Shown here: positions 1 to 38,575 of the stretch, one piece after another | Layout: every line of letters starts with the position of its first letter | Numbering within the stretch: position 1 is the first letter of the stretch | Assembly: GCA_020403045.1 (NCBI GenBank) | Contig: JADBYK010000037.1 | Location: forward strand, 1-38,575 | DNA length: 38,575 nucleotides | Direction: 5' to 3' | Origin: Cytophagales bacterium | GTDB taxonomy: Bacteria > Bacteroidota > Bacteroidia > Cytophagales > Cyclobacteriaceae | Position numbers and translations under genes: made by a program | The notes under the pieces: generated by a model | Told to the model about the DNA's origin: nothing | Seen by the model: the letters and a program-made list of their open reading frames with translations, nothing else | The model's database searches: none

Positions 1-209
1 TAGTTTGCCCAGGGGGTTGACGATCCGCCTGAGGCGGATGTCAAGGTTAAACCTCGTGACGCTTGCGGTCAGAGTCAGACATTTATCGTCTGACCTGAAA
101 ATGAAAATCACCAACTTGGTTTTCTTCCTTGGGGCTAAATCGTTGATTTTCATTCGTCAATTATGCAATGCTGACAGTACCGTCAGCATTGCATAATCTG
201 GGTTCAAAG
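1..209 (+). repeat. Dispersed multi-hairpin repeat, copy 1 (left end cut by window)
   Basis: Near-identical to 20349-20551 and, inverted, to 38416-38575. It holds several small hairpins: ATCCGCC/GGCGGAT near 24-40, GTCAGAC/GTCTGAC near 76-96, and a right-end stem at 161-196 with 15-bp perfect arms (TTATGCAATGCTGAC and its complement). The outer right end reads TCTGGGTTCAAA. A 63-codon frame runs through it, but the differences between copies almost all change the amino acid, so it is probably not a gene. The window begins inside the element, so the left-end hairpin seen in copy 2 is missing here. Mobile non-autonomous element or structured-RNA repeat are both possible. Confidence 0.85.
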
Positions 210-429
210 CAAAACAATTCTATCGAAAAGGGTTTCATCGCTGCAACAAGGAGTAACCATTTCTAAGCTCAAAGCAGCAGAACTAGTGTTGACAGGGTTC
301 CACGCACTCCTCCAATATTTGAACCCAGATCATGCATTAAGAATTAAATTTTGACTCATTAAGCTGACGGATCCCTCCTTGCGGCAGGATTTCAAAAAGT
401 CAGGCCAATTTCAAACAACAATTTTTAGT
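210..429. other. Intergenic stretch without a recognisable gene
   Basis: No credible reading frame or tRNA-like fold was seen between the end of repeat copy 1 and the terminator at 431-460. The only structure found is the solo repeat end at 318-347, which makes an inverted pair with the right end of copy 1 around a 108-bp segment (210-317). Confidence 0.5.
318..347 (+). repeat. Solo left-end fragment of the dispersed repeat
   Basis: The sequence TTTGAACCCAGATCATGCAT, continuing to 347, is the reverse complement (one change) of the right outer end of copy 1 at 190-208. It also resembles the left outer end of copy 2 (AACCCAAACTATGCATTAGG at 20322-20341). No internal element sequence follows, so this looks like a remnant end. 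Confidence 0.55.
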
Positions 430-430
430 A

Positions 431-460
431 AAAAAAAGCCCCGCTTTTGGCGAGGCTTAT
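431..460 (-). terminator. Rho-independent terminator of the 477-1391 lipoprotein gene
   Basis: On the minus strand the stem AAGCCTCGC / GCGGGGCTT, with a central U-G pair and a CAAAA loop, is followed by a run of seven T. It begins about 17 bases past the stop codon of the minus-strand lipoprotein gene. Confidence 0.8.
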
Positions 461-476
461 TTGTTGACAATTTTTG

Positions 477-1391
477 TTAGTTGCCGTCAGCGCCAACGGT
501 AATGGTTTTTGTTACTCCATTTACGGTTACAGTGATTTCGTTATCACAATTACCAGTTCCATAGTCTACGGTATAAACTTTTCCGTCTACTGTAAACTTC
601 TTAGTACCACTTACTGCAATAAACACTTTGTTGCTGATTGCGCACGCTCTCGAATAAACCAAGTCGGCAATAACCTCCATTGAATATGCCTTGCCGTTAC
701 GATTTGTTCCATTAGCCTTGCTACCAGCAGTAATCACCCACTTATCGGCATTTGGGCTTGAGGCACGCTGCCATTCACGTGTAAAGTTCTGCTCGCGAGT
801 AATAGTCTTGCCATCACCAAAGGTAATTTTTCCTCCCGCGATCACAACCGTGAATTTAGGATTACTTGTGAGGGCGGTTTGAACGTTAGTTAACGTATGT
901 GTTCCCTCAATCTTAACTTCATTTCTAAAATATCCGTCAAAAGTAGTAGTGATCTTTGACCCGGGAGAAAATCTACGACCAGAGTAGGCTACGTTTATTT
1001 TTCCTTTACGAACCACGCCTCTTGAATCTGTGCAGCCTGCTCCAAAGTCAATCAGTATTGAACCTGCCGGGGCATCCTTGTTTCCAGTTCTTGTGATTGT
1101 AACTGTTGCACATTTTAAACGGTCATCCAAATCTTTCAAGTTTGTAACTGGATCACCTTCTGTGCGCGCCCCATTATATTGTTGCTCACTAACTCCGCCA
1201 ATCGATATGTTTGACATATCATTCGCTTCGTCCGAATAGGAATCAGAAACTGATTCAGAGTTTAAATTCTGGCTATCTGTGGCGTTAAAGACGGAGTCGT
1301 CTGTTTTACTACAAGAACCGAGTACCAATACAAAAGCAATCAAGAGCGTTGAAATGCTTTTTAATCCGATAAGGTTTTTCATTTTTTTCAT
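477..1391 (-). CDS. Lipoprotein of unknown function
   Basis: A 304-residue protein with a lipoprotein signal: Met-Lys-rich start, hydrophobic core, then the lipobox LVLGSC, so Cys27 is the likely lipidated residue. After it comes a Ser/Asp/Asn-rich linker of about 40 residues, then a Gly/Thr-rich region of alternating beta pattern with repeated 'KxTxGxGKxxTR'-like strands, suggesting an all-beta exported domain. I do not recognise the family. A second ATG lies three codons in (1382) and would serve equally well. The gene stands alone, divergent from the DUF4159 gene and closed by its own terminator. Surface or periplasmic location is inferred from the lipobox only. Confidence 0.85.
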   Translation of the reverse strand: MKKMKNLIGLKSISTLLIAFVLVLGSCSKTDDSVFNATDSQNLNSESVSDSYSDEANDMSNISIGGVSEQQYNGARTEGDPVTNLKDLDDRLKCATVTITRTGNKDAPAGSILIDFGAGCTDSRGVVRKGKINVAYSGRRFSPGSKITTTFDGYFRNEVKIEGTHTLTNVQTALTSNPKFTVVIAGGKITFGDGKTITREQNFTREWQRASSPNADKWVITAGSKANGTNRNGKAYSMEVIADLVYSRACAISNKVFIAVSGTKKFTVDGKVYTVDYGTGNCDNEITVTVNGVTKTITVGADGN

Positions 1392-1508
1392 GAGGTTTTA
1401 CTGTTTGTTTTGTTGCTTAGAGGTTTACAGATTTGAAAGGTTTAACGAGTACAAATAAAATTTAAAGGAATGTCTCAATTTGCTCAAAACGCCCATTATT
1501 CTTACAAG

Positions 1509-2162
1509 ATGAGAAGACTTATATGTATGGGTCTATTGGTGGCGTTGGTAACCTCGGGCGGCTTTGCGCAACTCAAGATCGCTAAGTTAAAGTATGGTGG
1601 TGGAGGTGACTGGTATGCTAATAAAACAGCTTTGCCCAACCTTATTCGGTTCTGCAACAGTGAGTTAGGAACGGCTATTGCCGAAGAGGAAGATGTAGTA
1701 GAGGTGGGAGGAGTGGGCATCTTCAACTACGCCTATGTTTACATGACCGGCCATGGCAACGTGGTTTTTTCTTCCGAAGAAGCCGGTAACCTTAGAAATT
1801 ACCTGCTTGGAGGCGGATTTTTGCATATCGATGACAATTATGGGATGGATAAGTTTGTTCGACTTGAGCTGAAAAAGGTGTTTCCCGAGCTGGAACTGGT
1901 AGAAATTCCATTTAATCATGCCGTATACCATCAAAAATTCAAGTTTTCCAACGGTCTTCCCAAGATTCATGAACACGATGGTAAGCCAGCCCAAGGGTTT
2001 GGACTTTTTCATCAAGGAAGATTAGTCGTTTTCTATTCTTATGAGTGCGATCTAGGTAATGGATGGGAAGATCAACGCATCCACAATGACCCTGAAGAGA
2101 AGCGGCTGCAGGCGCTTAAAATGGGGGCGAATTTAATTTCGTATTGCTTCACCAATAATTAA
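1509..2162 (+). CDS. DUF4159 domain protein, exported
   Basis: The mature part (about 195 residues) matches the DUF4159 pattern as I know it: 'KYGGGGDWYANKTALPNL' near the start, then 'VYMTGHGNVVFS', 'GGFLHIDDNYGMD' and 'VFYSYECDLGNGWED'. This fold is related to class I glutamine-amidotransferase-like domains; its biochemical role is unknown. I prefer the ATG at 1509 because it puts MRRLICMGLLVALVTSGG directly at the N terminus as a signal peptide ending near 'GFAQ'. An in-frame ATG at 1470 would add 13 residues. In many bacteria DUF4159 genes sit beside MoxR/DUF58 clusters, but no such partners are here. Confidence 0.85.
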   Translation: MRRLICMGLLVALVTSGGFAQLKIAKLKYGGGGDWYANKTALPNLIRFCNSELGTAIAEEEDVVEVGGVGIFNYAYVYMTGHGNVVFSSEEAGNLRNYLLGGGFLHIDDNYGMDKFVRLELKKVFPELELVEIPFNHAVYHQKFKFSNGLPKIHEHDGKPAQGFGLFHQGRLVVFYSYECDLGNGWEDQRIHNDPEEKRLQALKMGANLISYCFTNN

Positions 2163-2262
2163 GAGTACGAAGTACGATCTACTACTTACGATTCAGAATC
2201 TTCCAGGCAAACCGCCATTTTAATCCTATTCAGCCAGTCTGCACAAAAAAAATCAGAAATCA

Positions 2263-2301
2263 TTTGCGCCATATAACTAAACTGTTAGTTTTACAACGTA
2301 A
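2263..2301 (+). promoter_or_regulatory. Promoter with overlapping palindromic operator before the blaI/M56 locus
   Basis: TTTG (2263-2266), a 19-base spacer and TAGTTTTA (2286-2293) fit the Bacteroidota -33/-7 pattern TTTG / TAnnTTTG. The palindrome AACTAA-ACTG-TTAGTT (2275-2290) covers the spacer and the start of the -7 box, and a second one, TTAC-AAC-GTAA, covers 2291-2301. This placement is what a BlaI/MecI-type repressor controlling its own operon would use. Autoregulation is inferred. Confidence 0.6.
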
Positions 2302-2335
2302 TTGATAGTTCAAACAAGAAAAACTAAATTCAATA

Positions 2336-2707
2336 ATGAAAGAACTGACAAAAGCCGAGGATCAAATCATGCAGATTTTATGGAAGCTTGAAAGAGCTTT
2401 TGTAAAGGACATTGTAGACAAACTGCCAAATCCGAAACCAGCTTACAACACCGTTTCAACCATCGTGCGCATTTTGGAAAAGAAAGGATTTGTGGGATAC
2501 AAAGCGTATGGCAAAACACATGAATACTATCCGCTTATTGTGAAAGAGAAGTACACGCACTTCTACCTTAATAATATGGTGAAGGGATACTTCGGTGGAT
2601 CATTTCAAAGCTTAGTCTCCTTTTTTGCCTCTGAAAACAAAATGGATGTGCAAGACATCGATCAGCTAGTGAAACAATTACAAGAACTAAAAAAACAAAA
2701 GCGATGA
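2336..2707 (+). CDS. BlaI/MecI-family transcriptional repressor
   Basis: 123 residues, the usual length of the family. Residues 1-70 form the winged helix ('LTKAEDQIMQILWK', 'PAYNTVSTIVRILEKKGFV', 'YGKTHEYYPL'); the rest is the helical dimerisation part ending in a basic tail. Family members bind palindromes as dimers and are removed by proteolysis set off by a partner M56 membrane protease. That partner follows here, with a 4-base ATGA overlap at 2704-2707. The gene lacks any beta-lactamase neighbour, so an envelope-stress or metabolic regulon is more likely than antibiotic resistance. The upstream palindromes are probably its operator. Confidence 0.92.
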   Translation: MKELTKAEDQIMQILWKLERAFVKDIVDKLPNPKPAYNTVSTIVRILEKKGFVGYKAYGKTHEYYPLIVKEKYTHFYLNNMVKGYFGGSFQSLVSFFASENKMDVQDIDQLVKQLQELKKQKR

Positions 2708-4425
2708 ACGCAACGATCAACTATCTGCTCGAAGTAAATGTAGGACTACTTCTTTTCATGTTTGTTTACTGGGCGGGGCTGCGAGACGAGACTGAGTTTA
2801 CGTTCAAACGTGCTTACTTGCTGTTTGCGCTGATAAGTTCTTTGACCTTTCCGTTATTTCATTTCAATGTTCCAGCGTCCACTCAGGCTATTGCATCCAT
2901 TGGCCAATTGATTCCCACTTATTGGTTACCCGAAATAGTTATCAACAGCAATGGTTCGGCATCCACCGCGAAAGTAAGTTTGGGGCTTTCCATTTGGACA
3001 GTTACCGAATGGGTTTACTTGATTGCCATACTATTTCTTGTTGTTCTGTTTTTCTACCGTATTATTTCCATTGTTAAACTTTTTTCCAACAGCCACACCT
3101 ACCGCTGGCGGAACTACTTTGTTTCTGAAACCAATGAAGCAAAACCAACTTTTTCTTTCTTTCAGCTCATTTTAATTGGACAAGCGAATCAACTGGACGA
3201 AAAAGAGAAGGAGGAAATCTTAATTCATGAATCGATACACATAAAAAAATGGCATTCATTGGATATTCTACTTGTGAACATGGTAGGCATCGTGTGCTGG
3301 TTTAATCCTATTATTAAAATTTACAAAAAAGAACTTGTTCAACTTCATGAGTTCGAAGCCGATGCGCGCTCGGTAGAAAACAAAGATGTTGAGATGTACT
3401 GTGGCCTCCTGGCGAAAGTCGCATTACAGTCGGCTGATTTTCCGCTCGCCAACCATTTTAATAATTCACTTACACTTAAACGCATCAACATGATGAAAAC
3501 CATGAAACATAAAATCCAAAACTGGAAGATGGCAGCATTGATGGCTATTGTTCCTATTTTCTTTTTTGTGGCAGCCTGTCAAGATCAAGTTACGAGTCAA
3601 GGCGAATCAGCAGAAAACTCTTCTGGTGCGACAGCCGAGTACAAAAAAGCATTTGAGGAAATCCGCAGGCTTGAAAAGGAAAATCCAGATAAAACTTATG
3701 TATTGTTAGTGACAGATGCCAGTGGGAAACAATCCATTAGTGAACTGGAGAATGCCAGACTTATTGCCAAAATAAATACAGTGGCTGATGAGCAGGGTCA
3801 TTTTTTTGCCATATTCGAAAAATACCCAGTTGATGTATTTACCATAGTAGAAGAAACTGCAACTCCAAAAGAAGGACTGACCGCCTTTTATGAATACGTT
3901 AAGAATAATCTGAGATATCCAGCTGAGGCGCGTAGAAAGGGTGTGGAGGGAAAAGTATTTGTTCAATTTGTAATCAACATTGATGGTAGTCTATCTGAGT
4001 TTAAAGTGGTAAAGGGAATTGGTAGTGGTTGCGATGAAGAAGCCGTTCGAATAATAAAGGAAAGCCCAGCGTGGAATCCTGGAAAACAAAGAGGGATACC
4101 CGTAAAACAACGCTATACAATGCCATTTTTGTTTAGGTTGAGTCCTCAAAGTTCAACGAGCCAGATCGGTGAGATTCAGTCGAATGACGAAACTATGTCA
4201 GTCGCAATCACAAAAGCATTTGACAATGGGAAATTGGTACTTACCGGACAAGTGTTGCGAAACAATGACGGGTTACCTCTTCCTGGAGTCAATTTGGTAA
4301 TTAAAAATGGACAAGATGGTGCCGTTACAGATTCAGATGGTAGATTTAAGTTTCAGCCACCAATTCAGCAGGGAGCAATAGTTTTTTCTTTCGTTGGATT
4401 TAAAAGTCAAGAAATAAGTTTCTGA
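2704..4425 (+). CDS. BlaR1-like M56 membrane metalloprotease with TonB C-terminal domain
   Basis: 573 residues. An N-terminal multi-pass region (about 1-125) is followed by the zinc motif HESIH (175-179) and a third-ligand region EFEAD (216-220), then a last membrane segment ending 'FFFVAAC' near 295. A periplasmic TonB_C domain lies at about 388-480 ('RYPAEARRKGVEGKVFVQF', 'NPGKQRGIPV'). After it comes a carboxypeptidase-regulatory-like beta domain from about residue 510 ('LTGQVLRNNDGLPLPGVN'), which stops at 'FVGFKSQEISF', short of the usual last strand. No penicillin-binding sensor domain is present, so the signal is unknown. The N-terminal part probably cleaves the BlaI encoded upstream. 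The abrupt end coincides with the scar of the tandem duplication. Confidence 0.9.
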   Translation: MNATINYLLEVNVGLLLFMFVYWAGLRDETEFTFKRAYLLFALISSLTFPLFHFNVPASTQAIASIGQLIPTYWLPEIVINSNGSASTAKVSLGLSIWTVTEWVYLIAILFLVVLFFYRIISIVKLFSNSHTYRWRNYFVSETNEAKPTFSFFQLILIGQANQLDEKEKEEILIHESIHIKKWHSLDILLVNMVGIVCWFNPIIKIYKKELVQLHEFEADARSVENKDVEMYCGLLAKVALQSADFPLANHFNNSLTLKRINMMKTMKHKIQNWKMAALMAIVPIFFFVAACQDQVTSQGESAENSSGATAEYKKAFEEIRRLEKENPDKTYVLLVTDASGKQSISELENARLIAKINTVADEQGHFFAIFEKYPVDVFTIVEETATPKEGLTAFYEYVKNNLRYPAEARRKGVEGKVFVQFVINIDGSLSEFKVVKGIGSGCDEEAVRIIKESPAWNPGKQRGIPVKQRYTMPFLFRLSPQSSTSQIGEIQSNDETMSVAITKAFDNGKLVLTGQVLRNNDGLPLPGVNLVIKNGQDGAVTDSDGRFKFQPPIQQGAIVFSFVGFKSQEISF

Positions 4426-4433
4426 ATTTTAGA

Positions 4434-4646
4434 GTGCACAAAGTCTATGGCAAAACACATGAATACTACCCGCTTATTGTGAAAGAGAAGTACACGCATT
4501 TCTATCTGAACAATATGGTGAAAGGATATTTTGGTGGATCATTTCAAAGCTTAGTCTCCTTTTTTGCCTCCGAAAATAAAATGGATGTACAAGACATCGA
4601 TCAGCTAGTGAAACAATTGGAGGGACTTAAAAAACAAAAGCCATGA
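4434..4646 (+). pseudogene. Second blaI copy lacking the DNA-binding half
   Basis: From about 4437 the DNA matches the last 200 bases of the blaI gene at 2336-2707, covering its dimerisation domain (from 'YGKTHEYYPL'). The first ~55 residues of the winged helix are gone. Differences from the first copy are nearly all synonymous third-position changes; only Q-E, E-G and R-P changes at the very end alter the protein. A 70-codon frame with a GTG start at 4434, 8 bases after the previous stop, could still be translated, and it keeps the ATGA overlap with the next gene. It may be a dead remnant or a dimerisation-only protein that poisons BlaI dimers; the sequence cannot decide. Confidence 0.8.
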
Positions 4647-5857
4647 GTTTACTAACCTATTACTTGCAAGTAAATATCGGGCTGATCGCGGTGACCATTG
4701 GTTATCTTCTCTTGCTGAATAAAGAAATTCATTTTAATTACAACCGCACGTACTTATTGGTAGGAATCTTTTCTGCTTTGATATTCCCTCTGATTACAAT
4801 CAAAAATGACGTTGTCTTTTTCCCATCTGGCGGAGAATCATTAACCACCTACTTGCTACCCGAATTTATTGTTGATGGAAATGTACGTCATACCGGAACT
4901 TGGATGAGCGTCCGCGCCTGGTCAATCATACAAGCACTCTATTTCACAGTAACCGCTGGCCTGTTGATTAATCTGATCTATAAAATTTATCAATTGCTAG
5001 TCCAGTCTAAAAAAGCAACTACTCTTACCCACCTATGGAACTTCAAAGTGATTCAGAGCTTGGAAGGGTTTAGAAGTTTTTCCTTTTTTCATCTTATCTT
5101 CATAGGTGATTCTTACACACCGGAAGAACGAGAGCAGGTGATCGCTCATGAAATGGTACATGCCCGAAATTTTCATTCCATCGATATACTTTTAGCGGAA
5201 TTATTGAAGATCTTCTTTTGGTTCAATCCTGTGGTTTACCTTTTCAAAAGACTTTTTTCATCACTACACGAATTTCAGGCAGACAGAGCTGCTGTTGAAA
5301 AGTATAATGTTGAACAATATTGCAATCTTCTGGCGAGGGTTGCACTTCAGTCGGCCGACTATCCGATCGCCAATCACTTTAACAATTCACTAACCTTTAA
5401 ACGAATTTCTATGATTAAAAATGCAACTGGAAGGCTGAACGGGTGGAGAGTTATCTCTTCTCTTGTGATTATCCTGGGCTTGTTCATCTTTGTTTCGTGC
5501 AAAGAAGAAAACAAATCTGCTGAAAAGATTTCTCCAAGCGATGAAGTTTTTAGTGTAGTTGATGAATCCGCTGCCCCGGCTGAAGGGTTGACTGAATTCT
5601 ACGAATTCATTGCAGATCGACTGGTTTACCCAAAACAAGCTCGCGAAATGGGTGTGGAGGGTAAAGTATTTGTGGAATTTATCGTGAACAAAGACGGGAG
5701 TATTTCTGATGTCACAGTAAAAAAAGGGATTGGTGCCGGTTGTGACAAAGCCGCTATTGAGGCAGTCTCTGCGTCTCCAAAATGGAAGCCCGGAAAACAA
5801 GCGGGGTTAATCGTCAGGCAGAGGTTTACAGTGCCTATCCAATTTAAGCTAGGTTGA
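4643..5857 (+). CDS. Second BlaR1-like M56 membrane metalloprotease with TonB C-terminal domain
   Basis: 404 residues, a diverged paralogue of the protein at 2704-4425. It has the N-terminal multi-pass part, the zinc motif HEMVH (169-173), the third-ligand region 'HEFQADRAAVE', the shared 'VALQSAD' and 'ANHFNNSLT' segments, a last membrane segment ending 'FIFVSC', and a TonB_C domain ('VYPKQAREMGVEGKVFVEF', 'PKWKPGKQAGLIVRQRFTVP') that reaches the C terminus. Unlike its paralogue it has no carboxypeptidase-regulatory tail. It starts inside the stop of the truncated blaI (ATGA). Its original BlaI partner appears lost, so it may act on the intact BlaI upstream. Function otherwise inferred from family. 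Confidence 0.9.
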   Translation: MSLLTYYLQVNIGLIAVTIGYLLLLNKEIHFNYNRTYLLVGIFSALIFPLITIKNDVVFFPSGGESLTTYLLPEFIVDGNVRHTGTWMSVRAWSIIQALYFTVTAGLLINLIYKIYQLLVQSKKATTLTHLWNFKVIQSLEGFRSFSFFHLIFIGDSYTPEEREQVIAHEMVHARNFHSIDILLAELLKIFFWFNPVVYLFKRLFSSLHEFQADRAAVEKYNVEQYCNLLARVALQSADYPIANHFNNSLTFKRISMIKNATGRLNGWRVISSLVIILGLFIFVSCKEENKSAEKISPSDEVFSVVDESAAPAEGLTEFYEFIADRLVYPKQAREMGVEGKVFVEFIVNKDGSISDVTVKKGIGAGCDKAAIEAVSASPKWKPGKQAGLIVRQRFTVPIQFKLG

Positions 5858-5866
5858 AGCAGTAAG

Positions 5867-5900
5867 AATAGAGGAAGTTACGGAACTTCCTCTATTTCTT
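5867..5900. terminator. Bidirectional terminator hairpin between convergent genes
   Basis: A 13-bp perfect stem AATAGAGGAAGTT / AACTTCCTCTATT with an ACGG loop sits between the second M56 gene (plus, stop 5857) and the TlpA-like gene (minus, stop 5903). A T-rich tail TCTTTG follows on the plus side; the minus side has only a short T stretch, so plus-strand termination is the better supported. Confidence 0.75.
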
Positions 5901-5902
5901 TG

Positions 5903-7054
5903 TTATGGCATGCCCAATACTTCTTCTAATTTTTGTTCTAACGCTGCCCCTCTCAAATTCTTCGCAATGATCTTGCCTGTTTTGTCCAAAAGGATAGAAA
6001 AGGGTATCGCGTTGATGTTATAGTCTTTTGCCGCCTGGCAGTCAAAATATTTTAAGTCTGAGACGTGTGTCCAGGTGAGTCCATCTTCCGCTATTGCCTT
6101 GATCCAATCTTCTTTATTTCGATCCAACGAAACACCATATACCTCAAAACCTTTGCTCTTGAATCGATTGTAAGCTTTCACCACGTTGGGGTTTTCCCTA
6201 CGGCATGGGCCACACCATTTTGCCCAAAAGTCAATCAACACATATTTTCCTTGAAGCGAAGAAAGCTTTACAATTTGTCCGGCAGGGTTCGCCAAAGCTA
6301 TCTCGGGTGCTTGTTGACCGACCGCTGTGATCTTTAACTTCTCTGTCATCGCGCTTAGCTCTTTTGTAAATCGTGAGGTAGGCCAGTCTTTCTTAAATTT
6401 CTCAGTAGCCGTCAAAAACAGGTCTATATTTTTGTCTTTGTCAATTAAGTTGGGGTCTTGAAGTAAATTGAATAACGCCAGAGACGCTGGCTGTTGCCCT
6501 AAAAATGCGGCCAACGACTTGGCATTTCTTTCAATGATTTTCATGGCGCTAGCCTGTAGTTCTGCAACCTTGACATCGTTTTTTGCTGCTACCGCTTTTT
6601 CAAACTCTGATTGGAGTGCCATCATCTCAGCTCCGCTTTGTGATTCACCCATCATTCGCTGCACGGTGTTGATCAACTCATGATCAGGTGAACCCTTAAT
6701 CTCTACAAACCCTTGTTGATTGTTTCCATCAACATTGAGTTCTACATTACTTCGATTCAACATTACGTTAACCGCCTGCCTTCCAAAAAAGTTAATATTG
6801 TAAAAGCCGGGTTCGGTCAAGCGCAGTGTTTTAGCGAAAGAATAATCTTTTCTCAAGGTAATGGTATCACGTCTGCCAGAGCCATTCTGCATGATCTCCT
6901 GTATGGAAATCGAGCCTTGTTGGGGAAACCCAACTTTGCCCGAAAGCACAATCGTCCATCCCGCATCGATAGCATCTGCCTTTTTCTCTGGGGCACAGTT
7001 TGTTAGAATTAACGCGAATAGGAAGTTAAACACTATCATAGTTTTTGTTTTCAT
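5903..7054 (-). CDS. TlpA/ResA-like thiol-disulfide lipoprotein
   Basis: 383 residues. A lipoprotein signal ends in LILTNC (Cys20). Residues ~25-140 form a beta-rich domain like the N-terminal DUF4369-type domains often found before thioredoxin modules in Bacteroidota. A helical stretch lies in the middle (about 130-250). The C-terminal third is a thioredoxin/AhpC fold with the active site WCGPC near residue 280, preceded by 'KYVLIDFWAKW', and a cis-Pro region 'AIPFSILLDKTGKI'. It should reduce or isomerise disulfides in the periplasm while anchored by lipid. The 17-base gap after gatB suggests it is the last gene of the alaS-gatB run. The substrate is unknown. Confidence 0.9.
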   Translation of the reverse strand: MKTKTMIVFNFLFALILTNCAPEKKADAIDAGWTIVLSGKVGFPQQGSISIQEIMQNGSGRRDTITLRKDYSFAKTLRLTEPGFYNINFFGRQAVNVMLNRSNVELNVDGNNQQGFVEIKGSPDHELINTVQRMMGESQSGAEMMALQSEFEKAVAAKNDVKVAELQASAMKIIERNAKSLAAFLGQQPASLALFNLLQDPNLIDKDKNIDLFLTATEKFKKDWPTSRFTKELSAMTEKLKITAVGQQAPEIALANPAGQIVKLSSLQGKYVLIDFWAKWCGPCRRENPNVVKAYNRFKSKGFEVYGVSLDRNKEDWIKAIAEDGLTWTHVSDLKYFDCQAAKDYNINAIPFSILLDKTGKIIAKNLRGAALEQKLEEVLGMP

Positions 7055-7071
7055 TCTGTTATCTGGATACT

Positions 7072-8526
7072 TTATTTATTGAGCTCTTGAACAATCAAAT
7101 CCGTTGCCAGTTTTGGGTCTGCCTTGCCTTTGCTCCTTTTCATCACCTCACCCATAAACATAGTGACTATGGCTTTCTTTCCCTTTTTATATTCGTCCAC
7201 CTTTTGAGGAAATGCAGCAATAACGTCTCTAACGATGGGTAGGATGGAATCCATACTACTTTCCTGCAATAAATTTAGTTCCTCGGCAAGTTCAAAGGCC
7301 GGGCAATCAGCTCTTTCAATTAGAGCCGGAAACAATTTTTGAGCGGCTACAGCAAAACTTAACTTGCCGTCATCAATCAGCTGAATCACTTCAGCAACTT
7401 TGTTCGCCTCCAACGGAAACGCAGCTATTTCCAAATTCGTTTCGTTGAGGTAAGATTTTATTGGACCCATCAACCAATTGGAAGCCGCTTTGTAGTTCTT
7501 CGTGTGGCTACACATCTGTTCAAAATAGGAAGCCAACTCTTTGGTTTCTGTAATGACATGCGCATCGTAAGGTGGAAGGTGATAGTTTGCAATTAACTTT
7601 TGATACAACTCCTTTGGAAGAGCCGGCATTGTAGATTTAATGCGATCGAGCCATCCGTCTGATATTTCCAGCGGGCTGACATCTGGATCAGGGAAATAGC
7701 GATAGTCATTTAGCTCTTCTTTTGTCCGCATGCTATAGGTCTTTCCATCGGCAGCATTAAAGGTGCGCGTTTCTGAAATCACCACCTCACCTCGCTCCAG
7801 CAAAGCAGTCTGACGCTCTATCTCAAAATCAATTGCATGCTGCACGTTGCGAATTGAGTTCATGTTTTTAATCTCTACCTTTTTACCCAACACGGTTGCA
7901 TCCTTCAGCATCATCGAAACATTCGCATCACAACGCAACGATCCCTCTTCCATGTTTCCATCACAAATTTCCAGGTACCGTACCAGCTTTCTGATTTCTG
8001 CCATTAACGCTCCCGCATCTTCCGATGATTCAATCACAGGCTCTGTCACAATTTCTATCAAAGCAGTACCGGCTCGGTTAAAGTCGAGCAGCGTATCTGT
8101 TTCAGCTTCTAAGTGAATTGACTTGCCTGCATCTTCTTCCAGATGAATTCGATTTAGAATAATATCTTTTTCAGTTCCGTCTTTTGTTGTGATCGTCACG
8201 AAACCACCAACACAAATAGGAGTTCGATCTTGTGTCAGCTGGTAGCCTTTTGGCAGATCTGGATAGAAATAATTCTTGCGATCGAAGATTTGAAATCTTG
8301 AAATTTGGGAATGACATGCCAAACCCATTTTAATGGCGTGCTCGACTGCTTTCTTGTTCAACTTGGGCAACGTGCCAGGGTGCGCCAACGTAATTACACC
8401 CACGTTTGTATTGGGCGCACTGCCATATTCAGCTAAATCTGAGTTAAAGATTTTGCTTTTCGTTAATAGTTGAGCATGGACTTCAAGACCGATGACTACT
8501 TTGTATTTATCAGGCGTAAAGCTCAT
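7072..8526 (-). CDS. gatB: Asp-tRNA(Asn)/Glu-tRNA(Gln) amidotransferase subunit B
   Basis: 484 residues, full length for GatB. The start 'YKVVIGLEVHAQL' and the segments 'CHSQISRFQIFDRKNYFYPDLPKGYQ', split here as FDRKNYFYPDLPKGYQ, plus 'EDAGKSIH', 'NRAGTALIEIVTEP' and 'GSLRCDANVS' are the GatB catalytic core. The C-terminal helical and YqeY-like domain ends with 'GEVMKRSKGKADPKLA'. GatB activates the misacylated Glu or Asp on tRNA by phosphorylation and passes it to ammonia from GatA; it needs GatA and GatC, which are not in this window. Its ATG overlaps the stop of the upstream vapC-like gene by 4 bases, so its translation is probably coupled to a toxin gene. Confidence 0.97.
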   Translation of the reverse strand: MSFTPDKYKVVIGLEVHAQLLTKSKIFNSDLAEYGSAPNTNVGVITLAHPGTLPKLNKKAVEHAIKMGLACHSQISRFQIFDRKNYFYPDLPKGYQLTQDRTPICVGGFVTITTKDGTEKDIILNRIHLEEDAGKSIHLEAETDTLLDFNRAGTALIEIVTEPVIESSEDAGALMAEIRKLVRYLEICDGNMEEGSLRCDANVSMMLKDATVLGKKVEIKNMNSIRNVQHAIDFEIERQTALLERGEVVISETRTFNAADGKTYSMRTKEELNDYRYFPDPDVSPLEISDGWLDRIKSTMPALPKELYQKLIANYHLPPYDAHVITETKELASYFEQMCSHTKNYKAASNWLMGPIKSYLNETNLEIAAFPLEANKVAEVIQLIDDGKLSFAVAAQKLFPALIERADCPAFELAEELNLLQESSMDSILPIVRDVIAAFPQKVDEYKKGKKAIVTMFMGEVMKRSKGKADPKLATDLIVQELNK

Positions 8527-8900
8527 TCAGAGTAAAAATCGAATACGTTCAACTCCTTTACCTTTCTAAAGTCGGAAATATTTCGAGTGATTAGGGTTGA
8601 TTTAGTCACGATAGCAGTAGCTGCAATAATGGCGTCAGGCAATTGCAATCTATATGCTTTTCTAATTTGAATAGTCTTCTCTACTACCTCATCAGTAAGT
8701 CCAATAATGGAAGCTGAATTAATCCATTGTATTACTTTGTTTGAGATTTCAGAAAAAACAAGAAGTTCTATCTTGGTTACTATTGAAATTTGAGGATAGT
8801 CGTCAATGCAATTTTTTACTACGTCACGAATCTTTCCAGTTAATTTATGAGCTGAGAAATCTACAATCATATTGGTATCCATCAAATATCTCTTTCCCAT
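8523..8900 (-). CDS. PIN-domain toxin, VapC-like ribonuclease
   Basis: 125 residues, typical for VapC. The four acidic PIN residues are visible: Asp8 in 'LMDTNMIVDF', Glu45 in 'VTKIELL', Asp89 in 'QLPDAIIAATA' and Asp110 in 'ITRNISDF'. PIN toxins are magnesium-dependent ribonucleases that usually cut tRNA or rRNA and are held in check by a cognate antitoxin. The small gene just upstream (8882-9097, 19-base overlap) is the likely antitoxin. The target RNA cannot be read from the sequence. All catalytic residues are intact, so the module looks active. Confidence 0.88.
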   Translation of the reverse strand: MGKRYLMDTNMIVDFSAHKLTGKIRDVVKNCIDDYPQISIVTKIELLVFSEISNKVIQWINSASIIGLTDEVVEKTIQIRKAYRLQLPDAIIAATAIVTKSTLITRNISDFRKVKELNVFDFYSE

Positions 8901-9097
8901 TCCTTTCGCATTTTTTTCAGTTCAATATGCATTTTCTTTGCTTGGGAAGCCGTAATGCTTCCTTCCAATTTATCTGAAAGTTCTTGAGCTAATGGCTTCT
9001 TCTCTGTTTTCAAAAGCGTAATCAGTTTCAAATCGGCTAAATTTTCAATAAGCCGCATGGCTTTTGAATTATTGATCTCGATCGTAATCTGTTTCAT
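8882..9097 (-). CDS. Antitoxin partner of the PIN toxin
   Basis: 71 residues. It starts with a beta strand 'MKQITIEINNSKAMRLIENL', continues with helices and ends in a Lys-rich, probably toxin-binding helix ('KKMHIELKKMRKEWERDI'). This is the usual layout of small antitoxins coded before PIN toxins in Bacteroidota, but I cannot assign it to a named family such as AbrB, Phd or RHH. Its ATG overlaps the alaS stop codon (ATGA, 9094-9097), and its own 3' end overlaps the toxin by 19 bases. It probably has no promoter of its own and relies on read-through from alaS, unless one lies inside alaS. Confidence 0.75.
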   Translation of the reverse strand: MKQITIEINNSKAMRLIENLADLKLITLLKTEKKPLAQELSDKLEGSITASQAKKMHIELKKMRKEWERDI

Positions 9098-11724
9098 ACT
9101 TGTACTAATTTAATGGCTTTTTCAATAACTCTATCTAATCCGCTAATATCTTTCCCTCCGGCCGTAGCAAAAAAAGGTTGCCCTCCCCCACCGCCATCAA
9201 TTCCCCTGGCCAGTTCTTTTACCATATTTCCAGCATGATACTTTTTTGTTGCCTCCAATTTTTCACCGATCATCACAGCCACCTGTGGTTTGCCTTCCAT
9301 GTCAGCCGCGAGTATCATCAACAGATCATCAAATTGATTGCGCAATGCATAGGCGATATTTTTTAAGGCATCTGCATTGGGCACACTCACTCGCTCCAAA
9401 ACCAGCGTACAACCATTGGATTTTACTGCTTTAGCTGCAAGTATGTCTTTCAGCGTATTGGCTTGTTGCTGGTAAATGATTTCCAGCTTTTTTTCAAGGC
9501 CATGTTTTTCGTCTACCAGCGCTTGAATAGACGCAACGACATCTTTCGGGTTTTTGAGTTGTGCTTTGATCTGCCCCATCTCATTATAAAAGCCGTTCAG
9601 GTATTCAAATGCCCCATCTGCCGTAACCGCTTCAATTCTGCGAACACCGGCAGCTACCGAACTCTCGGAAACAATTTTTAGCAATCCGATATTTCCTGTG
9701 GCCTTCACATGAGTACCTCCACAAAGCTCAACAGAGAATTTCGGGTCAAACGTGATCACCCTAACAAACTCTCCGTATTTCTCACCAAACAATGCCATCG
9801 CGCCCAGCGACTTTGCTTTTTCTATTGGCACATTGCGCTGCTCATTCAACTGAATGTTCTCTCTGATTTTTTCATTGACGATGGTTTCAACTCTCGAAAC
9901 TTCTTCGCTTGTCATGGCAGCAAAGTGAGAGAAATCGAAACGCAATATCTTGTCATTCACCAAAGAACCTTTTTGCTCCACATGCTTTCCTAGTACTTCT
10001 CGCAGGGCAGCATGAAGTAAATGCGTGGCTGAGTGATTAGCCATGGAAAGTCTGCGCTGATGAACATTTACTTTGGCTTGAACTATTCCTTCTAAATTGG
10101 CAGGAAGTCTCTCCACCCAGTGAACGATCAGATCATTCTCTTTCTTGGTATCAACGACCGTAATTTTTTCCAACTCTATTTCTAGAGTTCCAGTATCACC
10201 CACCTGCCCTCCACTTTCTGCATAGAAAGGAGTTTTATCCAGTACCAACTGAAATAACTCTTTGTTCTTTTGTTTTACTTTTCGGTAGCGTAAAATTTTT
10301 GAAGTGGAAGTCAATTCATCGTAGCCAATAAATTCTGGTTTGCCTGCCTGACCGGCAGGCAGGTCGCCTTCCAACACCACCACCCAGTCTCCGGTTTCTT
10401 TGGCTGCATCGGCTTTCGAACGTGTTTTTTGTTTGGCCATTTCTTCAATGAACCCTTTTTCATCCACCAAAAAACCACGTTCTCGCGCAATGAGAGAAGT
10501 TAAATCAAACGGAAAGCCGAAGGTATCATACAGTTCAAAAGCTTGCTCTCCAGAAATTGTCTTGTCAAAATTCTCAATCCGCTTCAAACCTTTTTCCAGT
10601 GTTCTCAAAAAAGAAATCTCTTCTTCATGCACAACCTTACTCACATACTCTAGTTGTTGGTGTAACTCCGGAAACACATCTTTCAACTGCAAAGCAAGCA
10701 AAGGCACCAAGCGATGGATGAATGGCTCTTTAAAATTCAAATAAGAAAATCCATAGCGCACTGCTCTCCTCAAAATTCTTCTGATCACATAGCCCGCGCC
10801 CGTGTTACTCGGCAACTGCCCATCGGAAATCGCAAAGGATACAGCACGAATATGATCGGCCATTACCCGGATCGCAATATCGGTTTTTATATTGTCTCCA
10901 TATTTTACATTGGCATTGATCGCTATGAAATCCATCAACGGGCTAAATACATCTGTATCGTAGTTAGATGTTTTTGCCTGAATGGCCATGCAAAGTCGCT
11001 CGAAGCCCATTCCGGTATCTACATGTTTATCTGGCAAAGGCACCAATGCACCGGAAGCAAGTCTGTTAAACTGGATGAACACCAAATTCCAAATCTCCAC
11101 GACTTGCGGATGATCGCTATTGACTAAATCACGACCAGCTTTTAGCATTCTTTCTTCCTCTGAACGCAGGTCAATATGAATTTCTGAGCACGGCCCACAT
11201 GGACCACTTTCGCCCATCTCCCAAAAATTGTCCTTTTTATTACCGTGAAGAATGCGATCCTCTTGTACGAAAGTGCGCCAAAGGTCTTTGGCTTCTTCGT
11301 CCACCTGCAGGTTATCGCCTTTATCGCCACCAAAAACTGTTACATATAATCTGTCTTTGGGCAATTCATATACTCCTGTCAATAGCTCCCATGCCCAACT
11401 GATTGCCTCTTTTTTAAAGTAATCACCGAAGCTCCAATTGCCAAGCATTTCGAACATAGTGTGGTGGTAGGTGTCCAGCCCCACGTCTTCCAGGTCGTTG
11501 TGCTTACCGCTTACCCTAAGGCACTTTTGTGTGTCGGCTACACGTCTGTTAGTCGAAATTGAATTGCCCAAAAAGTAGTCCTTGAACTGCACCATGCCCG
11601 AGTTGGTAAACAGCAGCGAAGGGTCATTTTTAAGCACTAAAGGGGCAGAAGGGACGATTTTATGGCCTTTACTTTCAAAGAAATCGAGGAATTTTTGGCG
11701 GACGATGGCCGATGTCATATGCAT
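9094..11724 (-). CDS. alaS: Alanyl-tRNA synthetase
   Basis: 876 residues. The class II catalytic part (1-~400) carries 'FTNSGMVQFKDYFLG', 'DTYHHTMFEMLGNWSFGDYF' and 'GYVIRRILRRAVRYG'. The editing domain has both zinc motifs, HSATH (about 563-567) and CGGTH (about 667-671). The C-Ala domain ends with the glycine stretch 'GGGGGQPFFATAGG'. It charges tRNA-Ala and hydrolyses mischarged Ser/Gly. An oddity is an extra 'LPAGQAG' near residues 454-461, encoded by a palindromic repeat. The start could be ATG 11724 or 11718 two codons later. It is the first gene of the alaS-antitoxin-toxin-gatB run and is divergent from the M23 genes. Confidence 0.97.
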   Translation of the reverse strand: MHMTSAIVRQKFLDFFESKGHKIVPSAPLVLKNDPSLLFTNSGMVQFKDYFLGNSISTNRRVADTQKCLRVSGKHNDLEDVGLDTYHHTMFEMLGNWSFGDYFKKEAISWAWELLTGVYELPKDRLYVTVFGGDKGDNLQVDEEAKDLWRTFVQEDRILHGNKKDNFWEMGESGPCGPCSEIHIDLRSEEERMLKAGRDLVNSDHPQVVEIWNLVFIQFNRLASGALVPLPDKHVDTGMGFERLCMAIQAKTSNYDTDVFSPLMDFIAINANVKYGDNIKTDIAIRVMADHIRAVSFAISDGQLPSNTGAGYVIRRILRRAVRYGFSYLNFKEPFIHRLVPLLALQLKDVFPELHQQLEYVSKVVHEEEISFLRTLEKGLKRIENFDKTISGEQAFELYDTFGFPFDLTSLIARERGFLVDEKGFIEEMAKQKTRSKADAAKETGDWVVVLEGDLPAGQAGKPEFIGYDELTSTSKILRYRKVKQKNKELFQLVLDKTPFYAESGGQVGDTGTLEIELEKITVVDTKKENDLIVHWVERLPANLEGIVQAKVNVHQRRLSMANHSATHLLHAALREVLGKHVEQKGSLVNDKILRFDFSHFAAMTSEEVSRVETIVNEKIRENIQLNEQRNVPIEKAKSLGAMALFGEKYGEFVRVITFDPKFSVELCGGTHVKATGNIGLLKIVSESSVAAGVRRIEAVTADGAFEYLNGFYNEMGQIKAQLKNPKDVVASIQALVDEKHGLEKKLEIIYQQQANTLKDILAAKAVKSNGCTLVLERVSVPNADALKNIAYALRNQFDDLLMILAADMEGKPQVAVMIGEKLEATKKYHAGNMVKELARGIDGGGGGQPFFATAGGKDISGLDRVIEKAIKLVQV
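10343..10363. repeat. Short palindromic repeat inserted in frame in alaS
   Basis: Arms CCTGCCTG and CAGGCAGG around ACCGG make a 21-base palindrome. On the coding strand it adds 'LPAGQAG' between two otherwise ordinary AlaS segments, at a linker between catalytic and editing domains. Similar in-frame 'LPAGQAG' peptides are, from memory, seen in unrelated Bacteroidota proteins, which points to a mobile palindrome. Confidence 0.6.
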
Positions 11725-11740
11725 TTGGTCGAATTAAACT

Positions 11741-11771
11741 TTTGATAAAGAGGACATTTTGCCTACTTTTA
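11741..11771 (+). promoter_or_regulatory. Promoter of the M23 peptidase pair
   Basis: TTTG (11741-11744), 19 bases, then TACTTTTA (11764-11771) fit the Bacteroidota -33/-7 pattern with one mismatch in the -7 box. Spacing is the same as in the blaI promoter. The start point would be near 11778, about 70 bases before the ATG. Confidence 0.5.
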
Positions 11772-11795
11772 TGAGTTCACAGTCTTACAAAAGCA

Positions 11796-11825
11796 CAAAA
11801 TTAACCCATTAGGTTCATTATAAAA
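11796..11825 (-). promoter_or_regulatory. Possible alaS promoter
   Basis: On the minus strand TAATTTTG (11803-11796) matches the -7 consensus fully; the -33 position has only TTTT (11825-11822) at 18-base spacing. If used, the alaS leader overlaps the M23 leader on the other strand. Confidence 0.4.
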
Positions 11826-11846
11826 GGAATTGAATAAAAGTTGGCA

Positions 11847-12818
11847 ATGGCAGAAACAAAATTCAGGTACAATCCAAAAACACTGCGCTACGAAAGGGTA
11901 ATCCCTTCGATCGTGAGCATCGCGTTTAGAGGATTTGGCTATTTGATCTTTGGCTGCCTCTTTTTTGTGGGTTTAGTGATGCTTCAAAATTTTGTGATTG
12001 AAACCCCGCTCGAAAAATCGTTGCGCGCTGAAAACGAAGCCCTTCAGCTCCACAAGAATGTTCTAGTTGCCAGTTTGCAAGAGTCTAATAGGGGTATTCA
12101 GGACCTTCGTATAGAGGATCAGCAGCTTTACGAACGACTTTTTGAAACCAAAGTCGTTTCTGAAAACGAAACAGACGTCTATAAAAAAGATGAAATATTA
12201 ACCGCTAAACCTACCCTATTTGCAGAATGGGAAAAATCGGTTCGTAACAACTTCACTTCTGTTTTTAAAAAGGCGCAATTGAGAGATCAGTCATGGGCTC
12301 AACTGATTCATATCGACAAAACGAAGTTGTACAAATTAAAGCTCCTACCCAGTATTTCGCCTATTCCTGAAATGGAAGCAGACAAGTTGGTATCAGGTTT
12401 TGGTAAACGAATAAATCCTTTCCATAAGGGAATATATCAACATGATGGAATTGATTTCGCTATGCCTGCCGGAACGCCTGTTGTGGCTACTGCCCCCGGC
12501 ACAATTTTACGAGCTAACACCAGCAACCAGGTAGCGGGTTTTGGCAACTATGTCGAAATAGATCATGGGAATGGAATTATCACGCGGTATGCTCACTTGG
12601 CAGACCTTAATGTAAGATTCGGTCAATCGGTAGCCAAAGGGCAGAAAATTGGCACCGTTGGATCGAGTGGCGGTTCCATTGCACCCCACCTTCACTATGA
12701 GGTGATACGCGGTGGTGTTAACGTGAACCCTGTTCACTACGTGGTGGGTACTTACTCCAGCACATTTTATAATAACCTTGTGCAGGCAAGTGAAAAAAGA
12801 AATCAGTCACTGGATTAA
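11847..12818 (+). CDS. M23 (LytM-type) peptidoglycan endopeptidase, first of a pair
   Basis: 323 residues from the ATG at 11847 (a TTG two codons upstream is less likely). The N terminus is cytoplasmic ('KFRYNPKTLRYERV'), then a membrane segment at about 28-50, a coiled-coil stretch to ~95, a helical spacer, and the LytM domain (~185-300). Zinc ligands are present: H-D-G-I-D near 199-203 and H-L-H near 281-283, so it should be catalytic, cutting peptide crosslinks in the periplasm. The stop overlaps the ATG of the second M23 gene by one base (TAATG). An M23 gene divergent from alaS is a common Bacteroidota arrangement. Confidence 0.92.
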   Translation: MAETKFRYNPKTLRYERVIPSIVSIAFRGFGYLIFGCLFFVGLVMLQNFVIETPLEKSLRAENEALQLHKNVLVASLQESNRGIQDLRIEDQQLYERLFETKVVSENETDVYKKDEILTAKPTLFAEWEKSVRNNFTSVFKKAQLRDQSWAQLIHIDKTKLYKLKLLPSISPIPEMEADKLVSGFGKRINPFHKGIYQHDGIDFAMPAGTPVVATAPGTILRANTSNQVAGFGNYVEIDHGNGIITRYAHLADLNVRFGQSVAKGQKIGTVGSSGGSIAPHLHYEVIRGGVNVNPVHYVVGTYSSTFYNNLVQASEKRNQSLD

Positions 12819-13774
12819 TGACGAAGGTAAAGTATACATATAATCCAGTTACCTGTAAATACGAGCCAATTATCGTATGCCCTCGCTTGTTAGGAAAGGC
12901 TACGCTACGCTTTCTAGCCGTTTCGTTTGTTATTGGCCTTGCCGGAAGCATTTATTTCCATTTTCAGTATCCCTATTTGGACGAGACGCTGCAAAGCCAC
13001 GAGAATGCCTATCTGAAAGCAGAGTGGAGACTACTCGAAAAACGTTTAAACAACAGTTCGCAGCAACTGAGCGCACTGGAAAAAAACGATGACCAAAATT
13101 TCCGTGTGATACTTGATCTGGATCCTTTGTCACCGTCCCAACGCGAAGCTGGTGTCGGTGGTCGTCCAAAAGAGAGCGAAACGATCACTTACCCGCTAAT
13201 CAAATTAGCGTATGATAAGGCGGCAAAAATCAAAAACCGGCTAGACATACAGCGCCAGTCCATTGATCAGCTAAAAACAGAACTTGGAAAAAAAGAGCGT
13301 ATGTGGGCATCGCGGCCGGCCATTCAGCCAATTAATAACAAAGATCTAAAGCAACTTCACACCATTTTTGGTATGCGGATGCATCCGATTCTAGGGTATG
13401 TTCGCCCTCACAACGGACTTGATTTTACCGCACCGCATGGATCACCAGTGTACGCAACCGGTGACGCGGTCGTTATGTATACCGGATTCTCAACTTATGG
13501 AAATGTAATTTATTTAGATCATGGCTTTGGTTTTGAAACCAGATACGCCCATTTGACCCGCTATATAGTGGAACCCGGGCAAGTCATTAAAAGAGGCCAG
13601 ATCATCGGATACGTAGGTAATACCGGTTTATCAGCAGCACCACATCTTCACTATGAAGTGCATTATAAGAATGTGGCCATCAACCCGATCAATTTCTTTC
13701 AGCGCGATCTCAGCAACAAGGAATATGAAAAACTGATTGAGTTGGGAAGTAAGTCAACTACGTCACTCGATTAA
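12818..13774 (+). CDS. M23 (LytM-type) peptidoglycan endopeptidase, second of a pair
   Basis: 318 residues with the same plan as the gene before it: a short N terminus with the shared 'YNPVTCKYEP' motif, a membrane segment at about 28-50, a coiled coil with many Lys/Gln/Leu (60-95 and 130-165), and a C-terminal LytM domain. Ligands are H-N-G-L-D near 198-202 and H-L-H near 276-278, preceded by 'GMRMHPILGYVRPH'. It is predicted active. The two proteins are clearly paralogous but only moderately similar, so the duplication is old; their coupled translation suggests a heteromeric or sequential role in wall remodelling, which is inference. Confidence 0.92.
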   Translation: MTKVKYTYNPVTCKYEPIIVCPRLLGKATLRFLAVSFVIGLAGSIYFHFQYPYLDETLQSHENAYLKAEWRLLEKRLNNSSQQLSALEKNDDQNFRVILDLDPLSPSQREAGVGGRPKESETITYPLIKLAYDKAAKIKNRLDIQRQSIDQLKTELGKKERMWASRPAIQPINNKDLKQLHTIFGMRMHPILGYVRPHNGLDFTAPHGSPVYATGDAVVMYTGFSTYGNVIYLDHGFGFETRYAHLTRYIVEPGQVIKRGQIIGYVGNTGLSAAPHLHYEVHYKNVAINPINFFQRDLSNKEYEKLIELGSKSTTSLD

Positions 13775-13788
13775 GAGAATTCCTAAAT

Positions 13789-14622
13789 CTAACTATGTCT
13801 TTTTATCGCCAGCAATGGTATTGTACCTAAATAGGCCAAAGTCCGTGTGACGCTTTTTGCAAATAGCTTTTCTTCCAAACTTAACTTGTGGGTAAAGGTA
13901 GTCAGTAGGTCAGCTTTTGTTTGCTTGATGTATTGGTCAATCGCTTTTGGAATATCGTCATCCAGGATAAGCTTAAAATCCAGCTTGTCGTAATTTGTTT
14001 TTTTGATAATTGCCTCTAAAGAAATTTTTGCGGCTTCCACCTTTTTGTCCATCGAGGGCACCACATGTATCATATGTACAGCCGATCCATAAATACGCGC
14101 AAATTCAACGACAATATCTAACTCCTTTTGTGTGTCTTTCAAATCAGTGGCATACACAATGTGCTGTAAATTTTTGTATTGTGCAAACTCAGGTATTGCC
14201 AGCACCGGACATGGGCAATCGTCAATGACCGACACGGTGGTGCCACCTAATCTTGCCTTCTTTAAGGCAGATGCTCCCCGCGAGCCCATCACCACGATAT
14301 TCGTTTTGTTTTTTTCTGTATAGCGCTTCACCATCTCAGCCACGGTGTGCGAGCGAATCGCCTTAAATTCAATTTGATAATCGCCCTTAACTGTACTTCG
14401 CAACTCTTCTATTAAGTTCCGTCCCTCCTCCTCGGTAATCTGGATGAGCGATTTTTCAATTTGCTTCATCTTAAGATTTGCCTTTGGCACACCATCAAAT
14501 CGTACAATGTTCAATATTGTGAATTCCGCTTTCACGGGTGCGGCCATCCGAAGCGCGTAGGAAATGGCTAATTTGGATAAAGCGGAAAAATCTGTGAGAA
14601 GGACAATTTTGGGTACTGCCAT
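13789..14622 (-). CDS. Universal stress protein with two UspA domains
   Basis: 277 residues, two tandem Usp domains. The first (1-~145) opens with 'KIVLLTDFSALSKLAISYALRMA' (strand and helix; shown up to IS as KIVLLTDFSALSKLAIS) and has the ATP-binding loop 'VMGSRGASALKKARLGGTTV'. The second (from 'LQHIVYATDLKDTQ') lacks the G-x2-G loop and ends in 'LAYLGTIPLLAIK', so only one nucleotide site is likely. Proteins of this kind respond to stress and starvation in the cytoplasm, mechanism mostly unclear. It is convergent with the M23 pair (14-base gap) and has no operon partner. Confidence 0.9.
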   Translation of the reverse strand: MAVPKIVLLTDFSALSKLAISYALRMAAPVKAEFTILNIVRFDGVPKANLKMKQIEKSLIQITEEEGRNLIEELRSTVKGDYQIEFKAIRSHTVAEMVKRYTEKNKTNIVVMGSRGASALKKARLGGTTVSVIDDCPCPVLAIPEFAQYKNLQHIVYATDLKDTQKELDIVVEFARIYGSAVHMIHVVPSMDKKVEAAKISLEAIIKKTNYDKLDFKLILDDDIPKAIDQYIKQTKADLLTTFTHKLSLEEKLFAKSVTRTLAYLGTIPLLAIKRHS

Positions 14623-14713
14623 AAAAATCGATTAAGTCAAAAATAAACCATTAAACGCCATTAAAAAAGCGATTAAGAATGTAAATTTCCAATTCAAATT
14701 CAACACCAAAACA

Positions 14714-15934
14714 ATGTGCAAAAAACCAATTCTCATAGTTTGTCTCGCCTTTCTTTCGTTAGTTGGGCAAACACAGATCAATTCAAAGCTCATTCAATCG
14801 CACATTAAGATTCTTTCCAGCGATTCCCTGGAGGGCCGAGGCACAGGAACAGCGGGAGAAAAACTGGCGATTGCCTACATCCAATCGCAATGGAGTAAGA
14901 TCGGGCTAGTGCCAAAAGGCGATGGAAAGTTATTTACCCAAAAATTCACTTTCAAAGGTGGAATTCACGGGACAGGTGAAGAAGGTAACGCTTACAACCT
15001 GGTCGGATTCATTGACAACCAAGCCGCCAATACCATCGTGATTGGCGCTCACTTTGACCACTTAGGTTTGGGAAATCAAGGCAGCTCGTTGGATGCGAAT
15101 CCTCAAAATAAAATACACAATGGCGCAGATGACAATGCATCGGGAGTTGCTGGCGTAATCGAATTGGCACGGCACTTCCAAACGAATAAAATCAAAGAGT
15201 CGACCAATTTTCTGTTTCTATGTTTCAGTGGCGAAGAGCTGGGACTCTACGGATCCAAGTACTTTACAGAGAATCCAACGATAGATTTGACAAAGGTGAG
15301 CTACATGATAAATATGGATATGATTGGGCGACTGGATCCACAATCAAAAAGCCTGGCTGTAAGTGGAACTGGAACCAGCGCTGCATGGGAACCCCTTCTT
15401 AAAAAACTATCAACTGAAAAATTGTTGATTAAAACTGACTCAGCCGGTGTAGGACCTTCCGATCACACTTCCTTTTATCTCAAAAATATCCCAGTGCTTC
15501 ATTTTTTTACCGGCTCCCATAGCGACTACCACAAGCCATCGGATGACGCAGAAAAAATAAATTATGAGGGTGAAAAAGAAATCCTTGAGTTAATTATTCG
15601 CCTGGTTGAAAATCTTGACAAGCAACCAAAACTGACTTTTCTTGCTACCAAAAATAAGTCGATGGGGTCGGCTCGCGCATTTAAAGTTACCATGGGTGTA
15701 ATGCCGAGCTATACATCTAGCGAAGAGGGACTGAAGGTTGATGGCGTAACCGAAGGAAAGCCTGCTCAAAAAGCCGGGATTGTGGCTGGTGATGTTATCG
15801 TTCAGATTGGATCTTATCAAATAAAAGATATGCAGGGTTACATGGATGCATTAGGTAAGTTTGAAAAAGGACAAGTAGTACCTGTGAAACTGAAAAGAGA
15901 AAAGGAAATTATTACACTCAACGTTACCTTTTAA
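14714..15934 (+). CDS. M28 zinc aminopeptidase with C-terminal PDZ domain
   Basis: 406 residues with a signal peptide (about 1-22). The M28 core shows the metal ligands in order: His113 in 'GAHFDHLGLG', Asp139/140 in 'NGADDNASG', Glu174/175 in 'SGEELGLYG', Asp202 in 'INMDMIGRL', and His273 in 'SDYHKPSDD'. This is a two-zinc exopeptidase exported to the periplasm or beyond. Residues ~320-406 are a PDZ domain ('GLKVDGVTEGKPAQKAGI', 'AGDVIVQIGSYQIKDM') that probably binds substrate tails or partners. The M28-PDZ layout is known in Bacteroidota. It is a single gene, 98 bases before yebC. Confidence 0.93.
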   Translation: MCKKPILIVCLAFLSLVGQTQINSKLIQSHIKILSSDSLEGRGTGTAGEKLAIAYIQSQWSKIGLVPKGDGKLFTQKFTFKGGIHGTGEEGNAYNLVGFIDNQAANTIVIGAHFDHLGLGNQGSSLDANPQNKIHNGADDNASGVAGVIELARHFQTNKIKESTNFLFLCFSGEELGLYGSKYFTENPTIDLTKVSYMINMDMIGRLDPQSKSLAVSGTGTSAAWEPLLKKLSTEKLLIKTDSAGVGPSDHTSFYLKNIPVLHFFTGSHSDYHKPSDDAEKINYEGEKEILELIIRLVENLDKQPKLTFLATKNKSMGSARAFKVTMGVMPSYTSSEEGLKVDGVTEGKPAQKAGIVAGDVIVQIGSYQIKDMQGYMDALGKFEKGQVVPVKLKREKEIITLNVTF

Positions 15935-15973
15935 CGAGATCAAACTCGTGTAAATTTGGAAGTTTGATAATCA

Positions 15974-16004
15974 TTTTTAAAATCCATTTCTGACTCTATT
16001 TTTG
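15974..16004 (+). promoter_or_regulatory. Possible yebC promoter
   Basis: TATTTTTG (15997-16004) fits TAnnTTTG; TTTT sits 18 bases upstream. A second -7-like box, TAAATTTG, lies at 15951-15958 with TTTT at 15929-15932. Which is used, if either, is undecided. Confidence 0.3.
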
Positions 16005-16032
16005 CAGAAGAAAATAATCAATACAATTTGAC

Positions 16033-16740
16033 ATGGGACGCGTATTTGAAAAAAGAAAACATACGATGTTCGCTCGCTTTGACCGAATGGCCAAAGCTTT
16101 TACGCGGATAGGAAAAGATATTGCCATGGCCGTGAAAGCCAATGGCCCCAACCCGGATAACAATCCCAAGCTTCGAATGGCCATTCGAAATGCAAAGGGC
16201 GCGAATATGCCGAAAGATCGGGTTGATGCAGCTATCAAACGCGCATCTTCCAAAGAAGAAAAAGATTTTCAGGAGATTGTGTACGAAGGCTACGCCCCAC
16301 ACGGAGTACCTGTGTTGGTAGAATGTGCTACTGACAACCCGACCCGAACAGTGGCAAATATCCGGTTGCAGTTTTCCAAAAATCATGGCACCATGGGCAA
16401 TTCCGGATCTGTCTCGTTTATGTTTGAACGAAAGGGAGTATTTAAATTCGAACCTTCTAAACTAAACCTAGATGAATTAGAATTAGACCTGATTGATGCG
16501 GGTGCGGAAGATATTCAACGGGACGCGGAAGAGACTATCATCTACACCAAATTCACTGAGTTTGGTCACATGTCTAAATTCCTGGAATTCAAAAAACTGG
16601 AGGCAAAAAGCTCTGAACTCAATTATATTCCCAACAGCACAAAAGAATTAACAGAGGCTGAGCAAGATGAGGTACTCAAGTGCATCGAAGCACTGGAAGC
16701 AGATGATGACGTGCAGAACGTTTATCACAATCTTGCTTAA
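16033..16740 (+). CDS. yebC: YebC/PmpR/TACO1-family protein
   Basis: 235 residues with the family start 'MGRVFEKRKHTMFARFDRMA' and the hallmark 'NPKLRMAIRNAKGANMPKDR' and 'YEGYAPHGVPVLVECATDN'. Three-domain alpha/beta layout, full length. Members were called transcriptional regulators, but recent work in other bacteria shows YebC-type proteins helping ribosomes through proline stretches; either role is cytoplasmic. The sequence does not tell which subtype this is. It is convergent with the LtaS-like gene (19-base gap), no terminator hairpin visible. Confidence 0.95.
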   Translation: MGRVFEKRKHTMFARFDRMAKAFTRIGKDIAMAVKANGPNPDNNPKLRMAIRNAKGANMPKDRVDAAIKRASSKEEKDFQEIVYEGYAPHGVPVLVECATDNPTRTVANIRLQFSKNHGTMGNSGSVSFMFERKGVFKFEPSKLNLDELELDLIDAGAEDIQRDAEETIIYTKFTEFGHMSKFLEFKKLEAKSSELNYIPNSTKELTEAEQDEVLKCIEALEADDDVQNVYHNLA

Positions 16741-16759
16741 TCGATCAGCTGCCGGAGGT

Positions 16760-18745
16760 TTAATTTTTCTTCTTCGATAAAACTTTCAATTGACTCCCCT
16801 CCTTGGTGAGGTTGTCATCTACCATGCGGTTATTGTATTGCTGTATAAGTGCACGTAGCCTTGCCTGCATCTGAGAAACTGTATCGGGAAGCGCATTAAC
16901 TTCATTGCTCTTTAAAAATGGATCCTTTTTAAAATCAAAGAGTGCGATTGATTTCTGCCCATTAAATAGCAGGAGGTAGTCCCCTTGAAAAAACTGATAC
17001 GTGTTGTTTAGATAATTGAAGGCAAATGGGCGCTCTTTGGCACTAAATACATTGCGCCCAAACGCAACGTAGGGCTGATCGTAGCCTAAGTAGCCTAAGA
17101 TGGAAGGCAAAATATCAACCTGCTGAACTAACTCATCCTTCATACCTATATCTTCCCGCCCCGGTTCATAAAAAATTAGGGGAATTGAAAAATAACCCCA
17201 TACTGTATTGTATTGCGGATAATGAATTTCTTCAGAAGCATGATCTGCAGTGATCACAAATAGCGTATTTTTAAACCAATCCGTCTTAGCCGCTGTTTCA
17301 AAGAAACGCTTGAGCGCCCAATCCGAATATTCAATTGTTCTATAAATCGGCAGTGAGCCACCTTTAAATTTATTTTGATATTCTTCAGGCAGCTGGTAAG
17401 GATGGTGAGAAGACACCGTAAACAACGTGGTATAAAAAGGTTGCTTGAACTCACTCATCTTTTTAGAATAGTACTGAAGAAACTTCTCGTCCCAAATTCC
17501 CCATATCCCATCAAAGTCATCGTCATTCCCATATTCATCTTTTCCAAAATAGTCGTCAAAGCCGCTTTGATTGGCAAATGCATCAAAGCCCATTGATCCG
17601 TTGGAAGCGCCATGAAAAAAGGCGGTGTAATATCCTTTTTCCTTTAACAGAATCGGGAGGCTATTCAATTTGTTTCCCGAAAAATGTGAGAGCACATAGG
17701 GCACTTCAATGGATGGAACAGAGCAGATCACAGAAGGCATCGCATCAATCGACTTACGACCGTTTGCCATTGAGTACTTGAATGATTGGCTATGAGAAAT
17801 AAGCGAGTCTAGAAAAGGTGTGTACCCTTTATAACCTTCTTTTTCCCACGATTGATTATAAGCTCCCACAAACTCCTTCGAAAAACTTTCTAAAATAATT
17901 ACCACTACATTTTTGTTTTGAAACCGTGGCGAATCGGTTGGTGTCTTGAGGGGATTAAAATACTTTTCCAGCTCTTGCTGTGACTCGTAATAGTAAACCT
18001 TCTTAATGATGTTTGCCTTTGCCGTACGCATCAGTGCAAAAGGGGTATTCAAAACCAAATTGACATCGTTTGGCTCTTTGGCATATGCCGCTGCGTTGCT
18101 CAACGTTATTGGACGAGTACTTTCACGAAAACCACCTCGCGCTCCGCCAATAAAAAGCCCGACCGCCACCACCATGACCAATGTATTGACCACATAAAAC
18201 AACCACGGTTTTTTGATTTGCGGACCCTCGAAGCGGATTTTTTTGTATCCCCACACCAACAAAGCGACTAACAATAGAAAAAAGAAAAAAGCATACCAGT
18301 AGTCAAACAAAAAACGAAAAAATAACTTCCCTAAATTCGTTTCATTCTCGAATTGACTAAAAACACTGAGCGTAGTTCTTCGAAGTGTGAACCGGTAATA
18401 AATGATGTCGGCAGAGTTTGCCGCAAACGCAATCGTATTACAAACAATGAAGACCCACTTAAGTACAAGCTTATACCACCCAGAAAATCGAAAAGTAAAG
18501 GGAACGATCATCAACAAGATGAACAACGAGTTGGAATAGAGCGTGGCGGAAAGATCGAACCGCAATCCACCCGCTGCAATGGTGAGGAATCGGTTGGCAT
18601 TCATGCCCTGAAAAAACGCTCTGTTAAAAAGAAAAAATCCTACCCTGCTCAACGAATAGAGTATCATGATCAACAATAGACTGAGGATCAACGCAACGTA
18701 GATGTTGTTACGGCCCTTGAAGCGCCAAAATTGACTGTCAGTCAT
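16760..18745 (-). CDS. LtaS-like membrane sulfatase/phosphatidylglycerol-type transferase
   Basis: 661 residues from ATG 18745, giving five membrane segments (about 15-40, 65-90, 95-120, 150-175, 185-210) and an extracytoplasmic sulfatase-fold domain. A GTG at 18805 would add a sixth hydrophobic stretch and seems less likely. Metal and active-site regions are visible: 'VVVIILESFSKEF', 'NGRKSIDAMPSV' with Ser in the place of the LtaS nucleophile Thr, 'FFHGASNGSMGF', 'VSSHHPYQLP' and 'FVITADHASEE'. In Gram-positives LtaS builds lipoteichoic acid; Bacteroidota have none, so it more likely moves phosphoglycerol or phosphoethanolamine to lipid or glycan. Substrate unknown. Confidence 0.88.
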   Translation of the reverse strand: MTDSQFWRFKGRNNIYVALILSLLLIMILYSLSRVGFFLFNRAFFQGMNANRFLTIAAGGLRFDLSATLYSNSLFILLMIVPFTFRFSGWYKLVLKWVFIVCNTIAFAANSADIIYYRFTLRRTTLSVFSQFENETNLGKLFFRFLFDYWYAFFFFLLLVALLVWGYKKIRFEGPQIKKPWLFYVVNTLVMVVAVGLFIGGARGGFRESTRPITLSNAAAYAKEPNDVNLVLNTPFALMRTAKANIIKKVYYYESQQELEKYFNPLKTPTDSPRFQNKNVVVIILESFSKEFVGAYNQSWEKEGYKGYTPFLDSLISHSQSFKYSMANGRKSIDAMPSVICSVPSIEVPYVLSHFSGNKLNSLPILLKEKGYYTAFFHGASNGSMGFDAFANQSGFDDYFGKDEYGNDDDFDGIWGIWDEKFLQYYSKKMSEFKQPFYTTLFTVSSHHPYQLPEEYQNKFKGGSLPIYRTIEYSDWALKRFFETAAKTDWFKNTLFVITADHASEEIHYPQYNTVWGYFSIPLIFYEPGREDIGMKDELVQQVDILPSILGYLGYDQPYVAFGRNVFSAKERPFAFNYLNNTYQFFQGDYLLLFNGQKSIALFDFKKDPFLKSNEVNALPDTVSQMQARLRALIQQYNNRMVDDNLTKEGSQLKVLSKKKN

Positions 18746-18848
18746 GAATCGCAGAATGATCGTAAAAAGCGTAAAAATACTCCAAAGAGGCTGAAAAAAG
18801 GACACCGTCTTTTCAGTATTTATCTTAGTTTTGTTAAATAAGAATTAG

Positions 18849-19799
18849 ATGAAAATGGCCAAAAGCCTTGGTTTTGAAGCTACGAAATCACGCATTGTAG
18901 AGACCGTTGCCAAAGCAACATTCTTTGTTACGTTGACGCTTTGTAATTCGCATGCAAGCGCTCAAAACGTGGAGGCTTTTGGTATATACGGAGGGTTTAA
19001 CTTCCCAGTTACCATGGACGAAGGACTTTCAAAAGATCCCCGCTATTTTGGCCAACTAACTTTTCGTACTACTCCTATAGGTTTTTCCTATGGCGTTGAT
19101 AAAGTTGGGTTTGGATATATTTTAACCCCATGTTATTTACAGGCTGGGCAAAAGTTCAGCATTCGGAATTCAATTGGTGGCGAGATTGGAACACGCGACA
19201 TCCAAATGGATTACATCAGTCTACCAATCGCACTCAAACTGCACATAAACGACTTATCTTTTTTCAGGCTGAGCGGTGTACTGGGTCTAAATGTCAACTA
19301 CCTGATAAAAGGAAGAGAAACAATTTCGCAGGCGGCCTCGAAAGTCACGTATCCTTTAGGGGTCACGATCCCAAAAGATCCGGGGTATGTGGCGGCTTAC
19401 GATGGCGTGTTTGTTCCTGCTGTTGATAATTTAGAGTATGTTTCGAACGAAAAATTTAATTCGATTCAACTATTTGCAGCTTTGGGACTTCGCGCAGACT
19501 TCGACATCAATGATGAGTGGAGTATTAATTTCGATGGACGCGCCAATTTTGGACTTTTTGACTCACGCCAGACGAGCTATGTGAATCAGCTCAAAAACCC
19601 GTCAGGAGAGCCAGATTTCAACGGAAATCCTGGAGCACCCGATCTACCCGGTCAAAGGCGTGAGATCTACTTAGCCGTGAGCATCGGGATATCGAAAATC
19701 GTCCAAACAAAAAACAAGTTCAAAACGAAACGAACAGGGATAACCAATCGAGGAGCCAAAAACATCCCCAGACCTCGCAATATGAGACCAAAGAGTTAA
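18849..19799 (+). CDS. PorT-like outer-membrane beta-barrel protein
   Basis: 316 residues. The N-terminal region (~1-39) has a signal peptide with an unusually long n-region, ending 'SHASAQ'. The rest alternates short amphipathic strands with Gly/Asn turns, e.g. 'FGIYGGFNFPV', 'YISLPIALKLHI', 'FFRLSGVLGLNVNYLIKG', 'IQLFAALGLRADFDI', as in 8-strand barrels of the OMP_b-brl_2/PorT type. It ends with a Lys/Arg-rich tail after the last strand, which is unusual for a barrel. PorT-type proteins belong to type IX secretion or adhesion, but no T9SS gene is nearby, so the specific role is open. A -7-like TAGTTTTG lies at 18826-18833 without a clear -33 box. Confidence 0.75.
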   Translation: MKMAKSLGFEATKSRIVETVAKATFFVTLTLCNSHASAQNVEAFGIYGGFNFPVTMDEGLSKDPRYFGQLTFRTTPIGFSYGVDKVGFGYILTPCYLQAGQKFSIRNSIGGEIGTRDIQMDYISLPIALKLHINDLSFFRLSGVLGLNVNYLIKGRETISQAASKVTYPLGVTIPKDPGYVAAYDGVFVPAVDNLEYVSNEKFNSIQLFAALGLRADFDINDEWSINFDGRANFGLFDSRQTSYVNQLKNPSGEPDFNGNPGAPDLPGQRREIYLAVSIGISKIVQTKNKFKTKRTGITNRGAKNIPRPRNMRPKS

Positions 19800-19839
19800 T
19801 ATTTCAGAGTCTGAAGAAAAACAATAGCGACTATCTTTA

Positions 19840-20277
19840 CTATGAAATCAAGAGCGTGACTCGCTTCATTGCTTCCTCATAACCCTGCCCGTGCAGAATA
19901 TTGCTTTGTATAGTATCAACCAATTCTTTTACCTTATCACGGCTGTATCCAAATTTGACGGCAAAAATGTGAGACAGCTTCAGCTCTTCGCTGTGCACAT
20001 TCGTATCGATACTCATCATATGAACTAAATCATATAGTTGATGGAATTTTTCGTTCGCATCCGTTGGTACTTCAAATTTAATTAGGTTCGGGTTCTTTCG
20101 AATTTCCTTCAATTGCCCTTCACCGATGCCATTTCTCCTGGCAATCGATTTCAACAAGTCATACTCCACTTCGTCAAAATTCCCATCTACAGCAGCCAAT
20201 TCAATAAGATTCTTCATATGGCTTTTGGCACCGGATTTACCCTGACTGAAAGCGCCCAATAGGTCTTTTAGATTCAT
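19840..20277 (-). CDS. TerB-like (tellurite-resistance family) protein
   Basis: 145 residues, all-helical. 'HMKNLIELAAVDGNFDEVEYDLL' (shown up to EYD as NLIELAAVDGNFDEVEYD) is the acidic metal-binding helix pair of the TerB/DjlA-N fold, and a second similar acidic pair follows at 'VHMMSIDTNVHSEEL'. Such domains sit at the inner face of the membrane in stress-response systems, but single TerB-like proteins in Bacteroidota are uncharacterised. It is alone, convergent with the barrel gene, and lies directly before repeat copy 2. No ter gene cluster is present, so tellurite resistance should not be assumed. Confidence 0.75.
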   Translation of the reverse strand: MNLKDLLGAFSQGKSGAKSHMKNLIELAAVDGNFDEVEYDLLKSIARRNGIGEGQLKEIRKNPNLIKFEVPTDANEKFHQLYDLVHMMSIDTNVHSEELKLSHIFAVKFGYSRDKVKELVDTIQSNILHGQGYEEAMKRVTLLIS

Positions 20278-20316
20278 ATGAACTCGGTTTAGAATATAAT
20301 AAAAATACGCAATTTA

Positions 20317-20554
20317 TTTTAAACCCAAACTATGCATTAGGAATGCATAGTTTGCCCAGGGGGTTGACGATCCGCCTGAGGCGGATGTCAAGGTTAAACA
20401 TCGTGACGCTTTCGGTCAGAGTCAGACATTTATCGTCTGACCTGACAATGAAAATCACCAACTTGGTTTTCTTAACTGGGGCTAAATCGTTGATTTTCAT
20501 TCGTCAATTATGCAATGCTGACAGTACCGTCAGCATTGCATAATTGGGTTAAAA
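20317..20554 (+). repeat. Dispersed multi-hairpin repeat, copy 2 (complete)
   Basis: The only full copy, 238 bp. Outer ends are imperfect inverted repeats: TTTTAAACCCAAACTATGC on the left and, complemented, TTTTAACCCAATTATGC on the right. The left hairpin AAACTATGCATT-AGG-AATGCATAGTTT spans 20327-20353; the right hairpin with 15-bp arms spans 20508-20543. Between them are ATCCGCC/GGCGGAT, GTCAGAC/GTCTGAC and smaller stems. No clear target-site duplication was seen. It lies between the TerB-like and sugar-kinase-like genes, 28 bases from the latter's stop, in a 304-base gene-free gap. Confidence 0.85.
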
Positions 20555-20581
20555 TCAAAATGAATTCTGACAATCCTTCTG

Positions 20582-21616
20582 TTAAATCTCTTGGCTTTTC
20601 CTGGCACGGACAAATGCCGAATATAGACTTAGTTGATTCTGCGCACGTATTAGATTCTGGCCTTCAAATTGAGCCCCATAATAAACGTCATTATTGAAAT
20701 AATCCGTCAAAAAACGCAGTGACTGCATATAAATCAAGATTTGTCCGGCTAAGAAAAATGAATTTTGCTCTTCGATTGATAATGCGCCTTTCATTCCCTC
20801 TGAATATCCCTGCACTATGGCATGGTAGAACATAGGTCTGACCTCGATTTTGGAGAAATCCGTTTCCTCTTCGTTGGTAGGTGACAAGTACGTTCGCATC
20901 ATATCGCCCACATCGCTGAAGAAGTAGCCTGGCATAACGGTATCCAGGTCGATCACGCAGACACCCTTATTGTTCAAATCGAACAAGACGTTGCTGATTT
21001 TAGTATCATGGTGAGTGACGCGCAGTTTGAATACTGGATTTCTGAGAATTCGGTTGTATTCATCCACCAGACGCGCGTAACTCCTTTTTTGATTAATCTC
21101 TTCGTAACATGCGCTTATCCTTTGTGGATTCCCGGTTAGAAGCGCATTCTCAAATTGTTTGTAGCGATACGCCAAGTCATGAAAATTTGGAATCGTGACA
21201 TGAAGTTGTTTGGCATCGAAATCAGAAAACGTGCTCGAGAATTTTCCAAACTGTAGCGCGGCTTCATAGGCCTGCTCGGGCGTTTCTACAACTTGAATAG
21301 TTTTAGAGTTTTTAACAAACGGAGTGAGTCTGAAGTACCCCTTGCCCGTTTCGTAAGCTAACTCTTCGCCACGTTCAGTTCGTATTGGAGATACCAAAAA
21401 ATAGTCAGAACCAATTGACGCCAGATGATCTGCCAGCAAGCGAACATTAGTGGCGATTTTCGCAGGCTCTTTAAAAATAGTATCATTAATGCGTTGGAGA
21501 ACGAAGCTCTCCCCTTTTGCGCTCACCTTCCACGTTTGGTTAATCAATCCACCCGATATGGGTTCTAAGGACGCATTTTGAAATTGAGAGCCAAATTGTT
21601 GAAGTATGCTGTTCAT
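20582..21616 (-). CDS. Aminoglycoside-phosphotransferase-fold kinase, possibly N-acetylhexosamine 1-kinase
   Basis: 344 residues with the APH/choline-kinase fold. N-lobe: 'PISGGLINQTWKV' and 'SFVLQRINDTIF' with the likely ATP lysine replaced by Gln-Arg context. Catalytic loop: 'VTHHDTKISNVLFD' (His-x-Asp...Asn). Metal site: 'CVIDLDTVMPGYFFSDVGD'. This matches the phosphotransferases related to NahK, which phosphorylate N-acetylhexosamines at C1 (often misnamed mucin desulfatase in Bacteroidota). The sugar substrate is inferred and not certain. It is followed by repeat copy 2 and lies 80 bases downstream of leuS. Confidence 0.82.
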   Translation of the reverse strand: MNSILQQFGSQFQNASLEPISGGLINQTWKVSAKGESFVLQRINDTIFKEPAKIATNVRLLADHLASIGSDYFLVSPIRTERGEELAYETGKGYFRLTPFVKNSKTIQVVETPEQAYEAALQFGKFSSTFSDFDAKQLHVTIPNFHDLAYRYKQFENALLTGNPQRISACYEEINQKRSYARLVDEYNRILRNPVFKLRVTHHDTKISNVLFDLNNKGVCVIDLDTVMPGYFFSDVGDMMRTYLSPTNEEETDFSKIEVRPMFYHAIVQGYSEGMKGALSIEEQNSFFLAGQILIYMQSLRFLTDYFNNDVYYGAQFEGQNLIRAQNQLSLYSAFVRARKSQEI

Positions 21617-21654
21617 ATTCTTATCTCAGGCAAAGCCGTTTAGGCGCAAGCCAA

Positions 21655-21692
21655 TTTGGTAAACGCTTCGCGACTTCGCGCCTTTGCGTGAA
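21655..21692. repeat. Short intergenic repeat word downstream of leuS
   Basis: The stretch around 'CGCTTCGCGACTTCGCG' and 'GCCTTTGCGTGAAAC' has internal near-repeats of CTTCGCG/CTTTGCG. From memory, very similar words (GCGACTTTGCGTCTTTGCGTG) recur between genes in many Bacteroidota and other genomes. Confidence 0.45.
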
Positions 21693-21696
21693 ACTA

Positions 21697-24636
21697 TTAC
21701 AACACCACGTTTACAATCCTCCCAGGCACCACAATCATCTTCTTAGGTGGTTTGCCTTCCGTCCACTTCTGAACAATTTCAGAGGCAAGAACGATTTTTT
21801 CAATGTCTTCCTTCGGCATATCTAAAGCGAACTCCATTTGAGCACGCACCTTGCCGTTGATAGAGATAGGATAACTGAATGTACTTTCCACCAAGTACTG
21901 ATCATCGTATTTTGGATAAGTAGCCATCAAAATACTTTCTCTATGTCCCAACTTTTCCCAAAGTTCTTCTGCAATATGCGGAGCAAAGGGAGAAAGAGCG
22001 ATTACCAATGGCTCTACGATGGCACGCTTATCACATTTTAAAGAACCCAATTCGTTCACACAAATCATAAATTCACTCACGGAAGTATTGAATGAAAAAT
22101 TTTCAATATCCTGCTCTACTTTTTTGATTGTTTTATGCAGTACTTTCAATTCCTCACGTGTAGCCTCGGCTTCGCTGACTTTCAAATTACCTGATTGGTC
22201 ATGAATCAAATTCCAAACCTTGCGCAAAAACTTAAACACGCCATCAATGCCTTGTGTACTCCAAGGCTTTGAAGCTTCTAATGGCCCCAAGAACATTTCG
22301 TACATACGGAGTGTGTCGGCTCCGTAGTTATTTATAATTTCATCGGGGTTAACAACATTGTAGTATGACTTGCTCATCTTTTCGATAGCAGAGCCACAAA
22401 TGTATTTGCCTTCATTGTCGCGAATAAACATAGCATTTTCGAATTCCCCAGGCTTCCACTTCTTTAAAGCTGCCTCATCTAGTTCAAGTCCATCAACACA
22501 ACTTATGTCGACATGCATCTGAATAACAGAAAGGTTTTCTGAAAACGTATAGCTATTCTTTCCTTCGTTCAAAGCTCTTAACTGACTATCATACTCTTGA
22601 TTTAACTTGTCAATTTCAGAATCCTTTACTTCATCCATTACCTTTTTTGCTGTCGTATATCCAACAAATACATTTGGTAATTCAGGGTTAGGATCTGACT
22701 TTTTATCACCCATAGCTGATTTCTTCAATCTATACACAAACCTCGAATCCCCGGTAATCTTACCCTGATTGATCAACTTCTTAAACGGCTCATCAAATTT
22801 GAGGTAACCTAGATCGTGCAATACTTTTGTCCACAGCCGAGCGTACAGCAAGTGAGCAACTGCATGTTCTGCTCCACCAATATACACATCCACCTGTTTC
22901 CAATAGTCGAGAGCTTTGGGATCTGCGAATGCAGTTGTATTATTTGGATCCATGTAGCGCAAAAAATACCATGCTGCACCAGCGTGTGTGGGCATGGTGT
23001 TGCTGTCGCGTTTCTGATCAGCCGCGAAATTGATCCAATCCGCCAGGTTGGCCAATGGACCTTCTCCATTGCCCGATGGCTTGAAGTTATCAGAAGGCGG
23101 CAACTCTAAGGGAAGTTCGCTTTCCTTCATCGCATAGGGCATATCATCCTTAAACACGACAGGGAACGGCTCGCCCCAATAGCGTTGGCGGCTCCAACCT
23201 GCATCGCGCATTTTATAATTTACTTGTCGTTTGCCGATGCCTCTCTTTTCTAATTCCTGAATGGCTACGTCAATGGCATCGCGCATCACCAGGCCATTCA
23301 AGAAACCGGAATTTTCGAGAACAGCATCTTTTGTTGGATTGGCTTCTTCGCCATTGTAGTGCGAACCGATGATATTGGTAATAGGCAACTTAAAGTGCTT
23401 CGCAAACTTATGATCGCGCTCGTCACCACATGGCACGGCCATAATCGCGCCTGTGCCATATCCTGCCAATACATATTCACTGATCCAAATAGGAATTTGA
23501 TTTCCGTTGAATGGATTGGTTGCGTACGCACCAGTAAACGCTCCCGTGATTTTCTTCACTTCAGCCATTCGGTCTACTTCCGATCGACTTTCTACGTACT
23601 TGAGATATTTTTCTATGTCTTCTCGCTGCGCGTCAGAAGTAATCTGCTTCACCAGTTCATGCTCCGGTGCAATCACCATGAAATCAACTCCAAAAATAGT
23701 ATCGGGTCGTGTTGTGAAAACTTTAATTTTGAATTCTGAATGTTGAATTTTGAATTCCAGCTCCGCGCCTACACTCTTCCCAATCCAATTCCGCTGAATG
23801 TCTTTCATCGACTCGCTAAAATCGATTTCGTCCAATCCTTTCAGCAAGCGATCGGCATATTCAGTGATGCGCAAACTCCACTGGCGCATTTGCTTTTTCA
23901 CGACCGGAAACCCTCCTCGGTAACTGACACCGTTGATCACTTCATCGTTGGCCAACACTGTACCTAATGCCTCGCACCAATTCACATCCGTATAGGCCAA
24001 GTACGCCAAACGGTATTGCATCAAGATTTCTTGTTGTGTTCTTTCATCAAAACCTTTCCATTCAGCTGCGCTGAAATTCTTAATTCTAAATTTTGAATTT
24101 TGAATGGGATGGTTTGCATTTCCCTCGTTCTCAAAAATCGAAATCAACTCAGAAATTCGCTCTGCCTTTTCTTTTTTTCGGTTGAACCAGCTATCGAAGA
24201 TTTGCAAAAAGATCCATTGCGTCCATTTGTAGTAAGAAGGGTCACAGGTTTGAACCTCACGGCTCCAGTCGTAACAAAATCCAATTTTCCCTAACTGCCT
24301 TTTGAAGTTGTTGATGTTATCCTGTGTTGAAATGGCGGGGTGAATGCCGTGCTCCAGTGCGTACTGTTCAGCCGGCAACCCAAATGCATCGAACCCCATC
24401 GGGTGCAACACATTAAAACCTTTGATCCGTTTAAATCGTGCTACAATATCCGAAGCAATATACCCAAGTGGATGTCCGACATGCAGGCCAGCCCCGGATG
24501 GGTAGGGAAACATGTCTAAGACGTAGTACTTTGGCTTTGAAGTGTCTTTGTTGACTTTGTAGAGGGCACGCTTTTCCCATTCATTGCGCCACTTCTGCTC
24601 AATGTTTTTGATCTCTTCTTTGCTGTAATCGGCCAT
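21697..24636 (-). CDS. leuS: Leucyl-tRNA synthetase
   Basis: 979 residues, longer than the usual ~860-930. Class I motifs are intact: 'YPSGAGLHVGHPLGY' (HIGH type, near 44-58) and KMSKS near 750. The CP1 editing domain has 'FTTRPDTIFGVDFMV' and 'GTGAIMAVPCGDERD'. Extra length comes from a Bacteroidota-type insert before KMSKS ('FVYRLKKSAMGDKKSDPN' onward, about 90 residues, with 'MHVDISCVDGLELDEAALKK', 20 residues) and from two short AT-rich repeat insertions ('IQNSKFRIKN' near residue 180, 'FKIQHSEFKIK' near 298). It charges tRNA-Leu and edits Ile/norvaline-type errors. It probably leads the run leuS-kinase. Confidence 0.97.
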   Translation of the reverse strand: MADYSKEEIKNIEQKWRNEWEKRALYKVNKDTSKPKYYVLDMFPYPSGAGLHVGHPLGYIASDIVARFKRIKGFNVLHPMGFDAFGLPAEQYALEHGIHPAISTQDNINNFKRQLGKIGFCYDWSREVQTCDPSYYKWTQWIFLQIFDSWFNRKKEKAERISELISIFENEGNANHPIQNSKFRIKNFSAAEWKGFDERTQQEILMQYRLAYLAYTDVNWCEALGTVLANDEVINGVSYRGGFPVVKKQMRQWSLRITEYADRLLKGLDEIDFSESMKDIQRNWIGKSVGAELEFKIQHSEFKIKVFTTRPDTIFGVDFMVIAPEHELVKQITSDAQREDIEKYLKYVESRSEVDRMAEVKKITGAFTGAYATNPFNGNQIPIWISEYVLAGYGTGAIMAVPCGDERDHKFAKHFKLPITNIIGSHYNGEEANPTKDAVLENSGFLNGLVMRDAIDVAIQELEKRGIGKRQVNYKMRDAGWSRQRYWGEPFPVVFKDDMPYAMKESELPLELPPSDNFKPSGNGEGPLANLADWINFAADQKRDSNTMPTHAGAAWYFLRYMDPNNTTAFADPKALDYWKQVDVYIGGAEHAVAHLLYARLWTKVLHDLGYLKFDEPFKKLINQGKITGDSRFVYRLKKSAMGDKKSDPNPELPNVFVGYTTAKKVMDEVKDSEIDKLNQEYDSQLRALNEGKNSYTFSENLSVIQMHVDISCVDGLELDEAALKKWKPGEFENAMFIRDNEGKYICGSAIEKMSKSYYNVVNPDEIINNYGADTLRMYEMFLGPLEASKPWSTQGIDGVFKFLRKVWNLIHDQSGNLKVSEAEATREELKVLHKTIKKVEQDIENFSFNTSVSEFMICVNELGSLKCDKRAIVEPLVIALSPFAPHIAEELWEKLGHRESILMATYPKYDDQYLVESTFSYPISINGKVRAQMEFALDMPKEDIEKIVLASEIVQKWTEGKPPKKMIVVPGRIVNVVL
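23721..23758. repeat. AT-rich ATTCAAAATTC repeat inside leuS
   Basis: On the coding strand the motif ATTCAAAATTC recurs with small changes (AATTCAAAATTCAACATTC, then AGAATTCAAAATTAAAG), adding 'EFKIQHSEFKIK' to a loop just before the 'FTTRPDT' editing motif. The reading frame is kept. Confidence 0.65.
24074..24105. repeat. AT-rich ATTCAAAATTC repeat inside leuS, second site
   Basis: The same word family (CATTCAAAATTCAAAATTT followed by AGAATTAAGAATTT) adds 'HPIQNSKFRIKN' in a loop before 'FSAAEWKGF'. Two independent in-frame insertions in one gene are notable. Confidence 0.65.
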
Positions 24637-24724
24637 TTCTATAATTCTTATTTTTCAGAGCCGCAAAAATAAGCCAAAAGCGTGAAATGACCTTCTTAAT
24701 TTAATGGGTGATCATCAATGTTCG

Positions 24725-26278
24725 CTACCATTTGCGCCTTGTAGTACTCCTTCTTGGCGTAGTACCAAACAGCATCCCGAAGACACCTCTTACGACCTCT
24801 TTTCCAATTTGTTTGGTAATTGGTGAATTGATTACCTGCTCAAACGTACTCTTTTCGGTCTTTGTCGTGCGTGCAGGCTTTTGTTCTTCTGCTTGCTGCT
24901 TTGCCTCGGCCTGCTCTTCATCCTGAGCCTTTAGTTTTTCCGTTAATATTTCAAACGCGCTTTGGGGATCAATCACCTCCTGGTATTTTTTGAAAATTGA
25001 CGATTGATTCAATTGGTCTTTGTACTCACTTTCAGCCAAGGGTCCCATCAAGGAAGCAGGTGGAGCCAAATGCACGGTTACCGTTTCCGTGGGAATACCC
25101 TTCTCGTTTAATACTGTTACGAAAGCTTGGCCGGTACCCAGCTGAGTAAACTGTTTCTCTAAATCGTAAAATTCAGATTGAGGAAATGTCTTTACCGTTT
25201 CCTTCAGCGCCTTCACATCATTGGGGGTGAATGCACGTATCACATGACTTACCCTGTTGCCTAATTGTGATAAAACAGTTGGCGGTATATCTTGTACCAA
25301 CTGCGAACAAAAAAAGATGCCCACGCCTTTGGAACGAATGAGTCGAATGACTTGCTCGATCTGATCCATGAATGCTTTAGGGGCATCCTTGAAAAGCAAA
25401 TGCGCCTCATCAATGAAGAACACCAACTTTGGTTTATCTAAGTCTCCAGCCTCCGGTAGTTTTTGATAGAGTTCGGCCAACAAAGAAAGCATGAACGTAG
25501 AGAAAATCGCAGGCTGACTTTGCACATCAGATACGTTTAGTAAACTGATCACTCCTCTCCCATCCACCTTTTCCACTAAGTCCTCGATATCAAAAGATTT
25601 TTCACCAAACAGTTGCGCTACACCCTGTTGTTCCATCGCCACAATTTTTCGCAGGATGGTGCCAGCCGTTGATGATGAAATTTTTCCATAGGCTTCTTTG
25701 ATTTCTGCCGCCCCCACGCCTTCTGACAAATAGTTAAGAACCTTTTTCAAGTCATTCAAATCAACAATGGGAAGCTTTTTATCATCCGCATATTTGAAAA
25801 GAATCATCAACACACCACTCTGAATATCATTTAGCTCCAAGACCTTGCTTAACATCACGGGGCCAAATTCAGTAACCGTAGCACGCATTTGTACTCCTAC
25901 TTTTCCACTAAGTGAATAAAGTTCAATGGGAAATCCTGTGGGTTTATAGCCCTCAAGACCAATTGATTTTAGTCGTTCATTGATCTTTTCATTGGCTTCA
26001 CCTTCTTTCGCCATTCCCGAAACATCGCCCTTCATATCAGGCATAAAAACGGGGACACCTGCCAGCGAAAGCTGTTCGGCCATCAATTGAAGCGTGCGCG
26101 TTTTGCCGGAGCCTGTAGCACCTGAGACAAGGCCATGGCGATTCATCATTTTCAATGATAGGTTTACCCTTGCCTCTTTCACAATGTCACCATCGAACAC
26201 CCCAGCACCTAAAAAAATTGAAGCAGACGGAAATGTGTAGGAAGAAGTAATAGCGGTAATGAATTTTTCTTTTGACAT
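24725..26278 (-). CDS. HerA-like ATPase of the DUF853 family
   Basis: 517 residues. Walker A 'SGATGSGKTRTLQ' (near 52-64), Walker B 'KLVFFIDEAHLLF' (near 278) and 'IRSKGVGIFFCSQLVQDIP' with the sensor region place it in the HerA/FtsK superfamily, DUF853 (YjgR-like) branch. The last ~60 residues are low-complexity, Gln/Glu/Lys-rich, then a basic tail 'TTPRRSTTRRKW'. HerA proteins pump DNA with NurA, but DUF853 proteins are usually without NurA and their role is unknown; none is nearby here. It follows the GNAT gene by 18 bases, so the two may be cotranscribed. Confidence 0.88.
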   Translation of the reverse strand: MSKEKFITAITSSYTFPSASIFLGAGVFDGDIVKEARVNLSLKMMNRHGLVSGATGSGKTRTLQLMAEQLSLAGVPVFMPDMKGDVSGMAKEGEANEKINERLKSIGLEGYKPTGFPIELYSLSGKVGVQMRATVTEFGPVMLSKVLELNDIQSGVLMILFKYADDKKLPIVDLNDLKKVLNYLSEGVGAAEIKEAYGKISSSTAGTILRKIVAMEQQGVAQLFGEKSFDIEDLVEKVDGRGVISLLNVSDVQSQPAIFSTFMLSLLAELYQKLPEAGDLDKPKLVFFIDEAHLLFKDAPKAFMDQIEQVIRLIRSKGVGIFFCSQLVQDIPPTVLSQLGNRVSHVIRAFTPNDVKALKETVKTFPQSEFYDLEKQFTQLGTGQAFVTVLNEKGIPTETVTVHLAPPASLMGPLAESEYKDQLNQSSIFKKYQEVIDPQSAFEILTEKLKAQDEEQAEAKQQAEEQKPARTTKTEKSTFEQVINSPITKQIGKEVVRGVFGMLFGTTPRRSTTRRKW

Positions 26279-26296
26279 AAGTTACTACCCGTTAAA

Positions 26297-26815
26297 CTAT
26301 AATTTCTTTTTCAGAAGCCAATCAATTTGTGGGTCATCGCCCATTTGAAAAACATGTTCGCCAAATTTCTCAAAACCCCACTTAGCATAAAAATGCTGCG
26401 CGTTGAAGTTACGCTCCCAAACACCCAACCAAATCCAATCATAGTGATTTTCCCTAGCATAGATCAACGCCTTTTCCATCAAATGTTTGCCGATCTGCTT
26501 TCCGTGATAAGCGGTATCAATGTAAAGACGCTGAAGTTCGATGGTGTTTTCCCCGAGCTCATTCTTAACCTCGTCATTGACACGAAGCCTTAAAAAACCA
26601 ACTACTTTCTCTTCATCACATGCCAGATAGAGTACTGAAAGTGGTTCGTAGTATTCCTCTTCCAGTTTCGCCAAATTATAGGATTCTGTAAAAAACGCCT
26701 CCATATTTTCGGGCGTATTGGAATCTGCAAACGTATCGTAATAAGAGCGAATGGCAACTTCGCGCATAGCAGCTGTATCTTCGAACGCTGACCGCCTGAT
26801 GGTGACTCTCTCCAT
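26297..26815 (-). CDS. GNAT-family N-acetyltransferase
   Basis: 172 residues, full GNAT domain. Motif A for acetyl-CoA is 'LQRLYIDTAYHGKQIGKHLM' (Q/R-x-x-G-x-G/A form, here 'HGKQIGKHL'); motif B is 'WLGVWERNFNAQHFYAKWGF' followed by 'EKFGEHVFQMG'. The small size and the 'VWERNFNAQHFYAKWGF' segment resemble ribosomal-protein- or amine-acetylating GNATs of the PA4794/PaiA kind, but the substrate cannot be assigned. It lies 18 bases before the HerA-like gene on the same strand and behind the terminator of the DUF3078 gene. Confidence 0.9.
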   Translation of the reverse strand: MERVTIRRSAFEDTAAMREVAIRSYYDTFADSNTPENMEAFFTESYNLAKLEEEYYEPLSVLYLACDEEKVVGFLRLRVNDEVKNELGENTIELQRLYIDTAYHGKQIGKHLMEKALIYARENHYDWIWLGVWERNFNAQHFYAKWGFEKFGEHVFQMGDDPQIDWLLKKKL

Positions 26816-26821
26816 ACAGCA

Positions 26822-26858
26822 AAATAAAAAAGAACCCCCACTTTTGCGGGTGGGGTTT
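26822..26858 (-). terminator. Rho-independent terminator of the DUF3078 gene
   Basis: Minus strand: AACCCCAC, an eight-base loop (CCGCAAAA), GTGGGGGTT, then C and a run of six T. It lies just past the stop at 26879 and before the GNAT gene. Confidence 0.75.
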
Positions 26859-26878
26859 CAATTAAATTCAAAAAAAAA

Positions 26879-27805
26879 TTATTTCTTCTCCTCGAAATTC
26901 TGGAAGGTATAGGCAACCCCCAATGACAGCGCCTGACTTATCTGAATTTCTTTGTCCTGGTCATAAAAATACATCGCGATACCACCGAAACTGACATTGA
27001 TAAACTTATTCACCTTTGCCGTCAGATTCAAGTCCAATCGATGGTCAATTTTATTTAGCTCCAGTTTTTCGTAATCGGCAAACAGAATATAGCGCCACTT
27101 CAAATTTACATTGGGAGCAATGTCTTTATTAAATTCTGCCAGCATTTGGAATGCCAGCCATTGAAAACGGGTCGTTTCACCAAGCGCCACTCCATAGGGT
27201 GTTGGATTACTTGTCGTGAAAAGTCGTGTGTCGTTTACAATGGTCACCCGCGGTGAGAAGGGAGAAAGACGCAACTTGAAATAATCAGTTGGGTGATATT
27301 CAAACCCCAGAGCAGCGGTAATATAAGCGGGAGCAAAGGCACCAGAGATCAACGTTGCTTGCTCAACGCCTGCTGCGTCTTTTGCGTAGGAAAATCCTTC
27401 AGCAAATTGAGATTGCAAGTTTGCAGAAAAGGAGAAGTCCCATTTCGAGGTGATAGAGCGCCCATAGCGAGTATCTAAAAAAATGCGATCTAGTGTCTTG
27501 CGAGTGCCTTGTCCGGCATTATTCACCATTCCATACAAAAGGTCAATCTCATTATCCCATGAGTTGGCTCCGTTTTTATAGTTGGCCTTATAGTTCAAAT
27601 AGGCATTGAAGCCGATAGAATTTATTCCCCCCGCTTTCCAGTTGGATGAAAAAGAGGCTTGATTGAGATTGAGACCTGCTTTGAAAGCCTTTTTCCAATG
27701 GGTTAAAGTGTCAACTTTCACAACTTGTGCTTCCGCGTATTGGAAACAGAACGCTAATGCAATCGATATAAAAGCGTAATATCCTAATGTCCTTAAAGTG
27801 AGCAT
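26879..27805 (-). CDS. DUF3078 outer-membrane beta-barrel protein
   Basis: 308 residues with a signal peptide (about 1-26, ending 'AEAQ'). 'WKKAFKAGLNLNQASFSSNW', 'GGINSIGFNAYLNYKANYK' and 'WDNEIDLLYGMV' are DUF3078 signatures as I know them. The rest is a chain of amphipathic strands ending in 'QALSLGVAYTFQNFEEKK', as in porin-like barrels. Function unknown; presumed outer membrane. It has its own terminator and is 49 bases downstream of the receiver-domain gene, so it could share a transcript with it. Confidence 0.88.
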   Translation of the reverse strand: MLTLRTLGYYAFISIALAFCFQYAEAQVVKVDTLTHWKKAFKAGLNLNQASFSSNWKAGGINSIGFNAYLNYKANYKNGANSWDNEIDLLYGMVNNAGQGTRKTLDRIFLDTRYGRSITSKWDFSFSANLQSQFAEGFSYAKDAAGVEQATLISGAFAPAYITAALGFEYHPTDYFKLRLSPFSPRVTIVNDTRLFTTSNPTPYGVALGETTRFQWLAFQMLAEFNKDIAPNVNLKWRYILFADYEKLELNKIDHRLDLNLTAKVNKFINVSFGGIAMYFYDQDKEIQISQALSLGVAYTFQNFEEKK

Positions 27806-27854
27806 ATTTTCAACGTTAGTTTTGCGGTAAAATTACAAAACCAGCTTTGAAAGT

Positions 27855-28271
27855 CTAAATATTGCTCAGGCGGATCTCATCCAAGGCCACTTCTGTGAGG
27901 GGCTTGGTAATGAATTTAATTACGAAATCATTGTTGACAATTTTATCGATGTCGCGCTTGTTGTCAGAACTCGAAAGGATGATGACTTTGCATTTATTGC
28001 GAACTAGCTCTCCAAATTTTTCGAACTCATAAAGAAAAACAAAGCCGTCTACAATTGGCATGTTAATATCCAAAAAAATAATACTGGGAAGGTTATCCGC
28101 ATCACTCTGAAATTCACGCAAATAGTCTAAAGCTCCCTTACCAGAACTCTTGACTTCCACGCGTTTGGAAAATTTGGTTATCTCAATGATCCGTTTACTG
28201 ATAAAATTATCAGTATCATTATCATCAACCAACATCACCAAATCCAATACCTTCGAAGTATTTGACACCAT
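27855..28271 (-). CDS. Single-domain response regulator
   Basis: 138 residues from ATG 28271 (a TTG seven codons upstream gives a longer, less likely form). It is only a receiver domain: acidic pair Asp16-Asp17 ('LVDDND'), phosphoacceptor Asp68 ('IIFLDINMPIVDG'), Ser100 ('VIILSSSDN') and Lys123 ('FITKPLTE'). No output domain, so it should act by protein contact, as CheY or Spo0F-like relays do. No histidine kinase is in the window, so its partner is encoded elsewhere. A -7-like TAATTTTG lies in the leader, without a good -33 box. Confidence 0.9.
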   Translation of the reverse strand: MVSNTSKVLDLVMLVDDNDTDNFISKRIIEITKFSKRVEVKSSGKGALDYLREFQSDADNLPSIIFLDINMPIVDGFVFLYEFEKFGELVRNKCKVIILSSSDNKRDIDKIVNNDFVIKFITKPLTEVALDEIRLSNI

Positions 28272-28430
28272 TTTTTCTAATTCATTAAACAACTTATCCA
28301 GCCAAAAATTTAAGCCTACTTTGGCTGCTTGGAGTACAAAATTATTCTTTTTTGGGAGTTTTGTTAGAGACCTATTGCTTTGAATCCCGTTTTCGTAAGG
28401 TTTCTATGAAATAACGACAAATAAATACGG

Positions 28431-30200
28431 TTACTTTCTTCGCACCTTGATTTTTTCGCCTTCTTTCACACTTAGTTCTTTTTTGTCGTTCCAATCCATT
28501 AAGTCCTTGATTGTCACTCCGTATTGCCTGGCAATGGCATACAATGTGTCGCTTTGGGAAACCAAGTGAACTAGCGATTTATCGATAGTTGGGTTTACAT
28601 CGGCCTCAGAAGTTTCATGTAACTTTTCCTCTTTTTTTGGCAGAAACAAAATAATCTTCTGCCCAATTGAGAGCCCATTATCAATGGCTAAATTATTCCA
28701 TTTCGCAATGTCGACAACAGATGCCCCATAGGTTTTAGAAAGGGAGTACAACGTTTCACCCTTTGCCACCAAATGTTCCTTTGCAAACCGATCTTCATTA
28801 AAAGTCACCTTGGGCACTTGGGCCGCTTCAACTTGCCTAACAACCACCGCAGTTGACGAATCCACTTGAGCTGCCTGACTCTCCACAGCCTTTACCTCCC
28901 AATTGAATGATTCCTGTTCGAGTGCAACAATTTGTTCCTTTGGCACATCAGGAAGTGTGGGTAGTGGTTGTTCTATTCGTTTGCCCGATGTCAACCAAAC
29001 TATTGAACCCACTTGTAACCTATTGCCCTCGTGGCCGTTGTTCCATTTCTTTAGTTTTTTGAGCTGTAGCCCGTACTGCTGACTGATCGACCAGAGATCA
29101 TCGCCAAGTTTGACTTTGTGCTGAACCACGGCAGACGACTTTTTCTTCCGTTCCAAAAAATAAAACAAGCCAGGTTCGATAGGATGATCTATCTGCATTT
29201 CATTAAATTTCAGAAAGCGAGCCAACGTAACACCTGCCTGATCGGTCAACCCAACCAGTGTTTCACCTTCTAATGCTTTTATGGCTCTCAACCCATTAAT
29301 GAATTTGATTTCATGTTGCAGCGGGGTCTTCTTGAAGGGAATTGGCTTGGCCTTAGAGGCTGTTTTAGACGCCAATACTGATGCGGGATTTACTGCACTA
29401 CCCATGACACCATTTGGCACAACCACCACATATACTCTATCGTCCGGGATCATGCCTGTGAGTATCCACTTATTGTATTCGCGAAGAACGGCTTCTTCTA
29501 CATTTACTTCTTTGGCTAATTCGGTCAGCGACTTTTTTGCCTTTAATTCGATGGTGGCCGCTGCTACTTGTGGAGAACCTTCGACTGCATTTTCAAACGC
29601 TACCTTATGTGCAATGAATTTCTTGATGTACCAATACGTGTCCGCTGTAACCTCAAAATGACGCTTTCCATTGTGATTGTCTCCCACTGCTCTTTTGACA
29701 CCACCTGCGCCCATTTGGTAGGCTTGCAATGCTAATATCCAGTTATCGAATTGCTGATTATTTTGCTTGAGATACCTGGCCGCACCTCTTGAGGCAGAGA
29801 AAATATTCATCCTTTCGTCAATCTGCGAGTCTACCCGCAGGCCTACGCTGATCGCAGTAAAATCCTTAAACTGCCAAAATCCCACCGCATTGGAGACGGA
29901 AACCGCATCGGCCACCAACGAACTCTCCTGCAAAACCAGGTATCTCAAATCCAGCGGCACATCTTCCTCCAAAAAAATCTTGTCGATGATAGGAAAGTAC
30001 CGTTTTGCTCGCTCCACCTTTTGATCAAAGTACTTTGGGTTTCGGACAAGTGCATCAACATCTTTTTGAATTTCGCGTCTTGCCTCATCGCGAATGGCGA
30101 GGGTCATATCTGCAAAATGCATTTTGTGGGGCACCACAGGAGCTTGCGCGTATGAGGCAGCAACTCCAAAAAAAATGAGTGCGACTGCAAAAAGTCTCAT
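28431..30200 (-). CDS. MltD-like lytic transglycosylase with three LysM domains
   Basis: 589 residues from ATG 30200, where 'MRLFAVALIFFGVAASYA' is a clean signal peptide; the frame stays open upstream but the extra 74 residues look uncoded. The SLT domain is at about 70-220 with catalytic Glu in 'RYLVLQESSLVADAVS' and 'AVGFWQFKD', 'LALQAYQMGAGGVKRAV'. Three LysM modules follow: 'HKVKLGDDLWSISQQYG', 'HLVAKGETLYSLSKTYG' and 'HLVSQSDTLYAIARQYG', binding the glycan. The enzyme cleaves the MurNAc-GlcNAc bond in the periplasm. A -7 box TACCTTTG ends only five bases before the ATG. Confidence 0.93.
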   Translation of the reverse strand: MRLFAVALIFFGVAASYAQAPVVPHKMHFADMTLAIRDEARREIQKDVDALVRNPKYFDQKVERAKRYFPIIDKIFLEEDVPLDLRYLVLQESSLVADAVSVSNAVGFWQFKDFTAISVGLRVDSQIDERMNIFSASRGAARYLKQNNQQFDNWILALQAYQMGAGGVKRAVGDNHNGKRHFEVTADTYWYIKKFIAHKVAFENAVEGSPQVAAATIELKAKKSLTELAKEVNVEEAVLREYNKWILTGMIPDDRVYVVVVPNGVMGSAVNPASVLASKTASKAKPIPFKKTPLQHEIKFINGLRAIKALEGETLVGLTDQAGVTLARFLKFNEMQIDHPIEPGLFYFLERKKKSSAVVQHKVKLGDDLWSISQQYGLQLKKLKKWNNGHEGNRLQVGSIVWLTSGKRIEQPLPTLPDVPKEQIVALEQESFNWEVKAVESQAAQVDSSTAVVVRQVEAAQVPKVTFNEDRFAKEHLVAKGETLYSLSKTYGASVVDIAKWNNLAIDNGLSIGQKIILFLPKKEEKLHETSEADVNPTIDKSLVHLVSQSDTLYAIARQYGVTIKDLMDWNDKKELSVKEGEKIKVRRK

Positions 30201-30243
30201 GGTATCAAAGGTAGTGAAAAGAACGTAACCAATTTTTGGTCTG

Positions 30244-30885
30244 TTAATTTTTGAGCTTTTGAATAAGCATGAGCCCATCGCGCAGCGGCAAGAGCATGCA
30301 TAAAACGCGTTCATCATCTTTGGCTTTTTGATTGAAGGCGGCAACCGCTCGAGTGTCTTTGTCCAATTTTGATTGCACCACTTTGCCGCTCCAAAGCACA
30401 TTATCGGCAATGATAAAACCACCTACCCTCACTTTATCAAATACGAGGTCATAGTAAAGGCTATAATTCTCTTTATCTGCATCAATAAAGACCAGGTCAA
30501 ACTCGGTGGATATAGTCGGTATCAACTGAGTTGCATCGCCAATCAAGTACTCTATGGCGTCACCCAATTTTGCCTCTTCAAAATAACCTCGAACCCGATT
30601 TTCTAGTTCTTCATTATTGTCGATCGTCACAATACGACCACCTGGCCGAAGGCCTTCTGCCAAACAAATCGCAGAATACCCGGTAAAGGTTCCAATTTCT
30701 AAAATTGCGGAAGGTTGGATCATCTTACTGATCATTGAAAGGAATCTTCCCTGTAAATGACCAGACACCATGCGCGGCATCAGGATATCTGCTTGTGTAT
30801 CCCGATAAATCTTTTTTAACAAATCAGATTCTACCGATGTGTGGGCTCGGGCATAGTTATCAATCTCGAGGGGTATAAACTCCAT
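30244..30885 (-). CDS. SAM-dependent O-methyltransferase (Methyltransf_3)
   Basis: 213 residues, the length of bacterial COMT-like enzymes. The SAM site is 'ILEIGTFTGYSAICLAEGL', then 'GGRIVTIDNNEE', 'FDLVFIDADKENYSLYYDL' and the metal-binding 'VGGFIIADNVLWSGKV' (Asp and Asn). These enzymes methylate catechol-type hydroxyls with Mg2+. Substrate unknown. It begins 4 bases after the M16 gene, so they are almost surely one transcript, but a functional tie is not evident. Confidence 0.92.
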   Translation of the reverse strand: MEFIPLEIDNYARAHTSVESDLLKKIYRDTQADILMPRMVSGHLQGRFLSMISKMIQPSAILEIGTFTGYSAICLAEGLRPGGRIVTIDNNEELENRVRGYFEEAKLGDAIEYLIGDATQLIPTISTEFDLVFIDADKENYSLYYDLVFDKVRVGGFIIADNVLWSGKVVQSKLDKDTRAVAAFNQKAKDDERVLCMLLPLRDGLMLIQKLKN

Positions 30886-30889
30886 CTGC

Positions 30890-32122
30890 CTATTTGGGCT
30901 CCATAATTAAACAACTCAGTTCATCTTCTTGAAACATCTCATTCGCAATTTGCTGGAGTTGCAATGCAGATATACCTTTCACTCTTTCCTGAAGTTCTTC
31001 GAACGTAACAATCTTTTTCAAATCCAACAAGTTACGAGCCATCATCATCATAAAGCTGATGTTGCTTTCTTCAGCCATAGCTAAATGACCTAGTATTTGC
31101 TCTTTCGAGGAAGCCAGTTGTTTTATACCAAGCGGCATATCGCGCAGTTTCTTTAGCTCTACTTTCACCAACTCAATACTTTTTTTCATTTGAGAAGGCT
31201 CCGTGCCAAACGAGATCATAAAAATACCCGTATCGGTGAAGGGTACAAAGTGCGATCCTATTGAATACACAAATCCATACTTCTCGCGAAGTGCCAGATT
31301 CAGACGCGAATTCATTCCCGAACCACCTAATATGCTAGTGAGGACATAAAATGCACTTCGCTTGTCGTCAGTCACTTTGTACGCTGGCCGCCCGATGGCA
31401 CACCTCCCCTGCTTGACCTCACGCTTCAAGGCAAGATCTTTTGCTTTGTAGTTTGAAAATCTTTTTCTTCTCTTTACTGATGCGACAGCCGGTATACGAC
31501 CCAAGTATTTTTCAGCCAATTGGATGACCTTTTCCATCGAAATATTCCCTACGGATGAGAAGATGATTCGGGAAGTATCTAAGTGCTCTTTTACAAAGGA
31601 TTTAAAATCGGCCCGCTTAAACTTACCCACAGTGTTTTTGGTGCCCAGTATATTCATGCCCAAAGAGTGTCCGGAGAAAATAAGTGCATCAAACTCATCC
31701 TGCAACGAATCCTCCGGATCATCGTAATACATGGACATCTCTTCCAAAATCACATGCCGCTCTTTTTCAATTTGCGCGGCTGGAAAAACAGAATCGAACG
31801 TGATGTCTGCCAATAATTCTATGGCTCTTTCAAAATATTCATCTCGAAGGGAGGCGTAGAACATGATCTTCTCCTTGTCGGTAAAGGCATTTAATTCTCC
31901 ACCCAAAGATTCTAACCGATTGAGGATGTGAAAGGACTTTCTCTTCTTGGTTCCCTTGAAGGCCATGTGTTCCCAGAAATGGGCAATGCCCTGATTAGCC
32001 GGGTTTTCGTCTCTGCTTCCAATGTCGAGCATAATACCACAATGAACAATTTTGGTGGACGTTACCTGGTTGTGTATCACCCTGATCCCGTTGGGCAATG
32101 TATGGATTTCGTAGTTTCTCAT
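30890..32122 (-). CDS. M16-family zinc protease (processing-peptidase-like)
   Basis: 410 residues from ATG 32122 ('MRNYEIHTLPNGIRVIHNQV'), which begins right at the family's first strand; 29 further open codons upstream look spurious. The inverted zinc motif HxxEH is His48-Phe-Trp-Glu51-His52, with the distal Glu in 'HVILEEMSMYYDDPEDS'. The C-terminal non-catalytic half has 'IGRPAYKVTDDKRSAFYVLT' and 'ILGGSGMNSRLNLALREKYG' (R-Y-type substrate site). No signal peptide, so it may work in the cytoplasm on peptides. It leads the operon with the O-methyltransferase. Confidence 0.93.
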   Translation of the reverse strand: MRNYEIHTLPNGIRVIHNQVTSTKIVHCGIMLDIGSRDENPANQGIAHFWEHMAFKGTKKRKSFHILNRLESLGGELNAFTDKEKIMFYASLRDEYFERAIELLADITFDSVFPAAQIEKERHVILEEMSMYYDDPEDSLQDEFDALIFSGHSLGMNILGTKNTVGKFKRADFKSFVKEHLDTSRIIFSSVGNISMEKVIQLAEKYLGRIPAVASVKRRKRFSNYKAKDLALKREVKQGRCAIGRPAYKVTDDKRSAFYVLTSILGGSGMNSRLNLALREKYGFVYSIGSHFVPFTDTGIFMISFGTEPSQMKKSIELVKVELKKLRDMPLGIKQLASSKEQILGHLAMAEESNISFMMMMARNLLDLKKIVTFEELQERVKGISALQLQQIANEMFQEDELSCLIMEPK

Positions 32123-32346
32123 TTCTGGGCGCAAAGTTAACAATTCAATGTAGCCCCTCTGCAATAATTTTCCCATCCCCGAACAGGAATGACCGAATGC
32201 GGGCAACACTATTTTGAATCAATTCCATTTTACTTAAAATTAATAGTCGATTTCTGGCATTACTGTTGTTAACGGATAATCATTTGATCGATCTTTGTAG
32301 CAGTAACCGGAGATCGAAATTCCTATACCCTAAAATACTATCGACT

Positions 32347-32595
32347 ATGGAAACGCAAAAAGTAAAAACCTGCTTCACCATTACGTTTACTCCCGATCAA
32401 TACCAACACGCCAAATCGTGTGTTGAGGACATGAGCGAGCATCCTCAACGTGTTTACTGGCTAGGCAAAGAGGGAAAATCCAAAGAAGAATTAGTAATTG
32501 AACAGATTGCTCATCGCGTACTGTCGGGGTTTTGCAACAACGAGCCGTTCAAAGCAGGCAAACAGATTGTGCGGATGGATAGCATGACGTATTAG
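32347..32595 (+). CDS. Small protein of unknown function
   Basis: 82 residues from ATG 32347. An in-frame TTG at 32266 gives a longer frame, but its extra residues look random. Acidic and basic residues are evenly mixed, with no membrane segment or signal. The motif 'FTITFTPDQYQHAKSCVEDM' suggests a strand then a helix, followed by 'EHPQRVYWLGKEGKSKEELV' and 'IEQIAHRVLSGFC'. Three Cys are spread out, no metal cluster pattern. I do not recognise the family. It is the only plus-strand gene in the last 18 kb, sits between the M16 gene (divergent) and the caspase gene region (convergent), and may be controlled by its own promoter, which I could not find. Confidence 0.7.
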   Translation: METQKVKTCFTITFTPDQYQHAKSCVEDMSEHPQRVYWLGKEGKSKEELVIEQIAHRVLSGFCNNEPFKAGKQIVRMDSMTY

Positions 32596-32612
32596 TCGAC
32601 TCTTGCTAACGA

Positions 32613-32685
32613 CTAAATCCGATCGATCACTTTTTCAATCAGCGACTCCACTAGTTACGTTGAATATTTTGAAAATTTATTCTTC
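32613..32685 (-). pseudogene. Fragment of the 3' end of the nucleoside phosphorylase gene
   Basis: 73 bases align without gaps, with about 8 mismatches, to 34322-34394, which is the last 24 codons plus stop of the phosphorylase gene. Reading continues from 'KNKFSK' to the stop in the intact gene. The fragment has no upstream coding sequence. Together the two copies form direct repeats around the caspase-FISUMP gene. Confidence 0.85.
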
Positions 32686-32689
32686 TAGT

Positions 32690-32723
32690 AAAAATGCTCG
32701 GAGTGCCCGAGGCGGGAGACTCC
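32690..32723 (-). terminator. Likely terminator of the caspase-FISUMP gene
   Basis: Minus strand GGAGT-CT-CCCG-CCT-CGGG-C-ACTCC (32723-32700) forms a stem with small internal loops; five T follow a few bases after it. The core CCCGCCTCGGG resembles palindromic words dispersed in Bacteroidota, so it may be a repeat reused as a terminator. Confidence 0.5.
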
Positions 32724-32755
32724 ACTGAGAAGGAAAATGCAGATAGTCAAATAAA

Positions 32756-34192
32756 TCAATCCCTTACGCACCGCACAGAAAAACCGCAACCCTTGTAGTC
32801 GTAGAACCTGTTCACACCTCCATCGTCATAGTTCAAAAAGCGGTTCCAAGCTTTCCCCGCTGAGCTCTCCGAAGAGCTCCACCAGTAACAGTCCTCACCA
32901 ATATTGCTGAATCCTCCATTGTGGCCACGAAAGGCACCCGGAAGGCCTGCAAAACCGCTATTATTGTTACCATTTCCGTTATTTTCCCAACCATATGTAT
33001 TTTTTAAAGAAGTGCCGGCCATAGCTTCTCCACCCAAGTGGTTGATAATGGCGGTCCACTCATCATCGCTTGGCACGTGCCAACCTTTTGGGGCAAGACC
33101 GCGCGGGTCGTTTACCGCATACCAATTGTACAGCTTGCCATAGTTACGGCCGTTGGCGCGTTCATTATCATAATAGCACCAAGCGGGTTGTTTGTTTTCG
33201 CCCGCTAGTTTCCATTCGTCCTCTGTTTTTGCCTCGGGGATAGGGTCGCCATTAGCAAAGTGATCTAGGTTCAAATTTTTGCCGAGCCATTCTTGCTTGC
33301 CTACTTTTACCGTGCGGGCATCGACCGTGCCGTAGCCATAGTCCAAACCAGTTTTTATTGGGGCTTTATAAACTATAACTGGTTCTGTTTTTACAAGAGG
33401 TTGAGATAGGGGTTCGGCACCATCGGCAATGGTTGTTTTGGAGCCAGGAGTGAAAAAGAAATCACCCCCAATTGAATTGTCTTCCAACGAAGGAAGTTGT
33501 TTTTCATCGGATGCAGCAAATACATCTTGCTTTACACGCTTCAGAACGTCTGTGATGTTCAGCCCGGGCTCATTGATTCGTGTGAGCAATTTGGAAGTAA
33601 ATAGGCCATTTTTTCCATTTCCATCAGACGCTACTTTTCCTGCCTCAGTTGCAAAAACAACTATAGAACCCCGAGGTGCATTTACTTTTGTCCAACCCTG
33701 TTCGGAGTCGCGGTTAAAACTGGGGATGCTCCGGCACGCATCTAAGAAAAGAATATTCAATGACTTATTGGTTGAATTGAGTACTGACATCACTGCGTTC
33801 ATTTTTAAGCATTGATCATCCAGGTCACTTGACAATTCAAGTTTGGCAGTAGTGGGTATAACGTAGTTATTCCCCTCAAACTGCATACCATGCCCTGCAT
33901 AGAAAATGATACCCACACCACCCACTACGTTTTGCATCGCATCCCTGTACCGAATGATGGCATCTTTTAATTGCGCTTTCGTTTTGGGATCAAGAAGTGT
34001 CTCTACCTTAAATCCTTTTGATCGAAGCACGTTTGTCAAATCCTTTGCATCAGTCAGTGAATTGCGGAGTGGGGGCAGGGAAGTATAATTTTGCGCGCCA
34101 ATGACGAGGGCATACTTTTGTTGCTGGGCTTGTAGAGAAACAGCTGTAAAAATTAAAGCAGCCACGTAGAAGAAAAGCCTTGAAGTGTTCAT
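32756..34192 (-). CDS. Secreted caspase-like (C14) protease fused to a FISUMP domain
   Basis: 478 residues from ATG 34192 (GTG 34210 is a poorer start). A signal peptide covers ~1-22. Residues ~26-250 are a caspase/metacaspase p20-like domain: 'KYALVIGAQNYTSLPPLRNS', His101 in 'IIFYAGHGMQ', Cys153 in 'NILFLDACRS', and the later 'VVFATEAGKVASDGNGKNG'. The catalytic dyad is intact. After a linker, residues ~300-478 are a FISUMP domain ('WLGKNLNLDHFANGDPIPEA', 'GWHVPSDDEWTAI', 'GLPGAFRGHNGGF', 'GFSVRCVRD'), a fold of unknown role common in Bacteroidota and Fibrobacteres. Export argues against an intracellular cell-death role. It lies between two 73-bp direct repeats. Confidence 0.9.
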   Translation of the reverse strand: MNTSRLFFYVAALIFTAVSLQAQQQKYALVIGAQNYTSLPPLRNSLTDAKDLTNVLRSKGFKVETLLDPKTKAQLKDAIIRYRDAMQNVVGGVGIIFYAGHGMQFEGNNYVIPTTAKLELSSDLDDQCLKMNAVMSVLNSTNKSLNILFLDACRSIPSFNRDSEQGWTKVNAPRGSIVVFATEAGKVASDGNGKNGLFTSKLLTRINEPGLNITDVLKRVKQDVFAASDEKQLPSLEDNSIGGDFFFTPGSKTTIADGAEPLSQPLVKTEPVIVYKAPIKTGLDYGYGTVDARTVKVGKQEWLGKNLNLDHFANGDPIPEAKTEDEWKLAGENKQPAWCYYDNERANGRNYGKLYNWYAVNDPRGLAPKGWHVPSDDEWTAIINHLGGEAMAGTSLKNTYGWENNGNGNNNSGFAGLPGAFRGHNGGFSNIGEDCYWWSSSESSAGKAWNRFLNYDDGGVNRFYDYKGCGFSVRCVRD

Positions 34193-34236
34193 GGTGAAGG
34201 GTTTTGACACTTAAAGATGAAGGTTTGTAAAATGGG

Positions 34237-34264
34237 AAACAATACCCATTAAGTGGTATTGTTT
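34237..34264. repeat. Perfect inverted repeat between phosphorylase and caspase genes
   Basis: AAACAATACC and GGTATTGTTT form 10-bp perfect arms around an eight-base loop, in the 129-base gap before the caspase gene. There is no strong T run on the minus side, so it could be a weak terminator for the phosphorylase gene or an operator for the caspase gene. Confidence 0.6.
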
Positions 34265-34321
34265 GAAGCAATTGCATTGCAAATATTTTAACCCACTACG
34301 AGAATCTTCGTATCTCCCACT

Positions 34322-35179
34322 CTAAATCCGATCAATCACTTTTTCAATCAGCGACTCCACTACTTTGGTGTGATCTTTTGAAAATTTATTCTTCATGCGA
34401 TTGGCGATGATGGCATTCACACTTAGCACTTCATGTCCCAGCAATCTACCCATCGCGTAGTACGCGGCTGTTTCCATTTCAAAATTCGTAAGCCAAAAGT
34501 CGCCTTTATGGTAATAGTTCAAGTCTTCCAGCAACTTCGGGAACCGGATAGGGACTCGTAGCTCTCTTCCTTGGGGGGCGTAAAAGCCTGGGCAAGTCAC
34601 GGTGTTGCCCACCTGCATATCAAAAGCCAGTTGCTTGCGAAGCGATTCAGAGCCTCGTGCTACATACGGCATGAACGGAAGGCCGATCTTCTTTTGAATG
34701 TCATGAGCCAAGCCCGTCTCGAAGTCATCCATCGGCAGATCATAGAAGTTCATCAGATTGTCGAAACCAACAGCATAATCAGAAACCAGGTGAGAACCCA
34801 CTGCAATATCCTCTTGTAGAGCTCCTGAAGTGCCGATTCGAATTACCTTTAATTTCTTTCTCTTCGCTCTTGGTTCTCGTGTTTTCAAATCGATATTCAC
34901 CAGCGCGTCTAATTCCGTAAAAAAAATCTCAATATTGTCGGTTCCGATTCCTGTGCTGATTACAGTAATCTTTTTTTCATTATACTTACCCACGTGAGTG
35001 ATAAACTCTCGTTTGTTCATTTCAAATTCAACTTCATCAAATAGTTGACTTATCATATAAACCCGGCTAGGGTCTCCCACCGCAATAACAGTATCAGAAA
35101 TATGTTTTGGTAAAAGATTGAGATGGTAGACGCTCCCATCTTTATTCAGAATCAAATCGGTCTCTGTGTATTTGGGCAT
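34322..35179 (-). CDS. Nucleoside phosphorylase, uridine-phosphorylase type
   Basis: 285 residues of the PNP/UDP family. 'AVGDPSRVYMISQLFDEVEF' has the phosphate-binding Gly-Asp-Pro-x-Arg, 'VISTGIGTDNIEIFFTELDA' the second loop, 'VIRIGTSGALQEDI' the Arg-x-Gly-Thr-Ser-Gly phosphate site, and 'NFEMETAAYYAMGRLLGHEV' the ribose-binding Met-Glu. Purine or uridine preference cannot be fixed by eye; the Bacteroidota form with this motif set is usually annotated as uridine phosphorylase. It salvages nucleosides by phosphorolysis in the cytoplasm. It begins 11 bases after the acyltransferase gene, and its 3' end is duplicated at 32613-32685. Confidence 0.9.
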   Translation of the reverse strand: MPKYTETDLILNKDGSVYHLNLLPKHISDTVIAVGDPSRVYMISQLFDEVEFEMNKREFITHVGKYNEKKITVISTGIGTDNIEIFFTELDALVNIDLKTREPRAKRKKLKVIRIGTSGALQEDIAVGSHLVSDYAVGFDNLMNFYDLPMDDFETGLAHDIQKKIGLPFMPYVARGSESLRKQLAFDMQVGNTVTCPGFYAPQGRELRVPIRFPKLLEDLNYYHKGDFWLTNFEMETAAYYAMGRLLGHEVLSVNAIIANRMKNKFSKDHTKVVESLIEKVIDRI

Positions 35180-35190
35180 ATTCAGTTTAG

Positions 35191-35829
35191 TTATCGGCTC
35201 ACCTTTTGCGCAGGATTTCCGAAGACGGTTTCTCCTGCTTTCACTGACGCTATCACCACAGAACCAGCACCAATTCGTGCACCCTTTCCAATCGACACTC
35301 CCGAAACGATGGTGACCCCAGAGCCGATAAATACTTCGTCTTCTATCTGCACACCGGAATTGATGTTTGAACCATCGCCCACCTGCACCAAATCTCCCAA
35401 AGTGGCCTCAACACCTATCGACACATTAGCATGAATCAGGCAATAGCTTCCCATTTTTGCAGCCGGAGCCAGGTACGCTCCATAATCAATAAAGTTGCCA
35501 TGGCCGATTTCTGCTTTGGGAGAAACAAATGACTTGGGGTGTACAGCATTCACGGGTTGTACGTGACGAACGTCTTTCAACACACTCACAATATTTTTTC
35601 TGAGCTTATTGTCATCAATGGCAATAAATGCCTCACACTTTTTACCAATCAACTTCAAAAAGCCATCGTCATCGGTATCACCTAATACCACTACTTCATC
35701 AATGATGGATTTATGTAGTTTCTTATCGTCATCTAAAAAACCATAGACAACTACGTCATTATTTTCAAAAATGTCTTTTGCCGCACGACCGAGTGCGTTT
35801 GCTCCAAAGATGATCACCGGGTTCTCCAT
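35191..35829 (-). CDS. PglD/NeuD-type sugar acyltransferase (left-handed beta helix)
   Basis: 212 residues. The N-terminal Rossmann-like part ('VIIFGANALGRAAKDIFE', 'VYGFLDDD') is typical of PglD/NeuD. From ~105 on, hexapeptide repeats form the left-handed beta helix ('AEIGHGNFIDYGAYLAPAAK', 'MGSYCLIHANVSIGVEATLG', 'GSGVTIVSGVSIGKGARIGA') and the end is 'GNPAQKV'. The catalytic His is probably in 'LIHANVSIG'. The enzyme transfers an acetyl group to a UDP-amino-sugar or sialic-acid-like sugar. No glycan pathway genes surround it, so the acceptor is unknown. Confidence 0.85.
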   Translation of the reverse strand: MENPVIIFGANALGRAAKDIFENNDVVVYGFLDDDKKLHKSIIDEVVVLGDTDDDGFLKLIGKKCEAFIAIDDNKLRKNIVSVLKDVRHVQPVNAVHPKSFVSPKAEIGHGNFIDYGAYLAPAAKMGSYCLIHANVSIGVEATLGDLVQVGDGSNINSGVQIEDEVFIGSGVTIVSGVSIGKGARIGAGSVVIASVKAGETVFGNPAQKVSR

Positions 35830-35854
35830 GGCACAAAGGTAGGGATTGATCGAA

Positions 35855-37111
35855 CTACTTGGTAAAAAAAGAAATTCGTCTGGTCAAATAGTTTAACAAC
35901 GGATTGCGGAAAGAAAAAACAAAAATCAGGAAGGGGAGGAACCCCACCCGATAGCGAGAGAGTGTGCCAAAATTGGGTGTCGACAACGCAAGGAAGACAC
36001 AAAGCACGACCGAAAAAACAATAAGAGGAATGGCAAATGAAGGACTTTTCTTTCGCGCAGATGCCAAATAGGAAACAGCAAGCACAAGAATGATCAGATT
36101 TTCCAACGAGGCCAGAACTGATGGAAGGCCAGTGGCCTCAAAAGGCATTGGCCTGAAAAGGGCAGAGAACAAAGCCCACGGAGAATTAACAGCCATACTC
36201 GCAACAGTAGGTAGAAGATCATAATAATGGATATAGTTATTGCCTTTTGAGTGCAAAACAGAGAGATCATGGTTAGAAACGATTACCTCCATCACCCGCT
36301 CAAGGCGAAAATTAGGATGGGCAAAACTTGCCGCTGCAGCAAGCAACAGAAACACACCGAGCCAACCTAAAACTGATTTACGCTGCGAAATTTTTGTATT
36401 CCTTGTTAAAAGGAACACAAACAAAGACGAGAGCCAAGCTGCAACAAAAATACCCAACCAATAGTATTTGGTCGACCAACCTATCCAAAGAGAAAGAAAC
36501 ACTAACGCCCATTGCACGAGGCGCACTTTGGCACCACCCAAAAGTTGAATCAGGACAGCCGTTAAATAATAAATTGCGACCATTGCCAACGTTTCCTTCA
36601 GTAAACCGGAAGACCAAAAAAGTATCGATGGAAATAAAAAAATGGCTACCACTGCTGCTCGGGTTGAGTCCGGGACGAATCTTTTCAGTTGAACAAGTAA
36701 AAACCAACTTGAAAAAAATGAAACCAACGAAAAATAGGAGGCGGTTACCCAATAACTGTTCCCTGAAATTAGATTTAAGAGACTGACTATTTTTACGAAA
36801 AGAAACGAGCGGTCATGCACATATAAAAAATGCGTCACCGTACTTGTGTCGTTGCTTGTCAGGAATAGCTCTCTAAATTGAGAAAAGTCGGACGTTGCAA
36901 GAAGTGATAACTTTTTTGCTTCCTCAAAATAAGTCCATGTGTCTCCTCCCGGATAGTAGTATGTATACACGAGCCCAAGAGATAGGGCAGCCAACCACTT
37001 GATAAAAAAAGCGAACCAATAAAATTTCTGCAGGTCGACCCCAAACGAACGCTGGAAACCGATGGCGAAGCCAATGATCGCTATACAATTTACGATTAAT
37101 AGAGCACTCAT
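35855..37111 (-). CDS. Polytopic membrane protein of unknown function
   Basis: 418 residues from ATG 37111, which overlaps the DUF2851 stop (ATGA). About ten hydrophobic segments. A first-loop 'YYPGGDTWTYFEEAKKLS' and a later 'FLFPSILFWSSGLLKETLAM' resemble conserved loop motifs (Asp pair and 'FPS...W..G..KE') of multi-pass glycosyltransferases or polysaccharide polymerases such as EpsG-like proteins. I could not assign a family. A Tyr/Trp-rich region ('WSTKYYWLGIFVAAW') lies in the middle. It is coupled to the DUF2851 gene and followed by the acyltransferase (25-base gap), which hints at sugar or polymer work. Confidence 0.8.
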   Translation of the reverse strand: MSALLIVNCIAIIGFAIGFQRSFGVDLQKFYWFAFFIKWLAALSLGLVYTYYYPGGDTWTYFEEAKKLSLLATSDFSQFRELFLTSNDTSTVTHFLYVHDRSFLFVKIVSLLNLISGNSYWVTASYFSLVSFFSSWFLLVQLKRFVPDSTRAAVVAIFLFPSILFWSSGLLKETLAMVAIYYLTAVLIQLLGGAKVRLVQWALVFLSLWIGWSTKYYWLGIFVAAWLSSLFVFLLTRNTKISQRKSVLGWLGVFLLLAAAASFAHPNFRLERVMEVIVSNHDLSVLHSKGNNYIHYYDLLPTVASMAVNSPWALFSALFRPMPFEATGLPSVLASLENLIILVLAVSYLASARKKSPSFAIPLIVFSVVLCVFLALSTPNFGTLSRYRVGFLPFLIFVFSFRNPLLNYLTRRISFFTK

Positions 37112-38394
37112 TGAGGACGAAGGAGTGACGCGCCAACCACACAATTGAGGCAATCTCGTTTCTGGCAAAGGGTATTGTATTGTTCGATCAATGCCTGTGA
37201 ATCAAACGAAGATTGTAGTGACATGCCAAGACCCGACCATATTTTAGTGATCTTGTTTACTTCTGCCGGAATATGCTGAAGAATTTCCATGGCGCGATCA
37301 ACATACCGCTGATCATCTTTGGCCTTTCCAAACGCCACCCACAAAGGAACAATCGTGTTGATGATCACGTTCTCTTTCGATGCCTGCCCGAACGAGTGAA
37401 TTTTTGTTTTCGATTTTCGGGCAAAATGAAAATGAGAATGCCAATAAACCGAAGGCGAACACGATAGAACAGATTGCAATTTATCAAATGAATCTGCCTC
37501 GATGAATGTCGGGAAAAGACTCTTTTCCGATGCCATCAGTGAAGCAAATTGTGCAATGCGAAGCGTGGGAAAGTTGGCAGGCCGCAAACGAAGGAACTTC
37601 CATTGAGCCGTGGAAAGACGGGAATCGTAGATCGAATATTTTTTGGAAAGAAATAGATATTCTTCAAACAATGCCGTGACATATTCATCCTTCGTTTTTG
37701 TTTCCAGCATGCCTGCCTGGCCAAACAGCAACGCCTCCAACTGTAATAAATTAGAAGAGTGCTTTGCAATAATTTTATAAGGAAGGGATTTTGCCAATTG
37801 AAAGAAAGATTCGCTGTTAATTTTAAATCCGAAGTTTCTGGCTAAAAGCTGATAGGCGGTTTCTTGCCAATCGCCTCCGTTGGATTGCAATACCTGCTGC
37901 GCCTCGTGGGCTTTATATTCCAGCCTTTTCAAAAGCGATTTTTCTACCATCGACAACTTGATCAATTCATCGGCAGACTGAAATGATTTTTCGCAGGGAA
38001 TGACGGTGCCACTAGTAATCAGTTTTCGGTAGGCCTTCAACAACGATTCATCTACCCGATCCTTCAATTCAATAGTTGGAATAACCGACCCATCCATTCT
38101 TTTGATTACTTCATCTCCTTCCCAAACCACGTGAAGGATCACGTTTTCATAAGCCTTGTCTTGAGTGTGTGAATGAGCTATCCAATCGGAAGCTTTCTGA
38201 TGTATCTCCACATTCCCCACCCAATCAAGGTCACCGATACGAATCTTAGCACCCGAAAAATCCGGACCGGCATTCGTATTGAGCCAACCGGTTTTAAATA
38301 TCGATACTTGCTCACCCTGCTGTGTTTCCAGATTGGCTTTATCGAAATATTGGAATTGCCAGATATAGTGCAGAAAAGATTCGTTCATTGCCAT
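37108..38394 (-). CDS. DUF2851 family protein
   Basis: 428 residues. The N-terminal part carries the family signature: 'NTNAGPDFSGAKIRIGDLDW', 'GNVEIHQKASDWIAHSHTQD' and 'AYENVILHVVWEGDE'. The C terminus has 'KRDCLNCVVGASLLRP', a Cys-x2-Cys that suggests a metal site with an earlier Cys ('TLCQKRDCLNC'). DUF2851 resembles nucleases of the PD-(D/E)XK type in some predictions; function unproven. It is the first gene of the operon leading to the membrane protein, acyltransferase and phosphorylase. The start could be Met1 (38394) or Met3. Confidence 0.88.
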   Translation of the reverse strand: MAMNESFLHYIWQFQYFDKANLETQQGEQVSIFKTGWLNTNAGPDFSGAKIRIGDLDWVGNVEIHQKASDWIAHSHTQDKAYENVILHVVWEGDEVIKRMDGSVIPTIELKDRVDESLLKAYRKLITSGTVIPCEKSFQSADELIKLSMVEKSLLKRLEYKAHEAQQVLQSNGGDWQETAYQLLARNFGFKINSESFFQLAKSLPYKIIAKHSSNLLQLEALLFGQAGMLETKTKDEYVTALFEEYLFLSKKYSIYDSRLSTAQWKFLRLRPANFPTLRIAQFASLMASEKSLFPTFIEADSFDKLQSVLSCSPSVYWHSHFHFARKSKTKIHSFGQASKENVIINTIVPLWVAFGKAKDDQRYVDRAMEILQHIPAEVNKITKIWSGLGMSLQSSFDSQALIEQYNTLCQKRDCLNCVVGASLLRPQ

Positions 38395-38415
38395 GTATCC
38401 ATGACAAGCTACTAC

Positions 38416-38575
38416 ATAAACCCAGATTATGCAATAGAAATTCTATTGCATAATTGACGAATGAAAATCAACGATTTAGCCCCAAGTAAGAAAACCAAGT
38501 TGGTGATTTTAATTGTCAGGTCAGACGATAAATGTCTGACTCTGACCGCAAGCGTCACGAGGGTTAACCTTGACA
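38416..38575 (-). repeat. Dispersed multi-hairpin repeat, copy 3 (inverted, cut by window)
   Basis: On the minus strand the order is the same as in copies 1 and 2, ending at the window edge within the region matching 20384-20390. The right-end hairpin (38427-38453) has arms TTATGCAATAGAA and its complement around one base: the outer 9 bp are as in copies 1 and 2, but the inner bases are different and still paired. The outer end reads ATAAACCCAGATTATGC. Confidence 0.85.

What the first reader, a model, noticed from the sequence alone, without database searches (positions are those of the whole stretch)
20317..20554. A ~238-bp multi-hairpin repeat family in three copies, bounding the window
Copies at 1-209, 20317-20554 and 38416-38575 (inverted) are near identical. 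The full copy has imperfect inverted ends (TTTTAAACCCA.. / ..TGGGTTAAAA), one hairpin at each end and three or more internal stems, and no transposase gene. This fits a non-autonomous mobile element or a dispersed structured RNA. Both window ends falling in the family suggests it breaks assemblies, so copy number is probably high.
Basis: partly seen in the sequence, partly recalled or inferred. Interest (0 to 1): 0.8.

Follow-up and report, generated by a model that had tools for sequence, protein, structure and literature searches.

The report
Hairpin-cassette mini-transposon paired with IS1380
A 226-base piece of DNA without a recognisable gene sits at about 75 places in this bacterium's genome, is predicted to fold into five hairpins some of which come in alternative versions, and is likely moved by a single jumping-gene enzyme encoded elsewhere in the same genome.

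Summary
The repeat is real and abundant. The element runs from CCCA to TGGG (226 bp in the main form); the TTAAA outside it is a 5-bp target duplication. The genome holds 75 left and 76 right ends of this family. 24 of 31 complete copies have equal 5-bp duplications, shuffled mean 6.1, of type WTNAW, and two relatives lack the element at the site of the window copy. A single intact IS1380-family transposase gene lies between the same terminal repeats, and two IS1380 copies of a relative duplicate WTNAW 5-mers. So it is a MITE, most likely trans-mobilised by IS1380. The unusual part is the interior: five predicted hairpins, some with whole-stem alternatives between fixed feet, one shared with other MITE families of the genome. 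Across the genus the helices show paired changes (62 cells against 26 in shuffles), yet G-T and A-C cells are equal (50:49) and orientation to genes is unbiased (40:39), which speaks for palindromic DNA rather than a one-strand RNA. At two of four comparable orthologous sites the hairpin set differs. Known kind, new variant. Mobilisation, cassette exchange and any role of the hairpins are inferred.

The parts
20324..20548 (+). Complete MITE copy (225 bp here, one base short of the 226-bp family length)
   Evidence: CCCA...TGGG boundaries
20319..20323 (.). Left target duplication TTAAA
20549..20553 (.). Right target duplication TTAAA
20326..20354 (+). H1: left terminal repeat extended into a 13-bp-stem hairpin
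   Evidence: helix 1
20364..20391 (+). H2: hairpin with alternatives (type a here, ATCCGCC/GGCGGAT at 20370-20386) between feet TTGACG and GTCAA
   Evidence: types a 54, b 14, c 6, unclear 1 of 75 left ends; helix 2
20421..20441 (+). H3: optional hairpin, absent from the 176-183-bp forms
20443..20506 (+). H4: TGACAATGAAAATCA ... TGATTTTCATTCGTCA hairpin, with H5 the part used for the genus-wide model
20507..20544 (+). H5: right terminal repeat extended into a 16-bp-stem palindrome (long type)
   Evidence: long 53, short 23 of the 76 classed right ends; helix 4
1..202 (+). Copy 1, cut by the contig start; TTCAA follows at 203-207
38421..38575 (-). Copy 3, cut by the contig end; short H5; ATAAA outside at 38416-38420. 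A full 176-bp form with TTTAT/TTTAT duplication and the same right flank is seen in G043 (L213)
324..430 (+). Decayed relative with the same kind of terminal repeat and a GACG hairpin; right end not recognisable, end coordinate approximate

Best explanation
The repeat is a MITE (a transposon without a transposase) that occurs at about 75 places in this genome and is likely moved in trans by the genome's single intact IS1380-family transposase. Shown: inverted ends CCCARAYTATGCAWT, a main form of 226 bp, 5-bp WTNAW target duplications, absence from one site in two relatives, and an IS1380 element in the same genome with the same ends. Inferred: that this transposase binds those ends and moves the element. 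Inside, five palindromic hairpins are joined by short fixed feet (TTGACG...GTCAA, TGAC...GTCA) and by TTAAACCC-like joints that look like an element boundary. Whole hairpins occur as alternatives (H2 types a, b, c; H3 present or absent; H5 long or short), and one hairpin sequence recurs in other MITE families. The likely mechanism is recombination or template switching between copies at those fixed feet, which replaces hairpins while keeping the ends. The palindromes show no preferred strand, so their likely role is at DNA level (paired end sites for the transposase, or mere template-switch correction) rather than as a defined RNA.
For: Copies and ends. Duplications: 24 of 31 complete copies equal at all five bases, shuffled mean 6.1 and maximum 14 in 20,000 (L001 boundary set by hand, L006 added by hand, L008 and L021 dropped for cut flanks). 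Target: T at -4 and A at -2 in 151 of 151 classed ends. Site without element: G010 and G043. Transposase: PF13701, NF033539 267 bits over a cut-off of 180, ends CCCAGATTATGCA and CCCAGATTATTCA. Two IS1380 copies of G041: 19 of 20 terminal bases alike, duplications TTAAA and ATGAA. Hairpin alternatives. Genus-wide pairing: 90.2% of cells paired against 30-42% when slid; 62 cells with two-sided change against 26.0 (sd 4.7) in shuffles, 0 of 500. Fewer changes in stems: 22 distinct in 118 sites against 42 in 108 (p 0.006). No strand preference: G-T 50, A-C 49 cells; genes whose 3' end faces H1 40, H5 39. Exchange: L007 against L032, same site, duplication and orientation, different H3 and H5; L066+L160 against L215, same site and duplication, inverted and different module set; L132 mosaic of two families; hairpin TACTGACGGTACCGTCAGTA at 37 places, in several MITE families.
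Against: The IS1380 copy of this genome has unequal flanks (TTTAA and ATAAA) and a changed base in one end; of 11 transposase loci examined, the script found equal duplications in 2 (some are cut or fragmentary, and L226 looks equal, TTTAT, by eye). IS1380 and MITE are poorly correlated in the genus: IS1380 in 10 of 62 genomes, MITE model in 17 of 62, both in 4; G032 has 48 MITE matches and no IS1380 match, G041 and G033 have 26 and 28 IS1380 matches and no MITE match. 7 of 31 complete copies have unequal duplications, and only 1 of the 4 tiny 39-48-bp copies has an equal one. In the relatives without the element the five target bases themselves differ from TTAAA. In one search two measures are weak: 14 pairs with two-sided change (51 of 500 shuffles reach it; the +1 slide gives 15) and 50 further pair types (29 of 500); the structure was drawn from the same sequences, which favours it in the slid control. 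Some relative contigs are 98-100% identical to ours while others of the same bins are 66-88%, so they may be mis-binned, and chimeric assembly through repeats is possible.
Confidence: 0.85

Rival explanations
1. The element is a structured non-coding RNA family that happens to be dispersed; the hairpins are kept because the transcript works as an RNA.
For: Very stable predicted fold, paired changes across the genus, stems change less than the rest.
Against: G-T equals A-C (50:49 cells; 30 against 25 distinct events), where an RNA on one strand should favour G-T; orientation 40:39; no Rfam family at threshold; target duplications and a site without the element show insertion.
Confidence: 0.07
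2. An ordinary IS1380 MITE whose hairpins are only by-products: imperfect palindromes of the IS end made perfect by replication template switching, with no exchange of cassettes and no role.
For: The IS end itself is a near-palindrome, GCATTAGAAAATTCTAATGGTTGAC, resembling H5; template switching would give paired changes without strand preference.
Against: It does not explain why the same hairpin sequence stands in different families nor the absence or presence of H3 at one site.
Confidence: 0.3
3. A REP or REPIN type repeat moved by a Y1 tyrosine transposase (RAYT).
For: Palindromic, intergenic, high copy; hairpins carry GACG/CGTC at the foot; four Y1 matches in the genome, three over the cut-off.
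Against: 5-bp target duplications, which Y1 enzymes do not make (recalled); the three Y1 loci examined carry none of the hairpins next to the gene, L274 holding only an element about 1.2 kb away at the contig end (a crude GTAG pattern hit once in each locus and was not followed); ends match IS1380.
Confidence: 0.03

Closest known systems
RUP (Streptococcus pneumoniae, IS630-Spn1)
   Same: Short (107 bp), non-coding, 108 intergenic copies, ends matching an IS (passages of PMC2229807)
   Different: IS630 ends and TA target; no interchangeable hairpins described in the passages seen
MITECca01 (Cardinium, IS982)
   Same: About 240 bp, 169 copies, inverted repeats that the figure legend calls palindromic, parent IS in the genome (passages of PMC9769881); Cardinium is of the same phylum (recalled)
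   Different: IS982 ends; the words hairpin and secondary structure do not occur in the text
Correia/NEMIS (Neisseria)
   Same: MITE with a form carrying a 50-bp internal sequence and a form without it, like H3 here (passages of PMC2229807)
   Different: Other ends; in the passages seen, forms with and without an insert rather than a set of alternative hairpins
CGTC-tagged REPs
   Same: CGTC stands directly 5' of H5; palindromes; found also in Bacteroidetes; authors state that they lack a dedicated transposase (PMC3733652: abstract, passages, section 6)
   Different: Those are 20-40-bp units with 8-9-bp stems and mostly a CCA tail; H5 has a longer stem and sits inside a MITE
IS1380 family (for example IS1247, 5-bp direct repeats in Table 2 of PMC3281130, passage seen)
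   Same: 5-bp duplications, terminal repeats of similar length, transposase family of the resident IS
   Different: The repeat here has no transposase and has palindromic ends

Membership tests
Bacterial MITE | Short element without transposase | tested here: met
   226 bp in the main form, longest ORF inside the window copy 66 aa without Pfam match
Bacterial MITE | Terminal inverted repeats | tested here: met
   CCCAAACTATGCATT / CCCAGATTATGCAAT
Bacterial MITE | Target-site duplication | tested here: met
   24 of 31 equal at 5 bases against 6.1 in shuffles
Bacterial MITE | Polymorphic insertion (sites without the element) | tested here: met
   one site tested in 10 relatives; two with both flanks aligned lack the element, target bases differ
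Mobilised by IS1380 | Resident IS1380 transposase with matching ends | tested here: met
Mobilised by IS1380 | Same target type as IS1380 of the genus | tested here: met
   two G041 copies TTAAA and ATGAA; the resident copy has unequal flanks
Mobilised by IS1380 | IS1380 and MITE occur together across the genus | tested here: inconclusive
   10 and 17 of 62 genomes, both in 4
Mobilised by IS1380 | Transposase acts on the MITE | not testable with these tools
   needs an assay
CGTC-tagged REP | CGTC next to a hairpin | tested here: met
   CGTC-AATTATGCA at H5
CGTC-tagged REP | 8-9-bp stem, 20-40-bp unit, CCA tail | tested here: not met
   H5 stem 12-16 bp, tail CTGGG or TTGGG
RAYT/REPIN | Repeats flank the Y1 gene | tested here: not met
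   three of four Y1 loci looked at, none flanked
Known structured RNA | Rfam match at threshold | tested here: not met
   0 in the window

The most novel reading that the evidence does not exclude
A cassette-exchange mobile element: MITEs of one genus are assembled from a shared stock of DNA hairpins that are swapped whole, in place, at fixed GACG/CGTC feet and at internal joints (TTAAACCC) that mimic the target-plus-end boundary, while one IS1380-type transposase moves the finished element. This would also give palindromes with CGTC at the foot, which are stated to lack a dedicated transposase, a vehicle for spreading.
Probability: 0.35. Interest if true: 0.75.

Novelty: new variant of a known kind. 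Interest (0 to 1): 0.55.

Why it matters
Bacterial MITEs are usually seen as shrunken IS copies with a passive interior (my own summary of the field). Here the interior is an ordered set of palindromes with alternatives, kept as palindromes across a genus without a strand preference. That makes it a natural case to test whether transposons profit from DNA hairpins (for example as doubled transposase sites), how palindromes are replaced whole, and how short palindromic repeats without a known transposase spread. It also explains why this assembly breaks: 79 of 151 family ends lie at contig ends.

Tried and rejected
Structured RNA of a known family: no Rfam match at threshold; five sub-threshold hits, to three microRNA precursors, ALIL and Xist, taken as chance for hairpin-rich DNA.

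One-strand RNA function: rejected on the G-T to A-C test and the orientation count. RNA made from either strand is not excluded by these tests.

Transcription terminator: no terminator-like site found. Four promoter-like sites (0.7 expected) lie in or at the edge of the AT-rich left flank; the scan does not cover promoters of this phylum (recalled), and they were not followed.

Y1/RAYT mobilisation: Y1 genes exist, but the three loci examined are not flanked by the hairpins.

Plasmid or phage spread: no match in either collection.

Correlation of IS1380 with MITE across the genus: looked for and weak, reported as evidence against.

Organism name: not obtained; the genome collection scan named only relatives carrying the transposase, such as Flammeovirgaceae MAGs.

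Print record: searches with IS1380 and MITE terms list no paper whose seen passages describe an IS1380-derived MITE. Passages were read in PMC3281130, PMC11578231 (its MITE is tied to IS1182) and PMC3542288; the main text of the review PMC10969869 holds no occurrence of IS1380. The other listed papers were seen only as listing and start of abstract, and the library lacks most subscription journals.

Full report
What is there. The window is the complete contig C56 of a 4.02-Mb genome in 124 contigs. The whole-genome search scored 40 of 158 candidates and lists 40 matches of 170 bp or more. The terminal repeat CCCARAYTATGCA occurs 209 times at up to one mismatch against 5 for the reversed pattern, and exactly 83 and 75 times in its two forms against none. 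After fetching the sites not yet held and removing duplicates, 75 left ends and 76 right ends of the main family remained, so there are about 75 copies. Ten further right-like ends were not classed; they include both IS1380 ends, cut pieces and older families. Of the 151 classed ends 79 run off the contig within 170 bp, which confirms that the element breaks the assembly.

Boundaries and insertion. One search paired left and right ends in 42 cases: 26 span 226 or 227 bp, 6 span 176-224 bp, 4 span 39-48 bp, and 6 are other families or chance pairings. The fetch favoured the 226-bp form, because many of the loci came from a search with it. Outside lie 5-bp duplications: 21 of 25 of the 226/227-bp copies and 3 of 6 of the 176-224-bp forms are equal at all five bases, together 24 of 31 against a shuffled mean of 6.1 and a maximum of 14 in 20,000. 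In that table the boundary of L001 was set by hand because its right end lacks one base, L006 was added by hand, and L008 and L021 were dropped because a flank is cut. The target reads W T N A W; T at -4 and A at -2 hold in all 151 classed ends. The site of the window copy was searched in 10 relatives. In G010 and G043 both flanks align and the element with one duplication is missing; the five target bases differ from TTAAA there. The other relatives did not align on both sides closely enough to judge. Only this one site was tested.

Parent. The genome has one match to PF13701, a 437-aa protein that NCBIfam calls IS1380 family (267 bits, cut-off 180). It lies between CCCAGATTATGCATTAG and CCCAGATTATTCATTCG, the ends of the MITE. 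In G041 the two IS1380 copies examined (of 26 matches) share 19 of 20 terminal bases between their ends and duplicate TTAAA and ATGAA, the target type of the MITE; in the other 9 of the 11 loci examined the script found no equal duplication, though some are cut or fragmentary and L226 looks equal by eye. That the enzyme moves the MITE is inferred. Against it: the resident IS has unequal flanks, and presence across the genus is weakly linked (IS1380 10 of 62; MITE model 17 of 62; both in G000, G035, G043 and G099). G032 has 48 MITE matches without an IS1380 match. Such genomes may have lost their IS; that is a guess.

Inside. The element is predicted to fold into five hairpins. H1 and H5 are the terminal repeats continued into their own reverse complements. 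H2 stands between TTGACG and GTCAA and comes in three unrelated stems: type a 54, b 14, c 6, one unclear, of 75 left ends; H3 is present or absent; H5 is long in 53 and short in 23 of the 76 classed right ends. Complete palindromic units of 48 bp (three) and 39 bp (one) also occur, one of the four with equal duplications. A second family of about 145 bp with end CCCAAATTTTGCAGTAG was found. The hairpin TACTGACGGTACCGTCAGTA is at 37 places at up to two mismatches, control none, many of them H2 type b of the main family. The 15 stretches read show it in several MITE families and, in L260 and L269, apparently alone. L132 joins the left part of the 145-bp family to the right end of the main family.

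Relatives. 27 of 32 extracted elements without H3 (near-duplicates left out; two of the 27 rows are from the own genome) were tested against a 54-pair structure: 90.2% of cells pair against 30-42% when slid, and 62 cells with two-sided change stand against 26.0 (sd 4.7) in shuffles, 0 of 500. Two measures are weaker: 14 pairs with two-sided change (51 of 500 shuffles reach it, and the +1 slide gives 15) and 50 further pair types (29 of 500). The structure was derived from these sequences, so the slid control leans towards it. A model of H4-H5 matches 17 of 62 genus genomes (at most 65 candidates per genome were scored, and the own genome reached that limit) and, in an even sample of the order, 2 of 118, the own genome and one of another genus of the family.

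DNA or RNA. In the genus alignment the stem cells that are not Watson-Crick are G-T 50, A-C 49, other 83; as distinct events 30 G-T and 25 A-C. A one-strand RNA should favour G-T. Among nearest ORFs whose 3' end faces the element, 40 face H1 and 39 face H5; with 5' ends the counts are 21 and 29; 24 ends had an ORF reaching the element and 8 a short flank, of 161 (the H5 side there includes the ten unclassed ends). The ORFs come from a simple script. Stems carry fewer changes than the rest in 25 own copies (22 distinct in 118 sites, 42 in 108; p 0.006, and 0.016 without the terminal 15 bp). So the stems are kept, but not on a preferred strand. Selection on DNA palindromes and template-switch correction both fit.

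Exchange in place. Of eight relative elements whose flanks were compared, four matched own element sites on both sides; the other four matched none of the own stretches held. At L007 against L032 flanks are 97.5-98.3% identical over about 1.6 kb a side, duplication and orientation are the same, but H3 and H5 differ. At L066 plus L160 against L215 flanks are 96.6 and 92.6% identical, the duplication is the same, but the own copy is inverted and of another module set. The other two, L213 and L033, show equal duplications (TTTAT, TTCAA), while the own copy in C100 pairs the left flank of one with the right flank of the other. This is either recombination between copies or a chimeric contig, and it shows one way in which unequal duplications arise. 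The very high identity of some of these contigs may mean mis-binned neighbours rather than true relatives.

Mechanism. I hold MITE mobilised by IS1380 at 0.85. For the interior I think exchange between copies at fixed feet is most likely, helped by internal TTAAACCC joints that look like target plus element end; this is inference. Nothing here shows a benefit for the host.

Known work. Bacterial MITEs with a parent IS are well known (PMC2229807, PMC10969869 and PMC9769881, passages seen). CGTC-tagged repeats are described as lacking a dedicated transposase (PMC3733652: abstract, passages and section 6); the elements here are not members by stem length and tail. Searches showed no IS1380-derived MITE in the passages I read. 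What is new is a variant, not a new kind.

Noticed in passing
window 324-430: Decayed relative of the element beside copy 1, with a terminal repeat and a GACG hairpin.
   Followed up: partly
window 10336-10365: In-frame palindrome CCTGCCTGACCGGCAGGCAGG inside the alanyl-tRNA synthetase-like ORF (peptide LPAGQAG; gene name by recall).
   Followed up: no
window 13124-13174: Odd insert-like peptide SPSQREAGVGGR in an ORF that looks like a peptidase M23 (by recall).
   Followed up: no
L262, L264, L265, L270, L079: A second MITE family of about 145 bp with end CCCAAATTTTGCAGTAG and the same target type (3 of 6 listed rows with equal duplications; one of the six rows is the mosaic L132).
   Followed up: partly
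L260 285-304 and L269 268-287: The hairpin TACTGACGGTACCGTCAGTA (or a near form) apparently alone, outside any recognised element.
   Followed up: partly
G041 and G033 (loci L224, L226, L233): IS1380 in 26 and 28 matches (some of them fragments) without any match to the MITE model in the same genome.
   Followed up: partly
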